Origin: Caldimonas caldifontis
GTDB lineage: Bacteria; Pseudomonadota; Gammaproteobacteria; Burkholderiales; Burkholderiaceae_C
Direction: 5' to 3'
DNA length: 64,000 nucleotides
NCBI RefSeq assembly: GCF_002930615.1
Contig: NZ_PSNX01000012.1
Location: forward strand, 1-64,000
Shown: positions 1 through 64,000 of the stretch, in pieces
Layout of the letters: every line of letters begins with the position of its first letter
How positions within the stretch are numbered: position 1 is the first letter of the stretch
Notes under the pieces: generated by a model
Database searches by the model: none
Seen by the model: the letters and a program-made list of their open reading frames with translations, nothing else
Told to the model about the DNA's origin: nothing
Made by a program: the position numbers and the translations under genes

Positions 1-81
1 TCGAAAAGCTCGACATCATGTTCCTCGGCTTCATCACCTTCGTTCTCGTCGCTGATGGACTGCGGATGTGTTAACAGGCCC
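1..81 (+). mobile_element. Right end of an IS5-superfamily insertion sequence (partial)
   Basis: The first 81 bases hold the end of a transposase ORF followed by TGTTAACAGGCCC and then the dinucleotide TA at 82-83, where an interrupted minus-strand gene begins. A TA target duplication and ends of this kind fit the IS427 group of the IS5 family, from general knowledge. The left end lies outside the window, so neither the inverted repeat nor the duplication can be paired here. The family assignment is inference. Confidence 0.6.
3..74 (+). CDS. Transposase, C-terminal tail (partial)
   Basis: An open frame entering from the left edge ends at a TAA at 72-74. Its last residues contain KLDIMFLGFITF and end in LRMC. 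IS5-family DDE transposases commonly finish with a motif of the form (E/D)KLD(V/I)MF followed by a hydrophobic stretch, and this is the basis of the call. Only 23 residues are visible, so no catalytic residue can be checked. The stop falls a few bases before the inferred end of the element, as usual for small IS elements. Confidence 0.55.
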   Translation, partial: EKLDIMFLGFITFVLVADGLRMC

Positions 82-1758
82 TAGCAGCCTCTTCTGGGAC
101 TCGATCAGCTGCCGCGTCTCGATGGACAAGGCCAGCATGCTGGAGAGCCGCCGGGCGAAAGCCGTGAAGCTCTCGTCCCCGTCCGCGTCGTCGCCGTCGT
201 GATGCAGGATGAGCAGGCCTTCGAGCTGGCCGGTGCGCCCACGCAGTTCCAGCGTCATGCGACCCTGGGTCGATTCGCTGGTGTCCCGATTCGCCGAGTA
301 GACGAAGTCTTCGCCCGGCGATGACGGCAGGGCGCCGGCGGATGCGCTGAGCACCATGCGGCCCTGGGCCGCGTCAAGGAGGTAGACAGCGCCACCGCCG
401 CAGCGGGTGGCGTCCACGAACTGCTGCAGCACCTGCTCCAGCATGCGTTCGACCTGGGGCTCGTGGGCCATGGTCTCGCTGATGCGCAGGAAGCTGTCGA
501 TGGTGGCCCCCATGCCGTCCATGGCGCGCGACAGGTCGTTGACTTCGCGGATCCAGCTGGGCTTGCGGCGGTGCACATCGGCAAATTCGAAACGACCGAT
601 GCGTTCGGCCCGCCGGGAGAGTCGATCGAGGTTGCGCCCGATCGAGGCACCCGCCTTCCACCCCACCGGCAGCAGCAGGGCGGCCACGGCAGCCATCATG
701 GCCATCATCTGGAGGCGGCGTCGTTCACTCTCGCCCACGAGTTCGGCGTTGGGCATGGCCACCAGCAGCTGCGTGCCCTGGGTCTGCCAGACGTCGAAGT
801 CCAGCGATACCCCCAGCCAGTCCTCGTGCGCCGTGCTGTACTGGACGATTGGGTTGCCCGGGCCCGTCTGCCGTGCCAACTCCGCAAGGGCGGGCTCGTC
901 GAGTTCGGAAAGGCTCTTCAGCGTGATGCTCTCGCCGTCGACCCTCAGGACGCGGGTCATGTCGGGGTGGGCGAGGACCTCCTGCCGGGCGGTGACCAGG
1001 GCCATCCGGGTGCCGGGGGTGACACGCAGTTCGGCCAGACGGTCGGCAAGGTCGTCGAGCACGACGTCGATGCCGATCACCGACCCGCCAGCCACGCTGC
1101 GCTGGCTCAGCGTCAAGCCGACCTGGCGTGTGGTGAAGAAGACATACGGCAGTGATTGGACCGGCGCCGCCGTGGCGACGGCCGCGTCATACCAGGGGCG
1201 GGTGCGCGGGTCGAAGCGGTAGTCGGGTTGGAGCCGACGCTCTGCCAGCCGCTGGTCGTCGGTGAAGAAGAGGTACTCGCCCCTTCGCGTGCCGTCGGGC
1301 TGCAGCGTCATCGACTGCACGAGAAACGCGGCCTGCGCCGGGGCTTGCACGGAGCGCTGCACCTCGGCGCGGTCGAGCGGGCGCGCCAGGATGAAGTCGC
1401 CGTTGTCGTAGCCGACGAAGAGGGACGACAGCAGGCGGTTGGCGGAGAGTTCCGCCAGGAGCACCGGCAGCCGGTCCAATCGCTCGTCGAGGCTGCCGGC
1501 CCGGGCGATCGGGTCGAAGCTCAGATGACGCAGCGTGGACTGCGCCGGCTCGAGCATGCGTCGGGCCTGCTCGGTGATCAGGCGGCCAGCATCCTGGGCG
1601 GTCCGGGCGGCGTTGGCGATGGCGTTCTGGCGCGAGCTGTAGTGCCCCAGCGTCAGCACGGCGACGGCCAGCAGCAGCATGCACAGCACCACCACCGCTG
1701 CGATGATCAGGCGGATCGGCCAGACCTGGACGGCAGGCGCTTTGGGGGGTGACGGCAC
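82..1758 (-). pseudogene. Membrane sensor protein (Cache-HAMP-GAF), 3' end lost to an IS
   Basis: The visible 559 codons start at a GTG (1758) six bases beyond the uspA stop. The order is: TM helix about residues 14-36, a periplasmic Cache-type sensor domain (about 40-330), a second TM near 350, a HAMP-like linker, and a GAF domain (about 420-540). The frame runs through ...ESQKRLL into the IS, where only foreign codons follow. In Burkholderiales proteins of this layout this sequence leads into an HD-GYP c-di-GMP phosphodiesterase domain (recalled, not searched), so the output domain is probably missing. The gene is likely co-transcribed with uspA. A longer ORF upstream of 1758 is a uspA shadow. 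Confidence 0.75.
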
Positions 1759-1763
1759 GTGGA

Positions 1764-2237
1764 TCAGTCCACGCCAGGCTCGTCCAGTGCCTCGGCGGCC
1801 GCGTCGGGTTCCGGTGGTTTGACGATGGTGACGGGTACCGGCGCGTCGTCGAGCACCGCGCGGGAGACGGACCCGAAAAGACCGGCCCGCAGGGCGCCGA
1901 CGCCGCGGGCGCCCATGACGATGGCATCGCAGCCGTGGGCCTCGGCCAGTTCGATCAAGGCATGGGCCGGGTCGCCTCCAGCGATTTCGCTCTCGAAGGG
2001 CAGACCGGCCTCGCGCAGCAGCGCTTCCGCCGCTTCCAGGGCGTGGCGGCCTGCGCCTTCTGCCACGCCTTCGAGCACTTCGGCATCGTGCACCGTGACC
2101 ACCTCGTAGAGTGAAGGTGGCTCCTGCACATTGGCCAGCACGAAGCGGGCCTGGAGACCGGCACGCGCGAGGCCGATGGCATGGCGCACGGCCCACAGCG
2201 AGAGTTCGGAGCCGTCGACCGGCAGCAGGATCTTCAT
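1764..2237 (-). CDS. Universal stress protein, UspA family
   Basis: A 157-residue single-domain Usp protein. It opens with MKILLPVDGS, the usual first strand plus Asp that contacts ATP. Near the C-terminus it has the nucleotide-binding signature G-x2-G-x9-G-(S/T), seen as GARGVGALRAGLFGSVS, followed by the VPVTIV strand. This predicts an ATP-binding cytoplasmic stress protein rather than the non-binding UspA subtype. The downstream sensor gene starts six bases after its stop, suggesting a two-gene transcript linking a stress protein to signalling. The precise role is unknown. Confidence 0.9.
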   Translation of the reverse strand: MKILLPVDGSELSLWAVRHAIGLARAGLQARFVLANVQEPPSLYEVVTVHDAEVLEGVAEGAGRHALEAAEALLREAGLPFESEIAGGDPAHALIELAEAHGCDAIVMGARGVGALRAGLFGSVSRAVLDDAPVPVTIVKPPEPDAAAEALDEPGVD

Positions 2238-2320
2238 GGCACTCTCCCGGATGTTGTGGGTGTGCGTTCTTTCTACCCCAGAAGCCGCCGACTGCCCAGA
2301 GGGGGATCAAGCAGGTGCCG

Positions 2321-2689
2321 TCAGTCCTCGGGCCGGCGCCACAGCCACAGGGCCACGCCCAGCAGCAGGAGATAGACCGCCGCTCGCACCCAGGGCGCAA
2401 CGGGGCTCCACCAGAGCATGATGGCACTGCCCAGCATCATCACCGAGGCCAGCCACTTGGCCTGGCGTGGTACGGCACCGCGCTCACGCCATTGGCGGAT
2501 GGCGGGGCCGTACGTTGGATGGGCCAGCAGCCGGGCCTCCAGGCTGGGCCAGCCGCGCCCGGCGGCCCAGGCCGACAGCAGCAGGAAGGGCACGGTGGGC
2601 AGCACCGGCAGCACCGCGCCGATCAACCCCAGCAGCAGCGACACGCCGGCCAGCGTGCGCCAGAGCAGGAGGCGGGTGTGTCGGATCAT
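2321..2689 (-). CDS. DUF454 (YbaN-type) inner-membrane protein
   Basis: A 122-residue protein with the DUF454 pattern: N-terminal basic residues, a hydrophobic hairpin rich in LPxLPTVPF (about 20-40), a polar middle containing RGWPSLEARLLAHP (about 45-60), and two closing hydrophobic segments (about 78-115). E. coli YbaN is the named relative; its biochemical function is not known. It lies between norR and uspA on the same strand, with 54 and 83 bases to the neighbours, and shows no further functional clue. Confidence 0.85.
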   Translation of the reverse strand: MIRHTRLLLWRTLAGVSLLLGLIGAVLPVLPTVPFLLLSAWAAGRGWPSLEARLLAHPTYGPAIRQWRERGAVPRQAKWLASVMMLGSAIMLWWSPVAPWVRAAVYLLLLGVALWLWRRPED

Positions 2690-2743
2690 CGGCGGGGTGG
2701 AGGTGCGGGCGTGGGCCGATGGTAGCGGGCTGGCGCGTGGGGC

Positions 2744-4279
<1,536 letters not shown>

Positions 4280-4337
4280 GGTTGATACAACCTTTTAATG
4301 GTAGTAAACACCTTTCTAGTTTATGGTGATAATTACC
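4280..4337 (+). promoter_or_regulatory. Three NorR enhancer sites (GGT-N7-ACC)
   Basis: Three copies of GGT-N7-ACC occur at 4280-4292, 4300-4312 and 4325-4337, all exact in the six conserved positions. This is the NorR recognition pattern described upstream of norAB in Ralstonia eutropha, where three copies are also found. The centres are 20 and 25 bases apart. They sit about 40-100 bases upstream of a sigma-54 promoter, as expected for an enhancer. The first overlaps the norR start codon region, which would allow NorR to repress its own gene. Confidence 0.85.
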
Positions 4338-4378
4338 ATTATTGCAGGCAAGTCCTTGATCCTTCGAGGGCGAAGGGC

Positions 4379-4394
4379 GGGTCCGGGCTTTGCA
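4379..4394 (+). promoter_or_regulatory. Sigma-54 promoter of dnrN-norB
   Basis: GGGTCCGGGCTTTGCA has GG at 4380-4381 and GC at 4392-4393 with exactly ten bases between. It keeps CG of the -24 block and the full TTGCA of the -12 block. Transcription would begin near 4405, leaving a leader of about 25 bases before the ATG at 4429. This rules out the in-frame TTG at 4390 as the dnrN start. Confidence 0.8.
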
Positions 4395-4428
4395 CAAGGG
4401 TGGGCAGTTCAACCCACGGAGCGACACC

Positions 4429-5127
4429 ATGCCCACCACCTCCCTGATCGACCAACCCCTGGGCCAGCTGGCCCGCACCTTGCCGGGCGCCACCCAGGTC
4501 TTCCACGATTTCCAGCTCGACTTCTGCTGCGGCGGCAAGCACAGCCTGCGCGAGGCGGCGGCCGGCAAGGGGCTGGATGCACAGGCCATTGCCGCGAGGC
4601 TGGAGGCGCTCCGGGGGATCGAGGCCGGTGATGGGCGCGACTGGACGCGCGTGCCGGTGCACGTCCTGATCGACCACATCCTGAACCGCTACCACGCCCG
4701 GCTGCGCGAGCAGGTGCCCGAGCTGATCCGCCTGGCGCGCCGCGTGGAGCAGGTCCACGGTGACCGTCCCGAATGCCCGCGCGGCCTGGCCGACCACCTG
4801 GAGGCCATGCAGCAGGAGCTGGAAAGCCACATGCTCAAGGAAGAGCAGGTGCTCTTCCCGATGCTCATGCACGGCATGGGAGGCATGGCCGGCGGCCCGA
4901 TCGCGGTGATGCGTGGCGAACACGACCAGCACGGCGAGGAGCTGCGCAGGCTGGAGGAGCTGACCGACGGCATCACGCTGCCGCGCGGGGCCTGCAACAC
5001 CTGGCGCGCGCTCTACCTGGGCCTGGCCACGCTGCGCGAGGAACTGATGGAGCACATCCACCTTGAGAACAACATCCTCTTCGAGGGCCTGAACCCGGTG
5101 CGCGCCACGGAGGCGAGCCATGCGTGA
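4429..5127 (+). CDS. dnrN: Di-iron iron-sulfur cluster repair protein (YtfE/ScdA/NorA family)
   Basis: A 232-residue RIC-family protein that helps restore iron-sulfur centres damaged by NO. The N-terminal ScdA domain carries the DFCCGG motif (about residues 27-32). The hemerythrin-like domain (about 75-225) shows the expected His and Glu ligands, including HMLKEE, GEHDQH and HIHLEN. The ATG at 4429 is preceded by CGGAG-like sequence and lies downstream of the sigma-54 promoter. In Cupriavidus the homologue is norA, transcribed ahead of norB under NorR, the same arrangement as here. Its end overlaps norB by eight bases, implying translational coupling. Confidence 0.93.
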   Translation: MPTTSLIDQPLGQLARTLPGATQVFHDFQLDFCCGGKHSLREAAAGKGLDAQAIAARLEALRGIEAGDGRDWTRVPVHVLIDHILNRYHARLREQVPELIRLARRVEQVHGDRPECPRGLADHLEAMQQELESHMLKEEQVLFPMLMHGMGGMAGGPIAVMRGEHDQHGEELRRLEELTDGITLPRGACNTWRALYLGLATLREELMEHIHLENNILFEGLNPVRATEASHA

Positions 5128-7402
5128 GTACCGCCGCCTGTGGTTCACGCTGATCGGCGTGCTGGCCATCACCTTCTCCTTGCTGGGCTTCTACGGGGCT
5201 GAGGTCTACCGCGCCGCGCCGCCGATCCCGCAGCATGTGGTCACCGACTCCGGTGAGCGCCTGTATTCGAAGGACGACATCCTCGACGGCCAGACCGCCT
5301 GGCAATCGGTGGGCGGGATGCAGCTCGGCTCGGTCTGGGGCCATGGGGCCTACCAGGCGCCCGACTGGAGCGCCGACTGGCTGCACCGCGAGCTGCTGGC
5401 CTGGCTGGAGCTGGCGGCGCAGGAGCTGCACGGGCAGCCGTACGGGCGGCTCGATGCGACTGCACGGGCCGGTCTGCAGGCCGCGTTGAAGGCCGAGTAC
5501 CGGCGCAACACCTTCGACGAGGCGAGCGCGACGGTGACGGTCTCGGAGCGCCGCGCCCGGGCGATGGCGCAAACCGCGTCCTACTACGACCGCCTGTTCA
5601 GTGACCATCCGAGCCTGCAGGGCACGCGCGAGAGCTACGCGATGAAGGAGAACACCCTGCCCAGCGCCGAGCGGCGCGACAAGCTGGCGGCCTTCTTCTT
5701 CTGGACGGCCTGGGTGGCCTCGACCGAACGCCCCGGCTCGGAGGCGACCTACACCAACAACTGGCCGCACGAACCGCTGATCGACAACCGCCCGACGGCC
5801 GAGAACCTGGTGTGGTCGATCGTGAGCGTGGTGCTGCTGATCGCCGGGGTGGGCTTCCTGGTGTGGGCCTGGGCCTTCCTGCGCCAGCAGGACGAGGAAG
5901 AACCCGAGGTGCCGAAGGCCGATCCGCTCGCGCGCTTCGGGCTCACGCCGTCGCAACGGGCGCTGGGCAAGTACCTCTTCCTTGTGGTGGCGCTCTTCGT
6001 CTTCCAGGTCTTCCTGGGCGGCTTCACCGCGCACTACACCGTGGAAGGCCAGGCCTTCTATGGCATCGAGGTGTCGAAGTGGTTCCCCTACAGCCTGGTG
6101 CGCACCTGGCACATCCAGAGTGCGCTGTTCTGGATCGCCACCGGCTTCCTGGCGGCGGGCCTCTTCCTGGCGCCGCTGATCCATGGGGGCAAGGACCCGA
6201 AGTACCAGAAGCTCGGTGTGGACATCCTCTTCTGGGCGCTGGTGGTCGTGGTGGTCGGCTCGTTCGCCGGCAACTACTTTGCGATCGCGCAGATCATGCC
6301 GTCCGAGTGGAGCTTCTGGCTGGGCCATCAGGGCTATGAATACGTGGACCTGGGCCGCCTGTGGCAGATCGGCAAGTTTGCGGGCGTGGCCTTCTGGCTG
6401 GTGCTGATGCTGCGCGGCATCGTGCCGGCCTTGCGCCGGCCCGGCGACAAGAACCTGCTGGCGCTGCTGACGGCCTCGGTCGTGGCCATCGGCCTCTTCT
6501 ACGGGGCAGGCTTCTTCTATGGCGAGCGCACCCACCTGTCGGTGATGGAGTACTGGCGCTGGTGGGTGGTGCACCTGTGGGTGGAGGGCTTCTTCGAGGT
6601 CTTTGCAACCACGGCGCTGGCCTTCATCTTCTCGACGCTCGGTCTGGTGTCGGTGCGCATGGCCACCACGGCCAGCCTGGCCTCGGCCTCGCTTTTCATG
6701 CTGGGCGGCGTGCCGGGCACCTTCCACCACCTCTACTTCTCGGGCACCACCACGCCGGTGATGGCCGTGGGTGCGGCGTTCAGCGCGCTGGAAGTGGTGC
6801 CGCTGGTGGTGCTGGGCTACGAGGCCTGGGAGCATTGGCGCCTGAAGGCTCGGGCGGCCTGGATGGACAAGCTCAAGTGGCCGCTGATGTGCTTCGTGGC
6901 CGTGGCTTTCTGGAACATGCTGGGCGCGGGCGTCTTCGGCTTCATGATCAACCCGCCGATCTCGCTGTACTACGTGCAGGGCCTGAACACCACGCCGGTG
7001 CATGCCCATGCGGCGCTCTTCGGGGTCTATGGCTTCCTGGCGCTGGGCTTCACGCTGCTGGTGCTGCGCTATGTGCGACCGCAACTGGTGTTCAGCGAGG
7101 GCCTGATGAAGACCGGCTTCTGGTGGCTCAACGCTGGCCTCGTGCTGATGATCGCCACCAGCCTGTTGCCCATCGGCCTGTTCCAGTTTCACGCCAGCGT
7201 GAGCGAAGGCCTGTGGTATGCGCGCAGCGAAGCCTTCCTGCAGCAGCCCTTCCTGGAGACGCTGCGCTGGGTGCGCACCTTCGGCGACGTGGTCTTCATC
7301 GTCGGCGCGGTGGCGATGGCCTGGCAGGTCGTGATCGGCCTGTGGGGCCGGCGTGCACCGCTGCCCGGTGAACGAGAGGCGCTCGCCCAGGCCCGCGCCT
7401 GA
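5120..7402 (+). CDS. norB: Quinol-dependent nitric oxide reductase (qNOR)
   Basis: A 760-residue inner-membrane enzyme reducing two NO to N2O with electrons from quinol. The length and a long periplasmic region after TM1 (about 35-215) identify the single-subunit qNOR type, in which a NorC-like part without haem c is fused to NorB. The core has about 12 further TM helices and the conserved haem-copper-type residues HLWVEGFFEVF, HHLYFSG and HAHAALFG, which supply haem and Fe-B ligands. No separate norC, norQ or norD is nearby, consistent with qNOR. With no nitrite reductase in view, detoxification is as likely as denitrification. Confidence 0.96.
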   Translation: MREYRRLWFTLIGVLAITFSLLGFYGAEVYRAAPPIPQHVVTDSGERLYSKDDILDGQTAWQSVGGMQLGSVWGHGAYQAPDWSADWLHRELLAWLELAAQELHGQPYGRLDATARAGLQAALKAEYRRNTFDEASATVTVSERRARAMAQTASYYDRLFSDHPSLQGTRESYAMKENTLPSAERRDKLAAFFFWTAWVASTERPGSEATYTNNWPHEPLIDNRPTAENLVWSIVSVVLLIAGVGFLVWAWAFLRQQDEEEPEVPKADPLARFGLTPSQRALGKYLFLVVALFVFQVFLGGFTAHYTVEGQAFYGIEVSKWFPYSLVRTWHIQSALFWIATGFLAAGLFLAPLIHGGKDPKYQKLGVDILFWALVVVVVGSFAGNYFAIAQIMPSEWSFWLGHQGYEYVDLGRLWQIGKFAGVAFWLVLMLRGIVPALRRPGDKNLLALLTASVVAIGLFYGAGFFYGERTHLSVMEYWRWWVVHLWVEGFFEVFATTALAFIFSTLGLVSVRMATTASLASASLFMLGGVPGTFHHLYFSGTTTPVMAVGAAFSALEVVPLVVLGYEAWEHWRLKARAAWMDKLKWPLMCFVAVAFWNMLGAGVFGFMINPPISLYYVQGLNTTPVHAHAALFGVYGFLALGFTLLVLRYVRPQLVFSEGLMKTGFWWLNAGLVLMIATSLLPIGLFQFHASVSEGLWYARSEAFLQQPFLETLRWVRTFGDVVFIVGAVAMAWQVVIGLWGRRAPLPGEREALAQARA

Positions 7403-7867
7403 TCAGAGAAAACGATCCAGCAGGCGGCGGCTGGAGCGATCCAGCGCCGCCGGATCGCGGATGAGGAAGCTCACCCCGGCGCGGTCGGCGATCAGGAGGC
7501 GGCCGCCGGGCAGGCGCCGGATGTCCTCCTCCCCCTTGAGCACGAGCTGCGTCGGCCCGCGGTCGGTCTCGACCTGCCAGGTGCTGGGCGTGGCGAAGCT
7601 GGAAACCGCCACGAGCCGCATGATCTCGGGCATGAACTCGCGTTGTGCGAGTTCTTCCTCGATCAGTGCGCGCGTGGGCTCCGCCAGAGCCTGCAGCCGG
7701 TCGATCCAGGCGACCTCATGGCCTTCAGGGGCCACCAGCGACAGGCCTTCGTCCGGCGCGGTGATCGGAAACGCACGCACGGGCACGATGCCCACATGCA
7801 CCTGGCCGTGAGCGTCGGTGCAGACGAGCTGGCCGTGCGGGTTGCGGTGGAGCTGGAAGTTGGTCAT
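7403..7867 (-). CDS. DUF1854 protein associated with cyanophycin genes
   Basis: A 154-residue soluble protein matching the DUF1854 family as I recall it: an N-terminal block on presentation of HxNPHGQL, a central VPVRAFPITAPDEGLSLV, a GHEVAWIDRL segment, and a closing RLLIADRAGVSFLIRD followed by a Leu/Arg-rich tail. Its biochemical function is undefined. It is the second gene of a two-gene minus-strand unit behind the ABC transporter (14-base gap), and both are divergent from the cyanophycin synthetases. The pairing suggests it serves the transporter, perhaps as a cytosolic partner; that is inference. Confidence 0.8.
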   Translation of the reverse strand: MTNFQLHRNPHGQLVCTDAHGQVHVGIVPVRAFPITAPDEGLSLVAPEGHEVAWIDRLQALAEPTRALIEEELAQREFMPEIMRLVAVSSFATPSTWQVETDRGPTQLVLKGEEDIRRLPGGRLLIADRAGVSFLIRDPAALDRSSRRLLDRFL

Positions 7868-7881
7868 GGCACGGACTTCCT

Positions 7882-10125
7882 TCAGGCGCTGCGGGCGAGC
7901 TGGTCGTGCCAGGTCTCGGGCGGGCTGCCCTCGCTGTCCACGTTGCGCGCCTGGGCTTCGTACAGGCGCCAGTAGGCGCCGCGGCGTTCCATCAGTTCTT
8001 CGTGCGGGCCCACCTCGACGATCTCGCCGCGGTCCATCACGACCAGGCGGTCCGCCTTGCGCAGGGTGGACAGGCGGTGGGCAATGGCAATCGTCGTGCG
8101 GCCCTGCACCAGGTTGTCCAGGGCCTTCTGGATCTCCTGCTCGGTTTCGGTGTCCACCGCCGAGGTCGCCTCGTCGAGGATGAGCAGGCGCGGGTCGATC
8201 AACAGGGCGCGCGCGATCGAGATGCGCTGGCGCTCGCCGCCCGACAGGCCCTGGCCGCGCTCGCCCACCAGCGAGTCGTAGCCCTGGGGCAGGCGCAGGA
8301 TGAACTCATGGGCGTGGGCGGCGCGGGCGGCAGCCACGATCTCGGCGCGCGTGGCCTCGGGCTTGCCATAGGCGATGTTCTCGGCGATGGTGCCGAAGAA
8401 GAGAAAGGGTTCCTGCAGCACCAGGCCGATGTGGCGGCGCCAGTCGGCCACGGCCACCTGGCGGATGTCGATGCCGTCCACGCGGATGGCGCCCTCGCTC
8501 ACGTCGTGGAAGCGGCAGATCAGGTTCACCAGCGTGCTCTTGCCCGACCCGCTGTGGCCCACGAGGCCAATCATCTCGCCCGGGCGGATGTCCAGGGTCA
8601 GGCCCTGGATCACCCGTCGGTGCCCGTAGCGGAAGCCCACATCCTCGAGCTGGATGCGCCCCTGCACCTGGGTGAGCGGTACGGGCTGCGCCGGCTCGGG
8701 CACGGAGGAGACATGGTCGAGGATGTCGAAGATGCGCTTGGCGCCGGCGGCCGCCTTCTGGGTGACCGAGACGATGCGGCTCATGGAGTCGAGCCGGGTG
8801 TAGAAACGCCCGATGTAGGCCAGGAAGGCAGTGAGCGTGCCCACGGTGATGTCGCCGCGCGAGACCTGCCAGATGCCGAAGGCCCACACCACGAGCAGGC
8901 CGATTTCGGTGAGCAGCGAGACCGTGGGCGTGAACAGCGACCACACGCGGTTGAGCCGGTCGTTCACCACCAGGTTGTGGCGGTTGGCCTCGCGAAATCG
9001 CTTCGCCTCGCGGCCTTCCTGGGCGAAGGCCTTGACCACGCGGATCCCGGGGATGGTGTCGGCCAGCACGTTGGTGACCTCGCCCCAGACCCGGTCGATC
9101 TTCTCGAAGCCGGTGCGCAGCCGGTCGCGCACGACGTGGATCATCCAGGCGATGAAGGGCAGGGGCAGCAGGGTGACCAGCGCCAGCCAGGGGTTGATGG
9201 AAAACAGGATGACCGCCGTCATTGCGATCATCAGCACGTCGGTGGCGAAGTCGAGCAGGTGCAGCGAGAGGAAGACATTGATGCGGTCGGTCTCGCTGCC
9301 GATGCGCGCCATCAGGTCGCCGGTGCGCTTGCCGCCGAAGTACTCCAGCGACAGCTTGAGCAGGTGCTCGTAGGTGGTGGTGCGCAGGTCGGCCCCGATG
9401 CGCTCGCTCACCAGCGCCAGGATGTAAGTGCGTGCCCACCCCAGGCCCCAGGCCGCCAGGGCCGACACCAGCAGGCCGGCCAGCAGCCAGCCCACGAGGC
9501 CGGTGTCGATGGCCTGGCCGTTCTGGTAGGGGATCAGCACCCGGTCCATCAGCGGCATGGTGAGGTAGGGCGGCACCAGGGTGGCAGCGGTCGAGGCCAG
9601 GGTCAAGAGGAAGCCGGCCAGCAGCTGGCCGCGATAGGGGCGGGCGAAACGCCACAGGCGCAGCAGGGTCCAGGTGGAGGGGGGCACCGCCTCGGGGTCG
9701 GCCTCCTCGGTCTCGGCAACCTCGGCCGGCGAGGGAGCAGCCTTGTCCAGGGCCGGCTTTGCTTCCTGTTGCGTCTGGAAACTCTGGACGAAAGCCTGGG
9801 CCTCAGGCTGGCGGCCCAGGGTCAGGTGCCACAGGCCCAGGCGGCCCTGGGCGTCGTGCAGTGCCAGGTGGGCCACGCCGGCGTGGTCGCTCAGGCGCAG
9901 GTCCAGCGTGGGGCCCAGAGACCATGACTGCCAAGGGGTGTTGGCGCCAGCCCAGGCCAGCAGCCGCCGGTTCGTCAGCACCAGGCGCTGGGGGATGAAC
10001 CGAAGTTGGGCATCGAGGTCAACCTCCAGCGTCGCTAGAACGTTTTCGGCAGGAGCCAGCGCCGGGCGCAGGCCATCGAGCCAGGTGGCAGCTGGGCCGG
10101 CACTGAGGGAAACGGAAGGGTTCAT
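7882..10125 (-). CDS. Exporter-type ABC transporter with N-terminal PH-like domain, cyanophycin-associated
   Basis: A 747-residue half-transporter. After an N-terminal region (about 20-120) that reads like a bacterial PH-like domain ([11 protein letters not shown] is its hallmark strand pair) and an acidic linker, a six-helix type-1 exporter domain spans about 150-440. The nucleotide-binding domain has Walker [10 protein letters not shown] near 520, signature LSGGERQR near 627, Walker [10 protein letters not shown] near 643, and the H-loop in AHRLST. The start is the ATG at 10125 (MNPSV), since the longer frame lacks a ribosome site and similarity. It should act as a homodimer. Its substrate is unknown. 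Linkage to cyanophycin synthetases and DUF1854 is the main clue. Confidence 0.85.
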
Positions 10126-10235
10126 GAAGTCCAGGACCCCGACGGACGGGGACGTGCAGGGATTCGGGCGGCGGTGGAGGCCCGGCGGCACGATGCCAGC
10201 CCTCGGGGTAGCTCACGCGCGAGACCCCGCGCAGG

Positions 10236-10259
10236 TTGACACGAACCGCGAGTTCGCGG
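10236..10259 (+). promoter_or_regulatory. Possible -35 box and 6-bp palindrome upstream of the cyanophycin synthetases
   Basis: TTGACA at 10236-10241 is a perfect -35 hexamer. It is followed by the inverted repeat CCGCGA-GT-TCGCGG at 10246-10259, which could be an operator placed between -35 and -10. No convincing -10 box lies 16-18 bases downstream (only GGTATG at about 20). The palindrome is real in sequence; its regulatory role is inference. Confidence 0.35.
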
Positions 10260-10287
10260 GCGGTATGGGGACATCGGGATGTAAGCC

Positions 10288-12531
10288 ATGAGTCACAGAA
10301 GCATCGAATTCCTGAAGATTGCGTATCTTCGCGGGCCCAACCTCTGGACCTACCGTCCGGTGGTGGAGGCCTGGGTGGACATTGGCGAACTCGAAGACCA
10401 TCCCTCCAATACCTTGCCCGGCTTCTACGAGCGCCTCTCGGCCTGGCTGCCGGGCCTGATCGAGCACCGCTGCGGGGTGGGCGAACGCGGGGGCTTCCTG
10501 CTGCGCCTGCGCGAAGGGACCTGGCCGGCCCACATCATGGAGCATGTGGCCATCGAGCTGCAGACCCTGGCGGGCATGCCCACCGGCTTCGGCAAGGCCC
10601 GCTCCACCGCCACCCGGGGCGTCTACAAGGTGGTCGTGCGCGCCCGTCAGGAAGACGTCGGCCGCGCCGCGATTGTCGCCGCCCGTGACCTGGTGATGGC
10701 GGCCATCGAGGACCGTCCCTTTGACGTGGCGGCCGCCGTGGCCCACCTGCGCGAGCTGGTCGATCGCCGCTGCCTCGGCCCCAGCACCGCCTGCATCGTC
10801 GACGCCGCGTCCGATCGCAAGATCCCATCCATCCGCCTGACCCAGGGCAACCTCGTGCAGCTGGGCTACGGCCGCGCGCAGCGCCGCATCTGGACGGCCG
10901 AAACCGACCGCACTTCGGCGATCGCCGAGAGCATTGCCAGCGACAAGGAACTCACCCGCCGGTTGCTGGCGGCCGCGGGCGTGTGTGTGCCCGAAGGCCG
11001 TGTGGCGCGGGATCCGGCAGACGCCTGGGAGGCCGCGCAGGAGATCGGCCTGCCAGTGGTGGTGAAACCCTCGGATGCCAACCATGGCCGCGGCATCTCC
11101 ATCGAGCTGCGCCGGCGCGAGGACATCGAGGCCGCCTTCCACGTGGCCGCGCGCGAGGGCAGCGAGGTGCTGGTGGAACGCTACATCCCCGGCGGTGAGC
11201 ACCGCCTGCTGGTGGTGGGCAACCGGGTGGTGGCCGCCTCGCGGGGCGATGCCGCCTGGGTCACGGGCGACGGCCGCTCCACCGTGGCCCAGCTCGTCGA
11301 GACCCAGGTCAACAGTGACCCGCGCCGGGGTGAGGACGAGGCCTTCCCGCTGGACATTGTGCGCCTGCACGAGCCGGCCAATGTGCTTGAACTGGCCCGC
11401 CAGGGCTACACCGCCGAGGCCGTGCCCCCCGCGGGCCAGAGGGTACGCGTGCAGCGCAACGGCAACCTGGCGATCGATGTGACCGAACGCGTGCACCCGG
11501 AGGTGGCCGAGATGGTGGCCCTCGCGGCGCGTGTGGTGGGCCTGGACATCGCTGGCGTGGACGTGGTGGCCGAGGACATCGCCCGCCCCCTGGCCGAGCA
11601 GGGCGGCGCCATCGTGGAAGTGAATGCCGGACCGGGGCTGCTGATGCACCTGAAACCAGCCGAAGGCGAGCCGCGCCCGGTGGGCCAGGCCATCGTCGAT
11701 CACCTCTTCCCCGAGGGCGAGACCGGCCGCGTGCCGGTGGTGGGCGTCACGGGCGCCCAGGGCACCACGCTCACGGCGCGTTTTCTGGCCTGGCTGCTGC
11801 ACCTGGGCGGTCGCCACGTGGGCCTGGCCTGTGGCGAGGGCCTCTTCATCGACCGCCGCCGCGTCGAGGCGGGCGACCGCGCCACCTGGGCTGCCGGCCA
11901 GCGCGTGCTCATGAACCGCATGGTCGATGCGGCGGTGATCGAGAACGGCCCCGAGGCCATCGTGCGCGACGGCCTGGCCTATGACCGCTGCCAGGTGGGC
12001 ATCGTCACCGGCGTGGCCGGCGCCGCCTCGCTGGCGACCTACCATGTCCATGACGACGAGCAGCTCTACACCGTGCTGCGCACCCAGGTGGACGTGGTGC
12101 TGCCCGAAGGCGTGGCCGTGCTGAACGCCGACGACCTGCTCGCCGCGCAGATGGCGTCACTGTGTGACGGCGACGTGATCTTCTATGCCCGCGATGGCCA
12201 GCGCGAAGTGATCGAAACCCACCTGGCAGCCGGCCGCCGGGCAGTGTTTCTGCGCGGCCACCGCGTGCTCATGGCCCACGGCGCCAAGGAGACGGTGCTG
12301 ATCGAGTGGCGCTGCCTGCCGGTCCTCGACGACCACGAACCCGAGGCGGTGCTCGGTGCCGTGATGGCTGCTTCGGCCGCGGCCTGGGGCCTGGGCATGG
12401 AGATCGACCTGATCCGCGCCGGCATCAAGACCTTCGCCACCCAGTCGGCCCCGCCAGCCCCAGCGCCCCTGCCCGTGCTGGCCCATGCCGCCGCACCGGT
12501 CGAGAGCCCGGCCCTGGCCTCTGCCGCCTGA
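10288..12531 (+). CDS. cphA2: Second cyanophycin synthetase (CphA'/CphA2-like) with degraded Mur-ligase half
   Basis: This 747-residue protein has the cyanophycin synthetase order: N-domain with RGPNLWTYRP (about 15-24), ATP-grasp domain (about 210-455, with VVVKPSDANHGRG and IVEVNAGPGLLMHL), then a Mur-ligase-like domain. In the latter the P-loop reads GAQGTT near 485 instead of GTNGKT, the DHLGL motif is replaced, and the final DYGHNPDA motif is absent. The Arg-adding half is therefore probably inactive, whereas the Asp-adding ATP-grasp half looks intact. Cyanobacterial CphA2 shows the same logic and polymerises beta-aspartyl-arginine. R. eutropha also carries cphA' and cphA together. It precedes cphA by 24 bases in one operon. 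Confidence 0.9.
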   Translation: MSHRSIEFLKIAYLRGPNLWTYRPVVEAWVDIGELEDHPSNTLPGFYERLSAWLPGLIEHRCGVGERGGFLLRLREGTWPAHIMEHVAIELQTLAGMPTGFGKARSTATRGVYKVVVRARQEDVGRAAIVAARDLVMAAIEDRPFDVAAAVAHLRELVDRRCLGPSTACIVDAASDRKIPSIRLTQGNLVQLGYGRAQRRIWTAETDRTSAIAESIASDKELTRRLLAAAGVCVPEGRVARDPADAWEAAQEIGLPVVVKPSDANHGRGISIELRRREDIEAAFHVAAREGSEVLVERYIPGGEHRLLVVGNRVVAASRGDAAWVTGDGRSTVAQLVETQVNSDPRRGEDEAFPLDIVRLHEPANVLELARQGYTAEAVPPAGQRVRVQRNGNLAIDVTERVHPEVAEMVALAARVVGLDIAGVDVVAEDIARPLAEQGGAIVEVNAGPGLLMHLKPAEGEPRPVGQAIVDHLFPEGETGRVPVVGVTGAQGTTLTARFLAWLLHLGGRHVGLACGEGLFIDRRRVEAGDRATWAAGQRVLMNRMVDAAVIENGPEAIVRDGLAYDRCQVGIVTGVAGAASLATYHVHDDEQLYTVLRTQVDVVLPEGVAVLNADDLLAAQMASLCDGDVIFYARDGQREVIETHLAAGRRAVFLRGHRVLMAHGAKETVLIEWRCLPVLDDHEPEAVLGAVMAASAAAWGLGMEIDLIRAGIKTFATQSAPPAPAPLPVLAHAAAPVESPALASAA

Positions 12532-12555
12532 CCCTCACACAAAAAGGCCCGCACC

Positions 12556-15126
12556 ATGGACGTTTCCCGCATCCGCGCTTTGCGCGGCCCCAACCTCTGG
12601 ACGCGCCGCACCGCCATCGAGGCGGTCGTGATCCTGCGCGACGACGAACTCGACCTCGAGGCCCGTCCGGGCTTCGAAGCCCGACTGCGCGCCCGCTTTC
12701 CCGAGATCGGTGCACTGCGTTCGACCGGCCACACCGGCGCCGTGTCAATGGCGCATGCCCTGGCGGCCGCCGCGCTGGGCCTGCAGGCCCAGGCCGGCTG
12801 CCCGGTGACCTTCAGCCGCACCACCCCCACCCCCGAGGAGCGTGTGTTCCAGGTGGTGGTGGAGTACAGCGAGGAGCCGGTGGGCCGCCTGGCCTTTGAG
12901 CTGGCCCAGGCGCTGTGCGAGGCGGCGTCGCAGGACATGCCCTTTGACGTGGCCGATGCCCTGGCGCGCCTGCGTGAACTCGACGAGGACGTGCGCCTGG
13001 GCCCCAGCACCGGCAGCATCGTGCAGGCCGCGGTGGCGCGTGGCATCCCCTACCGCCGCCTCACCGAAGGCAGCCTGGTGCAGTTCGGCTGGGGCAGCCG
13101 GCAGCGCCGCATCCAGGCGGCCGAGATGGACTGCACCTCGGCGATTGCCGAGTCGATCGCGCAGGACAAGGAACTCACCAAGGAACTCCTGCTGGCAGCC
13201 GGTGTGCCGGTGCCCCAGGGCCGGCCGGTGACGGACTTCGACGATGCCTGCCGCGCGGCCACCGAGATCGGCTGGCCCGTGGTGGTGAAACCCCGCGACG
13301 GCAACCAGGGCAAGGGCGTGACCGTCAACATCGTCAGCGACGAGCACCTGCGCATCGCCTACGACGCTGCGCGCGCGATCAGCGATGAGGTGCTGGTCGA
13401 GCGTTTCATCCCAGGCTACGACTTTCGCTTGCTGGTGGTGGGTGACCGCCTCGTGGCAGCGGCCCGGCGCGACCCGCCGCATGTGATCGGAGATGGCCTG
13501 CACAGCATCCGCGAACTGGTGGACCAGGCCAACACCGACCCGCGCCGTGGTGACGGCCATGCCACACCGCTCACGCGCATGCGCATCGACGACATCGCTC
13601 TGGCCCGCCTGGCCCTGCAGGGCTTCGGGCCCGACGACATTCCGCCCAGGGGCCGTCGCGTGGTGCTGCGCAACAACGCCAACCTCAGCACCGGCGGCAC
13701 CGCCACTGACGTGACTGACGACGTCCACCCCGAGGTGGCGGCCCGCGCCATCGATGCTGCGCGCATGATCGGCCTGGACATCTGCGGGGTGGACGTGGTG
13801 TGCGAGAGCCTGCAGCAACCCCTGGAAGCGCAGGGTGGGGGCGTGGTGGAAGTGAATGCCGCGCCGGGCCTGCGCATGCACCTGAGCCCCTCCTACGGCA
13901 AGGGCCGACCGGTCGGCGAGGCCATCATCGACACGATGTTCGCGCCTGGCGAGGACGGCCGCATCCCGGTGGTGGCCGTCACCGGCACCAACGGCAAGAC
14001 CACGGTGGTACGTCTTACCGCGCACATCCTCTCGCGCCAAGGCTGGCGTGTGGGCATGACCAACACCGATGGCGTCTACATCCAGGGTCGGCGCATCGAC
14101 ACCGGGGACTGCAGCGGTCCGCGCAGCGCACGCAACGTGCTGGCGCACCCGGACGTGGATGCCGCCGTGTTCGAGACCGCGCGTGGCGGCATCCTGCGCG
14201 AAGGCCTGGGCTTCGACCGCTGCCAGGTGGCGGTCGTCACCAACATCGGTCAGGGCGACCACCTGGGCCTCAACTACATCACCACCGTCGAAGACCTGGC
14301 CGTGCTCAAGCGCGTCATCGTCCAGAACGTTGCGCCCACCGGCATGGCCGTGCTGAACGCGGCCGACCCGATCGTGGTGGCGATGGCCGACAACTGTCCC
14401 GGCCACGTCACCTACTTCGCGGCCGACCGCTTCCATCCCGTGATGGCGGCCCACCGCGTGCAGGGCCACCGCGTCGTGTACGTGGACCGTGGCGACATCG
14501 TGGCCGAGCAGGCCGGAGTCAAGCACCGCTTCGCACTGGCCGAGGTGCCGATCACGCGCAACGGCAGCATCGGCTTCCAGGTCGAGAACGCCATGGCCGC
14601 CGTGGCGGCAGCCTGGGCCGCCGGTGCCAGCTGGGATGCCATCCGCACCGGGCTGCTGACCTTCGAGAACGATGCAGACAACGCGCCCGGTCGCTTCAAC
14701 GTCTTCACGGTGCGCGGGGCCACCGTCATCGCTGACTACGGCCACAACCCCGACGCCATGGGCGCGTTGGTGCGCGCCGTCGAGGCCATGCCGGCCAAGC
14801 ATCGCACGGTGGTCATCAGCGGGGCCGGCGATCGTCGCGATGAAGACATCCGCCATCAGACGCGCATCCTGGGTGCAGCGTTCGACACGGTGGTGCTGTA
14901 TCAGGACCAGTGCCAGCGCGGCCGTGCCGATGGCGAGGTTCTGGCCCTGCTGCGCGAGGGCTTGCAAGGTGCCAGCCGCACCCGCGAGGTGCAGGAGATC
15001 CGCGGCGAGTTCGCGGCCATCGACGCGGCGCTGGCGAACCTGAAGGCAGGTGACCTGTGTCTCATCCTGGTGGACCAGGTGGACGAAGCGCTGGCCCACC
15101 TGAGCCGCCGCCTGGCCGAAGTCTGA
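12556..15126 (+). CDS. cphA: Cyanophycin synthetase
   Basis: An 856-residue enzyme making multi-L-arginyl-poly-L-aspartate, a nitrogen and carbon storage polymer, by alternating ATP-dependent addition of Asp and Arg. It has the N-domain with RGPNLWTRR at residues 10-18, an ATP-grasp domain (about 220-480, VVVKPRDGNQGKG) and a complete Mur-ligase domain. That domain carries P-loop VTGTNGKTT near 475-483, TNIGQGDHLGL near 560, and DYGHNPDAM near 730. The 856 residues are near the usual 870-900. The ATG follows a short 24-base gap after the cphA' gene. No cyanophycinase or isoaspartyl dipeptidase is in the window. Confidence 0.96.
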   Translation: MDVSRIRALRGPNLWTRRTAIEAVVILRDDELDLEARPGFEARLRARFPEIGALRSTGHTGAVSMAHALAAAALGLQAQAGCPVTFSRTTPTPEERVFQVVVEYSEEPVGRLAFELAQALCEAASQDMPFDVADALARLRELDEDVRLGPSTGSIVQAAVARGIPYRRLTEGSLVQFGWGSRQRRIQAAEMDCTSAIAESIAQDKELTKELLLAAGVPVPQGRPVTDFDDACRAATEIGWPVVVKPRDGNQGKGVTVNIVSDEHLRIAYDAARAISDEVLVERFIPGYDFRLLVVGDRLVAAARRDPPHVIGDGLHSIRELVDQANTDPRRGDGHATPLTRMRIDDIALARLALQGFGPDDIPPRGRRVVLRNNANLSTGGTATDVTDDVHPEVAARAIDAARMIGLDICGVDVVCESLQQPLEAQGGGVVEVNAAPGLRMHLSPSYGKGRPVGEAIIDTMFAPGEDGRIPVVAVTGTNGKTTVVRLTAHILSRQGWRVGMTNTDGVYIQGRRIDTGDCSGPRSARNVLAHPDVDAAVFETARGGILREGLGFDRCQVAVVTNIGQGDHLGLNYITTVEDLAVLKRVIVQNVAPTGMAVLNAADPIVVAMADNCPGHVTYFAADRFHPVMAAHRVQGHRVVYVDRGDIVAEQAGVKHRFALAEVPITRNGSIGFQVENAMAAVAAAWAAGASWDAIRTGLLTFENDADNAPGRFNVFTVRGATVIADYGHNPDAMGALVRAVEAMPAKHRTVVISGAGDRRDEDIRHQTRILGAAFDTVVLYQDQCQRGRADGEVLALLREGLQGASRTREVQEIRGEFAAIDAALANLKAGDLCLILVDQVDEALAHLSRRLAEV

Positions 15127-15699
15127 TCAGAGCAGCTCGCCCACGTTGAACAGGGCGAGCAGGCCCAGCGCCAGGAAGATGGTCGCTGCCACGCCATGGA
15201 TGAGGCGGATGGGCAGCACGCGGGTGATGCGCTCACCCAGCAGCACCGCCGGCGCATTCGCGATCATCATGCCCAGCGTGGTGCCCAGCACCACCGCAGT
15301 GAAAGCCGCGTACTGGGCCGCCAGGGCCACGGTGGCGATCTGGGTCTTGTCGCCCATCTCGGCGAGGAAGAAGGCCAGCACCGTGGTGCCGAAGACGCCG
15401 AAGCGCGCGCGCTGGGTTCCTTCGGCCTCGTCCAGCTTGTCGGGGATGAGCATCCAGACGGCCATCGCGATGAAGGACAGGCCCAGCACCCAGCGCATCA
15501 CGTCGGGCCCCACCATCGAGGTGATCCAGGCGCCCAGTGCACCCGCCCCGGCGTGGTTGACCACGGTGGCCACGAAGATGCCCAACAGGATGGGGATGGG
15601 CCGCCGGTAGCGTGCCGCCAGCAGCAAGGACAGGAGCTGCGTCTTGTCGCCCATTTCCGCGAGGGCGACGATGCCGGTCGAGACGAGGAAGGCTTCCAC
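15127..15699 (-). CDS. UPF0016/GDT1-family divalent cation (Mn2+) exporter
   Basis: A 190-residue, six-helix membrane protein with two copies of the family signature E-x-G-D-(K/R)-(T/S), both reading EMGDKTQ, near residues 14 and 114. This is the inverted-repeat architecture of TMEM165/GDT1/MneA Mn2+ exporters. I place the start at the GTG at 15699. An in-frame ATG at 15741 would lie inside the manganese riboswitch, and the residues between are not conserved-looking. Control by the upstream yybP-ykoY element supports Mn2+ as substrate and predicts induction by high Mn2+. It is convergent with cphA. Confidence 0.93.
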   Translation of the reverse strand: MEAFLVSTGIVALAEMGDKTQLLSLLLAARYRRPIPILLGIFVATVVNHAGAGALGAWITSMVGPDVMRWVLGLSFIAMAVWMLIPDKLDEAEGTQRARFGVFGTTVLAFFLAEMGDKTQIATVALAAQYAAFTAVVLGTTLGMMIANAPAVLLGERITRVLPIRLIHGVAATIFLALGLLALFNVGELL

Positions 15700-15715
15700 A
15701 GAAAACGGTACTCCG

Positions 15716-15889
15716 GCCGGCGTTGACACCCATGACCGCACCTGCCCCCGGCTCGCGGGCAGGCACGGTCAAAGGTCTCGCCAAGTCCGTAAGACCCCCT
15801 GTGCCATGCCCGCAGGCGGGCAAGTCTGTTGACACAGGGCCCTCTCGTTGCAGCCATGCTGCGAAGGAGGGAAGCTACTCCCCAATGAC
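15716..15889 (-). promoter_or_regulatory. yybP-ykoY manganese riboswitch
   Basis: Read on the minus strand, the leader shows GGGGAGTAGC near its 5' end (15873-15882), a GTCAACAGACTTGC block, then the family hallmark GCGAGACCTTTGACC, and a closing GTCAACGCCGG. These are the conserved L1 and L3 elements of the yybP-ykoY Mn2+ sensor. A -10 hexamer TACAAT at 15898-15903 places the transcription start at about 15890, exactly at the 5' end of the element. The aptamer ends about 15-20 bases before the GTG start at 15699, so control at translation initiation is plausible. Confidence 0.85.
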
Positions 15890-15948
15890 TGGGCGCCATT
15901 GTACAACTCGGCGCATACTGAGCCCCTTTTGCGCCCCAGGAGCTTCTC

Positions 15949-16899
15949 TTGTCCCCGCACGCCGACCTGCCCCACGCCCAACCCCTTCGCGCCGCCGAAC
16001 CCAATGAAGGGCCGGCCATCGAGGCGCTGCTGCGCGAGCATGCGCTGCCCACGGCAGGCGTGCACGAGCACCTGGCCGATTTCTTCGTGGCGCATGATGC
16101 TCGGGGGCTGGCGGGCTGCGTCGGCCTGGAATTCCATGGCGAAGGCGTGCTGGTGCGCTCGGTGGTGGCACGCACCGGCCACCAGGGACTGGGCGGCCAG
16201 ATGGTGCGCGCCGCGCTGCGCCAGGCCCGCCAGCGCGGCGCCCAGTGGGCCGTGCTGCGCACCACCACCGCCGAAGGCTTCTTTGCCCAGCAGGGCTTCC
16301 GGCGCATCGGGCTGAGTGCCGTGCCCGTGGCCGTGAAGGCCTCCGTCGAGTTTCGCGGTGCCTGCCCGGACAGCAGCACCACGATGATCCGGGACCTGCG
16401 TGCCGGTGTGAGCCTGCGCACGGCCCGCGAGGACGACATGCCCGCCGTGCTCGACATCTACAACGAAGAAGTGCGCCACAGCACGGCGACCTACCAGTAT
16501 GCCGAGCGCACGCTCGACGAGCAGGTGGCCCAGTGGCTGGCCAAGCGTGCCGACGGGCATCGCTTCTTCGTGGCGGTGACTGACGACGACCAGGTGGTGG
16601 GCTATGCCAACTATGGCCTTTTCCGGCCTCGCGAGGGCTGGCGCTTCACCTGCGAACACTCGGTGTACCTGCACCGCGACTGGCGTGGGCGCGGCCTCGG
16701 CAAGCTCCTGCTGCCGGCCGTGATGGCGCACGCACGCGAGAAGGGCTTCCACAGCTTGGTGGGCGTGGTTGATGCGGCCAATACCGCGTCGGTGAAACTG
16801 CACGAATCCCTGGGCTTCACCGTGGCCGGCGTGATCCGCGAGGGCGGCTACAAGTTCGATCGCTGGCTCGATGTGGCCTTCCTGCAAGCCACGCTCTGA
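15949..16899 (+). CDS. Fused double GNAT acetyltransferase (ArsN2-like + ArsN1/phosphinothricin-type)
   Basis: A 316-residue protein of two GNAT domains. The first (about 10-150) resembles ArsN2: APAIEALLR-like opening, RSVVARTGHQGLGGQMV for acetyl-CoA, and TTTAEGFFAQQGF. The second (about 157-316) resembles phosphinothricin/arsinothricin acetyltransferases: IYNEEVRHSTATY, a WRGRGLGKLLL acetyl-CoA loop near 245, and NTASVKLHESLGF. The start is the TTG at 15949, six bases after AGGAG. ArsN1 detoxifies arsinothricin or phosphinothricin by N-acetylation; the ArsN2 role is less certain. No other ars gene is nearby. The fusion into one chain is unusual in my experience. Confidence 0.8.
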   Translation: MSPHADLPHAQPLRAAEPNEGPAIEALLREHALPTAGVHEHLADFFVAHDARGLAGCVGLEFHGEGVLVRSVVARTGHQGLGGQMVRAALRQARQRGAQWAVLRTTTAEGFFAQQGFRRIGLSAVPVAVKASVEFRGACPDSSTTMIRDLRAGVSLRTAREDDMPAVLDIYNEEVRHSTATYQYAERTLDEQVAQWLAKRADGHRFFVAVTDDDQVVGYANYGLFRPREGWRFTCEHSVYLHRDWRGRGLGKLLLPAVMAHAREKGFHSLVGVVDAANTASVKLHESLGFTVAGVIREGGYKFDRWLDVAFLQATL

Positions 16900-16902
16900 G
16901 GG

Positions 16903-17838
16903 TCAGCGACTTGCGGGCAGGGCCCAGCGTTCCAGTCGCGGCGCGTAGGCGGGCAACAGGATCAGGAAGAGCGCACTGCTCACCACGTTGAACACGAGGT
17001 GGGCCACGGCCACCGCCATGTCCGGCGTGGGGGAGTGCTCCACGACCGTCTGTGCGAACAGCACGAGCACGGGCGCGAACATCAGCGCGCCCGCGAGCTT
17101 GAAGCCGGTGTTGATGACCGCCGTGCGGCGTGCCAGCGAGCCCATCGACAGCGAGGCGATCAGGCCGGTGACCGTGGTCCCCACGTTCGAACCCACGACG
17201 AGATAGACAGCCGCCTCGGGGGTGAGCACCTGCTGCTGCACCAGCACCACGGCCAGGCCGGTGGTGACCGACGAACTCTGCAGCACCGCCGTGATGACGA
17301 TGCCGGCCATGACGCCGACCCAGGGGTTGCCGGCCTGCGCCAGCACGTCCAGCACCGCCGGGGTGTCGCGCAGCGGCGCGAGCGCCACACCGATGAGGTC
17401 CAGCGCGAACAGCACGAAGCCGAAGTAGAAAAGTACCTTGCCCGCAGGTTTCCAGCGTGCCGGGGCGGCGGCTGAGATGAGGGCGCCCAGGGTGAGGGTG
17501 ACGGGGCCCAGGGCTGTGAGCTTGAGTGACACCAGCCAGGCCGTGGCCGTGGTGCCGACGTTGGCGCCCAGCAGCACGGCCAGGGCGCCGCGGAAACCCA
17601 GCACACCGGCGTCCACCAGCGCAATGGCCAGCGACGTGACGGCCGACGACGACTGGATGAAGGCCGTGAAGCCCGCCCCGAGCAGGGCGGCGCCGTAGCG
17701 GTTGGCCGTGGCACGGCCCAGCCACGCGCGCAGCCGTTCACCGCCGGCGGTCATCAACTCATGAGAGAACCCCGACAGACCGAAGAGGAAGAGCACCACG
17801 GCACTGAGGGCCGAGAAGATCCATTGCCACTCGGTCAT
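16903..17838 (-). CDS. Na/Pi cotransporter family protein (NptA-like)
   Basis: A 311-residue membrane protein with two inverted PF02690 repeats. Each contains a QSSS motif (FIQSSSAVTS near 61, VLQSSSVTTG near 188) followed by a G-(A/S)-NVGTT motif (near 93 and 218), the substrate-binding pattern of this family. It lacks the C-terminal PhoU-like domain of longer bacterial members (about 540 residues). It is the third gene of a probable operon after the FKBP and S4 genes (15-base gap) and is convergent with the acetyltransferase, three bases apart. Phosphate is the expected substrate; arsenate would be a possible analogue. Confidence 0.88.
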   Translation of the reverse strand: MTEWQWIFSALSAVVLFLFGLSGFSHELMTAGGERLRAWLGRATANRYGAALLGAGFTAFIQSSSAVTSLAIALVDAGVLGFRGALAVLLGANVGTTATAWLVSLKLTALGPVTLTLGALISAAAPARWKPAGKVLFYFGFVLFALDLIGVALAPLRDTPAVLDVLAQAGNPWVGVMAGIVITAVLQSSSVTTGLAVVLVQQQVLTPEAAVYLVVGSNVGTTVTGLIASLSMGSLARRTAVINTGFKLAGALMFAPVLVLFAQTVVEHSPTPDMAVAVAHLVFNVVSSALFLILLPAYAPRLERWALPASR

Positions 17839-17853
17839 GTCGGCGTCTGCTGG

Positions 17854-18075
17854 TCAGGCGGGAGCTTTCACGTGGATGCGCAGGTCATCGATCGCAACGA
17901 CCTGCCCAGCCCGGATCTTGGCGGCCTTGCGCGTCTCGGCTTGCCCATCGACCACGACGTGGCCGGCCGCCACCAGGGCCTTGCCCTGGCCGCCGCTGTC
18001 GGCCGCACCCACGAGCTTGAGCAGAGCGTGCAGCTCGACGTGCTCGCCGCGCAGTTCGAAGTCGATGTCGGGCAT
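17854..18075 (-). CDS. Small S4-domain RNA-binding protein (YbcJ type)
   Basis: A 73-residue protein made of a single S4 fold. It shows the family pattern LLKLVGAADSGGQGKALVxxG followed by VVVDGQAETRKAAKIRAG, the alpha-L surface that binds structured RNA. YbcJ of E. coli is the closest named type. It starts one base after the FKBP stop and is followed by the NptA-like gene, so the three are likely one transcript. Its RNA target is unknown. Confidence 0.88.
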   Translation of the reverse strand: MPDIDFELRGEHVELHALLKLVGAADSGGQGKALVAAGHVVVDGQAETRKAAKIRAGQVVAIDDLRIHVKAPA

Positions 18076-18076
18076 G

Positions 18077-18424
18077 TCAGACGGCCAGCAGTTCGACGTC
18101 GAACAGCAGCGTGGCGTTCGGCGGAATCACACCGCCGGCACCACGGGCGCCATAACCCAGTTGGGGCGGGATGACGAGGCGGCGCGTGCCGCCCACCTTC
18201 ATGCCCTGCACGCCCTCGTCCCAGCCGCGGATCACCATGCCGGCGCCCAGCGGGAAGACGAAGGGGTCGTTGCGGTCCTTGCTGGAGTCGAACTTGGCAC
18301 CTTGCTGGCCGTTGTCGTAGAGCCAGCCGGTGTAGTGCACCGTCACGTTCTGGCCGGCGCGGGCTTCGTCGCCCTGGCCGGTCACGGTGTCTTCATACTG
18401 CAGGCCCGAGGCGGTCGTGATCAT
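18077..18424 (-). CDS. FKBP-type peptidyl-prolyl cis-trans isomerase
   Basis: A 115-residue single-domain FKBP. It has the active-site segments VHYTGWLYDNG, FDSSKDRN, FPLGAGMVIRGWDEG and IPPQLGYGARG, and ends in FDVELL. There is no signal peptide, so it is cytoplasmic. The ATG at 18424 follows AAAGGA by six bases; an upstream in-frame extension overlaps the divergent EAL gene region and has no FKBP similarity. It acts in proline isomerisation during folding and heads the operon with the S4 and NptA-like genes. Confidence 0.94.
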   Translation of the reverse strand: MITTASGLQYEDTVTGQGDEARAGQNVTVHYTGWLYDNGQQGAKFDSSKDRNDPFVFPLGAGMVIRGWDEGVQGMKVGGTRRLVIPPQLGYGARGAGGVIPPNATLLFDVELLAV

Positions 18425-18530
18425 GGAAGTCCTTTCTGTGACGAAGGGGCGCAACGGTAGCACACGCAGCGCCAACGCAGACGGCATTCTCGGCCACAAT
18501 CGAGTGACACCGGATTGCCAGCAACCCTCT

Positions 18531-19847
18531 GTGGACGACACCCCGCCTGCCCCTGTCCCGCCGACCCCCGTGGCGCCGGCCGACCCGGTGCTGGCGTTGC
18601 TGCAGACCGACCTGCAGCGCGCAGACGACGGCTGCTGGACGGCGCAGCATGGGCCCTACCGTCTGGGGACGCACTTTCAGGCCATCTACAGCCTGTCGCA
18701 CCACCGCGCCGTTGGCCACGAAGCCTTGCTGCGTGCCCATGACGACCAGGGCCGGCCGGTGCCTGCGCCGACCGTGCTGGCGTCGGCCGGCAGCCCCGAG
18801 GATCTGGTGTACCTGGATCGCCTGTGCCGGCTGGTGCATGTGGCCAATTTCGCCCGGGCTGCCCGGGGCGACCAGTGGCTGTTCCTGAACATTCATCCGG
18901 CGGTGTTCGTGCATGCCCCGGCGATGGGTGCGGGACGCTTCATGGAGATGCTGCTGCAGCGCTTCGGCCTGGCGCCTCAGCAGATCGTGCTGGAAGTCAC
19001 CGAAGACATGGTGGGGCGAGACCAGGACTTCGAGCGGGCGGTCGCGCAGGCCCGCGGTCTGGGCTGCCTGCTGGCGCTGGACGATTTCGGGGCCGGGCAT
19101 TCCAACTTCGATCGCGTCTGGCGCATCCAGCCGGAAATCGTCAAGCTGGACCGCAGCTTCGTGCGTCGCGCGGCCACCGAGCCGCGCATCGGGCGTATTG
19201 CCATGCAGATGGTTTCGCTGCTGCATGCCTGTGGCGCCATGGTCCTGATGGAAGGCATCGAGACGCCGGAGGAAGCTTATCTCGCGCTGCAGGCCGACGT
19301 GGACTTCGTGCAGGGCTACCTCTTTGGGCGTCCATCGCCCCTGCTGCACCTGCCGGGCGAACCCCAGCCGCAGATTGACGCGGTATGGGCTCGCTTCGAT
19401 GCGCAATATGACGCCGACAAGCGGGCCGAGCGAGACAGGCTGGCACCCTATGCGAACGCCATCGGGCAGGCGGCCACCTTGCTGCAGTCCGGGTTGCCGC
19501 TGGAAGCGTGCTGCCGGGAGTTCCTGGCACTGCCGGGCGCCGAGCTGTGCTACCTGATCGACGAGCAGGGCCTGCAACTTGAGCACAATGTCACCTCCCC
19601 GCACTTCGAGGCGCTGCGTTCACCCCAGTTCGCCCCGTTGCGCGATTCCCGGGGTGCGCGCTGGGCGCGTCGCCCCTATTTCCGCCGGGCCATGGACAAC
19701 TTCGGCCGGGTGCAGGTGACCCGGCCTTATCTCACCGTGCATGGCGCCCATCTGTGCGTCACCGTGTCGGTCAGCCTGCGCTGGAAAGGGCAGCTGGTGG
19801 TGCTTGGAGGCGACATTGCCTGGGAGCCAGACCCTCAACTGGGGTAA
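18531..19847 (+). CDS. EAL-domain cyclic-di-GMP phosphodiesterase with C-terminal sensor-like domain
   Basis: About 438 residues from the GTG at 18531; an alternative GTG at 18504 is possible and neither has a clear ribosome site. The EAL domain has the catalytic residues in place: HEALLR, FLNIHP, LEVTED, LDDFGAGHSN, IVKLDRSF, LMEGIET and QGYLFGRP. It therefore should hydrolyse c-di-GMP. The last 150 residues form a PDC/YkuI_C-like domain with LCYLIDEQG and paired strands, likely a regulatory ligand site. No TM helix is evident, so the protein is probably cytoplasmic. The kinase gene starts 44 bases downstream on the same strand. Confidence 0.88.
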   Translation: MDDTPPAPVPPTPVAPADPVLALLQTDLQRADDGCWTAQHGPYRLGTHFQAIYSLSHHRAVGHEALLRAHDDQGRPVPAPTVLASAGSPEDLVYLDRLCRLVHVANFARAARGDQWLFLNIHPAVFVHAPAMGAGRFMEMLLQRFGLAPQQIVLEVTEDMVGRDQDFERAVAQARGLGCLLALDDFGAGHSNFDRVWRIQPEIVKLDRSFVRRAATEPRIGRIAMQMVSLLHACGAMVLMEGIETPEEAYLALQADVDFVQGYLFGRPSPLLHLPGEPQPQIDAVWARFDAQYDADKRAERDRLAPYANAIGQAATLLQSGLPLEACCREFLALPGAELCYLIDEQGLQLEHNVTSPHFEALRSPQFAPLRDSRGARWARRPYFRRAMDNFGRVQVTRPYLTVHGAHLCVTVSVSLRWKGQLVVLGGDIAWEPDPQLG

Positions 19848-19891
19848 GCTGGCCGCGCCGAGCGCTTGCCCGACAGCCCCGACACCCCGCC

Positions 19892-21472
19892 ATGTCCTCG
19901 CTGCCGCCAGATTCTTCCTCCGAGCCGCTGCCTGGGGGGCCTCCTTCGACCCATGCGCTCGATGCGCTGCCGGTGGGTACGCGGCTGCACGAGTTCGAGA
20001 TCCGTGGGGTGCTGGGGGTGGGGGGCTTTGGCATCGTCTACCGGGCCTGGGACACGGCGCTGGAGCGCGAGGTGGCCATCAAGGAGTATCTGCCGTCGGC
20101 CCTGGCCGGCCGTGGAGACGGTGCCGAGGTGTCGCTGCGCTCCGCAGCCCATGCCGAGACCTATGCCACCGGCCTGCGCTCCTTCGTCAATGAGGCCCGG
20201 CTGCTGGCGCGCTTCGACCATCCCGCCCTGGTCAAGGCCTACCGCTTCTGGGAGGACCATCGCACCGCCTACATGGTGATGCCGTGCTACCACGGTCGCA
20301 CCCTGCAGGACGTGCGGCGGGCCATGGATCGCCCCCCGGACGAGGCCTGGTTGCGGGCCCTGGTCGAACCGCTGCTGGGCGCTCTCGAGGCGCTGCACGC
20401 CCAATCCTGCTTCCACCGCGACATTGCGCCCGACAACATCCTGTTGCAGCCCGATGCCGCCGATCCGCTCGGGCCGGGGCGGCCGGTCCTGCTCGATTTC
20501 GGGGCGGCACGGCGCGTGATTGCCGACCGCACGCAGGACCTCACGGCCATTCTCAAGCCGGCCTTTGCGCCCATCGAGCAGTATGCCGAGGTGAACCACC
20601 TCCACCAGGGGGCCTGGACGGACCTCTATGCGCTGGGTGCGGTGCTCTACTACTGCCTCAGTGGCAAGGCCCCGCCGGCGGCCACCGCACGGGTGGTGCG
20701 CGACGACATGAAGCCCGCCACCGAGGTCGGGCGGGTGCTCGGCGAGGCTTTTCCAGGGCTGCGCTACAGCCCTGCACTCCTGCAAGCCATCGACGCGGCC
20801 CTGGCAGTGCGGCCCGAGGACCGACCGCAGAGCGTGGCCCAGTGGCGCGCGCTCTGGGAGGGCGAGGCCTTCGACCTGGAACTCGCACCGGCCCCGGCGG
20901 TGAGTGCGAGGGCGGCCCCGCCGCCGCCTGCCGCCCCGGCGCCAGGCGACTGGGCCTCCACCATCGTGCAGGAGGAGGACGACCTCAGGCCAGCCGGGCG
21001 CGCTGCATGGGCGGGGCGCAGGCTGGCTCTGGCGCTGGGGGCTGCGGTCCTGGTGCTGGGGGGCATCTTCTGGGCCTGGCTGCAGCCGAGAGGCGCACCA
21101 CCCGTGATCCCGGAACAGGCGGTCACGTCACCGCCGCCAGCAATCACCGCGGCGACGCAATCGACGCAGACTGCTGAGGCGGCTGCGCCTTCCCGGTCCG
21201 CTCCCCCTGCGACGCCTGCACCCGCGGCAACCCCTGCGGCCCCGGCAACCCCGACGCCGCCTGCGACCACGCCCGCCGCCCGCGTGGCGCCGTCCACGCC
21301 CGCGGTCGCCAATGGCCCGTCCAGCCCCCGCGAGGCGTGTGGGCGCCGGGTGCTCCTGGCGCTGTGGCGCTGCCTCGAACAGCAATGCGCCACGCCGCGC
21401 TTCGCTCAGCACGCCCAATGCCGGGAGGTGCGTGAATGGCGCGAACGTCAGCGACCGGAAGGGGCACTATGA
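19892..21472 (+). CDS. Membrane-anchored serine/threonine protein kinase (Hanks type)
   Basis: A 526-residue protein. The kinase domain (about 30-310) has the Gly-rich loop GVLGVGGFGIVYRA, the lysine in VAIKEY, HRDIAPDN near 175 and LDFGAA, a variant of DFG that keeps the Asp. A TM helix spans about 376-398. It is followed by an Ala/Pro/Thr-rich extracytoplasmic linker of about 80 residues and a tail with four cysteines (ACGRR, RCLEQQC, QCREV). The start is the ATG at 19892; the longer frame overlaps the EAL gene. The stop overlaps the next start (ATGA at 21469), coupling it to the hybrid histidine kinase. Confidence 0.9.
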   Translation: MSSLPPDSSSEPLPGGPPSTHALDALPVGTRLHEFEIRGVLGVGGFGIVYRAWDTALEREVAIKEYLPSALAGRGDGAEVSLRSAAHAETYATGLRSFVNEARLLARFDHPALVKAYRFWEDHRTAYMVMPCYHGRTLQDVRRAMDRPPDEAWLRALVEPLLGALEALHAQSCFHRDIAPDNILLQPDAADPLGPGRPVLLDFGAARRVIADRTQDLTAILKPAFAPIEQYAEVNHLHQGAWTDLYALGAVLYYCLSGKAPPAATARVVRDDMKPATEVGRVLGEAFPGLRYSPALLQAIDAALAVRPEDRPQSVAQWRALWEGEAFDLELAPAPAVSARAAPPPPAAPAPGDWASTIVQEEDDLRPAGRAAWAGRRLALALGAAVLVLGGIFWAWLQPRGAPPVIPEQAVTSPPPAITAATQSTQTAEAAAPSRSAPPATPAPAATPAAPATPTPPATTPAARVAPSTPAVANGPSSPREACGRRVLLALWRCLEQQCATPRFAQHAQCREVREWRERQRPEGAL

Positions 21473-23721
21473 GCCCGCCGGTGTCGCTGTCCGAAGGGCG
21501 GGCCGCGATGGCCCTGCCGGAGGTCGGCATGGCTGCTCCTGTGACGGTGCTGGATCCGCAGCAGCTCGAGCAGCGCATGGGTCGGCGCCTCTTCTGGTTT
21601 GCCGTCCTGACCAGCATCCTTGGCGCCCTGGGCCTGGGCGCTTACCTCTGGTGGCAGGGGGCGCCACTGTTGAGCGCCATCCTGGGCACCTATGCCCTGG
21701 CCGCCGTGGGCGCAGGAGCGGTGGTCTGGGTCACCGGACGCGCCTACCGCGGCATCGCCGGTCTGGTCGTGGCCCTGGCGCTCACGCTCACGGCACTGAC
21801 CTGGCTCATGGGGGGGTTGGCAGCGCCGACCGTGTGGTGGCTCGTGCTCCTGCCGCTGATGTGGATGCTTGCGGGCGCACGCCGGGAGGGCGTGATACTG
21901 GGAGCCGTGCTGCTGGCCGTCCTGGCCATCACGCCCTGGGGGGTGAGCCTGCTGGGCCTGCCCGACCTGTCGCCGACGCGGCCTGAAGAGCGCACGCTCA
22001 ACGGCGGGGTGTGGGCGGCCTGCGCGCTCGTGTTGTTCGGCGCTTTCGTGCTCTACGCCCTCAAGCTGAGGCGCAAGCTCCAACGCGAACTCGGTCTGGC
22101 CCTGCAGGAGTTGCAGCGCTCGCGTGACGAGGTGCTGGCTGCGTCGCAGGTCAAGGCCCGGTTCCTGGCCAACATGAGCCATGAAGTGCGCACGCCCATC
22201 AACGGCATCCTCGGGGCCATCGAACTGCTGCGGGCCACCGCGCTCGACGCGCGCCAGCAGCAGATCGTCGCGCTGCAGCGCCAGAGCCTGGACACCCTGA
22301 TGGCGCTGGTCAATGACGTGCTCGACTACACCAAACTCGGGGCCGGCCGCATGGAGATCGAGGCGGTGGAGGTGGACCTGCGCGAGCTGGTCTTCGATGC
22401 CCTCGAGCTGCACGCAGCAGCGGCGCACGAAAAGGGGCTGGAGCTGACCCTGGGCATGGCGCCCGAGGTGCCGACGGTGGTCCGGGTCGATCCGACACGA
22501 TTGCGACAGATCCTGGGGCATCTGGTGTCCAATGCCGTGCGCTACACGGCCCGTGGCGGCGTGCATGTGCAGATCGGTGTGGCCCCGGAGGGCTTGTCCG
22601 AGGGGCGGGCCCGGCTGCGCCTGGATGTCCATGACACCGGCATCGGCATCCGCCCGGAGCAATTGCCCCGGCTGTTCGAGGCGTTTTCGCGCAGCGATGA
22701 ATCCACCACCCGGGCACCGGGCGGCACGGGCCTGGGCCTGGCGATCTGCAAGGAGCTGGCCCAGCTGATGGGTGGGTCGGTGTCGGCGCGCAGCACCCCC
22801 GAGAAGGGCTCGACCTTCACGCTGGAGCTCACACTTGACCACATCGAGCAGCCGCCGGCAGGCTTGCCGCCCGGGGTGCCGTTGCACGTGCTGGTGGTGG
22901 CCAACTACCTGCGTCTGGTGCAGCATGTCGAGGCGGGCCTGCGCGAATTCGGCGTGAGCTACGAGATCCGGCCCGTGCCCCCGACGCAGGCCGAGTTGCA
23001 ACTGCTGCGCGACCGCGGCGTCAATGCCATCCTGCTCGACGAGAAACTGCTGGGGGCGAGGGGCCATGACCGTCTGGAGCAGATGGCGCGCGAAGCCGGT
23101 CTGCCGGTACTGCTGATGCGCGGCGTGTCCAGCGACACCACGATGGGCATGCTCGATGGCGTGTTCGTGCTGTCCAAGCCGGTGCGCCCACACGCGCTGC
23201 ACGACGGCCTGCGGTGGGCGCTGCACGCGCGGCGCCACAGCGGCCGGGCAGCGCTGGACCCACCGGTCGCACCGCCACCCACCTCCGAGCGTCCGGCCAT
23301 GACGGGGCGTGTGCTGCTGGTGGACGACAACCCTGTGAACCAGGTCATGACCCAGGCGATGCTGGAGCGGCTGGGCCTGGCCGTCGTGGTGGCCGGGGAC
23401 GGGCAGGAAGCGCTCAGGCGGTTTGCCGAGCAGACCTTCGACGTGGTGCTGATGGACGTGCAGATGCCTGTGATGGACGGCCTCACCGCCACGGAGAAGC
23501 TGCGGGCCATGGAGCGCCATGCCGGACGGGGCCGCACGCCGGTGGTGGCCGTCACCGGCAACCCCGAGCCCGAAGTGCGCCAGCGGGGTCAGGTGGTGGG
23601 CATGGACGACTTTCTGGGCAAACCCTTCACGCTCGACCAGTTGCAGCGCATGCTGTTGCGCTGCCAGCCCGAGCTCCTGCCCGAGCGGGCCACGGCCCCG
23701 GGCGACCTCGACGCGGTCTGA
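21469..23721 (+). CDS. Membrane-bound hybrid histidine kinase with pseudo-receiver and receiver domains
   Basis: A 750-residue protein. About six TM helices (roughly 35-190) form an uncharacterised membrane sensor without a large periplasmic loop. HisKA carries NMSHEVRTP with the phospho-His near 237. HATPase has DTGIGIRPEQ and GGTGLGLAICKEL. Next comes a receiver-like domain (about 465-590) lacking the acidic pocket, then a true receiver (about 615-735) with VDDNPVN and phospho-Asp in LMDVQMPVMDG near 663. This is the BarA/EvgS-type order without Hpt, so an Hpt protein elsewhere is expected. The start ATG overlaps the Ser/Thr kinase stop. Confidence 0.92.
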   Translation: MSPPVSLSEGRAAMALPEVGMAAPVTVLDPQQLEQRMGRRLFWFAVLTSILGALGLGAYLWWQGAPLLSAILGTYALAAVGAGAVVWVTGRAYRGIAGLVVALALTLTALTWLMGGLAAPTVWWLVLLPLMWMLAGARREGVILGAVLLAVLAITPWGVSLLGLPDLSPTRPEERTLNGGVWAACALVLFGAFVLYALKLRRKLQRELGLALQELQRSRDEVLAASQVKARFLANMSHEVRTPINGILGAIELLRATALDARQQQIVALQRQSLDTLMALVNDVLDYTKLGAGRMEIEAVEVDLRELVFDALELHAAAAHEKGLELTLGMAPEVPTVVRVDPTRLRQILGHLVSNAVRYTARGGVHVQIGVAPEGLSEGRARLRLDVHDTGIGIRPEQLPRLFEAFSRSDESTTRAPGGTGLGLAICKELAQLMGGSVSARSTPEKGSTFTLELTLDHIEQPPAGLPPGVPLHVLVVANYLRLVQHVEAGLREFGVSYEIRPVPPTQAELQLLRDRGVNAILLDEKLLGARGHDRLEQMAREAGLPVLLMRGVSSDTTMGMLDGVFVLSKPVRPHALHDGLRWALHARRHSGRAALDPPVAPPPTSERPAMTGRVLLVDDNPVNQVMTQAMLERLGLAVVVAGDGQEALRRFAEQTFDVVLMDVQMPVMDGLTATEKLRAMERHAGRGRTPVVAVTGNPEPEVRQRGQVVGMDDFLGKPFTLDQLQRMLLRCQPELLPERATAPGDLDAV

Positions 23722-23730
23722 GGAGGCGCT

Positions 23731-23853
23731 TCAGAAACCTGCGCGAGGGGTGGCCAGGACCGAGAACAGTCGCACGCCCTCGTCCCCCTCGAACCAGAAC
23801 GACAGCACGGCCTGTGCTTCGTCGGGGAGCGCGCACCCGTGGTCGGGCCTCAT
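23731..23853 (-). CDS. Possible 40-residue protein of unknown function
   Basis: A short frame starts at an ATG that overlaps the stop of the preceding acetyltransferase gene (ATGA) and ends just after the convergent histidine kinase gene. The product includes AQAVLSFWFEGDEG and has the high third-position GC of real genes here. I recognise no family. The stop-start overlap and codon use are the only support. It may equally be a decayed gene end. Confidence 0.3.
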   Translation of the reverse strand: MRPDHGCALPDEAQAVLSFWFEGDEGVRLFSVLATPRAGF

Positions 23854-24128
23854 GGCGCGCGCAGCCTCTGAGTTTCAGGGTGGCGTTCCATGTAGAGCGC
23901 CACGTAGGAGCACAACGGATTGACCTTCAGCCCCTGCTCTTTTGCATGATCGAGCGCGGCCTGGACGAGATGGGCCGCGACGCCACGCCCGCGCAGCGCC
24001 GACGGCACCAGGGTGTGGGTCATGTGCATCACTCCGTCAGAGAGTTGGTACTCGGCCACGCTCAGGTGGCCATCGACCAGGCTTTCGAAGCGCCGGGCGG
24101 TGTCGTTGTGGATGACCTTCACGTCCAT
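23850..24128 (-). CDS. Small GNAT-like N-acetyltransferase (YjdJ type)
   Basis: A 92-residue protein of the short GNAT-like family: MDVKVIHNDTARRFE opening, LVPSALRGRGVAAHLVQ with the R-G-x-G acetyl-CoA loop (about residues 46-58), and the closing PLCSYVALYMERHPE. Family members start close to this ATG, so I use 24128 and not the in-frame upstream start at 24218, which adds a non-conserved extension. The substrate is unknown. Confidence 0.85.
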   Translation of the reverse strand: MDVKVIHNDTARRFESLVDGHLSVAEYQLSDGVMHMTHTLVPSALRGRGVAAHLVQAALDHAKEQGLKVNPLCSYVALYMERHPETQRLRAP

Positions 24129-24290
24129 GGGGTCGGCAGGGTGTGGAATCGGTCTGCCATGGTGCCATGTCCGCATGAGTGTGAGGAAAACAGGGGGTTT
24201 TTCGATGGACACACTCACCGCCTTGCGCGCACCATGGACGCCGTGGATCCGAACCGGAGCTGAATGACGGTTCGGGCACGGAGGTGCATG

Positions 24291-24641
24291 ATGAACGAGC
24301 TGACGAACCCGTCCTCATCCGCTCATCCGCGGTTTCGCACACTGCTCTACCGCTACTGGTTCTTTGCCTGGCTGTTCCGCGACGTGGCGCGCGGCAACGT
24401 CTTCGAGCGCTCGGCGGCATGGCGCCACAATCGCGAGCAGGCCCGCTGGCTGCCCACCTACATGCGACGGTGGTTGACGCTCGGGGCGAGCTTCTTTCTG
24501 GTTGGTGCGCTGATCGAACTGGCCGGCGGCGCGGCCTTGCTGGCCGCGCTGTTCTTCGTGCCCTCAGCCCTCAGCGTGCCGGTCAATGCCGTGATCAGCG
24601 TGGCCTGGCTGGGCCTGAAGCTGCTGCCACACCCGCTCTAG
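24291..24641 (+). CDS. Hypothetical inner-membrane protein with two TM segments
   Basis: A 116-residue protein of unknown function. The N-terminal half is polar and aromatic (YRYWFFAWLFRDVARGN), and the C-terminal half has two hydrophobic stretches (about 63-83 and 86-108). GGAGG at 24280-24284 is six bases before the ATG at 24291; the tandem ATG at 24288 is less well spaced. It precedes the aldo/keto reductase by 38 bases on the same strand. I do not recognise a named family. Confidence 0.7.
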   Translation: MNELTNPSSSAHPRFRTLLYRYWFFAWLFRDVARGNVFERSAAWRHNREQARWLPTYMRRWLTLGASFFLVGALIELAGGAALLAALFFVPSALSVPVNAVISVAWLGLKLLPHPL

Positions 24642-24679
24642 CACTGCAGGCCACACGGCTCTTTGGCACACTCGGGGTC

Positions 24680-25747
24680 ATGAGCACTCTGACCCCTTCG
24701 CGCACCCTGGGCCGCAGCGGCCTGAACGTCACGCCCATCTGCCTGGGCACCATGACCTTCGGCCAGCAGGTCGATGAGGCCACCGCCCACCGCATCCTTG
24801 ATCGCTCGCTCGAGCTGGGCATCAATTTCCTGGACGCTGCCGAGATGTACCCCGTGCCGCCCTCGGCTGAGCGCTATGGCGACACCGAACGCATCCTGGG
24901 CAGCTGGTTCGCCTCGCGCCCCGGCGCACGTCAGAAGGTGGTGCTGGCCAGCAAGGTGGCCGGCCCGGTGCGCGGCTATGAATGGATCCGCAATGCCAGC
25001 CCCGATCTCAAGACCTCTGACATTCTGAAGGCCTGTGATGACAGCCTCAAGCGCCTGCGCACCGATGTGATCGACCTCTACCAGATCCACTGGCCGGTGC
25101 GCAACGTGCCGATGTTCGGCGCCATCTACTTCGACCCGGCCCGCGAGAAGCCCGGCTCGTCCATCCACGAACAGCTCGATGCCCTGGGGCGCCTCGTGCG
25201 CGAGGGCAAGGTGCGCGCGATCGGCTTGTCGAACGAAACCCCCTTTGGCGTGGCCGAGTTCGTGCGGGTGGCCGAGCAGCACGGCTTGCCCCACATCGCC
25301 ACCGTGCAGAACCCGTACTGCCTGGTCAACCGTTCGGTCGAGAACGGCCTGGACGAGGTGATGTACCGCCACGGGGTGTCGCTGCTGGCTTACTCTCCAC
25401 TGGCCTTCGGTCTGCTCACCGGCAAGTACGACAAGGCCGGCCTCACAGGCGGCGCTTCGGGGCGGCTGGCCGAGTTCGAATCGATGCGCAAGCAGCGCTG
25501 GGGCCGCCCTGAAGCGCTGGCCGCGGCGCGGCGCTACAACGCGCTGGCCCGCGAGCATGGTCTGTCGCCCACGCAGATGGCCCTGGCTTTCTGCTATACG
25601 AAATGGCAGGTGACCAGCACCATCATCGGCGTGACCAGCGTGGCGCAGCTGGAGGAAGACGTGGCCGCCTGGGGCACCGTGCTCTCGCCTGAGCTGCTGG
25701 AAGCCATCGACCGCATCCGCTGGGAGATGCGCGACCCCGCCCAGTGA
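24680..25747 (+). CDS. tas: NADP(H)-dependent aldo/keto reductase (Tas family)
   Basis: A 355-residue TIM-barrel oxidoreductase. It has the AKR tetrad region: LDAAEMYPVPPSAERYGDTE with the catalytic Tyr near 56, the Lys in VLASKVAGP, and His in LYQIHWP. The inserted PVPPSAERYGDTE loop and the length match the Tas subfamily of E. coli. The C-terminal TIIGVTS binds the NADP phosphate. The ATG at 24680 gives the conserved LGRSGLNVTPICLGTMTFG start. Its natural substrate is not known. Confidence 0.92.
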   Translation: MSTLTPSRTLGRSGLNVTPICLGTMTFGQQVDEATAHRILDRSLELGINFLDAAEMYPVPPSAERYGDTERILGSWFASRPGARQKVVLASKVAGPVRGYEWIRNASPDLKTSDILKACDDSLKRLRTDVIDLYQIHWPVRNVPMFGAIYFDPAREKPGSSIHEQLDALGRLVREGKVRAIGLSNETPFGVAEFVRVAEQHGLPHIATVQNPYCLVNRSVENGLDEVMYRHGVSLLAYSPLAFGLLTGKYDKAGLTGGASGRLAEFESMRKQRWGRPEALAAARRYNALAREHGLSPTQMALAFCYTKWQVTSTIIGVTSVAQLEEDVAAWGTVLSPELLEAIDRIRWEMRDPAQ

Positions 25748-25751
25748 TTCC

Positions 25752-26237
25752 ATGGCTCGCCACGTCAGCGAAACCCCTGCCACCCAATGGCTGCGCCGTC
25801 AGGGGGTGAGCTTTTCCGAACACGTCTACGACTACGTCGAGCATGGCGGCACGGCCGAATCGGCGCGTCAGCTCGGTGTCGATGAGCACTCGGTGATCAA
25901 GACCCTCGTGATGCAGGACCAGGACGCCAAGCCGCTCATCGTGCTGATGCACGGCGACCGGCAGGTGAGCCTGAAGGCCCTGGCGCGCGAGATCGGCGTG
26001 AAGAAGGTCGAACCCTGCAAACCCGAAGTGGCCGAGCGCCACAGCGGCTACAAGGTGGGCGGCACCTCGCCCTTCGGCACGCGCAAGGCGATGCCGGTGT
26101 ACGTGGAGGCCAGCATCCTGGACCTGCCGCGCATCTGCATCAACGGTGGGCGCCGCGGCTACCTCGTGGGGATCGATCCATCGGTACTTGTCCGCGGTCT
26201 GGGCGCGCAGCCGGTGCGCTGCGCCGGTGCAGAATAG
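25752..26237 (+). CDS. ybaK: Cys-tRNA(Pro)/Cys-tRNA(Cys) deacylase YbaK
   Basis: A 161-residue editing-domain protein that hydrolyses Cys mischarged on tRNA(Pro). It has the INS-like fold motifs of the family: VIKTLVMQ with the catalytic Lys near 50, KALAREIGVKKVEPC, and the glycine loop GYKVGGTSPFGTRK near 98-111. Its start lies four bases after the aldo/keto reductase stop, so they are co-transcribed, and plsY follows 36 bases later. Confidence 0.94.
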   Translation: MARHVSETPATQWLRRQGVSFSEHVYDYVEHGGTAESARQLGVDEHSVIKTLVMQDQDAKPLIVLMHGDRQVSLKALAREIGVKKVEPCKPEVAERHSGYKVGGTSPFGTRKAMPVYVEASILDLPRICINGGRRGYLVGIDPSVLVRGLGAQPVRCAGAE

Positions 26238-26273
26238 GCGCCTGACACATTCCGGAACATTCTCAGACCTTCC

Positions 26274-26939
26274 ATGGAGACTGCCTACTCCCTGGCCGCC
26301 ATCGTGGCCGGCTACCTGCTCGGCTCGTTGTCGTTTGCCGTCATCATCAGCCGGCTCATGGGCCTGCACGACCCACGCACCTACGGCTCGGGTAACCCTG
26401 GTGCCACCAATGTGCTGCGCTCGGGCAACAAGGCGGCGGCCATCCTGACCCTGGCCTTCGACGCGCTGAAGGGTTACGTGCCAGTGGTGCTGATCCTGCT
26501 GTTCGGTGAGCCCTACGGGCTGGGCGCCGGCACGGCCGCCCTGGTGGGCGTGGCGGCTTTCGTCGGGCATCTCTGGCCGGTGTTCTTCAAGTTCGAAGGC
26601 GGCAAGGGCGTGGCCACGGCGGCTGGTGTGCTGCTGGGGATCAACCCCTGGCTGGGGCTGGCGACACTGCTCACCTGGGTCATCATCGCGGTGTTCTTCC
26701 GCTACTCCTCGCTGGCCTCGATCACCGCAGCCGTCTTCGCTCCCTTCTATCAGCTGCTCATCTGGGGGGCCGGGCCGGTGGCGGGGGCCGTCCTGCTGAT
26801 GAGTCTGTTGCTGATCTGGCGTCACAGTGCCAACATCCGCAAGCTGGTGGCCGGCACCGAAAGCCGCATCGGTCAGAAGGCCGCCCCGGGTGCCGCGGCG
26901 CCGGCCGGCGGGGCACGGCACCAGCGCAAACGCCATTGA
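26274..26939 (+). CDS. plsY: Glycerol-3-phosphate acyltransferase PlsY
   Basis: A 221-residue inner-membrane enzyme transferring acyl from acyl-phosphate to glycerol-3-phosphate, the first step of phospholipid synthesis. The three signature motifs are present: GSLSFAVI, GSGNPGATNVLR near 41-52, and GHLWPVFFKFEGGKGVAT near 98-115. Five TM helices are expected. A short basic, Ala-rich tail (about 195-221) extends past the core. It is followed by a RidA gene after 15 bases. Confidence 0.95.
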   Translation: METAYSLAAIVAGYLLGSLSFAVIISRLMGLHDPRTYGSGNPGATNVLRSGNKAAAILTLAFDALKGYVPVVLILLFGEPYGLGAGTAALVGVAAFVGHLWPVFFKFEGGKGVATAAGVLLGINPWLGLATLLTWVIIAVFFRYSSLASITAAVFAPFYQLLIWGAGPVAGAVLLMSLLLIWRHSANIRKLVAGTESRIGQKAAPGAAAPAGGARHQRKRH

Positions 26940-26954
26940 AGAGAGGGCACGGTC

Positions 26955-27305
26955 ATGGTGCAACGCTTCCACGTCGGCGAGCGCCTGTCGGAGATCGCCG
27001 TGCACAACGGCACGGTCTACCTGGCCGGCCAGGTGCCCGATGACGCCACCCAGGACATCCGTGGCCAGACCACGCAGGTGCTGGCCATGATCGACCGCCT
27101 GCTGGCCGAGGCCGGCAGCAGCAAGGCGCGCATCCTGATGGCGCAGATCTTCCTGGCCGACATGACCGACTTTCCCGGCATGAATGAAGTCTGGGATGCC
27201 TGGATCGGCGAGGTGCCGGGCCACGCGCCACCGCGGGCGACCGTGCAGGCCCAACTGGCACGGCCCGAGTGGCGCATCGAGGTGGTGGTCACGGCGGCGG
27301 CCTGA
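26955..27305 (+). CDS. RidA-family (YjgF) protein
   Basis: A 116-residue RidA-like protein. It has GTVYLAGQVPDDA, LAEAGSSKARILMAQIFLADM and the closing PEWRIEVVVTAAA. The conserved Arg that binds substrate carboxylate is in PPRATVQAQLA near 94. Enamine/imine deaminase activity is the known role for the RidA branch, but this branch (short, with DMTDFPGMNEVWDAW) is less well defined. It forms a run with plsY and the downstream kinase gene (24 bases). Confidence 0.9.
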   Translation: MVQRFHVGERLSEIAVHNGTVYLAGQVPDDATQDIRGQTTQVLAMIDRLLAEAGSSKARILMAQIFLADMTDFPGMNEVWDAWIGEVPGHAPPRATVQAQLARPEWRIEVVVTAAA

Positions 27306-27329
27306 GCCGCCGGTGACGCAGGGAGCAGC

Positions 27330-29300
27330 ATGGGGCCGCACGACGACGCATCCGGCCTGCAGGCTCCCGACTCGGGGCTGACCCGCTCGCCCGCACTGCT
27401 GCGCCACGTCTTCGAGACGAGCCCGGACTGCATCACGCTCACCGAGCTGAGCACCGGCCGCTACGTGATGGTGAATGCAGAATTCACGCGCATCACCGGC
27501 TACGAACCCCAGGACGTGATCGGCCGCACGTCGGTCGAACTGGGCATCTGGGTGGATCAGCAAGATCGGGATCTCCTGGTGCAGGCGATTGCCCGCGATC
27601 AGGCCGTGCGCGACCTGATGGTGAGTTTCCGTGCCAAGAACGGGACGGTGCTGAGGATGCTCGTCTCGGGCTCGTGCTTCGAATGGGATGGCAAGACCTT
27701 TCTCGTGCTCAATGTGCGGGATGTCTCGGCGATCGAGCGCACCCGGCAGGAACAGCAGGCTATCTTGCAGAACGCATCCATCGGCATCGCCTTCACGCGC
27801 GACCGGGTCTTCCTGCATGCCAACCCACGCATGGAGGAAATCTTCGGCTGGCCCCTGGGGACGATGACGGGCCAGCCGGGGTCCGTGGTGTGGTGCAACG
27901 ACGAGGACTACCAACGCATCGGCCGGGAGGCCGGGCCTGTGCTGGCGCGCGGCGAGGCCTTCGAGACCGAATCGTTGATGGTGCGGCGCGACGGCGGCAC
28001 GATCTGGTGCCGCGTGCGCGGTCGCGCGGTCGATCGCGTACGGCCCGCGGAGGGGGGCACCATCTGGATCGTCGAGGACATCACCGAGCGCAAGCGCTTC
28101 GAGCAGGAGTTGTCGGCCGCGCGCGATGCTGCGGAGGCGGCCAGCCGCGCCAAGAGTGCCTTCCTGGCGAACACCAGCCATGAGCTGCGCACGCCGCTGC
28201 ACGGCCTGCTGGGCATGGCCCGCCTGGCCTTGCGCACCGACATCGACGAGCAGCGTCGCTACGACTACCTGCAGCGCATCCATGAAAGTGCCCAGGTGCT
28301 GCGCGATGTCATCAGCGACATCCTGGACTTCTCCAAGATCGAGGCCGGCCAGCTCGACATCGAAGTGGCGCCTTTCGACCTTCCGGCCCTGCTGGCCGCC
28401 CTGGAGCGCACGCATGGTGAGATCGCTCAGTCCAAGGGGCTGAACCTGCGCCTGCAACTCGCCCCTGACCTGCCGCTCACGGTGCGGGGCGACGCGGTGC
28501 GTGTGCGTCAGATCCTGGGCAACTATCTCTCCAATGCCATCAAGTTCACCGATCGGGGCGAGGTCACCCTGGCGGCGGCGCGTGCCGGGGAGGGGCGGGT
28601 CCACTTGAGCGTGAGCGATACCGGGCCCGGCATTGCGCCGCAGCAGCAGGTGCGGCTCTTCCGCCCCTTCAGCCAGGGGGATGTGTCCACCACGCGTCGC
28701 TATGGCGGGACGGGTCTGGGCCTGTCGATCTGCCGCGAGCTGGCCGAACTGATGGGCGGCACGGTCGGCGTGCACAGCGAGCCGGGGCAGGGCAGTCGTT
28801 TCTGGGTTGAGCTGCCCTTGCCCACTGCCGAAGATGTGCCACGCACGCCCTCGGTGGACGAACAGGCGCCTTGCCTGAGCGGACGGCGCGTGCTGCTGGT
28901 GGAGGACAACCCCGTCAACCTGCTGATCGGCGTGGCCATGCTGGAGCAGTGGGGCCTGGACGTGGCCCACTGCGGCGATGGTCGTGCGGCCATTGCCGCC
29001 GTGCAGTCGGCGGCCCAGGAAGGCCAGCCCTACGCCGTGGTGCTGATGGACCTGCAGATGCCCGTGATGGGGGGCATCGATGCCGCGCGTGAGCTGCGCC
29101 GCCAGTTCAGCGCCACCGAGCTGCCCATCATCGCGCTGACGGCTGCGGCGCTGGTGTCCGAGCGCGAGGCGGCCGCAGCGGCGGGCATGAACGACTTCCT
29201 CACCAAGCCGCTGGATGCGGTGGTGTTGCATCGCATGCTGTGCCGCTTCCTGCATGCCGACGACAGCGCGCAGGCATCGACGCGGACGGCATCGGACTGA
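27330..29300 (+). CDS. Soluble PAS-PAS hybrid histidine kinase
   Basis: A 656-residue cytoplasmic hybrid kinase. PAS1 spans about 24-135 (ITGYEPQDVIGRTSVELG), PAS2 about 145-260 (FGWPLGTMTGQPG). HisKA has NTSHELRTPLHG with phospho-His near 284. HATPase has DTGPGIAPQQQ and GGTGLGLSICREL near 465. The receiver has VEDNPVNLL near 530 and phospho-Asp in LMDLQMPVMGG near 573. There is no TM helix, so the signal is internal, perhaps redox or a ligand in a PAS domain. The PAS sequences show no diagnostic haem or flavin residue that I can name. Confidence 0.92.
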   Translation: MGPHDDASGLQAPDSGLTRSPALLRHVFETSPDCITLTELSTGRYVMVNAEFTRITGYEPQDVIGRTSVELGIWVDQQDRDLLVQAIARDQAVRDLMVSFRAKNGTVLRMLVSGSCFEWDGKTFLVLNVRDVSAIERTRQEQQAILQNASIGIAFTRDRVFLHANPRMEEIFGWPLGTMTGQPGSVVWCNDEDYQRIGREAGPVLARGEAFETESLMVRRDGGTIWCRVRGRAVDRVRPAEGGTIWIVEDITERKRFEQELSAARDAAEAASRAKSAFLANTSHELRTPLHGLLGMARLALRTDIDEQRRYDYLQRIHESAQVLRDVISDILDFSKIEAGQLDIEVAPFDLPALLAALERTHGEIAQSKGLNLRLQLAPDLPLTVRGDAVRVRQILGNYLSNAIKFTDRGEVTLAAARAGEGRVHLSVSDTGPGIAPQQQVRLFRPFSQGDVSTTRRYGGTGLGLSICRELAELMGGTVGVHSEPGQGSRFWVELPLPTAEDVPRTPSVDEQAPCLSGRRVLLVEDNPVNLLIGVAMLEQWGLDVAHCGDGRAAIAAVQSAAQEGQPYAVVLMDLQMPVMGGIDAARELRRQFSATELPIIALTAAALVSEREAAAAAGMNDFLTKPLDAVVLHRMLCRFLHADDSAQASTRTASD

Positions 29301-29303
29301 CGA

Positions 29304-29936
29304 TCAGTCGATCTGCAAGCCCAGGGAGCGCGGGTCGCCGCGGCCTTGACGCACGAGCGTGGGCTCGGCCGCGCTGAGATCGATCACGGTCGTGGCTTCG
29401 GCGGGGCACGCGCCCGCATCGACCACGGCCTGGATCTGCTTCTGGAAACGTTCCCGGATCTCGTGCGGGTCGTTCAACGGGGTGGTTTCACCGGGGGCGA
29501 TCAAGGTGGTGGCCAGCAGCGGCTGGCCAAAGACCTCCAGCAAGGCCTGGGTCACGCGGTGATCGGGGACACGCAGACCCACCGTGCGTCGCGAGGGGTG
29601 CGACACCCGCCGCGGCACTTCCTTCGTGGCCTCCAGGATGAAGGTGAAGGGCCCGGGCGTGGCCAGCTTCATCAGGCGGTACTGGCGGTTGTCCACGCGG
29701 GCGTAGCTGGCCAGCTCCGACAGGTCACGGCACAACAGCGTGAGATGGTGCTTCTCGTCCACCTCCCGGATCCGTCGAAGGTTCTCGGCCGCCGCCTTGT
29801 CGTCGAGGTGGCACACCAGGGCGTAGCTGGAGTCGGTCGGGATGGCGGCAATGCCACCCCCATGCAGGATCTGCGCCGCCTGCTTCAGCAGCCGGGGCTG
29901 CGGGTTGTCAGGATGGACTTCGAAATACTGGGCCAT
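29304..29936 (-). CDS. Sua5/YciO/YrdC-family protein
   Basis: A 210-residue YrdC-fold protein related to threonylcarbamoyl-AMP synthases. It shows IAAIPTDSSYALVC (about 31-44), the KHHLTLLCRDLSELA segment, GPFTFILEATKEVPRR with the KxR-type nucleotide contacts, and VGLRVPDHRV. The details (TDSSYALVCHLDD and no C-terminal SWIFT-like domain) resemble the YciO branch more than TsaC. A role in t6A synthesis is therefore possible but not assured. The ATG at 29936 is chosen; upstream codons overlap a divergent small frame. Confidence 0.88.
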   Translation of the reverse strand: MAQYFEVHPDNPQPRLLKQAAQILHGGGIAAIPTDSSYALVCHLDDKAAAENLRRIREVDEKHHLTLLCRDLSELASYARVDNRQYRLMKLATPGPFTFILEATKEVPRRVSHPSRRTVGLRVPDHRVTQALLEVFGQPLLATTLIAPGETTPLNDPHEIRERFQKQIQAVVDAGACPAEATTVIDLSAAEPTLVRQGRGDPRSLGLQID

Positions 29937-29972
29937 GGCGACATTGTCCTCTCCCATCGACAATGGTGCGCC

Positions 29973-30086
29973 ATGAAGCCCACCGAACCCGTCTGGACCC
30001 GGCTGCCGGGATTCGATGCGCAGGCGGCGCGAATGGGGCTGGGCTCGCGCGGCGAAGGTCACTGGATCTGCTTCCAGCGACCCTGA
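29973..30086 (+). CDS. Possible 37-residue conserved-looking small protein
   Basis: This short frame encodes a compact, aromatic-rich peptide including VWTRLPGFDAQAARMG and ending GHWICFQRP. It begins 36 bases from the start of the divergent YrdC-family gene, and third-position GC is high. I do not recognise a family. It is placed here because the composition is protein-like and the intergenic space is otherwise empty. Confidence 0.4.
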   Translation: MKPTEPVWTRLPGFDAQAARMGLGSRGEGHWICFQRP

Positions 30087-30126
30087 GTCTTCGCCGGGCG
30101 TGCCGGATCGCGGGCGGCTTCGACGC

Positions 30127-30636
30127 TCAGTGCTTGTGGTGGCCGCCGGCGTCATGGCCCTTCGCGGGCGCGGCACGGACGGCTTCCACCTGCACCTCGA
30201 CCGTGACGGTGCCCGCCTTCTCGAAGGTCAGCACCAGCGGCAGCTTCTCGCCCGCCTTCAGCGGTGAGGCAAGGCCCATGAACATGATGTGCAGGCCGCC
30301 CGGCTCCAGCGCCACGGTCTGGCCGGCCGGCACGTCGATGGCAGCCACTTCGCGCATGCGCATGATGTTGCCTTCCATGCGCATGCTGTGCAGTTCGGTG
30401 CTGGCCACACGGTCGGCCGGCGCGGCGGCCGACAGCAGGCGGTCGGCGGTGGTGCCGCGGTTCTCGATCTTGAGGAAGGCCCCGCCGGCCTTCTGGCCGG
30501 GCACGGTGGCACGGGCCCAGGGGTGGTCGATGGCCAGGTCGCCGACGCGGTAGTCATGCGCCATGGCGGGCAGCGCCAGGGTCAGCGTGCCGGCGACGAT
30601 CAGCAGCGTGCGGCGGGTGAGGGACAACAGCTTCAT
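30127..30636 (-). CDS. Periplasmic copper chaperone PCu(A)C
   Basis: A 169-residue exported protein with a signal peptide (about 1-25, ending PAMA-HD). The cupredoxin-like domain carries the Cu(I) motif H(M)-x10-M-x21-H-x-M, seen as ELHSMRM, NIMRMREV and GLHIMFMG. A His-rich tail (HDAGGHHKH) closes it. Such proteins deliver copper to the Cu-A site of cytochrome oxidase or store it. The ATG at 30636 has AGGAG five bases upstream. It is the last gene of the DUF2946-receptor-PepSY-chaperone run, and a Fur-box-like sequence sits just upstream. Confidence 0.92.
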   Translation of the reverse strand: MKLLSLTRRTLLIVAGTLTLALPAMAHDYRVGDLAIDHPWARATVPGQKAGGAFLKIENRGTTADRLLSAAAPADRVASTELHSMRMEGNIMRMREVAAIDVPAGQTVALEPGGLHIMFMGLASPLKAGEKLPLVLTFEKAGTVTVEVQVEAVRAAPAKGHDAGGHHKH

Positions 30637-30652
30637 GAACACTCCTACGGGT

Positions 30653-30667
30653 TGAGAATGATTGTGA
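30653..30667 (-). promoter_or_regulatory. Fur-box-like sequence upstream of the PCu(A)C gene
   Basis: TGAGAATGATTGTGA matches the 7-1-7 Fur core TGATAATNATTATCA at 11 of 14 specified positions. It lies 17 bases upstream of the PCu(A)C start and just after the PepSY stop. If used, it would make the chaperone gene separately responsive to iron, or to another FUR-family metal sensor. Match only; binding is untested. Confidence 0.4.
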
Positions 30668-30669
30668 AC

Positions 30670-32001
30670 TCAGGCCGTCACACGGGGTGAGCGGCGACGC
30701 AACAACACCATCAGGCCTTCGGCCATGCCATAGACCAGCAGGCTCCAGGCGAACACCGGCTGGGCCCAGGCCAGCGCGGCCATCAGCAGCCACAGGCCCA
30801 CCGGCACGGCACGCCAGCCGGACGCCGGCATCGTCGGGATGGGCAACCAGCCGCTGGCGGGGCGGCGCAGCCAGGCCATGCGCAGGCCGGAGACCACCGC
30901 GCCGACACAGCCCAGCGCCACCAGGATCAGCACGGCCTGGTTCCACAGGCCGAACTCGCCGCGATGGAAGGGAATGCCCACCGCGGTGGCGCGGGCCATC
31001 AGCGGCATGTCGTCCCAGCCTGCGGCGAACAGCGCGTGCCCACGGTAGGCATCCAGGGCCAGCACGAAGCGGCGCGTGGGCTGGCTGCGGTCGAAGTTCT
31101 CGGCGCGCCACACCCCTTCGGGGCCGCGCGGCGGCGTCAGCATCATCGCAATGTCGGGCGCCTGCGAACGCGCCGCGTCCCAGGCGGCCTGCCAGGTCAG
31201 GGGGGCGCGGCCGTCGGCGGGCAGGGCGCTGGACAGGTCTGCCGGTGGCCGCAGCGCCGACTGGCCCAGGGCTTGCTGCGCGGCGCGGAAGCGCTCGCCG
31301 GTGTGGGCCGACCAGGTGAGGCCGGTGACCAGGATCACCGCCAGCACGGTGCTCATCAGTACTCCACCGGTGGTATGCCAGCGGCGCCATTGCAGCCGCT
31401 CAGGGCCCGGGCCGCGCAGGCGCAGCGACGCTCCCAGCGCGCGCAGGCCGCTGCGTGGCCACCACATGGCCAGGCCGGTGAGGAGCATCACCAGCAGCCA
31501 GCTCGCGGCGAGCTCGATCAGCCAGCGCCAGCCTTCGCCTTGCAGCAGCGAGGCGTGCAGCTTGCGCGCCCAGTGGCGGTAGCGCTGCATTTCGTCGAGC
31601 GCGCCCACCACCTCGGCGGTGTGCGGGTTCACATAGACGATGCGCCCGGCAGGCAGGCCATCGGTGCGTGCGACGACGGCGGGGTCGGCGCCAAAGTGAA
31701 CCTGGGTGGTGTCGCCCGGTCGGTGGGCGGGCACGACGAAGCGCAGCGGGCGCGAGGCCTCGGTTGCCTGAGCCGCAGCCACCTGGGCCTCCAGCGGCTG
31801 CAGGCCTGCGGTGGGTGCAACGTGGTCGAGATGGCCATGGCGCAAGGCTTCGACTTGCGGTGTGACAACATAGAGCAGTCCCGTGAGGGCGGCGACGATC
31901 ACCAGCGGGGCCGTGATCAGGCCGGCCCAGAAATGCAGTCGCCAGAAGATGCGGTGCAGCGCTGCGCGTGCAGTGGTCGATGTGTGAGAGACAGATGTCA
32001 T
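30670..32001 (-). CDS. PepSY-domain membrane protein
   Basis: A 443-residue protein of the PepSY-associated TM helix family. TM1 lies in LHFWAGLITAPLVIVAALTG (about 20-40). A periplasmic PepSY region follows, then TM2 near 170-190 (LASWLLVMLLTGLAMW), TM3 near 235, and two C-terminal helices. These proteins accompany TonB receptors and are thought to act as inner-membrane reductases or permeases for metals or siderophores. The ATG at 32001 lies 11 bases after the receptor stop. Given the copper chaperone beside it, copper reduction or passage is a reasonable guess. Confidence 0.88.
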   Translation of the reverse strand: MTSVSHTSTTARAALHRIFWRLHFWAGLITAPLVIVAALTGLLYVVTPQVEALRHGHLDHVAPTAGLQPLEAQVAAAQATEASRPLRFVVPAHRPGDTTQVHFGADPAVVARTDGLPAGRIVYVNPHTAEVVGALDEMQRYRHWARKLHASLLQGEGWRWLIELAASWLLVMLLTGLAMWWPRSGLRALGASLRLRGPGPERLQWRRWHTTGGVLMSTVLAVILVTGLTWSAHTGERFRAAQQALGQSALRPPADLSSALPADGRAPLTWQAAWDAARSQAPDIAMMLTPPRGPEGVWRAENFDRSQPTRRFVLALDAYRGHALFAAGWDDMPLMARATAVGIPFHRGEFGLWNQAVLILVALGCVGAVVSGLRMAWLRRPASGWLPIPTMPASGWRAVPVGLWLLMAALAWAQPVFAWSLLVYGMAEGLMVLLRRRSPRVTA

Positions 32002-32012
32002 CGCGGCCTCGC

Positions 32013-34289
32013 TCACTGGGTCCAGCGCAGCTCGGTGTGCAGCGTGCGGCCGGGGTAGGGGTGCGACTGCCAGGCGCGCTGGTCGGTCAGGTTGTCGATG
32101 CCCACGGCCCACTCAAGCTGGGGTTGCAGCTTGACGCTCGCGCGCCAGTCGAGCTGCGTCACGCGCGAGACGCCGCCGTAGACATCCGGTTGCACGTCGA
32201 GGTTGTAGACGTCGTTGTAGGCGCGGCCGCTGTAGCGCAGGCCCAGGCTGGTGCGCCACAGGTCGTTGGGGCGCCAGGCGGCCAGCAGTGCGCCGCGGGA
32301 CTTGGGCACGCGCAGCCAGTAGGCGCCCACGCTGCCGGGGTCGCGGGTGTTGGCGGTGACGATGCTGCGCGTGAAGGCCAGATGCCCTTCCAGGTCCAAT
32401 CCGCGCACGAAGACGTTTTGCTGCATCCCCACGAACTCGATGCCGCGGGTGCGCACACGGTCGACGTTGGACACGCGCGTCACGCTGGGCACCACGGTGG
32501 TGTCGCTCTGGCGCAGGATGGCATCCTTCACAACGTCCTGGAACAGGGACACGCGCAGACGGTGTGCCACCCCGCTGTGCTCGGCCGAAAGTTCGACGGC
32601 GGTGGAGCGTTCGGGCCGGAGGTTGGGATCGCTCACGATCACGCTGGTGCCGGTGGCCGTGCCGTTGTAGAGCTCTTCGACGTTGGGGAAGCGCACGCCG
32701 TGGCCGGCACTGGCCTTGAGCAGCCACTCGGGTGTGGCCCACCAGGCCAGCGAGGCCTTGGGCGAACGGCCATTCAGGCTGCGTTCGCCATAGACGGTGG
32801 TCACGCCGTTCGAGGTGAGCTGTTCGCCATCGTGGGCGCGGAAGCGCTCGACGCGCAGCCCCAGCGTGAGCTGCAGGTCTTCGCGCAGGGTCCACACGTC
32901 CTGCGCGTAGGCGGCGGTGATCTCGGTGCGGCCCCGGTAGTACTGGGCCCGCGTACCGCCGCCACTGCGCCAGTCACTCACGTTGTCCACGGTCTGATCC
33001 AGCCGGTAGCCATTGCGGTGCAGCCCGAAGGTCAGGGCATGGTGCCCGTCACCGAAGTCGCCAGGCGTCGGGGTGTAAGCCGCCTGTGCTTCCATCGTGT
33101 GCCAGCCGGTGCCGTCGCGGCGGGTGAGGGTGCCCGGGCCGCCCAACGCGGCCACCGGGTCGGGTTGGCTGGCCTGGCGTGCATCGTCGCGGCCGATGCG
33201 GTAGAGCGAGGCCACCAGCGAGCCGTTCCAGCCGGTGGCGTGGCGAGTCTTCACCGTGAAGCCCGATTGCCAGTGGGCTTCATCGCGCTGCGATGGGGCG
33301 AAGGCCGTGGTGGGAATCGTGTACTGGTAGGTGCCGTCGGTCACGGTACCGGACCACACCGGGTTGCCGTTGACGTCGCGCAGGAAGGTCCGGTTGCGGG
33401 TGACGGAGTCGTTCACCCAGTAACCCACGAAGGCGCTGGCCTGCAGGGTGGGCGTGAGGTCCTGGCCCACCTGCAGCTTGATCGTGTCCTGCTGCGTGCG
33501 GTCGATGGCGCCGCTGTTGGCCCCGAAAACGGCGCGCGGTCGGCCCAGTGGATCGGTGTCGTAGCGGATGCCGGTGACCGGCGTGCCGGCCGTGCCGGGC
33601 GTGAGCGTGGTGCTGGTGTGGTACTGCATCGGCTGCGAAGTGCTGTCCTGGTGGTTCAGGTGCAGCGCGTACCACAGACCGCTGTCCAGCCGCGAGGCGA
33701 TGCGTGCGCTGAACTGGTGGCCGTCGTAGTGGCCGCTGTCGCCATAGGCTGAGAACTGCTGGCGGTGGCCGCCCAGTCGGGCCGAAGCCTCGAAGCCCTG
33801 CGGAACGCGCTCGTGCACCACCACCGTGGTACCGATGGAGTTGCCGGGGTAGAGCGCCGAGTAGGGTCCGTAGAGCATGTCCACCCGCTCGATGGATTCG
33901 GGCGTGAGCATGTTCCAGCGCGGCGCATCGAAGCGCCCCAGGAAGTTCGACAGCAGGTAGCCGTCCACATACACCAGCGCCCGCGAGGGTTGCAGGGTGC
34001 CGAAGTTGCGCCCGCCGATCAGCGCATTGCGGTCGCCGATGTAGCGCTTGCGGATCGTGGTGGCCGGCAGGTAGCGCAGCGCGTCCTCGGGGTTGACGAG
34101 GTTCTGGTCGCGCAGCTGCTCGGCCGTCTTGCTGGCCGTGGTCTGCGGCAGTGTGGGGTCGAGTTCGGCGCGCTGGCCGGTGACGACCACCGGAGCCAGC
34201 GAGGTATCGGTCGCCACGCCCTGGGCGAGGGCGAGGGAGCAGGGGGCTGCAGCGGCCAGTGCCGCAGCAGACAAGGCAAGGGTTCTCAC
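32013..34289 (-). CDS. TonB-dependent outer-membrane receptor, probably for copper (OprC-like)
   Basis: About 758 residues from the GTG at 34289, which has AGGAT upstream and yields a clean signal peptide (about 1-23, ending SLALA-QG). A TonB-box-like APVVVTG follows, then the plug domain with DALRYLPATTIRKRY and YGPYSALYPGNSIGTT. The beta-barrel ends in the aromatic/charged C-terminus ELRWTQ. The signature IRKRYIGDRNALIGGR resembles the TonB copper receptor group as I recall it. Neighbouring PepSY, PCu(A)C and DUF2946 genes support copper; an iron substrate remains possible. Confidence 0.85.
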   Translation of the reverse strand: MRTLALSAAALAAAAPCSLALAQGVATDTSLAPVVVTGQRAELDPTLPQTTASKTAEQLRDQNLVNPEDALRYLPATTIRKRYIGDRNALIGGRNFGTLQPSRALVYVDGYLLSNFLGRFDAPRWNMLTPESIERVDMLYGPYSALYPGNSIGTTVVVHERVPQGFEASARLGGHRQQFSAYGDSGHYDGHQFSARIASRLDSGLWYALHLNHQDSTSQPMQYHTSTTLTPGTAGTPVTGIRYDTDPLGRPRAVFGANSGAIDRTQQDTIKLQVGQDLTPTLQASAFVGYWVNDSVTRNRTFLRDVNGNPVWSGTVTDGTYQYTIPTTAFAPSQRDEAHWQSGFTVKTRHATGWNGSLVASLYRIGRDDARQASQPDPVAALGGPGTLTRRDGTGWHTMEAQAAYTPTPGDFGDGHHALTFGLHRNGYRLDQTVDNVSDWRSGGGTRAQYYRGRTEITAAYAQDVWTLREDLQLTLGLRVERFRAHDGEQLTSNGVTTVYGERSLNGRSPKASLAWWATPEWLLKASAGHGVRFPNVEELYNGTATGTSVIVSDPNLRPERSTAVELSAEHSGVAHRLRVSLFQDVVKDAILRQSDTTVVPSVTRVSNVDRVRTRGIEFVGMQQNVFVRGLDLEGHLAFTRSIVTANTRDPGSVGAYWLRVPKSRGALLAAWRPNDLWRTSLGLRYSGRAYNDVYNLDVQPDVYGGVSRVTQLDWRASVKLQPQLEWAVGIDNLTDQRAWQSHPYPGRTLHTELRWTQ

Positions 34290-34388
34290 GAAAGATCCTG
34301 AACGAGAGGGAGCGCCCCACAAGGGCGGGAGCGCGGACAAGGCCCGGGCAGACCGGGCCCCGCGAACGAACGGGCGATCAATGCCGGT

Positions 34389-34802
34389 TCAGTTCAGGAT
34401 CGGAGGGGCGTGGTGCAGACGTGCGGCCCACCGGGCCGCGGCATCGAGGGCCGCACGCGGCGGCGCCGTGGCCGGCGGGGGCAGGCCCGCGAGTGAGGAG
34501 GGCAGGGTTTCGATGGTGGGCGAAGGGCCCGGGGCTGCATAGGCCACCACGCCGGTCAGCACGCAAGGGTCACTGCCGGGGGCGGCGCTGTCGGAATGGC
34601 TGCCGTCGTCCAGGTCGGCGGCGTCGCCAAGGACCTGGCCGGCGGCGTCCAGCACCACGGTCTTCACGCCATAGACCGTGCACACCTCCACCAGCGTCTT
34701 GCCCTGGGCCTGGGCTGCACCCACGGCCAGCAAGGGCAGAGCGGCCTTGAGCAGCAGCATCAAGGCCAGCCAGCACAGGCTCAGGCGGTGGGGCGACAAC
34801 AT
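34389..34802 (-). CDS. DUF2946-like exported protein of the copper operon
   Basis: A 137-residue protein with an N-terminal signal or TM segment (LALMLLLKAALPLLAVGAA). It is followed by VEVCTVYGVKTVVLD, which matches the DUF2946 pattern of a Cys shortly after the membrane segment. A spacer rich in Asp/Ser/His then holds a second Cys, and the tail ends in HHAPPIL. DUF2946 genes commonly sit beside TonB copper receptors. It heads the minus-strand run, 99 bases before the receptor start. Confidence 0.72.
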   Translation of the reverse strand: MLSPHRLSLCWLALMLLLKAALPLLAVGAAQAQGKTLVEVCTVYGVKTVVLDAAGQVLGDAADLDDGSHSDSAAPGSDPCVLTGVVAYAAPGPSPTIETLPSSLAGLPPPATAPPRAALDAAARWAARLHHAPPILN

Positions 34803-34826
34803 GGGGTCGGATTGTGCCTCAGCCGC

Positions 34827-35250
34827 TCAAGGGGCGGCCCCGGGCAGCTGCAGCCGGGAGCGGGCCAGCTCGTCCTTCAGCCTGCGTCGCAAGGCCTGGA
34901 GCGGCGGCCAGTCGTGCAGGGTGGGTGGGTAGACCAGGCACAGCGTCTGGGTGTGGCCGGCCGGCAGGCTCAGCGGCGACAGCCGCACCAGCCGGCCGTC
35001 CTTCAGGCGTCGGCCGCCTGCAGCATGAAGCCTGCATCGTTGAAGGTCGCCACCTCCTGCACCGTCACGCGCACCCCCGCCTGGGCGAACCAGCGCCGCC
35101 AGAGGTCGCCGTACCCCAGCAGAGGCTCGTCGGCCAGCGCCGCATCGCCGCGGCCGCGCAGTCGCTGCGCCGCCGCTGGCGCGCCCACCAGGCGGCCGGG
35201 CGCGAGCGACTGGACCGGGCCCGCCGCGGCCTGGGAGACGGGGCCGCCTG
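34827..35250 (-). pseudogene. Decayed LysR-family regulator, C-terminal fragment in two frames
   Basis: Two overlapping minus-strand frames each carry part of a LysR effector domain. One reads ADEPLLGYGDLWRRWFAQAG and then ATFNDAGFMLQAA before a stop near 35003. The other resumes with LKDGRLVRLSPLSLPAG and LCLVYPPTLHDWPPLQALR and ends at 34827. In intact GcvA-like regulators these blocks are joined by about 15 residues (GLGVALARE), so a deletion with a frame change has occurred. No HTH domain is present upstream. It fills the 585-base gap before the HU gene and is presumably non-functional. Confidence 0.6.
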
Positions 35251-35387
35251 GTGGTGATCGACACGGTTGGTGGGTTTTGTCACAAATTGCAAGTCCAGGG
35301 CCATCCCAATCCATGCCATAGTGCACCCCCTCGCGCCTGGCCTTGTGCCGGGCGCTCGACCGTGGACCCAAGACTAGGAAGCATTTG

Positions 35388-35666
35388 ATGACCAAATCCG
35401 ATCTGATCGATGCGATCGCCGCCGATGCCGACGTGAGCAAGGCCTCTGCCCAACGCATGCTCGACGCCGTGGCCCAGCACATCACGCAGGCCCTGGCCAA
35501 GGGCGAGACCGTGGCCTGGGCCGGCTTCGGCACCTTCGCGGTGTCCGAGCGTGCCGCCCGCACCGGCCGCAACCCGCGCACCGGCGAAGAGATCCAGATC
35601 GAGGCCTCCAAGGGCGCCAAGTTCAGCGCCGGCAAGGCCCTGAAGGATGCACTGAACGGCCGCTGA
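35388..35666 (+). CDS. hupB: HU-family DNA-binding protein
   Basis: A 92-residue nucleoid protein. It has the HU/IHF fold: [21 protein letters not shown], the [24 protein letters not shown]-binding arm with the Pro at the tip (about 45-64), and a C-terminal helix [10 protein letters not shown]. The arm sequence RNPRTGEEI is HU rather than IHF-like. The ATG at 35388 is chosen over an upstream in-frame start with unrelated residues. The gene stands alone with its own terminator. Confidence 0.93.
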
Positions 35667-35704
35667 GCCGCTGGCGGGGCCCTGGGCTTCGCCTCTCTCG
35701 CACC

Positions 35705-35733
35705 GACAACGGCCGGCTTCGCTGGCCGTTGTC
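35705..35733 (+). terminator. Rho-independent-type terminator after HU
   Basis: The perfect 10-bp stem GACAACGGCC / GGCCGTTGTC (35705-35714 and 35724-35733) encloses a 9-base loop. It lies 39 bases beyond the HU stop and is followed by GTTTCC, a short T-run. The strong stem and position support termination. Confidence 0.75.
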
Positions 35734-35859
35734 GTTTCCAGGTGTGACAAAGTGGTCGGCCCTCGCCGTTCGGCGGGCCCTGCGGGCCGGCCATCGGCCG
35801 CGTGTCTGAGGCCGGCCAGCCTTTCTTAAACTGGCCTGCCGGAACACGCCACCGATGCC

Positions 35860-37734
35860 ATGGAACACGTGGATTTCATGCACCTGCTGCGCCTGAGCGA
35901 GCAGGCCTGCGAGTCCGATGCCAAGGGCTACCGCCGCAGCGTGTGGTGGTTTGCGGTGCTGGGCTATGCCGTGGTCATCGTGCTGGCGCTGGTGGCTGTG
36001 GGCGTGCTGGGTGCGGTGGCCTGGGCCGTGGCCACTGGCCGCCCGGGCGGCTGGATGATCTGGCTGGGCCTGGTGGCCCTGGCCCTGCTGTGGGTGACGG
36101 TGCGCGCGCTCATGACACGCTTTCCGGCGCCCGAGGGCTACCGGGTCACACCTGAAGACGCTCCCGAACTGTTCAAGGCCATCGAACGCTTGCGCCGTGC
36201 GGTGAAGGGCCCGCCCATCGACGAGGTCGTGCTCGATGCCAGCTTCAACGCCGCCATCCTGCAGCGGCCTCGCCTGGGGTGGCTGGGGCACACCAACCAC
36301 CTCATCATCGGCTGGCCACTGATGTGTGCGCTGGAGCCGCGCCGGCTGCTGGCCGTGATCGCCCACGAGTACGGCCACCTGCGCGGCGAGCATGGCAAGT
36401 TCTCGGCCTGGATCTACCGCACGCGCTCGGCCTGGTGGCGCCTGCAGCAAAGCTACGAGGCCGACGAAGGACCGGTGCCCTGGCTGGTGCGGGGCTTCCT
36501 GTCGTGGTATGTGCCGCGCTTCAACGCGCGCACCTTTGCGCTGGCCCGCCAGGACGAATACGAAGCCGACCGCGTGGCCGCCCGCCTGTGCCGCCCCGAG
36601 GTGGTGGGCCAGGCCTGGGTCGAGATCGAGATCAAGTCGCGCTGGTACCACGAGGTCTACTGGCCGCGCCAGTGGCAACGTGCCCTGAAGGAAGAGCGCC
36701 CCGACCCCATGCCGCATGCCGACATGGCCAGCGGCCTGCTGCATGGGCCCGACGAAGCCTACGCCACGCGCGCCTTGCGCGAGGCCCTGGCGCGCCTGCC
36801 CAGCTATGACGACACCCACCCGGTGCCGCGCGACCGCCTGGCCGCGCTGGGCGTGCGCCCGGAGGTGCCGACCTGGTCCAAGGCGCCTTCCATCGCGCTG
36901 CTGGGCCGTGCCGCGCCCCTGGCGGCGCGCCACTTCGACCGACAGTGGTGGCAGGACACGCGTCGCGACTGGGAGCACCACCACCGCCATCTGCGCACCT
37001 GCCGTGACCGTGCGCGCGACTTCCGTGCGCGCGCTGCCGACCTGCAGGCCGATGAGTGGGTGGACTGGGCCGAGTGCCTGGAGCAGCTCGGCCGCGACGA
37101 CCATGCGGCCCTGTACGAGCAGGCGCTGGAACGCGAGCCCGGGCACGCACGCGCCCTGCTGCGCCTGACCATCGCCCGCCAGGGCAGCACCCATCCCGAA
37201 ACCCTGGTGCTGGCCGAGCGCCTGCAAGCCCGGCACCCGCAGCACGGCTACGCCGCCTGCCGGCTGGCGCTGGACCACCTCGACCGGCTCGACCACACCG
37301 GCAGCGACCTGGCCCCGCGCGACCCGGCCGTGCGCCGCACCTGGCGCGAACGCCTCGCGCACTTCGAGAAGCTCGAAGCCAGCGCCTGGGAATCGGTGAC
37401 GGCCACCAACCCCTGCGAACACCTGGTGGCGCCCGACTGGACCGAACTGGAGCGCCGCTACGTGATCGACGAACTGATCCGCCTGCGCGAGGTGTCGGCT
37501 GCCTGGGTCGGTGGCAAGACCGTGCCCGAACTGCCCGGCCGGGTGTACCTCGTGCTGTTCATCCAGATGCGCCGCACCGACGAGGCCCGCGGCCACGAGC
37601 TCGTCCAGCAGCTCATGGAAAGCCTGCCCTTCCCAGGGCGTCTGCTGGTGACGGTGGTGGACCTCTTCGTGCGCGAGGCTGATGTGCGAGGGAGTGCGGC
37701 GCAGGCGTTCTATCGGCGCCAGCGCAGCCGCTGA
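35860..37734 (+). CDS. Membrane M48-family metallopeptidase with C-terminal repeat region
   Basis: A 624-residue protein. Two TM helices lie near 32-62 and 65-85. The zinc protease motif HEYGH (HEYGHLRGEHGK, near 167-171) is present, with the third ligand Glu in QDEYEADRVAARL near 229. This is the M48 (HtpX/Ste24-like) layout. The C-terminal half (about 350-600) is soluble, Arg- and Leu-rich, with TPR-like helical pairs such as EQALEREPGHARALLRL. Its substrate is unknown; membrane or envelope protein quality control is typical of the family. Confidence 0.88.
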   Translation: MEHVDFMHLLRLSEQACESDAKGYRRSVWWFAVLGYAVVIVLALVAVGVLGAVAWAVATGRPGGWMIWLGLVALALLWVTVRALMTRFPAPEGYRVTPEDAPELFKAIERLRRAVKGPPIDEVVLDASFNAAILQRPRLGWLGHTNHLIIGWPLMCALEPRRLLAVIAHEYGHLRGEHGKFSAWIYRTRSAWWRLQQSYEADEGPVPWLVRGFLSWYVPRFNARTFALARQDEYEADRVAARLCRPEVVGQAWVEIEIKSRWYHEVYWPRQWQRALKEERPDPMPHADMASGLLHGPDEAYATRALREALARLPSYDDTHPVPRDRLAALGVRPEVPTWSKAPSIALLGRAAPLAARHFDRQWWQDTRRDWEHHHRHLRTCRDRARDFRARAADLQADEWVDWAECLEQLGRDDHAALYEQALEREPGHARALLRLTIARQGSTHPETLVLAERLQARHPQHGYAACRLALDHLDRLDHTGSDLAPRDPAVRRTWRERLAHFEKLEASAWESVTATNPCEHLVAPDWTELERRYVIDELIRLREVSAAWVGGKTVPELPGRVYLVLFIQMRRTDEARGHELVQQLMESLPFPGRLLVTVVDLFVREADVRGSAAQAFYRRQRSR

Positions 37735-37738
37735 CTCC

Positions 37739-38650
37739 TCAGCTCATCTGGTTGGCGACCCCGGCGGCCACATGCCCCGACGGCACGTGCGGTGCGGCGT
37801 TCTCGACGTGGCGCATCTGGTCGTCGAAGAAGAAGTCGGGCTCGAATTCGCGCAGGAATTCGCCCTTGGGCAGACCGCCCAGGAACATCGCCTCGTCCAC
37901 CTCGATCTGCCAGTCCATCAGCGTGCGGATGGCGCGCTCGTGCGCCGGGGCACTGCGGGCCGTGACCAGGGCCGTGCGGATGCGCATGGCCGGCGTGCCC
38001 TCGCGCTGCAACTGGTGCAGGGCCTGCAGCAGCGGTTTGAAGGGGCCGGCCGGCAGCGGTGTGGTGGCGCGGTGGCTTTCGTGGGCCTGGAAGGCGTCGA
38101 GACCGTCGCTCTGGAAGACCTGCTCGGCTTCGTCGGAGAAGAGCACCGCGTCACCATCGAAGGCGATGCGCACCTCGCTGGGATGGGCGTCCGAGGCGCG
38201 CGCCGACAGCGGGTAGACACGCGCCGCCGGAAAGCCGGCGTCGAGCGCGGCGCGCACGTCGGCCTCGTTGGCTGACAGGAAGAGGTGAGCGTTGAGCGGG
38301 CGCAGGTAGCGGTAGGGTGACTGCCCGCGCGTGAACACGCCGCGCTGGATGGGCAGGCCATAGTGCTGCGCCGAGCGGAACACCCGCATGCCCGAGACGG
38401 GGTCGTTGCGCGAGAGGATCACCACCTCCACGCGCGGGGCGGCGCCGGCCCCCAGCCGGTTGAAGGCCAGCAGCTTGTTCACCAGCGAGAAGGCCACACC
38501 GGGCCGCGCGGGCACGTCCAGGCGTTGCAGCTGCAGCTGCATGTAGCTGTGGTCGTCCTGGGCCTCGAAAAGCTGGTTCTCCTCCTCGAAGTCGAACAGG
38601 GCGCGCGAGGAAATAGCCACGACGAGCTGGCCGGCAAGGGTCACGGGCAT
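37739..38650 (-). CDS. 5'-nucleotidase, cytosolic NT5C1-like family
   Basis: A 303-residue protein of the family related to eukaryotic cytosolic 5'-nucleotidase I. It begins with VVAISSRALFDFEEEN, a variant of the HAD first motif, and includes VEVVILSRNDPVSGMRVF, RGVFTRGQSPYRYL, IAFDGDAVLFSDEAE (an acidic HAD-like motif) and FLGGLPKGEFLREFEPDFFFDDQ. It should dephosphorylate nucleoside monophosphates. It is convergent with the M48 gene, four bases apart. Confidence 0.9.
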   Translation of the reverse strand: MPVTLAGQLVVAISSRALFDFEEENQLFEAQDDHSYMQLQLQRLDVPARPGVAFSLVNKLLAFNRLGAGAAPRVEVVILSRNDPVSGMRVFRSAQHYGLPIQRGVFTRGQSPYRYLRPLNAHLFLSANEADVRAALDAGFPAARVYPLSARASDAHPSEVRIAFDGDAVLFSDEAEQVFQSDGLDAFQAHESHRATTPLPAGPFKPLLQALHQLQREGTPAMRIRTALVTARSAPAHERAIRTLMDWQIEVDEAMFLGGLPKGEFLREFEPDFFFDDQMRHVENAAPHVPSGHVAAGVANQMS

Positions 38651-38659
38651 GGGGCGATG

Positions 38660-39193
38660 CTAGCGGACGGGGTCGGAGCCAGCGCCATCCACCGCACTGG
38701 CGGCCGTGGCGCCGGATGGCGCTGCCTGGCGGTCGAGCTTGTCCTCGATCTCGCCGAGCTGGGCGGCCAGCCCGTTGCCGGTGTCGGTGAGGGCCTGCCG
38801 CAGGCTGTCGTCCAGGCGACGGGTCTGGGCGCCGACTTCTCCCGAGACGGTCGAGACGTCCTGGCGCAACGTGGAGAGTTCCTGCTTCAGCCACTGGCGC
38901 AGCTCGGTGTAGCGTGAGGTTTCGGCCTTCTCGGCCAGGTCGCGTTGCTCGCGCGCCTCGTGCATCAGCCGACGCGTTTCGGCCAGCCGTTGCGCCTGCA
39001 TCACCGCGATGTAGGTCAGGAAGGCGACGGCCTCGATGGCCAGCAGCGCCAGCAGGACCAGACCCAGCGGGGCCTGGGTGTGCGCAAACAGCAGGAAGAC
39101 TTCCGTGGGCGCCACGATGGCGGGCCAGTTCAGGGCGGCAAACAGCGCAATCAGCGCCAGCACCAGGCCAAGCAGGACGGTGCGCAGGGACAT
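38660..39193 (-). CDS. Membrane-anchored coiled-coil protein (LapA-like)
   Basis: A 177-residue protein. Two N-terminal TM helices (about 4-24 and 37-60) flank ALNWPAIVAPTEVFLLF, a LapA-type pattern. A long charged coiled coil follows (about 65-150, QRLAETRRLMHEAREQRDL) with Gln/Glu/Arg heptads, and a disordered Ala/Ser-rich tail. The ATG at 39193 is preceded by GGAGGA. It lies nine bases upstream of the 5'-nucleotidase start on the same strand, so an operon is likely. The function is unknown. Confidence 0.75.
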   Translation of the reverse strand: MSLRTVLLGLVLALIALFAALNWPAIVAPTEVFLLFAHTQAPLGLVLLALLAIEAVAFLTYIAVMQAQRLAETRRLMHEAREQRDLAEKAETSRYTELRQWLKQELSTLRQDVSTVSGEVGAQTRRLDDSLRQALTDTGNGLAAQLGEIEDKLDRQAAPSGATAASAVDGAGSDPVR

Positions 39194-39297
39194 CGGCTTC
39201 CTCCACAGGGATGACAGGCGCCGTCTGACGGCGCATCGGGCCACATCATGGCATGCTGCAGCCCCGAGTATCTCCTCAAGGCGGGGCAAGGAGCGTG

Positions 39298-41163
39298 ATG
39301 GACCTGATGTCGATGCTGGCGCTGCCGGGTCTGTCCGGCCATGGGGTGGTGGTGCTCGCCTTCACGGTCGGGGTCTTTGCCGTGTTCGTGCTGGACCGCT
39401 GGCCCATCGCTTCGGTGTGCCTGGGGATCCTGGCCCTCCTGCCGGCCTTCTTCCTGGTGTTTCCACTGGAGGTGGAGGGGGCACCGCTGGCGCCGGCCCG
39501 CTTTTATGCGGGCTTTGGCCATCCCGCCCTGGTGGCCATCTGCGCGCTGATGGTGCTGGGGCAGGGCCTCGTCGTCACCGGAGCCCTCGAACCCGTGGCA
39601 CGGCGGCTGTCGGGCCTGGTGGCCCAGCACCCGTTCCTGGCCCTGGCGGCGGTGCTGCTGGCGGCGGCGGGGGCCAGCGGCTTTGTCAATGACACGCCGG
39701 TGGTGGTGCTGCTGCTGCCGCTCCTGATGGCCGCGGCCCAGCGCGCCAAGACCTCGGCGGCCGGCCTGCTGATGCCGATGAACTATGCCGTGCTGATCGG
39801 CGGCATGGCCACCACGATCGGCACCTCGACCAACCTCATCGTGGTCAACCTGGCCCAGCAGCTTGGCATGCCCCCGGTGGGGATGTTGAGCTTCTATCCC
39901 CTGGTCGCGCTGGCGGCCGTGCCCGGGCTGCTCTATCTGTGGCTGGTGGCCCCGCGTCTCCTGGCCGGTGTGGGCGAACGCACGCCAGTGGACACCCAGG
40001 ACGCCTTCGATGCCGAACTGCATGTCGAAGAGGGCGCCTGGCTGGAGGGCCGCACGCTGAGCGACGCCATGGCGGCCACCGAAGGCCGGATGCGTGTGCT
40101 CGAGTTGCGCGATGCCCAGGGGCGCGTGCGTGCCCGGCTGCCCACGGCGCAGTTGCGCGCAGGCGATCGGCTGGTGTTGCAGGACACGGTGGACAACCTC
40201 AAGGAGCATGAGCGCGTGCTCAAGGGGCGCCTGCATGGGCTGGATGACGACGAGGACTCCGACACCGATGACCCGCAGCGCAGGCCACGGCGCGCAACGG
40301 CCGTGGTGGCCCAGATGGTGATCACGCCGCAGTCCCCCCTGGTGGGGCGCAGCGTGCGCCAGCTGCGTCTGGCCGATCGCTATCGGCTGGCGGTGGTGGG
40401 GCTTCGGTCGGGCCGGGCGGCACCTTCGGTGTCCTGGTCGCGCCAGGAGGTGGCTGATCGCCCGCTTTCGGCCGGTGACGTGCTGCTGATGCAAGGGCCT
40501 CTTGCCGAGATGCAGGAGGCCCAGCGCGATGGCTTCGGCCTGCTGCTCGACTCACGTCATGTGCTGCCTCGCCAGGACAAGGCCTGGGTGGCGCTGTCCA
40601 CCTTGGCCGCAGTGGTGGTGCTGGCCGTGACCAAGATCCTGCCCATCGAGGTGGCCGCGCTCGGCGGGGTGCTGGTCCTCCTGGCCAGCGGGGCGCTGGG
40701 CTGGCGCGACGTGGGGGCGTCCCTTTCGATGAAGGTGGTGCTGCTGGTGGCGGCCAGTCTGGCCCTGGGTGATGCGCTGATGGTGACCGGCGCCACGCAA
40801 TTCCTTGCCCAGCAACTGGTGGCCCTGGCCGGAGCACTGGAGCCACGATGGGTGCTGCTGGGGCTGATGGGCCTCATGGGACTGCTCACCAACTTCGTGT
40901 CGAACAACGCGGCGGCGGCAATCGGCACGCCGCTGGGCTTCGAGATGGCGCGCCAACTCGGTGTGCCGCCCGAGCCCTATGTGCTGGCGGTGCTGTTCGG
41001 CTGCAACCTGTGCTACCTCACGCCGATGGCGTATCAGACCAATCTGCTCGTCATGAACGCCGCGGGCTACCGCTTCGCGGACTTCGTGCGCGTGGGCACG
41101 CCGCTGTTCCTCATCATGTGGTTCAGCCTGAGCGCCCTGCTCGTGTGGCGCCACGGGCTGTAG
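39298..41163 (+). CDS. SLC13-family permease with TrkA-C regulatory domains
   Basis: A 621-residue inner-membrane transporter. TM blocks at about 1-220 and 430-620 flank two cytoplasmic TrkA_C (RCK_C) domains (about 235-420; VEEGAWLEGRTLSDAM and ITPQSPLVGRSVRQL). Substrate motifs of the DASS/SLC13 group are present as FVNDTPVVVLLLPL, GTSTNLIV and, in the second half, FVSNNAAAA and MAYQTNLLV. AAGGAG lies four bases before the ATG at 39298. Likely substrates are sulfate, dicarboxylates or another anion; the RCK_C insertion suggests ligand gating. Confidence 0.88.
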   Translation: MDLMSMLALPGLSGHGVVVLAFTVGVFAVFVLDRWPIASVCLGILALLPAFFLVFPLEVEGAPLAPARFYAGFGHPALVAICALMVLGQGLVVTGALEPVARRLSGLVAQHPFLALAAVLLAAAGASGFVNDTPVVVLLLPLLMAAAQRAKTSAAGLLMPMNYAVLIGGMATTIGTSTNLIVVNLAQQLGMPPVGMLSFYPLVALAAVPGLLYLWLVAPRLLAGVGERTPVDTQDAFDAELHVEEGAWLEGRTLSDAMAATEGRMRVLELRDAQGRVRARLPTAQLRAGDRLVLQDTVDNLKEHERVLKGRLHGLDDDEDSDTDDPQRRPRRATAVVAQMVITPQSPLVGRSVRQLRLADRYRLAVVGLRSGRAAPSVSWSRQEVADRPLSAGDVLLMQGPLAEMQEAQRDGFGLLLDSRHVLPRQDKAWVALSTLAAVVVLAVTKILPIEVAALGGVLVLLASGALGWRDVGASLSMKVVLLVAASLALGDALMVTGATQFLAQQLVALAGALEPRWVLLGLMGLMGLLTNFVSNNAAAAIGTPLGFEMARQLGVPPEPYVLAVLFGCNLCYLTPMAYQTNLLVMNAAGYRFADFVRVGTPLFLIMWFSLSALLVWRHGL

Positions 41164-41176
41164 GCAAATGTAACGA

Positions 41177-41196
41177 CTGTCGGCCGGCACCGACAG
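41177..41196 (+). terminator. Possible terminator stem after the SLC13 gene
   Basis: CTGTCGG / CCGACAG forms a perfect 7-bp stem around a 6-base loop, starting 14 bases after the stop codon. There is no T-run, so intrinsic termination would be weak. It could instead stabilise the transcript end. Confidence 0.35.
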
Positions 41197-41310
41197 ACGG
41201 GGCACGGCGGCAACCGACAGGCGTCCCGGACTTGCATGCCTAGAGTTCACTCACGGCCTTCGAATGCGAGGCCGACAGCAACCCAACAGATGAACTTGAA
41301 GGAGCACACC

Positions 41311-41643
41311 ATGCAAGCGAGCCAACTGTTGCGCATCACGGCCTTGTCGGTGGCGCTGGGCGCCACCATCGTCGCCACGGGCTGCTCGGCCACGCCCACC
41401 CAGGCCAGCGCCGGTGAGGTGATCGATGACACCTGGATCACCACCAAGGTCAAGGCGGCCTTCGTCGAGGACAAGACCGTCAGCGCCCTCAACATCAACG
41501 TCGAGACTTTCCGGGGCACCGTCCAGCTCAGCGGCTTTGCCAACAGCGCCGCCGAAGTGCAGCGCGCCGGGCAGATTGCCAGCGGCATCAAGGGCGTCAA
41601 GGCGGTGAAGAATGACATCCGGCTCAAGCAGTCGGTGAGCTGA
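41311..41643 (+). CDS. BON-domain lipoprotein
   Basis: A 110-residue lipoprotein. The signal peptide ends in the lipobox VATGC (Cys at about 23). The mature part is one BON domain: [38 protein letters not shown] followed by [16 protein letters not shown] domains bind phospholipid surfaces and are found in OsmY- and DolP-like envelope proteins. The ATG at 41311 has AAGGAG six bases before it, better than the upstream in-frame ATGs. A UPF0391 gene follows 22 bases downstream. Confidence 0.88.
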
Positions 41644-41665
41644 TCTTTCGGAAAGGAGCGCCACC

Positions 41666-41827
41666 ATGCTGCACTACGCCGTCGTCTTTTTCGTCATTGC
41701 CCTGATCGCGGCCGTCTTTGGCTTCGGCGGCATCGCCGCCGGCGCCGCGGGCATCGCCAAGATCCTGTTTTTCATCTTCCTCATCGGCTTCGTCGTATCG
41801 CTGGTGATGGGGCTGTTGAAACGCTAG
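41666..41827 (+). CDS. UPF0391 (DUF1328/YtjA) small membrane protein
   Basis: A 53-residue protein with two TM helices separated by the family's glycine-rich turn: [29 protein letters not shown] is the characteristic core. GAAAGGAG lies seven bases before the ATG. It is co-directional with the BON lipoprotein, a pairing often seen in osmotic or envelope stress genes. Its function is not known. Confidence 0.92.
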
Positions 41828-41890
41828 CCGTTGCACGCGCCAACCCCTGCGGCCCGCCTTGCGCGGGCCGCGTGCGTTGGGCCTGCCGCC

Positions 41891-43678
41891 TCACTGGTCG
41901 AGCTTCCCGCACTCCCAGAAGATACGCGCCCGGCAGGTGCGGCAGATCTGCGGATCGAGGGTCTGGAAGATGCGGGCGATGGCCGTTCGCTTGTCGGGGT
42001 GGATGTGGTCGGGCCCCAGCGCCGCAGTGAAGCCCGTGCGCTCCCACATTTCCAGCACCTGCGGGCGGGGGCGATGGAAGTGCAGGTCCCCCCCCATGGC
42101 GCGCCGCGCTGCCAGCTCGGACTGCCACAGCTCGGCACCGGCCAGGTCGATGAAGTTCATGCTCTTGGCCATGACCAGCAGGTGCTTGGGCGCGTGAGGT
42201 GCCGTGCGCAGAGCATGCAGCGTATCCGCCACGTGCTGGGTGGCACCGAAGTAGATCGAACCCTCCATGCGCAGCAGTTTGAGCTGAGGGCATTCGGGCA
42301 GGCTGCCTTCCGGGTGGCCATCCACCACCTCGAAATGGCGGCCCTCCTCCATCGACGTGAAACCCATCGTTCGCATGGCGGGCTTGGCCGTGCGTTGCAG
42401 GTAGCTCATGAGCGAGGCGATGGTGCCCAGCAGGATGGCCATCTCCAGCCGGATGCTCACCGTGGCCAGCAGCGTGAGGGCGGCAATGCCGAACTCGGTG
42501 CGGTTGAGCAGGTACAGGCGCCGCCAGCGAGGCAGGTCGAGCAGGCTCCAGGCCACCAGCAGCAGCAGCCCGGCGATGGCCGCCATCGGGATCAGGGCCA
42601 GCAGCGGCGCGCTGAAGGCCACCACCCCCACCAGCAGCACAGCCGAGAACACGGCGGCCAGCGGCGTACGCGCACCGGCTTCGAGGTTGGGCATGGACCG
42701 GTTGAGTGAGCCGCAGCTCACATACGACGAGAAGAAGCCGCCCACCAGGTTCGACAGCCCCTGGCCCAGGAACTCCCGGTTGGTGTCGATGCGCTGGCCC
42801 GATCGCTGTGCGACGGCCTTGGCGATCGAGATCGATTGGCCGAGTGCCACGATGGTGAGCGCCGCAGCCAGGCCCAGCAGTTCGGGCAGCTGCTTCCAAT
42901 CGATCGCCGGCACGGCAAAGGGCGGCCAGGGTGAGGGGATGGACCCCACCACCGCCACGTGCGCCCAGCCCAGCGCATCACCTTGCCGGTTGAGCACGGT
43001 GGCCAGCGCCGTGCCGGCCACCAGTCCGACGAGCATGCCCGGCCAGCGGGGGGTGAGATGGCGCACCAGCACGGCCGTGATCAGGGTGGTCAGCCCCACC
43101 AACAATGCGGTGAACTGCGTGTGCGAAATGCGGGTCGCCAGGTGCGCCAGCACGGCCGGCGTGCCCTGACCTTCCAGCGCCCCCAGGCCCAGCAGGTCAC
43201 GCATCGCGTGCAAGGCAATCAGCAGCGCCGCGCCGCTGGTGAAGCCCATCAGCGCGGCGGGCGAGATGAAGTTCGCGATGGTTCCCAGTCGCAGGGCACC
43301 CACCAGCGTCTGCATCACGCCCACCAACACTGTCACCGCCAGGGCCAGCTGGATGTAGGCCGGGCTGCCGGCGGCAGCCAGCGGTGTGAGCATCGCAAAC
43401 AGCGCCAGCGAGTTGGCGTTGGTGGGGCCAGACATCACATGCCGGCTGGAGCCGAACAAGGCGGCCACGATGCACGGCACGATGGCGGTGTAGAGCCCGT
43501 ACTGCGGTGGCAGGCCTGCCAGCGTGGCGAAGGCGATGCCCTGGGGCAGCACCAGGACCGCGCCCAGCAAGCCCGCGAGAACGTCGGCCCGCAGGCTCGC
43601 ACCGTTCACCTCGTGCACCCAGGAGCCGAACACGCGGGACAGGGCAAGGGCAACAGCGGGCGGCAAGGACAAGTTCAT
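41891..43678 (-). CDS. SulP-family anion transporter with STAS domain
   Basis: A 595-residue inner-membrane transporter. About 12-14 TM segments (residues 20-415) include the SulP signature VLPQGIAFATLAGLPPQYGLYTA and the second motif GFTSGAALLI. A cytoplasmic STAS domain spans about 440-550 (EGSIYFGATQHV, KSMNFIDLAGAE). The tail adds a Cys cluster, CRTCRARIFWEC, not standard for SulP. Typical substrates are sulfate, bicarbonate or dicarboxylates. The start at 43678 (MNLSLPP) is preferred but lacks a clear ribosome site; an in-frame ATG lies six codons upstream. Confidence 0.9.
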   Translation of the reverse strand: MNLSLPPAVALALSRVFGSWVHEVNGASLRADVLAGLLGAVLVLPQGIAFATLAGLPPQYGLYTAIVPCIVAALFGSSRHVMSGPTNANSLALFAMLTPLAAAGSPAYIQLALAVTVLVGVMQTLVGALRLGTIANFISPAALMGFTSGAALLIALHAMRDLLGLGALEGQGTPAVLAHLATRISHTQFTALLVGLTTLITAVLVRHLTPRWPGMLVGLVAGTALATVLNRQGDALGWAHVAVVGSIPSPWPPFAVPAIDWKQLPELLGLAAALTIVALGQSISIAKAVAQRSGQRIDTNREFLGQGLSNLVGGFFSSYVSCGSLNRSMPNLEAGARTPLAAVFSAVLLVGVVAFSAPLLALIPMAAIAGLLLLVAWSLLDLPRWRRLYLLNRTEFGIAALTLLATVSIRLEMAILLGTIASLMSYLQRTAKPAMRTMGFTSMEEGRHFEVVDGHPEGSLPECPQLKLLRMEGSIYFGATQHVADTLHALRTAPHAPKHLLVMAKSMNFIDLAGAELWQSELAARRAMGGDLHFHRPRPQVLEMWERTGFTAALGPDHIHPDKRTAIARIFQTLDPQICRTCRARIFWECGKLDQ

Positions 43679-43824
43679 GCGGAGATGGGGCAACAAGGAC
43701 GATCATAGGCGTTGCAGGCTCGCCGCAACCCATCCTCCGGGGGAATCACGGCGCGGCCGGCTTCTGCTAGGGTACGGCCCCGCGGGCTGACGTCAGATCC
43801 TGCTGGCAAAGGGAGAAGCATTCA

Positions 43825-45321
43825 ATGACGCGCACTTCCAACAGATTTCCTCACCAGACCGTGGCGCTGGCGATGGTGGCGGCCCTGTTGCAGGCGGGCT
43901 GCGGCGGCGGTGGCGGCGACCCTGGCGCCTCTCCGTTTCCGGGCTCGGGTGGCAGCAGTGGGGGAGGCAGCATCCCGGCCTCGTCCCAGTCGGCCGGCCG
44001 TCTGGTGAACAGCAGTGTGAGCGGAGCCCTTCCCGAGCATTGGGTCGCCTCCACCTGCACGGCAGACCGTCAGCGCAGCTGGGTGCGCTCCATCGTGCAC
44101 GAAAAGCACCTGTTCTACCGTCAGGTGCCCAATATCAACCCAGCCAGCTACACGGGAACGCCGCAGAACCTGTTCTACGAACTGACCCGGTTCGGCATCC
44201 CCAACAACCGCGACCGATTCAGTTTCGTGATTCCCCAGAGCACTGCGTCCGCCACCTTCGAGCAGGGGCAGGGCGTGGGCATCGGGGCGGCCTACGTCTA
44301 CGATGGGCAGGGGCGCCTGCGGGTGGCCTACGTCGAGCCCGGTTCGCCCGCTGCCGGGCAATTCGACCGAGGGGCGCAGATCGTCTCGATCAACGGGGCC
44401 GCCGTGGGCAACAGCCTCACGTCGGCACAGATCGACGCGCTCTATCCCTCGGCAGCGGGCGGCACCATCGCCTTGCAGGTGCGCGCCACTCCCGCTGGCG
44501 TCACCCGTTCGATCACGCTCACCAACACGACCTACACCATCGCGCCGGTGAACCGGTCGCTGGTGCTGCCTGGCAACGTGGGCTACCTGCACTACACCGA
44601 CTTCACCACGCCTTCGGGCCAGATCCAGCTGGCCGACACCTTTTCCACCTTCCAGACGGCCGGCATCGCCGACCTGATCATCGACCTGAGGTACAACGGC
44701 GGCGGCTACCTGGCCATCGCGTCGCAGCTGGGGCACATGGTCGCCGGCAGTCGGGGCGCCAATCGCACCTTCGAGCGGCTGGTCTACAGCGACAAGCGGG
44801 TCCGGGAGAACGTGTCGGTTCCGTTCTATCACCGACACCTCGACCTGCCGGGCTATACGAATCCACGTGCCGGGCAATCTCTGCCATCGCTGAACCTCTC
44901 CCGTGTCTTCGTGCTGACCACGGGCGACAGCTGCTCGGCCAGCGAGTCCTTCATCAATGCCATGAAGGGCGTGGACGTGCAGGTGGTCCAGATCGGTGGC
45001 ACCACCTGCGGGAAGCCCTATGGATTCACCCGGTATCCCAACTGCACCTTCGCCTACTTCCCGATCGAGTTCGAGGGCCGCAACGACCGCAACGAGAGCT
45101 TTCCCGCCTCGGGGATCACACCCACGTGCGCGGTGCCTGACGACCTGGACGCCCCTCTGGGCCTTCCCGGTGAGGCACTGCTTGACGCGGCGCTCTCGTA
45201 CCGGGCCACCGGCCAGTGCCCGGCGCTGGTCACGGCCCAATCGCGCACGTTGCCGCCGGGGGTGAAGGTCGGCTCTCCCGAGCCGGACTCCCCCCGACGC
45301 ATCAAGCTCGTCACGCCGTGA
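43825..45321 (+). CDS. Secreted lipoprotein S41-family serine peptidase
   Basis: A 498-residue lipoprotein: signal peptide with lipobox LLQAGC, then a Gly/Ser-rich linker (about 26-55). A PDZ-like domain (about 145-230; AYVEPGSPAAGQFDRGAQIVSINGAAV) is followed by the C-terminal-processing-peptidase fold, with IIDLRYNGGGYL near 290. The catalytic Ser is in DSCSASES near 372 and the catalytic Lys in TTCGKPYG near 396, the usual spacing for the Ser-Lys dyad. Several Cys pairs suggest disulfides in the envelope. The substrate is unknown. Confidence 0.9.
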   Translation: MTRTSNRFPHQTVALAMVAALLQAGCGGGGGDPGASPFPGSGGSSGGGSIPASSQSAGRLVNSSVSGALPEHWVASTCTADRQRSWVRSIVHEKHLFYRQVPNINPASYTGTPQNLFYELTRFGIPNNRDRFSFVIPQSTASATFEQGQGVGIGAAYVYDGQGRLRVAYVEPGSPAAGQFDRGAQIVSINGAAVGNSLTSAQIDALYPSAAGGTIALQVRATPAGVTRSITLTNTTYTIAPVNRSLVLPGNVGYLHYTDFTTPSGQIQLADTFSTFQTAGIADLIIDLRYNGGGYLAIASQLGHMVAGSRGANRTFERLVYSDKRVRENVSVPFYHRHLDLPGYTNPRAGQSLPSLNLSRVFVLTTGDSCSASESFINAMKGVDVQVVQIGGTTCGKPYGFTRYPNCTFAYFPIEFEGRNDRNESFPASGITPTCAVPDDLDAPLGLPGEALLDAALSYRATGQCPALVTAQSRTLPPGVKVGSPEPDSPRRIKLVTP

Positions 45322-45360
45322 CAAGCTTCACTAGGCAGACGCGGTCGGGCTCGCTATCGT

Positions 45361-45606
45361 GTGGCCCGCATCCGGATCCGATCTGACCGAACTGCCGTGT
45401 GGAGAGTGTGTTTCCTGACCAGCAGCCCTCGCCGACTGTCGTCGGCCGACAAGGGACCTTGGCATCCCGATGAGCATCGGGTGCGCGAATGGGCCCAGTG
45501 GTTCAGCCAGCAGGGCTACCGCGTGGCCGTGCAGCACAGCAGCGGTGATCTCTACGACGGCAGCCGCCACATCGGCAACGTGACGGGCGGCCGCTTCAGG
45601 GGGTGA
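45361..45606 (+). CDS. Hypothetical small protein
   Basis: The frame from the GTG at 45361 gives 81 residues, but no ribosome site is visible there. A GTG at 45406 would give 66 residues and has GGAGAG close upstream. The C-terminal part (WHPDEHRVREWAQWFSQQGYRVAVQHSSGDLYDG) looks like a folded, aromatic-rich domain. I recognise no family. It is convergent with prmC, three bases apart, which supports it being a real gene end. Confidence 0.5.
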   Translation: MARIRIRSDRTAVWRVCFLTSSPRRLSSADKGPWHPDEHRVREWAQWFSQQGYRVAVQHSSGDLYDGSRHIGNVTGGRFRG

Positions 45607-45609
45607 GGG

Positions 45610-46443
45610 TCACGGGCGCTGCCCCCCGGTGCAACGCCGGTGGCCCGCCAGATCGTGGCGGCTGGCCACGGCCCCGAACCCGGCCTGGGTCAGCAGGGCC
45701 TGCACGGCATCCGCCTGGTCGTGACCGTGCTCCAGCAGCAGCCAGGCGCCCGCGTGCAGATAACGGGCGGCGCCTGCGACGATGGTGCGAATGGCGTCCA
45801 GCCCATCGGGCCCGGAGCTGAGCGCCAGCGCAGGTTCATGCACCAGGGCGGCCAGGTGCGGGTCACCCTCGGCGATGTAGGGCGGATTGCTGACGACCAG
45901 ATCGAAAGGCGCCTCACCCTCCGGCAAGGCCTGCCACCAAGAGCCTTGCAGGCCGCGCAGGCCGAGACCCAGCCGTGTGGCGTTCGACATCGCCACCTCC
46001 AGCGCCTGGGTGCTGAGGTCCACGGCGCTCACCTGCGCGTCGGGCCGGGCACGGGCCAGGGCCAGGGCGATGGCCCCGCTGCCCGTGCCCAGATCGAGCA
46101 CGCGCGGCGCCGTGCGGCCCTCCAGGGCCTCCACGGCCCACTCCACCAGCACCTCGGTATCGGGCCGCGGTACCAGCACCTCGGGGCCCACCTGCAGCAT
46201 CAGGCCGTGGAATTCCTTGCGCCCCAGCAGGTAGGCCACCGGCTCGCCCGCCCGGCGTCGCTGCAGCAAGGCGTGGTAGCGCTGTCGCTGCGGTTCGTCG
46301 ATCCGGTCGGTGTCATGCGCCCTCAACCAGGCGCGGGCTTCGCGTTCACCCAGCCCCAGCACCTCGGCCAGCAGCAGCTGGGCATCGAGCCGGTCCACGC
46401 CCAGCACTGCCGCCTCCTGCAGGGCCTGCGCGACCGTGGTCAT
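45610..46443 (-). CDS. prmC: Release factor glutamine methyltransferase PrmC
   Basis: A 277-residue SAM-dependent enzyme that methylates the Gln of the GGQ motif in RF1 and RF2. It has an N-terminal helical domain (1-75), [13 protein letters not shown] near 115-127 for SAM, and the catalytic NPPY in [12 protein letters not shown] near 184. The start ATG overlaps the prfA stop (ATGA at 46440-46443), so it is translationally coupled to its substrate's gene, the usual order in Proteobacteria. Confidence 0.96.
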
Positions 46444-47531
46444 TCGATGCCCATTTCCTGCAGTTGCTCGGCGGCTTGTTCGGCCTCTCGGGCACTGCGC
46501 AATGCTTCGATCACGTCGTCCAGGTCGCCTTCCATCACGGCGCCCAGCTTGTAGAGCGTGAGGTTGATGCGGTGGTCGGTGAGCCGGCCCTGCGGGAAGT
46601 TGTAGGTGCGGATGCGGTCGCTGCGGTCGCCGCTGCCGATCAGGCTCTTGCGTGTGGCGGCTTCCTTCGCGGCGCGCTCGGCCCGGTCCTTCTCGCGCAG
46701 GCGAGCGGCCAGCACGGCCAGGGCCTTGGCCTTGTTGCGGTGCTGGGATCGGTCGTCCTGGCATTCAGCCACCAGGCCCGTGGGCAGGTGGGTGATGCGG
46801 ATGGCCGAATCGGTCTTGTTCACGTGCTGTCCGCCGGCTCCGCTGGCGCGGAAGGTGTCGATGCGCAGCTCGGCGGGGTTGAGCTGGATCTCCTCCGCCT
46901 CGTCCGGCTCGGGCATCACCGCCACCGTGCAGGCGCTGGTGTGGATGCGGCCCTGGGTTTCGGTGGCCGGGACGCGTTGGACGCGGTGGCCGCCCGACTC
47001 GAAGCGCAGGTGGCCATAGACATCATCACCCTCGATGCGCACCACCACCTCCTTGTAGCCGCCCAGGTCGGACTCGCTGGCCGACAGGATCTCGCTGCGC
47101 CAGCCCTGGCGCTCGGCGTAGCGCAGGTACATGCGCAGCAGGTCGCCCGCGAAGAGGGCCGATTCGTCGCCACCGGTCCCGGCGCGGATCTCGAGGAAGG
47201 CGGGCCGTGCATCGTCGGGGTCGCGGGGCAACAGAGCGCGCTGCAGTTCCGTTTCCAGCCGAAGGAGTTCGGCCTGGGCCTGGGCGACTTCTTCGGCGGC
47301 GATCTCGGCCATCTCCGGGTCGGCCAGCATCTCGCGGGCGCCGGCCAGGTCCCGCTCGCGTTGCAGGTAGCGGCGATAGCGTTCAGCCAGCGCCGACACC
47401 TCGCTGTGTTCGCGCGTCAGGTCGCGAAAGCGGGTCATGTCGGCCACCACGTCCGGCGCTGCCAGCACGGCATCGAGCTCCTGCAGGCGTTGCAGGGCGC
47501 GGTCGAGTTGCTGGCGCAGGGCGTCTTTCAT
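46440..47531 (-). CDS. prfA: Peptide chain release factor 1
   Basis: A 363-residue class I release factor recognising UAA and UAG. It shows the tripeptide-anticodon region in the [18 protein letters not shown] segment (about 195-212) and the catalytic GGQ in [17 protein letters not shown] near 235. The length fits RF1 (about 360), and the ATG at 47531 gives a normal N-terminus. It lies 65 bases downstream of hemA and overlaps prmC, forming hemA-prfA-prmC. Confidence 0.97.
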
Positions 47532-47596
47532 CGGGAAGCGGAGGAGGGGAGGAGGGTGGGCCGCAGCCGGCCCCGAGGCGACGGCGCGTTGCCGCG

Positions 47597-48883
47597 CTAG
47601 CGCTTGCCGTGACGGCTGGGATCGGTGGCCGCGCCGCGCAGGAAGAGCCGCGAGACGGTCTCGGCCAGATGCTGGCGATGTGCCCCGTCGGCACTGTGCA
47701 ACTCGGCCAGCGCACCGTGGAGCATCTTGTTGGCCATGCCGCGAGACAGGGCCTCCAGCACGGCTTCGATGTCTTCGCCCCGTGCAAGGGCCCGGCGCGC
47801 GCGGGCCATCTCGACTTCCCTCCACGCGTCGGCCTGGGCGTTCAGGGCCTGGATCAGTGGCACGCTGGCACGCTGGTCGAGCCAGTGCACGAAGCTCTGC
47901 ACGCCGGTCTCGATGATCGCCTCGGCCTGGGCCACCGCCGCCTGGCGCTTTTCGCCGGCCGTCTGCACGACGGCGCTGAGATCGTCCACCGTGTAGAGAT
48001 AGACGTCGTCGAGTTGGGCCACCTCGGGTTCGATGTCGCGCGGCACGGCCAGATCGACCATGAACATCGGGCGGTGCTTGCGGGCCTTGAGAGCCCGTTC
48101 CACGGCCCCCAGGCCGATGATGGGCAAGGAACTGGCTGTGCACGACACCACCACGTCGAACTCGGCCAGGCGGGTTGGCAACTCGGCCATGCGCATCGCT
48201 TCGGCGCCGAAATGGGCGGCCAGCTTCTCTCCCCGCTCCAGGGTGCGATTGGCCACGGCCATGGCTTTGGGCTTCTTCGCTGCAAAGTGCGTGGCGGCCA
48301 GTTCGATCATTTCGCCGGCGCCCACGAAGAGCACCTTGACCTCGCTCAGGTCCTCGAAGAGCTGCCCGGCCAGGCGGACCGCGGCTGCGGCCATGCTGAT
48401 CGAGTGCGAGCCGATCTCGGTGGAGGTGCGCACCTCCTTGGCCACCGCAAAAGAACGCTGGAAGAGCTGGTGCAAGGTGGTGCCCAGGGTCCCGGCTTCA
48501 TCGGCCTGGCGAACGGCCTGCTTCATCTGCCCAAGGATCTGAGGCTCGCCAAGCACCATGGAATCCAGACCACTGGCAACCCGGAAGGCATGGCGGGCAG
48601 CCTGACCCCCTTCAAGCACGTAGGTGTGCTGGCTGAGCTGTTGGGCACTCACCCCACCCAGGCCGGCCAGCCATTCCAGCGTGGGTCGAACCAGGTCGGG
48701 CGGCGCTGCGCAGTACAGTTCGGTTCGGTTGCAGGTGGACACCAGTGCGGCTTCGCGGGCGTGCTGCAGCCGCTCGCGCAACTGTCTCAGCGTGGGGCCC
48801 AGTTGCTCCGGGGTGAACGCCAGGCGGCCGCGCAGGTCCAGCGGCGCGCTCATGTGGTTCAGGCCCAGGGCAATGACACTCAT
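47597..48883 (-). CDS. hemA: Glutamyl-tRNA reductase
   Basis: A 428-residue enzyme of the C5 route to 5-aminolevulinate, reducing Glu-tRNA with NADPH. It has [17 protein letters not shown], the catalytic Cys in STCNRTE near 50, [11 protein letters not shown], the NADPH domain [14 protein letters not shown] near 190, and the C-terminal dimerisation helices. The ATG at 48883 gives the conserved [10 protein letters not shown]; upstream in-frame codons run through the promoter. It is first in the hemA-prfA-prmC operon. Confidence 0.97.
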
Positions 48884-48890
48884 GGGGTCG

Positions 48891-48896
48891 ATTATA
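48891..48896 (-). promoter_or_regulatory. -10 hexamer of hemA close to the start codon
   Basis: On the minus strand a perfect TATAAT ends eight bases before the hemA ATG, with only CGACCCC between. Transcription from it would begin at about the start codon, giving a leaderless or nearly leaderless message. There is no recognisable -35 at 17 bases and no Shine-Dalgarno sequence upstream. Confidence 0.4.
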
Positions 48897-48962
48897 AAAT
48901 TTGTGAACCCGGGCCGCAGACGGCAGAAAACCGGCCCGCTTGACACACATCAACCCTTCGAC

Positions 48963-49247
48963 ATGGGCTTCCTCGACGCCTTGTGGCACTTGCTCAACCT
49001 CTTTGCCCCGGCTCTGGGGCTGGCGGTCATTGCCACGGTCCTGACCAAGCTGCTGTGGTGGCGCCGGCTGCGAGCCGTGACCTGGGTGCGTCTGCTGGGG
49101 TGGAGCGCGGTGGCGGCGGTTGCGGCGCTCCTGGGCGGGCTGGCCGTCCTGGGTGCAGATGGGCGGATCGCCACCTATGCTGCGATGGTGTTCGCCACTG
49201 CGTTGGCCCTGGCCTGGGCCGGCTTCGGCGGACGTGCGCATGGCTGA
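48963..49247 (+). CDS. Hypothetical membrane protein with three TM helices
   Basis: A 94-residue protein with three hydrophobic helices (about 12-32, 42-62 and 66-88) and a basic loop WWRRLRAVTW between the first two, placing that loop in the cytoplasm. It is divergent from hemA. Its end overlaps the start of the degenerate-GGDEF gene by eight bases, so the two are likely coupled. I recognise no named family. Confidence 0.75.
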   Translation: MGFLDALWHLLNLFAPALGLAVIATVLTKLLWWRRLRAVTWVRLLGWSAVAAVAALLGGLAVLGADGRIATYAAMVFATALALAWAGFGGRAHG

Positions 49248-50415
49248 GTTCGAACTGCTCTGGCTCGGCCTCTTCTTGGGTGTGGCTGCCATGGCGCTGG
49301 CCTACGCCACCGGCGAGGCCCTGATGCGCGGCGACGCCGTGAACGGCTGGTATGCCCTGCACGTGGTGATGATGGTCCTGTACCAGCTGGTGCAGCTCGG
49401 GTATGCGGACCGCGTGCTGGCTGAGCAGGACGCTGCGATGGCCCAGGCTGCAGGCTTGGTGGCGGGCACGTTGCTGGCGGCCGTGAGCGTGCTCTTCGCC
49501 CGGCGGGTGCTGCCCCGTGCGCTGGGCAACCTGCGGGCCGACCGCTGGGCGCTGGCGGTCGCGGCTTTCGGCGTGGCGCTCACGGCAGGCTACGTGGTCT
49601 GGCCCGAACTGGCCCGCGAGCCCACGGTGGCCCTGGCTCAGAGGGCGTACTACTTCCTGGCGCTGCTGTCGGTGGTCTTCCTGCTGTGGGCGCTGCGTGG
49701 CGTGCGCCTTCCCTACATCGGCTGGTACGCCGCGGCGTTCGTGGCCGCTGCGGCAGGGGTGGCGGTCGAATCTGCCACCCAACGCGGCTGGTTGCCGGCC
49801 GGGGGCTGGTGGGACCACTACGGCATGCTCGCCGGCGCGGGCGTCGAGATTCTCATCCTCACCTACGCACTGAACTTCAGTGCACGCGACCTGTTGCGCG
49901 ATCCTGGCGAACGGCGTGACGGTGCCCGGCTTGACCGTTGGACCGGCTTGCTGCACGGCGGGGAACTGCCGGGTCTGCTGATGTCACTGTCGGTGCGCTC
50001 GCTGCGCATGAACACCTTCGGTGCCGTGGTGATGCTGCGCCTGGCGAATCTGGAAGACCTGCAGCGTGCTCACGGCGCCAAGGTCACGGAGGCCGCCATG
50101 AAGGCTTGCGCAAGGGTGCTGCGCGAGGTGTGCAGCCCTGCCGACGTGCCACTGCGTCTGGACGACGCGCGTTTCGTCGTGGTGCTGGAGCAGGTGCAAA
50201 GCCGCACCGAGGCCCAGGCCCTGGCTCAGCGCATCCTGGAACTGGGCCTTCAGCACCACCCGGAGTTGCCACCGCTGGAGCAATTGCAGCTCCATGCGGC
50301 CATCGCCTACATCCCGCAAGACCTCAAGGGCCGCCCGCAGACCCTCATCGACCGCCTGGACCACGTTGCCGGCCAGATCCGGCGCGGCAGCGGGGCCTTG
50401 ATCCGCAGCCTCTGA
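49240..50415 (+). CDS. Seven-TM membrane protein with degenerate GGDEF-like domain
   Basis: A 391-residue protein. About seven TM helices (residues 5-210) resemble the 7TM sensor modules of diguanylate cyclases. The C-terminal 160 residues follow the GGDEF fold order (DRWTGLLHGGELPGLLM, FGAVVMLRLANLEDL, ACARVLREVC), but the active-site hairpin reads LDDAR in place of GGDEF. Cyclase activity is therefore not expected; a c-di-GMP or GTP-binding or dimerisation role is possible. The ATG at 49240 overlaps the previous gene's stop by eight bases. Confidence 0.72.
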   Translation: MAEFELLWLGLFLGVAAMALAYATGEALMRGDAVNGWYALHVVMMVLYQLVQLGYADRVLAEQDAAMAQAAGLVAGTLLAAVSVLFARRVLPRALGNLRADRWALAVAAFGVALTAGYVVWPELAREPTVALAQRAYYFLALLSVVFLLWALRGVRLPYIGWYAAAFVAAAAGVAVESATQRGWLPAGGWWDHYGMLAGAGVEILILTYALNFSARDLLRDPGERRDGARLDRWTGLLHGGELPGLLMSLSVRSLRMNTFGAVVMLRLANLEDLQRAHGAKVTEAAMKACARVLREVCSPADVPLRLDDARFVVVLEQVQSRTEAQALAQRILELGLQHHPELPPLEQLQLHAAIAYIPQDLKGRPQTLIDRLDHVAGQIRRGSGALIRSL

Positions 50416-50432
50416 CGACCCCCAAGCGGCGT

Positions 50433-51797
50433 TCAGGCCGCCACGGCTTCCTTCACCACCACCTCGCCGCGCAGGGAGTGGGGCAGGGCCGAGGTGATCT
50501 GCACTTCGACCATCTGACCCACCAGTCGTGCGGCGTTCGGGCCGCCGGGGAAGTTGACGATGCGGTTACACTCCGTGCGGCCCATCAGCTCGGTCGGGTC
50601 CTTCTTCGACGGGCCCTCCACGAGGATGCGCTGCACCGTGCCCACGCGGCTGTCGCTGATGCGGCGAACGTTGGCCTCGATGGTGGCCTGCAGATGCTGC
50701 AGCCGCTTGAGCTTCACCTCCTGGGGCGTGTCGTCGTGCAGGGCGGCTGCGGGGGTGCCAGGGCGCGAGCTGAACACGAAGCTGAAGCTGGCATCGAAGC
50801 CCACGTCTTCGATGAGTTTCATCATCTTCGCGAAGTCATCCTCGGTTTCGCCAGGGAAGCCTACGATGAAGTCGCTGGACAGGCTGATGTTGGGTCGCAC
50901 CGCGCGCAGCTTGCGGATGGTGCTCTTGTATTCCAGCGCGGTGTAGCCGCGCTTCATGGCCGACAGGATGCGGTCGGAGCCGTGCTGCACCGGCAGGTGC
51001 AGGTGGTTCACGAGCTGCGGGACCGTGGCGTACACGTCGATGAGGCGCTGCGTGAACTCGTTCGGGTGGCTCGTGGTGTAGCGGATGCGCTCGATGCCCG
51101 GGATCTCGGCCACGTACTCGATGAGCAAGGCGAAGTCGGCGATCTCGGCGGTGTCGCCCATCCTGCCGCGGTAGGCGTTGACGTTCTGGCCCAGCAACGT
51201 CACTTCCTTCACCCCTTGGTCGGCCAGGCCGGCCACTTCCACCAGCACGTCCTCGAAGGGCCGCGAGACTTCCTCGCCGCGGGTGTAGGGCACCACGCAG
51301 TAACTGCAGTACTTCGAGCAGCCCTCCATGATGGAGACGAAGGCCGAGGCACCTTCCACGCGGGCCGGGGGCAGGTGGTCGAACTTCTCGATCTCGGGGA
51401 AGCTGATGTCCACCTGCGGGCGGTTCTGTGCTTCGCGGCGCGCCAGCATCTCGGGCAGGCGGTGCAGCGTCTGCGGGCCGAAGACCACATCCACGTAAGG
51501 CGCGCGCTCGATGATGGCGGCGCCTTCCTGGCTGGCCACACAGCCGCCCACGCCGATCTTCACACCCTTCTTCTTCAGGTGCTTGACGCGGCCCAGGTCC
51601 GAAAACACCTTCTCCTGCGCCTTCTCGCGCACCGAGCAGGTGTTGAAGAGGATGAGGTCAGCCTGCTCTGGGTCGTTGGTGGGCTCGTAGCCTTGCGCGG
51701 CGCTCAGCACGTCGGCCATCTTGTCCGAGTCGTACTCGTTCATCTGACAGCCGAAGGTCTTGATGTACACCTTCTTGGAGGCGGTGGAACTGCTCAT
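50433..51797 (-). CDS. miaB: tRNA-2-methylthio-N6-dimethylallyladenosine synthase MiaB
   Basis: A 454-residue radical-SAM methylthiotransferase acting on i6A37 of tRNA. The N-terminal UPF0004 domain has [11 protein letters not shown] and Cys ligands in NTCSVRE and GGCVASQEG. The radical-SAM triad is CSKYCSYC (near 155-163). A TRAM domain closes it ([28 protein letters not shown]). The ATG at 51797 is chosen; the upstream frame overlaps the next gene. It lies 10 bases after that gene's stop. Confidence 0.97.
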
Positions 51798-51807
51798 GAC
51801 CGCTCCT

Positions 51808-52191
51808 TCAGCGCTTGGTCCAGGTCTGGGAGATGGGCTCGAAGCTCCATCGCTGGGCCTCTTCCCGGGTGCTTGGCCAGAGCTTCTTGAGCTCGTCCTC
51901 GCGAAGGATCCAAACATCCTTGACGAAGCCCTGGTTGTCCAGCGTGTAGTGCACTTTGGCCTTGGTGCCCATGAGGGACCCCGAGAGGACCAGCAGATTG
52001 TTGGGCCCGCGGATGCGCGACGCCGGCACCATGCGGGCCGGCTTCTCGTTCAGCAGCACTTCCGGCGGCTGGCCGAAGACCATCTCGCCGCGCAGGGCGT
52101 CGGCAGGGAACTGGCGCGCCACGACGGCCTGGGCCTGGGCGACAACGATGGTGGCCGACAGGGTCAGGCCGACGAGGACACAGCGAAGCAT
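51808..52191 (-). CDS. Hypothetical exported protein upstream of miaB
   Basis: A 127-residue protein with a signal peptide ([22 protein letters not shown], cleavage near 22). The mature part has [38 protein letters not shown] and a Trp-rich end. It looks like a conserved Burkholderiales envelope protein, but I cannot name a family. It is probably co-transcribed with miaB. Confidence 0.75.
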
Positions 52192-52250
52192 GGTGTAGAT
52201 CCAGGGGCTGTTGAGGGACGATGCCAAGTATGGGCCAAGGCAACGTAAAC

Positions 52251-52280
52251 AAAAACGGCCCCAGTTGGTGGACTGGGGCC
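52251..52280 (-). terminator. Rho-independent terminator downstream of tRNA-Met
   Basis: On the minus strand the 8-bp stem GGCCCCAG / CTGGGGCC (52257-52264 and 52273-52280) is followed by GTTTTTG. It lies eight bases past the tRNA 3' end, the expected position for its terminator. Confidence 0.8.
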
Positions 52281-52287
52281 GGGATTC

Positions 52288-52364
<77 letters not shown>

Positions 52365-52499
52365 TAGAGCCCGCCATTATAAGCAGCGCGGGGCGGGCTT
52401 GCCAAGGGGCGCTGGAGGGTATCCCGGAGGCGTCTTTTAGTTCAGAAAGTAATAAACAACAGACGATATATTCGTTCTCATTCTGATGAGCCGTCGATA

Positions 52500-52532
52500 G
52501 CATCCATCTCACCCGTTTTTCGAGATGGATGC
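52500..52532 (+). promoter_or_regulatory. Perfect 11-bp hairpin in the cysA leader, next to the start codon
   Basis: GCATCCATCTC (52500-52510) and GAGATGGATGC (52522-52532) are exact inverted repeats around an 11-base loop, and the cysA ATG starts at 52536. The 3' arm holds the only Shine-Dalgarno-like stretch (GAGATGGA), so the hairpin would occlude ribosome binding. The upstream leader (52430-52490) is AT-rich, in contrast to the flanks. A translational or protein-binding control of sulfate uptake is inferred. Confidence 0.6.
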
Positions 52533-52535
52533 CCC

Positions 52536-53573
52536 ATGAGCATCGAAGTACGCAACCTCTACAAGGCCTTCGGCAAGACCGTGGTCTGCGACCACCTGGA
52601 CCTGGACATCCCGTCCGGTGAGCTGGTGGCGCTGCTTGGCCCCTCGGGGTCCGGCAAGACCAGCCTGCTGCGCATCATCGCAGGGCTGGAGCGGCCCGAT
52701 GCCGGCACGGTGCATTTCCACGGCGAGGACGCCACCGAGGCCGATGTGCGCGACCGCAAGGTGGGCTTCGTGTTCCAGCACTACGCCCTGTTCAACCACA
52801 TGACCATCTTCGAGAACGTGGCCTTCGGCTTGCGGGTGCGACCCAAGGCCACGCGGCCCAGCGACGAGCAGATCCGCAAGAAGGTCACGGAGTTGCTCGA
52901 GCTGGTGCAGCTGGACTGGATTGCCGACCGCTACCCCCATCAGTTGTCGGGCGGGCAGCGCCAGCGTATCGCCCTGGCTCGCGCGCTGGCCGTGGAGCCC
53001 AAGGTGCTGCTGCTCGACGAGCCCTTCGGCGCGCTGGACGCCAAGGTGCGCAAGGAACTGCGCCGCTGGCTGCGCCGCCTGCATGACGAGGTGCACCTGA
53101 CCAGCGTCTTCGTCACGCATGACCAGGACGAGGCCATGGAGGTGGCCGACCGCATCGTGGTCATGAACCACGGCCGCATCGAGCAGCAGGGCACGCCCGA
53201 CGAGGTCTATGACCACCCAGCCACGCCATTCGTGCTGCAGTTCCTGGGCGACGTGAATCTCTTCCATGGCCGCTTCGGTCATGCGCCAGGGGGCACGGCT
53301 GCGGGCGCGGAGGTGAGCTATGTGCGCCCGCACGAACTCGACATCGTGGGCCAGCCCGAGGAGGGCGCGCTGCCCGTGACGCTGTCGCAAACGCTGACGG
53401 TGGGCCCCAACACCCGCATCGAGTTCAAGCGTCAGGACGACGGCTGTTATGTCGACGTCGAGATGCCCCGTGCCGAGTTCGCCACGCTGCGCGAGCAGTT
53501 GCAGCTTGCGCCCGGCAGTGTGGCCTACCTGAAGCCGCGGCGCGTGACGCGCTTCGAGGCCGAAGCCGCCTGA
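52536..53573 (+). CDS. cysA: Sulfate/thiosulfate ABC transporter, ATP-binding subunit
   Basis: A 345-residue ATPase. It has Walker [10 protein letters not shown] near 35, Q-loop [13 protein letters not shown], signature LSGGQRQR near 140, Walker [13 protein letters not shown] and the H-loop in VTHDQDEA. The C-terminal TOBE-like regulatory part (about 240-345) has [10 protein letters not shown], typical of CysA. It is first in the operon cysA-sbp-cysT-cysW; in many bacteria cysA comes last. Its start is close to a leader hairpin. Confidence 0.95.
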
Positions 53574-53606
53574 CACCTTTTCCCCTGATCTCCAAGGATT
53601 GCCATC

Positions 53607-54623
53607 ATGTTCAAGCAGTACCTGCGCACCGGTCTTGTGGCTGCCGCCTTTGCCGCCAGTGGCGGGGTCTGGGCCCAGTCCAGCCCCACGCTCCTGAATG
53701 CGTCCTACGACATTGCCCGCGAACTGTTTGCGGCGATCAATCCCAAGTTCACCGAGCACTGGAAGAAGAAGACCGGGCAGGACGTCAAGATCGATCAATC
53801 GCATGCCGGGTCGTCGCGCCAGGCCCAGGACATCATCCAGGGCAAGAAGGTGGACACCGTCACCTTCAACCAGGCCAGCGATATCGAGATCCTGGCCAAG
53901 CGGGGCCTGGTGTCGGCGGACTGGACGAAGAAGTTCCCGAACAACGCGTCTCCCTACTACAGCACCATCGCCTTCCTGGTGCGCAAGGGCAACCCGAAGA
54001 ACATCAAGACCTGGGACGACCTGGTGCGCGATGATGTGAAGCTCGTCTTCCCCAACCCCAAGACGTCGGGCAATGCGCGCTACAGCTACCTGGGCGCATG
54101 GCTCTATGCCAGCGAGAAGTTCAAGGGCAACGAAGCCCAGACGCGCGACTTCGTCGCCAAGCTGCTGGCCAATGTCGAGAACTTCCCCACCGGCGGGCGC
54201 GGTGCGACCGTGGCCTTCGCGCAGAACAATCAGGGGGATGTGCTGCTGACCTTCGAGTCGGAAGTGATCAATATCGCCCGCGGTGACGAGTTCAAGGCCC
54301 TGGGCCTCGAAGTGGTGGTGCCGCCGGTGTCGGTGCTGGCCGAGTTCCCGGTGGCGGTGGTGGACAAGGTGGTCGATGAAAAGGGCACGCGTGCGCTGGC
54401 CACGGAATACCTCAACTTCCAGTACACCCGCGAGATCCAGCTCCTGCTGACCTCCTTCAACTACCGCGTGCATGAACCCACCGTGGTGAAGGCCACCGCT
54501 GACAAATTTCCGGCCGTTCGCCTGATCGATCCCGTGAAGGTGCTGGGGCCCTGGGACAAGATCAGCGAGACGCACTTCGCCTCGGGTGCCCAGCTCGACC
54601 AGCTCCTCGCCCGTCGTCGCTAA
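53607..54623 (+). CDS. sbp: Periplasmic sulfate-binding protein
   Basis: A 338-residue solute-binding protein with a signal peptide (cleavage after GVWA-Q, near 23). It has the sulfate-binding family motifs LLNASYDIARELF, QSHAGSSRQAQDIIQG near 70-85, VFPNPKTSGNARYSYL and the GDVLLTFESE segment. The NPKTSGNARY motif is the PROSITE-type signature of this family. It lies 33 bases after cysA. A strong hairpin separates it from cysT. Confidence 0.96.
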   Translation: MFKQYLRTGLVAAAFAASGGVWAQSSPTLLNASYDIARELFAAINPKFTEHWKKKTGQDVKIDQSHAGSSRQAQDIIQGKKVDTVTFNQASDIEILAKRGLVSADWTKKFPNNASPYYSTIAFLVRKGNPKNIKTWDDLVRDDVKLVFPNPKTSGNARYSYLGAWLYASEKFKGNEAQTRDFVAKLLANVENFPTGGRGATVAFAQNNQGDVLLTFESEVINIARGDEFKALGLEVVVPPVSVLAEFPVAVVDKVVDEKGTRALATEYLNFQYTREIQLLLTSFNYRVHEPTVVKATADKFPAVRLIDPVKVLGPWDKISETHFASGAQLDQLLARRR

Positions 54624-54648
54624 TCCTTACATCGCATCTCTTAGCCGA

Positions 54649-54668
54649 GCGGGCCCGTTCGGGCCCGC
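54649..54668 (+). promoter_or_regulatory. Intercistronic hairpin between sbp and cysT
   Basis: GCGGGCCC-GTTC-GGGCCCGC is a perfect 8-bp all-GC stem with a tetraloop. It starts 25 bases after the sbp stop and ends six bases before the cysT ATG. There is no T-run, so it is more likely an mRNA-stabilising or translation-tuning element than a full terminator. Confidence 0.55.
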
Positions 54669-54674
54669 GACGTC

Positions 54675-55532
54675 ATGGTCGCCATCGCCTCCCGCCCCCT
54701 GTTGCTGATCCGTCCTGCCGTGTTGCCCGGCTTCGGGCTGAGCCTGGGCGTCAGCAGCTTCTTCATCACGCTCATCATCCTCTTCCCGGTCTCGGCCCTG
54801 TTTGCCTACTCGGCCGAGCTGAGCCCGGCCCAGTACTGGCAGGCCATCACCGACCCGCGCGTGCTGGCCAGCTATCGGGTGACCCTGAGCGCCGCCCTGT
54901 ACGCCACGCTGGCGTCAGTGCTCATCGGCCTGCTGCTCGCCTGGGTCACCGTGCGGTATGACTTTGCGGGCCGGCGCCTGCTGGACACCCTGATCGATCT
55001 GCCTTTTGCCCTGCCCACGGCGGTGGCGGGGCTCACGCTGTCGGTGCTGCTCGCGCCCTCGGGCTGGGTCGGTCAGTGGTTCGACGCGGTGGGCATCAAG
55101 ATCGCGTATGCCTATCCGGGCATCGTGATTGCCATGACCTTCACCAGCCTGCCCTTCGTGGTGCGCACCCTCCAGCCGGTGCTGCAGGACTTCGCCGAGG
55201 AAGTGGAGGAGGCCGCTCGAACCCTGGGTGCCTCGAGGCTGCAGATCTTCTGGCGCGTGATCCTTCCTACGATGATCCCGGCGCTGTTCACCGGCGGTGC
55301 CCAGTCCTTCATCCGCAGCCTGGGCGAATTCGGCGCCGTGGTGATGATCGCCGGCAACATCCCGTTCCGCACCGAGGTGAGTTCGCTGATGATCTTCGTG
55401 CGCCTGCAGGAATTCGAGTACCCGGCCGCGGCGGCCATCGCCACGGTGATCCTGCTGACGTCGCTGCTGCTGATGTTCGGGTTGTACGTATTGCAAGGCC
55501 GCGTGCTGCGCTGGCAAAGGAGCGCCGGATGA
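54675..55532 (+). CDS. cysT: Sulfate/thiosulfate ABC transporter permease CysT (CysU)
   Basis: A 285-residue inner-membrane permease with six TM helices. The EAA loop that contacts the ATPase reads EEVEEAARTLGASRLQIFWRVILP (near 175-198, shortened here to its key residues EEAARTLGA). The N-terminal VSSFFITLIILFPVSALFAY and the LIDLPFALPTAVAGLTL segment fit CysT. It ends in an ATGA overlap with cysW. Confidence 0.95.
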   Translation: MVAIASRPLLLIRPAVLPGFGLSLGVSSFFITLIILFPVSALFAYSAELSPAQYWQAITDPRVLASYRVTLSAALYATLASVLIGLLLAWVTVRYDFAGRRLLDTLIDLPFALPTAVAGLTLSVLLAPSGWVGQWFDAVGIKIAYAYPGIVIAMTFTSLPFVVRTLQPVLQDFAEEVEEAARTLGASRLQIFWRVILPTMIPALFTGGAQSFIRSLGEFGAVVMIAGNIPFRTEVSSLMIFVRLQEFEYPAAAAIATVILLTSLLLMFGLYVLQGRVLRWQRSAG

Positions 55533-56359
55533 AACGCCCTCAACAGTGGCATCAATGGGCGCTCATCGGCCTGGGTGTGGGCGTGGCGGTGCTGTTGCTC
55601 GTGCTGCCGCTGGTGCTGATCTTCACGCGCGCCCTCAGCGGCGGCTGGGAGCTGCTGGCGGCCAATCTCTCGGAAGGATTCATGCAGCATGCACTGGGCC
55701 TCACGCTGCTGGTGGCCGTGCTCACCGTGCCGGTCAACATGATCTTCGGGATTGCGCTGGCATGGTGCGTGACGCAGTATCAGTTCCGCGGCCGGCGCCT
55801 GCTCACCACACTGATCGACATCCCCTTCGCCACCTCGCCCGTGGTGGCCGGCATGTGCTATCTCGTGGTGTACGGCATGGAAGGCTTGCTGGGCCAGTGG
55901 CTGTCGGCCCGCGATATCCAGATCATCTTCGCCTGGCCAGGCATCGTGCTGGTCACGATCTTCATCACCTCGCCCTACGTGGCGCGCATCCTGATCCCGC
56001 TGATGCAGACGCATGGCAACGACGAGGAGCACGTGGCGCTCACCCTGGGGGCCAACGGCTGGCAGATCTTCTGGCGCGTGACGCTGCCCAAGATCAAGTG
56101 GGCCCTGCTCAACGGTGTGGTCACCACCAACGCCCGTGCGGTGGGTGAGTTCGGCTCCGTGGCCGTGGTGTCCGGGACGATCATGAACCAGACCCTCACG
56201 CTGCCGCTGCTGGTGGAGCAGCTCAACAACGACTACAAGGTGGCTGCCGCCTTCACGGCCGCTGCGTTGCTGGCCTGCATGGCGCTGCTGAGCTTGCTGC
56301 TCAAGAGCGTCATGGAATGGCGCCAGGAGAAGCTGGAAGCGCTGGCCGTCAGCGCTTGA
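55529..56359 (+). CDS. cysW: Sulfate/thiosulfate ABC transporter permease CysW
   Basis: A 276-residue permease, partner of CysT. It has six TM helices, LIDIPFATSPVVAGMCYL, and the EAA-type loop EEHVALTLGANGWQIFWRV near 160-178. The C-terminal VVSGTIMNQTLTLPLLVEQL is typical of CysW. The start ATG overlaps the cysT stop, so the two subunits are made together. It is the last gene of the operon. Confidence 0.95.
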   Translation: MKRPQQWHQWALIGLGVGVAVLLLVLPLVLIFTRALSGGWELLAANLSEGFMQHALGLTLLVAVLTVPVNMIFGIALAWCVTQYQFRGRRLLTTLIDIPFATSPVVAGMCYLVVYGMEGLLGQWLSARDIQIIFAWPGIVLVTIFITSPYVARILIPLMQTHGNDEEHVALTLGANGWQIFWRVTLPKIKWALLNGVVTTNARAVGEFGSVAVVSGTIMNQTLTLPLLVEQLNNDYKVAAAFTAAALLACMALLSLLLKSVMEWRQEKLEALAVSA

Positions 56360-56521
56360 GCGGGGATCGTCGGGCTCTGGGCCGACCGCCCGCTTCATCT
56401 CCCGAGCGCATTCCTCTACACACAACTTTACCCACCCTGCACAGGATCGACACCCTCGCGGTTCAGAGTCATGCTCATGGAAGCCGGGCACAGGGCCCGG
56501 CGCGATGCCAGGAGCAAGACC

Positions 56522-57124
56522 ATGAGCAAGCTGAAACTGAAATCCTTCCGTATGGGCCGGGGGCTGCCGCTCGGCGTGGCCGCCGGGGTTCTGATGGCCG
56601 GCACGGCAGCCATCGCTGCCATGCCCGAGGGTGGTCAAGGGCGGCATGAAGGCATGCGCATGCATCACGCCGCCATGCACGGCGGTGGTGTGCATGGCGG
56701 CATGGGCATGGGCATGCGCCTGGGCGGCGATCCAGCCCAGGTGGATCGCATGGTCGAGCGCATGCTGCGTGGCTTGAACGCAACCGAAGCCCAGACGGCG
56801 CAGATCCAGCAGATTGCACGCGCGGCTACCCAGGATCTTCAGGGGCTGCGTGAGGCTCAGCGCTCGCTGCGCGAGCAATCCCGCCAGGTTTGGTCCCAGC
56901 CGAATGTCGATGCCAACGCGGTGGAGTCGTTGCGCCAACAGCAGATCGCGCAGATGGATCAGCGCAGCAAGCGCATGAGCCAGGCCATGCTGGACATCAG
57001 TCGCGTGCTGACGCCCGAGCAGCGCGCGCAGCTGGCCGAGCGGATGCAGCAGCGTCAGCGTCACATGCAGGAGCGTGCTGGCCAGAGCCCTCGCATGCAG
57101 CGCGGGGCGCCTTTGGCGCAGTGA
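56522..57124 (+). CDS. Spy/CpxP-family periplasmic protein, His/Met-rich
   Basis: A 200-residue exported protein. The signal peptide (about 1-33) ends AAIA-AM. A His/Met/Gly-rich stretch follows (HEGMRMHHAAMHGG and HGGMGMGMRLGG), suggesting metal binding. The helical part has the LTxEQ-type motif twice in the Spy/CpxP manner (LNATEAQTAQIQQI and LTPEQRAQLAERM). These proteins act as periplasmic chaperones or as negative regulators of a sensor kinase. The ATG at 56522 has AGGAG upstream. A response regulator and kinase follow directly, as for CpxP-CpxRA. Confidence 0.82.
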   Translation: MSKLKLKSFRMGRGLPLGVAAGVLMAGTAAIAAMPEGGQGRHEGMRMHHAAMHGGGVHGGMGMGMRLGGDPAQVDRMVERMLRGLNATEAQTAQIQQIARAATQDLQGLREAQRSLREQSRQVWSQPNVDANAVESLRQQQIAQMDQRSKRMSQAMLDISRVLTPEQRAQLAERMQQRQRHMQERAGQSPRMQRGAPLAQ

Positions 57125-57246
57125 TGGGCTGAAGCATGAGCCGGGTCTGGCTGACCGCGGGCATGGGCCGCTGCGACCCGCCGGACGCCCCGGTTGGGGC
57201 GCAGCCGCTATCCTGTGCGTCCGTTGTCTCTCGCCGTGAAGAACCC

Positions 57247-57969
57247 ATGTCCGCACGCCTTTTGCTGATCGATGACGACACGCGCCTGACTGGCATGGTG
57301 GGCGACTATCTGCGCCAGGCGGGCTATCAGATCACCGCCGCACCCACGCTGGCCGCCGCGCGCAGCCTGCTGGCGACCAAGGATCACGGCTTCGACGGCC
57401 TCATCCTTGACCTCATGCTGCCCGACGGCGACGGCCTGGACCTGTGCCGCGAGTTGCGTTCTCAGCCCCGCACGCGGACCCTGCCGGTGCTGATGCTCAC
57501 CGCACGTGGCGAGCCGATGGACCGCGTGGTGGGCCTGGAGATCGGAGCCGACGACTACCTGCCCAAGCCCTTCGAGCCCCGTGAACTGCTGGCCCGGCTG
57601 CGCGCCGTCCTGCGCCGCGCCACACAGGGTCCGGCCGAGGAGGAGGGCGATGTCATGCGCTTCGGCCGCCTCGAGATCGACCTGGGCGCGCGCCTGGCCC
57701 GGGTGGACGGGCGCGAGTGCGAGCTCACGAGCTACCAGTTCCAGATGCTCGTGGTCCTGGCCCAGCAGCCCGGGCGGGTGCTGTCGCGCGATCAGATCAT
57801 GGACGCCCTGAAGGGCCATGCGCTGGAAGCCTTCGATCGCTCGATCGACGTGCACATCTCGCGCATTCGGGCCGCCATCGAAGACGACCCCAAAAACCCC
57901 CGTCGCATCCTCACGGTGCGCGGTGCAGGCTATGTGTTCGCGAAGAAACAGGACGCCGACGAGGGCTGA
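57247..57969 (+). CDS. OmpR-family response regulator
   Basis: A 240-residue regulator. The receiver (1-120) has LLIDDDTRL, phospho-Asp in LILDLMLPDGDG near 55, the Thr in MLTARGE and the Lys in YLPKPFEP. The winged-helix output domain (about 135-232) ends VRGAGYVFA. CpxR/OmpR type. The ATG at 57247 is chosen over upstream codons without similarity. It is followed by the kinase gene one base after its stop and probably controls the upstream Spy-like gene. Confidence 0.95.
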   Translation: MSARLLLIDDDTRLTGMVGDYLRQAGYQITAAPTLAAARSLLATKDHGFDGLILDLMLPDGDGLDLCRELRSQPRTRTLPVLMLTARGEPMDRVVGLEIGADDYLPKPFEPRELLARLRAVLRRATQGPAEEEGDVMRFGRLEIDLGARLARVDGRECELTSYQFQMLVVLAQQPGRVLSRDQIMDALKGHALEAFDRSIDVHISRIRAAIEDDPKNPRRILTVRGAGYVFAKKQDADEG

Positions 57970-57970
57970 G

Positions 57971-59350
57971 GTGAAGAGCCTGTACCTGCGCATCTATCTC
58001 ACCGTCGTGACGGTGCTGCTGCTGTTCGCCCTGGTGGCGGGCTGGCTGTTCAAGCGCAACATCGAGCATGAGCAGGCCCAGCGGGCCACGGCCATGAGTT
58101 CCGAGCGGCAGGCGGCCTGGAGTGAACTCTTTGCCAATGCGCTGCCGGCGGCGAGCCTGCCCCGCGAAGCGCAGGCCCAGGGGCTGGAGGAGTGGGCGCA
58201 ACGGTTGCGCATGCCGATGGCGCTGGACGACGAGCAGGGGCTGCGCATCGCCGAATCTCAGAGCTTTCGCGAAGCGCTGGATGAAGGCCCCAAGCGCTTC
58301 TGGCGCATGGAGCTGAACGACGGACGCACGCTGTGGGTCCTGCGCGGGCCCCCACGCACGGGGGCGCCCCGGAACGCCCCCTGGCGGCGCGATGCGCAGG
58401 TCATGACGGAATCCGGCCAGGTGCGCAACATCCCCGCGCCGGCCCCTTCCGCGTTCACGCCGCCCTGGATGCTGTTCGAGGGGGCACAGGGCCTCATCCT
58501 CGCGCTGGTGGTGCTCTTTGCCGCCGTGTCGCTGGGGGCCTACCCGGTGGTGCGCCGGCTCACACGCCAGCTCGAGACCCTCCAGCGAGGTGTCGAAGCC
58601 TTCGGCGCCGGCCAGCTCAGCCATCGTGTCAAGGTGCGCGGCAAGGACGAGGTGGCCGCGGTGGCGGCCAGCTTCAATCGCGCCGCGGCGCGGATCGAGG
58701 AACTGGTTCGTTCGCACAAGTCGCTGCTGGCCAACGCATCGCACGAGCTGCGCTCCCCGCTGGCGCGTCTGAAGATGGCGGTGTCGCTGCTGGAGACGGC
58801 CGGCCCCGAATCCCGCGCGGCCCTCAAGCAGGAAATCGAATCCAACATCCGCGAACTGGATGCCCTGGTCGAGGAGGTGCTGCTGGCCAGCCGGCTCGAT
58901 GCGGCCAAGGCGCTCGATCGTCGCGAGCCGGTGGACCTGCTGGCGCTCGCTGCTGAAGAAGCAACACGCGTGGATGCGCAGGTCGAGGGTCAGAGCCTCG
59001 TCGTGAATGGCGATGAGCGCCTGCTGCGGCGCGCGCTGCGCAACCTCCTGGAGAACGCGCGCCGCTACGGTGGCGCCGAGGCCCCGCTCGTGCAGGTGCG
59101 CAGCGATGGCCGTCAGGCGCTGGTCCAGGTGTGCGACCGTGGACCGGGCGTACCCGAGGACCAGCGTGAACGCATCTTCGAGGCCTTCTACCGCCTGCCC
59201 GGCCACGCCGAGTACGCTGGCGGCGTGGGGCTGGGCCTGAGCCTGGTGCGCCAGATCGCCCAGCGCCACGATGGCCAGGTGCGCTGCGAGCCGCGCGAAG
59301 GCGGTGGCAGCTGCTTCAGCCTGCGGCTGCCTCTGGGGACGCCGGCGTGA
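57971..59350 (+). CDS. CpxA-like membrane histidine kinase
   Basis: A 459-residue kinase from the GTG at 57971, one base after the regulator's stop and preceded by GAGGG. TM1 is about 8-28, a periplasmic sensor about 30-168, and TM2 about 172-192. HAMP spans about 193-245, HisKA has NASHELRSPLARLKM with phospho-His near 260, and HATPase has NLLENARRYGG, DRGPGVPEDQ and GVGLGLSLV. The layout matches CpxA/RstB. The periplasmic domain is the likely binding site for the Spy/CpxP-like protein. Its 3' end overlaps the convergent DUF1289 gene by 35 bases. Confidence 0.93.
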   Translation: MKSLYLRIYLTVVTVLLLFALVAGWLFKRNIEHEQAQRATAMSSERQAAWSELFANALPAASLPREAQAQGLEEWAQRLRMPMALDDEQGLRIAESQSFREALDEGPKRFWRMELNDGRTLWVLRGPPRTGAPRNAPWRRDAQVMTESGQVRNIPAPAPSAFTPPWMLFEGAQGLILALVVLFAAVSLGAYPVVRRLTRQLETLQRGVEAFGAGQLSHRVKVRGKDEVAAVAASFNRAAARIEELVRSHKSLLANASHELRSPLARLKMAVSLLETAGPESRAALKQEIESNIRELDALVEEVLLASRLDAAKALDRREPVDLLALAAEEATRVDAQVEGQSLVVNGDERLLRRALRNLLENARRYGGAEAPLVQVRSDGRQALVQVCDRGPGVPEDQRERIFEAFYRLPGHAEYAGGVGLGLSLVRQIAQRHDGQVRCEPREGGGSCFSLRLPLGTPA

Positions 59351-59783
59351 CGGATGAGACGAGGGTGGTGCGCTCGGCGTAGCGATTGAACCGCCAGGCC
59401 GTGCCCTGCAGCGTGATGCGCCGCCAGGTGGCGCGCTTTTCCGCCGGGCTCATCTCGGTCCACATCTGCACTTCGGCAAAGTCGCGACCGCAACCCTTGC
59501 ACACCTCGTCACCCTGGCTGGTCGAGCAGATCGCAATGCATGGCGTGTCGGGGGTGGTGGCGTACCAGGCCAGCCAGGCGTCCTTGGCCTTGGGCGGCAT
59601 CGAGTCCTCGTCGCACTCGCTGTGGTGGTAGTACACCATCAGCGCGTACACCTCGGCCAACGCAAGCACTTCAGGGCAGGCGGTCACCCCATCGGGCGAA
59701 GGTCGCTGCTGGCGCCACCAGTTGATGGCCGATTCGATGTCGGTGATGTGGATACCGGCCACACTGCCACCTTCTGGGTTCAC
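59316..59783 (-). CDS. DUF3717-DUF1289 fusion protein
   Basis: A 155-residue protein. The N-terminal part (about 8-60; [16 protein letters not shown] and [14 protein letters not shown]) matches DUF3717, and the C-terminal part (about 80-125; [29 protein letters not shown], a four-Cys zinc-like motif, here C-I-A-I-C and C-K-G-C) matches DUF1289. The start is the GTG at 59783, overlapping the trpS stop by four bases, so it is coupled to trpS. The function is unknown; a small metal-binding role is likely. Confidence 0.8.
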
Positions 59784-61087
59784 TCCTGGGCTGCCACCAG
59801 GGCTGCCAGGGCCGCATCGACGGTGGGGCGTTCCACACCGTCACCGAGCGATACCGGGGCTGCGTCCAGCGCAGAAGCTCCCTCGGTCTTGAGCCGCTTG
59901 ACCCAGCCGCCGGCCTCGCGGCCCTCGGCCAAGCCGGTGCTTTGGAGCAGCACCCGGCCGTCGGGGGCCGTCAGCTTGAAATAGAACAGGCCATTCTCGC
60001 GGTACTGCTTGAACTCGGGCAGGGCCGCGGCCTTGGCGGCCGGTGCCGCCTTCGCGGCCGGTCGAGGTACAGCCACCATCGGCCGCAGGCCCACCGCCTG
60101 CCGAAGCTCCTTCAGGAAAGGTGTGGCCACCGCGCGGGCCTTGCGTGCGCCGGCCTGGAGGATTTCTTCGACCTGCTCGGGGTGGGCCATGAAGCGTTCG
60201 TACACCTCACGCATGGGACCGATGTGACCTTCGATCAGGGCCAGCAGGCGCTGCTTGGCCTCGCCCCAGCCCAGTCCGCCGCGCAGGTCGGCATGAAAAG
60301 CCTCCCGTTGGCCCGCGTCGGCAAAGGCGTCGTGGATCATCACCAGGGCCGAGCCTTCCGGCTCCTTGGGTTCGCCAGGGGCGCGCGAATCGGTGACGAT
60401 GCGCGCGATGGCGTCCTTCAGGCCCTTGGCGCCGCCTTCGAAAAGCGGGATGGTGTTGTCATAGCTCTTGGACATCTTGCGACCATCCAGACCGGGCAGG
60501 GTGGCCACATGGTCATCGATCTGCGCCTGGGGAAGCACGAAGTAATCGCGTCCCCGGCCGAAAAGATGGTTGAAGCGCTGCGCAATGTCGCGCGCCATCT
60601 CGATGTGCTGCACCTGGTCGCGGCCCACCGGCACACGGTGGGCGTTGAACAGCAGGATGTCGGCGGCCATCAGGATCGGGTAGCTGAACAGGCCCATCGT
60701 GATGTTCGCATCCACATCCTCCCCCGCGGCCTCGTTGGCATCGGTGGCCGCCTTGTAGGCGTGCGCCCGGTTCATCAGGCCCTTGGCCGTGACGCAGGTC
60801 AGCAGCCAGGTGAGTTCGGGGGTCTCGGGGATGTCGCTCTGGCGGTAGAAGGTCACGCGCTGCGGGTCCAGCCCGGCTGCCAGCCAGGCGGCGGCGATTT
60901 CCAGGCGCGAACGCTCGATGCGCTCCGGCTCGTCGCACTTGATGAGGGCGTGGTAGTCGGCCAGGAAGAGAAAGCTCTCCACGCCGGGCTCCAGGCTGGC
61001 CTGCACGGTCGGACGGATCGCTCCGACGTAGTTGCCCAGGTGGGGGGTGCCGGTGGTGGTGATACCGGTGAGGACGCGTTGGATCAT
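59780..61087 (-). CDS. trpS: Tryptophanyl-tRNA synthetase with C-terminal extra domain
   Basis: A 435-residue class I synthetase. It has the HIGH-like [12 protein letters not shown] near 12-20 and the KMSKS motif ([11 protein letters not shown]) near 205. After the catalytic core (about 335) an Ala-rich linker leads to a C-terminal domain (about 365-410) reading [19 protein letters not shown]. It resembles the DUF1508/YegP fold and appears in Burkholderiales TrpS. The start is the ATG at 61087. It is divergent from purN, with 105 bases between. Confidence 0.95.
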
Positions 61088-61192
61088 GGGTGGAACCACA
61101 AATGGTGGGCGACGCAGGATGAGCGCAGGATTGTAGGTGCGGCTCCCGAGGCCTGCCGGGTGAGGGCAAGCCAACGGCTACACTGCCGCCCC

Positions 61193-61819
61193 ATGAAACG
61201 CATCGTGATCCTGATCTCGGGGCGGGGTTCGAACATGGAAGCCATCGTCCAGGCCTGCGAGGCCGAGCAGTGGCGAGCCCGGATCGCCGCCGTGATCAGC
61301 AACCGCCCGGACGCCAAGGGCCTGCAGTTCGCCGCCTCGCGCGGCATCCCCACGGCCGTGGTGGACCATACCCAGCACGCCAGCCGCGAGGCCTTCGACG
61401 CCGAACTGGCCCGTGTCATCGACGGCTACAGGCCCGACGTCGTGGCCCTGGCCGGCTTCATGCGCATCCTCACGGCGCGCTTCGTCCAGCACTATCACGG
61501 CCGGCTGGTGAACATCCACCCCTCGCTGCTGCCGGCCTTTCCGGGCCTGCACACCCACCGGCGGGCGCTGGAGGCCGGCTGCAAGCTCGCCGGGGCCACC
61601 GTGCATCTGGTGACGCCCGAACTGGACCACGGCCCCATCATCATCCAGGCCGCGGTGCCCGTGCTGCCCAGCGACACCGAGGACAGCCTGGCCGAGCGGG
61701 TCCTGGCCAAGGAGCACCTCATCTACCCCCGTGCCGTGCGCTGGATGGTCGATGGCGTGCTGGACCTGCGCAAAGGCATCGTCACCCATCGCGACGGCGA
61801 CGCCCAGTTGCTGCTGTAG
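61193..61819 (+). CDS. purN: Phosphoribosylglycinamide formyltransferase
   Basis: A 208-residue enzyme of purine synthesis that transfers formyl from 10-formyl-THF to GAR. It has the substrate loop ISGRGSNMEA at 8-17, AAVISNRPDA, and the catalytic triad region VALAGFMRILT and NIHPSLLPAFPGLHTH, with Asn, His and, later, Asp in LDHGPII. The ATG at 61193 follows directly from the conserved MKRIVILISG start. It is not linked to purM here; an RsmB-family gene follows 39 bases later. Confidence 0.97.
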   Translation: MKRIVILISGRGSNMEAIVQACEAEQWRARIAAVISNRPDAKGLQFAASRGIPTAVVDHTQHASREAFDAELARVIDGYRPDVVALAGFMRILTARFVQHYHGRLVNIHPSLLPAFPGLHTHRRALEAGCKLAGATVHLVTPELDHGPIIIQAAVPVLPSDTEDSLAERVLAKEHLIYPRAVRWMVDGVLDLRKGIVTHRDGDAQLLL

Positions 61820-61858
61820 ATCAACCCCGACAGGGCGAGCCGGGGATAATCCCGCGCC

Positions 61859-63115
61859 ATGCATCCGAATGCCCTTGTCGATCTGACCACCGAGCTGCTG
61901 CGCGCGATCCTGAGGCTGGACGCGCCGGCCGACGCGTTGGTGTCTGCCTTTTTCCGCCAGCACCGCAACCTGGGGCCGCGCGAGCGCCACGCCCTGGCCG
62001 AGACGGCCTATGCCGTGCTGCGACGGCGCCTGTTCTATCAGCACTTCGCCCAGTCCGGCCACGGCGCCCTGGAGCGCCGCCTGGCCCTGCTGGCCTGGCA
62101 GGGCGGCGAAGCTGTGCTGCGTGCCGCCGCAGGGCCCCATGAACAGGCCTGGCTGGCCCAGGTGAAGGCCGCGGATGTGTCTGCCCTGCCCGAAAAGCTG
62201 CGCCACAACCTGCCCGACTGGCTGGCCGGCGCACTGAAGGCCGCCTTGGGCGACGAGTTCTGGCCGCTGGTCGAGAGCCTGTCGCAGCCTGCCCCCCTGG
62301 ATCTGCGCGTGAACGTCCTCAAGGCCAAGGTGGAGGCCGTGCAGGCCGAACTGGGCGCGGCGGGCGTGGAGGCCGCGCCCACGCCGTACTCCCCCTGGGG
62401 GCTGCGTGTGCAGGGCAAGCCGGCGCTGAACAAGCTCGAGGTCTTCACCCGCGGCGATGTCGAGGTGCAGGACGAGGGCAGCCAGCTCCTGGTCCTGCTC
62501 ACTGGCGCAAAGCGCGGCGAGATGGTGGTGGACTTCTGCGCCGGCGCGGGGGGCAAGACCCTGGCGCTGGGGGCGGCCATGCGCAACACGGGGCGACTGT
62601 ATGCCTTCGATGTCTCGGGCCACCGGCTGGACAAGCTCAAGCCCCGCCTGGCGCGCAGTGGCCTGTCGAACGTGTATCCGGCCCAGATTGCTCACGAACG
62701 GGACGATCGCATCAAGCGCCTGGCTGGCAAGGTCGACCGTGTGCTGGTGGATGCCCCTTGCTCCGGACTGGGCACCTTGCGCCGCAACCCGGATCTGAAG
62801 TGGCGCCAGTCGCCCCAGGCGGTCCAGGAACTGCAGGCCAAGCAGCATGCCATCCTGGCCAGTGCGGCGCGCCTGCTCAAATCCGGCGGGCGTCTGGTCT
62901 ATGCCACCTGCAGCGTGCTCCCCGAGGAGAACGAGCAGGTCGCCGAGGCCTTCACCCAGGCCCACCGCGACTTCCGCGTGCTCCCGGCCGTCGAGGCGCT
63001 GACCCAGGCCAAGGTGCCACAGGCCGAGACTTTGGTGAGCGGCGATAGCCTCAGACTATGGCCACATCGTCATGCCACCGACGGCTTTTTTGCCGCCGTC
63101 TGGGAACGGACCTGA
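61859..63115 (+). CDS. RsmB/NOP-family RNA cytosine-C5 methyltransferase
   Basis: A 418-residue SAM-dependent m5C methyltransferase. The N-terminal part (about 1-95) is helical and NusB-like. The catalytic domain has VVDFCAGAGGKTLAL near 223-237, the two cysteines in VDAPCSGLGTLRRNPD near 300 and YATCSVLPEENE near 350, and the C-terminal GFFAAVWER. The family modifies rRNA or tRNA; another copy normally serves as RsmB beside fmt, so I give no symbol. It may be co-transcribed with purN. Confidence 0.93.
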   Translation: MHPNALVDLTTELLRAILRLDAPADALVSAFFRQHRNLGPRERHALAETAYAVLRRRLFYQHFAQSGHGALERRLALLAWQGGEAVLRAAAGPHEQAWLAQVKAADVSALPEKLRHNLPDWLAGALKAALGDEFWPLVESLSQPAPLDLRVNVLKAKVEAVQAELGAAGVEAAPTPYSPWGLRVQGKPALNKLEVFTRGDVEVQDEGSQLLVLLTGAKRGEMVVDFCAGAGGKTLALGAAMRNTGRLYAFDVSGHRLDKLKPRLARSGLSNVYPAQIAHERDDRIKRLAGKVDRVLVDAPCSGLGTLRRNPDLKWRQSPQAVQELQAKQHAILASAARLLKSGGRLVYATCSVLPEENEQVAEAFTQAHRDFRVLPAVEALTQAKVPQAETLVSGDSLRLWPHRHATDGFFAAVWERT

Positions 63116-63275
63116 GTGCCCGCATCTCCAAGGCTGGGCCATGACGCCCGCGCCGATTGACGCAAGGCAAGCGGACGTGCGTTACGGCCGGAATCCGCCG
63201 CTTTCCCCGGGCAAATCCGGGCCCGGCGGCGACCGGGCCGCCTACAATGCGGCCTGCTATTGAAAGGCTAGACCA

Positions 63276-64000
63276 ATGTCCGAGATTCTTGTCGTGTGGG
63301 AGGGCCTGGTGGACTGGCTCGCCAATGGGGTACTCCAGGCTGCCTGGTGGCAGATCCTGGCCTTCACCCTGGTGGCCACGCACATCACCATCGCCTCCGT
63401 CACGATTTTTCTGCACCGCTCGCAGGCGCACCGGTCGCTCGACCTGCACCCGATCGCGGCGCACTTCTTCCGCTTCTGGCTGTGGCTCACCACCGGCATG
63501 GTGACCAAGGAGTGGGTGGCCATCCACCGCAAGCACCACGCCAAGTGTGAAACCGAGGAAGACCCGCACAGCCCGGTGGCGCATGGCATCAAGACCGTGC
63601 TGCTGACCGGCAGCGAGCTCTACCGCGCCGAGGCCAAAAACCAGGAGACGCTGACCAAGTACGGCCACAACACGCCGGATGACTGGATGGAGCGCAACGT
63701 CTACAGCCGATTCACCTGGCAGGGCGTGGGCCTCATGCTCATCATCGACCTGGCGCTCTTCGGTGCCATCGGCGCCACGGTGTGGGCCGTGCAGATGCTG
63801 TGGATCCCGATCACTGCTGCGGGCATCATCAATGGCCTGGGTCACTGGTGGGGCTACCGCAATTTCGAGGCGGCTGATGCCTCCACCAATATCTCGCCCT
63901 GGGGCATCATCATTGGCGGCGAGGAACTGCACAACAACCACCACACCTACCCGACCTCGGCCAAGCTGTCGGTCAAGAAGTACGAGTTCGACATCGGCTG
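63276..64000 (+). CDS. Acyl-CoA/fatty acid desaturase (partial, runs off the window)
   Basis: The first 241 residues of a membrane di-iron desaturase. All three His boxes are present: HRSQAHRS near 47-54, HRKHHAKCETEEDPHSP near 84, and HNNHHTYP near 219. Paired hydrophobic segments lie at about 18-45, 60-75 and 145-180. It is of the delta-9 stearoyl-CoA desaturase type and introduces a double bond in acyl chains. The ATG at 63276 is preceded by GAAAGG. The 3' end lies outside the window. Confidence 0.93.
   Translation, partial: MSEILVVWEGLVDWLANGVLQAAWWQILAFTLVATHITIASVTIFLHRSQAHRSLDLHPIAAHFFRFWLWLTTGMVTKEWVAIHRKHHAKCETEEDPHSPVAHGIKTVLLTGSELYRAEAKNQETLTKYGHNTPDDWMERNVYSRFTWQGVGLMLIIDLALFGAIGATVWAVQMLWIPITAAGIINGLGHWWGYRNFEAADASTNISPWGIIIGGEELHNNHHTYPTSAKLSVKKYEFDIG

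Follow-up and report, generated by a model that had tools for sequence, protein, structure and literature searches.

Tandem cyanophycin synthetase homologues in Caldimonas caldifontis with an apparent division of active sites between the two genes

The closest described systems to our locus are the CphA1 cyanophycin synthetases (SuCphA1, structure 7lg5, and TeCphA1, 7wac), the primer-dependent TmCphA1 (7lgn), CphA2 (7ta5 and 8fxh), and the tandem cphA clusters. Residue positions in this paper follow the numbering of TeCphA1, and residue roles are taken from PMC9427784 and PMC9262961. In the N domain, Cys59, His79, Glu82, and His83 form a metallopeptidase-like site that cuts cyanophycin into primers (PMC9262961). 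In the G domain, Arg323 is one of two arginines that touch the polymer's terminal carboxyl and the beta-carboxyl of Asp, and Asn394, which lies in the same loop as the STGG sequence, helps to place the incoming Asp (PMC9427784). Mutating His267 to Ala inactivates the G domain of SuCphA1 (PMC9262961). TmCphA1 lacks the N-domain motif, and it becomes primer-independent if it is given, in trans, either a synthetase whose G and M sites are dead or an N domain alone (PMC9262961). If cutting and building are on a single chain, then the balance between them cannot be set by expression (PMC9262961). CphA2 sequences lack the N-domain motif (PMC9262961), and they also lack the P-loop and the lid of the M domain (PMC9427784).

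Pairs of neighbouring cphA genes are already in print, as "Group 1" clusters (PMC10687191) and as "CphA1" and "CphA2" in Sideroxydans (PMC5178258). These are like our locus in having two adjacent cphA genes and no cyanophycinase, and the cluster in PMC10687191 also has an ABC transporter beside the cphA copies, as here. Herminiimonas likewise has two copies and no cyanophycinase (PMC5670224). Two Tetrasphaera MAGs have two cphA genes in series next to cphB (PMC10687191), so not every tandem pair is without a cyanophycinase. In Accumulibacter, both copies are expressed evenly (PMC10687191). A cyanophycin synthetase gene of Variovorax paradoxus EPS (Varpa_1128) is given a 27.39-fold change in a biofilm transcriptome table (PMC7494200). 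In one survey, Betaproteobacteria were the largest group of CphA1 carriers (903 of 1,614 genomes), and 2.8% of those 903 genomes had a recognisable cyanophycinase (PMC10206079). In the available text of PMC10687191 and PMC5178258, both genes are taken to be cyanophycin synthetases and a division of sites between them is not described. Our literature search, which covered mainly titles and the openings of abstracts and few subscription papers, found no account of such a division.

The window (the whole stretch of DNA that we analysed, 64,000 nucleotides at the start of contig NZ_PSNX01000012.1) contains two such genes, which we call CphA' and CphA, in that order (Table 1). A preliminary description of this DNA had proposed that CphA' is a cyanophycin synthetase with an inactivated Mur-ligase domain, an intact ATP-grasp half, and a complete CphA encoded 24 bases downstream. 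The reading frame of CphA' is real (it opens with ATG), and the spacing to CphA is as described. The nearest named relative that we found is Caldimonas manganoxidans, whose CphA' is 91% identical and whose CphA is 94% identical.

Table 1. Positions, within the window, of the two synthetase genes, their sites, and the divergent neighbours
Feature	Position	Strand	Remarks
DUF1854 protein	7403..7867	-	NCBIfam NF052234, "cyanophycin metabolism-associated DUF1854 family protein"
MsbA-type ABC transporter	7882..10191	-	Divergent; NCBIfam NF052233, "cyanophycin metabolism-associated ABC transporter"
CphA'	10288..12531	+	747 aa; CphA1-like protomer; N-domain site retained, G site changed, M domain dead, M lid missing
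N-domain metallopeptidase-type motif Cx19HxxEH	10471..10545	+	CphA' residues 62-86; in 96/97 relatives
G-domain phosphate loop KPSDANHGRG	11065..11094	+	Holds the His equivalent to TeCphA1 His267
ASRGDAA, G domain	11236..11256	+	Gly at the position of TeCphA1 Arg323; Gly in 97/97 aligned
RNGNLAIDV	11455..11481	+	STGG of the substrate-binding loop deleted; 97/97 aligned
VEVNAGPGLLMH	11614..11649	+	Leu at the position of TeCphA1 Arg458; Leu in 94/97 aligned
VTGAQGTTL, dead M-domain P-loop of CphA'	11746..11772	+	Residues 487-495
CphA	12556..15126	+	856 aa; G domain with the whole Asp-binding set and Gln267; M domain and lid complete; N-domain site no longer present
MAHALAAAAL, N-site remnant in CphA	12748..12777	+	Cys loop deleted

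Both proteins belong to the cyanophycin synthetase subfamily NF010623 (NCBIfam), for which CphA' scores 1064.8 bits against a cut-off of 877 and CphA is also over the cut-off. For the CphA1 equivalog TIGR02068 (cut-off 850), CphA scores 974.6 bits but CphA' only 745.1. The Pfam models locate a difference in the M domain: Mur_ligase_M gives 12.8 bits in CphA' (cut-off 24) versus 78.6 in CphA, and Mur_ligase_C, which scores 61.2 bits in CphA, is absent from CphA'. The letters agree with what had been proposed for this half of the protein. CphA' has VTGAQGTTL where its neighbour has VTGTNGKTT, so the P-loop lysine is lost; the position of DHLGL reads AGAASLATYH; and the C-terminal lid with DYGHNPDA is missing in alignments of both letters and structures. 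P-loop and lid are thus both absent from the CphA' of the window, as in CphA2.

To compare these sites across relatives, we used an alignment of 97 CphA' and 87 CphA, taken from 80 named loci, the regions of further relatives, and the window. It also included 14 single canonical CphA (seven from plasmids and seven from genomes of the class), four third CphA genes from the same genus, and TeCphA1. Among the plasmid matches listed (60 of 152 records), there was no cyanobacterial CphA2. We left incomplete CphA out of the counts (L093, L076, L105, L064, and both pieces of L148), as well as the CphA' of L162, which has a deletion, and L144, which duplicates L037. The alignment does not include the short loci L008-L036. 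Redundancy was partly removed; some near-duplicates remain among the counted rows, for instance from strains of Cupriavidus.

The set of M-site residues (the P-loop lysine, DHLG, and related residues for adding Arg) is complete in none of the 97 CphA' and in all 87 CphA. Residues of the lid are gone in 93 of the 97 CphA'. The loss of the lysine is not a rule of the family, as it is still present in 48 of the 97. The four CphA' that still have lid residues are from Cupriavidus (L062, L063, L065, and L104); in these, GTNGKT and DHL are also still there, but the RGG stretch is gone. In that line, the M domain was altered before any truncation, and the Cupriavidus proteins represent an intermediate state of decay. 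Overall, the expectation that CphA' should not add Arg is well supported by the aligned residues. (In six canonical loci with a single cphA, namely L156, L158, L159, L160, L167, and L168, a stand-alone Mur-ligase-like gene with an open frame of 561-605 aa lies directly after cphA. This is another duplicated piece of a synthetase.)

The claim that the ATP-grasp half is intact does not hold for the G site. The ATP-binding residues and His267 are kept in CphA', but Arg323 is replaced by Gly, STGG is deleted, and Arg458 is replaced by Leu. Across the alignment, the ATP and metal residues of the G site are complete in 96 of 97 CphA' and in 87 of 87 CphA, while the residues on the Asp side (Arg323, Ser396, Gly398, Gly399, and Arg458) are a complete set in 0 of 97 CphA' versus 87 of 87 CphA. 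His267 is kept in 96 of 97 CphA'; in CphA, this position is Gln in 86 of 87. TmCphA1 resembles CphA in having full G and M sets and no N motif, but TmCphA1 has His267.

At the N-domain site, the pattern is the other way around. All four catalytic residues are present in 96 of 97 CphA' (the exception is L110, which is truncated by a contig start), in 13 of 15 canonical synthetases (counting TeCphA1), and in all four third genes, but in none of the 87 CphA, where the column of Cys59 is always a gap. The N motif, whose absence is typical of CphA2, is therefore a standard feature of CphA'. It also follows that the neighbour is not a complete CphA: it has no N-domain primer site, and it has Gln in place of His267. 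The preliminary description had left out the N-domain site and the G-site changes of CphA' and the missing N site of its neighbour; of its observations, the dead Mur-ligase half stands, and the intact ATP-grasp half and the complete neighbour do not.

We considered whether Gln267 marks a dead G domain in CphA, with CphA' performing the backbone step, and dropped this idea. Gln267 alone is no proof of a dead site, because the third CphA of four genomes (G002, G003, G004, and G006) also has Gln267, and these genes lie beside a cyanophycinase and have their other sites intact. Third genes of this kind (L135-L138) are solo, have open frames of 950-1205 aa, and occur besides the pair in genomes of the same genus. 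We also noticed Gln at the position of His267 in an N-acetylglutaminylglutamine synthetase (L003 76-2364, G000:C23).

If we consider only the loci where both genes are complete, then the split is nearly perfect. The N site is in CphA' only at 83 of 84 loci (the remaining one is cut by a contig end), the Asp set is in CphA only at 84 of 84, the M set is in CphA only at 84 of 84, and the ATP set is in both genes at 83 of 84. As neither gene retains all of the sites and the parts that they keep are different, the two proteins probably work as a pair.

We think that CphA' is probably a dedicated primer-maker (an endo-cyanophycinase) and a scaffold partner of a primer-dependent CphA. Both proteins would go back to a CphA1-type synthetase whose gene was duplicated in tandem once, long ago, and whose active sites have been divided between the copies. 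CphA would build the chain, with its G domain adding backbone Asp and its M domain adding the side-chain amino acid. As CphA has lost the N-domain site, it should depend on primers. CphA' would have given up the usual ways of adding Asp and the side chain; its N-domain endo-cyanophycinase would cut nascent chains into primers, and its G and M folds may have been kept for docking with CphA, perhaps in a mixed tetramer, or for holding the chain. The pair then looks like a natural version of the in-trans experiment with TmCphA1. This reading draws on the residue pattern, linkage, co-occurrence, selection, and the predicted fold, from which we infer the activities, the association, and cyanophycin as the product.

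The history of the genes is consistent with a single duplication. In a tree of G domains (83 sequences: 32 CphA' and 32 CphA, chosen by hand, 15 canonical, and 4 third genes), CphA' form one clade (SH-aLRT 99), CphA form another (99), and the two are sisters (90), with the third genes just outside of them. These sister clades are most simply explained by a single old duplication, after which the two copies lost sites reciprocally.

Purifying selection acts on CphA': when the window is compared with C. manganoxidans, dN/dS is 0.081 for CphA' and 0.068 for CphA. Within CphA', it is 0.063 for the N domain, 0.065 for the G domain, and 0.079 for the dead M domain, versus 0.43 for a tail that is predicted with low confidence. 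At wider distances, only the M domain of CphA' drifts (mean identity of 0.476, versus 0.702 for the M domain of CphA; 1000 random pairs from 84 loci). AlphaFold2 predicts CphA' to be a CphA1-like protomer without the lid (mean pLDDT 89.3), and the dead M domain is predicted to be folded (pLDDT of 80-97 per block of ten residues across residues 481-710). The predicted N-G-M core fold resembles that of the CphA1 structures (VIA-align Z of 35.9-47.9, with 47.9 for TeCphA1), while the two solved CphA2 are more distant (Z of 28.1 and 24.8). Foldseek ranks the CphA1 and CphA2 structures in the same order. CphA' thus shares with CphA1 its core fold, its N-site motif, and its ATP residues in the G domain, but unlike CphA1 it has no Arg323, STGG, or Arg458, no M lid, and no working M site, and a second synthetase is encoded next to it.

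That second synthetase is nearly always there. Among the 85 loci whose downstream sequence extends for 2.7 kb or more, CphA adjoins CphA' at 84 (82 are intact, one is frameshifted in L148, and one is cut by a run of Ns in L064), and at all 84 loci where both are complete, CphA' is upstream of CphA on the same strand. The single exception to this linkage is a locus from an Alcaligenaceae MAG (L099 5529-7709), where CphA' has neither CphA nor the ABC gene as a neighbour. The ABC transporter and DUF1854 genes, which are divergent and upstream of CphA' in the window, are present at 76 of the 77 pair loci whose upstream sequence covers 4.5 kb or more. (On the other side of the pair, positions 15949-16899 of the window encode a GNAT fusion whose first half matches ArsN2 over the cut-off and whose second half matches ArsN1 family A below the cut-off.)

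Across 60 relatives, CphA', CphA, and DUF1854 are found in the same 34 genomes, and the other 26 have none of them over the cut-off. The ABC family is over the cut-off in 33 of these 34 genomes and in 0 of the 26 (in G017, the ABC gene is split over two contigs). The match to CphA is in two pieces in G011, G020, and G046, and in G017 and G040, CphA' and CphA are on separate contigs. Among 232 sampled genomes of the class, CphA' and CphA are found in the same five (with CphA' in pieces in G137), seven others have only other CphA genes, and G072 has a partial match to CphA alone. The suggestion that CphA' acts as a partner of CphA is supported by this adjacency, by the all-or-none co-occurrence, and by the reciprocal loss of sites, and from these we infer a physical partnership.

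No cyanophycinase or isoaspartyl peptidase was found beside the pair by tblastn (1e-8) at any of 64 loci where the sequence examined reached 4.5 kb or more upstream of CphA' and 6.5 kb or more on its downstream side, CphA included. A cyanophycinase is adjacent to all four of the third CphA genes. Genome-wide, a cyanophycinase is over the cut-off in 10 of the 60 relatives, 9 of which are among the 34 with the pair, so 25 of the 34 have none over the cut-off; neither does the window's own genome. This scarcity agrees with the published 2.8% (PMC10206079).

One family, f103, shows how far CphA' can change. We searched 36 of its genomes and found the pair in 12. His267 of CphA' is gone in all 12: it is Arg in 10 and Leu in G248, which also lacks Glu450, and in G137 the loop is rewritten and the G domain is short of about 60 residues and several residues of the ATP site. 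All 12 nevertheless have an intact N site, G137 among them. The N site is thus what CphA' was not seen to lose, even where its G domain is ruined. Outside of the f103 genomes, all 96 aligned CphA' have His267 and the ATP residues of the G site. In CphA of f103, position 267 is His in 6 of 12 genomes and Gln in 6 of 12, while it is Gln in all 85 other aligned rows, and the tree of CphA requires at least three changes between His and Gln. These changes are suggestive of CphA compensating for the lost His267 of CphA', although the match is imperfect and comes from a single family. A strict rule by which each pair has exactly one His267 fails: in f103, none of the 12 CphA' retains it, and 6 of the 12 CphA have it.

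Three observations count against a dedicated primer-maker. First, most CphA' keep the ATP residues and His267, which a pure primer-maker would not need, and this leaves room for a CphA2-like activity or an activity on an altered substrate. Second, the two homologues in R. eutropha H16 are reported to have yielded no cyanophycin when overexpressed there or expressed in E. coli (PMC8560796 and PMC11362209, citing Adames 2013), so the product of the pair may not be ordinary cyanophycin. Third, at L099 (one locus, from a MAG), CphA' occurs without CphA or the ABC gene.

A different reading, which we view as possible but doubtful, is that the four genes (ABC, DUF1854, CphA', and CphA) form a system that makes short oligomers of beta-Asp-Arg or a related unit, rather than storing cyanophycin. 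CphA would extend the oligomers, CphA' would trim them with its N-domain endopeptidase, and the exporter-like ABC protein would move them across the membrane. If so, CphA' would take the place of the missing cyanophycinase, and cutting and building, being separate, would be tunable by expression, which is impossible for a single-chain CphA1.

We consider it unlikely that CphA' is the proteobacterial counterpart of CphA2 and joins ready-made beta-Asp-Arg with ATP, with the losses of Arg323, STGG, and Arg458 opening the site that grips Asp. Such a pair has been named CphA1 and CphA2 in print (PMC5178258). The Asp-binding set is lost in all 97 CphA', the M site is dead as in CphA2, and outside of f103, CphA' keeps Arg309 along with the ATP-binding residues and His267. 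However, CphA' has the N motif that CphA2 lacks, its predicted fold is much nearer to CphA1, and both of the solved CphA2 chains show no net shortening where CphA' lacks STGG (judging by aligned lengths only). Most of the pair genomes do not have a cyanophycinase over the cut-off to supply the dipeptide, and CphA' of f103 lacks His267. The preliminary description had offered likeness to cyanobacterial CphA2 or partnership with CphA; the first is weakened, while the second is supported by linkage and evolution.

It is quite improbable that CphA' is without catalytic activity and serves as a scaffold or regulator of CphA, such as an ATP-sensing subunit, whose N site is kept only to bind the chain. 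A dead M domain that is predicted to be folded and is constrained would fit this, as would the ATP residues in 96 of 97 CphA'. But all four residues of the N site, with Glu82 as the general base, are just as conserved, even next to a ruined G domain, and binding alone would not require them. We give still less credence to the idea that the G domain of CphA' adds a residue other than Asp, so that the pair makes a different branched peptide. In place of the Asp set, CphA' has a conserved alternative (Gly323, Leu458, and a shortened loop) and not random letters, and the result with H16 (PMC8560796) could be read this way; but in f103, these same positions have changed further (to Ala, Pro, or Ser) and His267 has been lost, which makes the activity look dispensable there. 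Finally, the dead M domain and the variable remains of its P-loop might suggest a decaying duplicate without a role, but this is already contradicted by selection (the low dN/dS over the gene), by all-or-none retention with CphA, ABC, and DUF1854 in 34 of 60 genomes, and by the conserved N site.

If the primer-maker is a separate, co-inherited paralogue, then it would be a mistake to read either gene as a stand-alone cyanophycin synthetase, and our results suggest that calling both of them "cyanophycin synthetase" hides a division of labour. With two genes, the balance between cutting and building could be set by expression.
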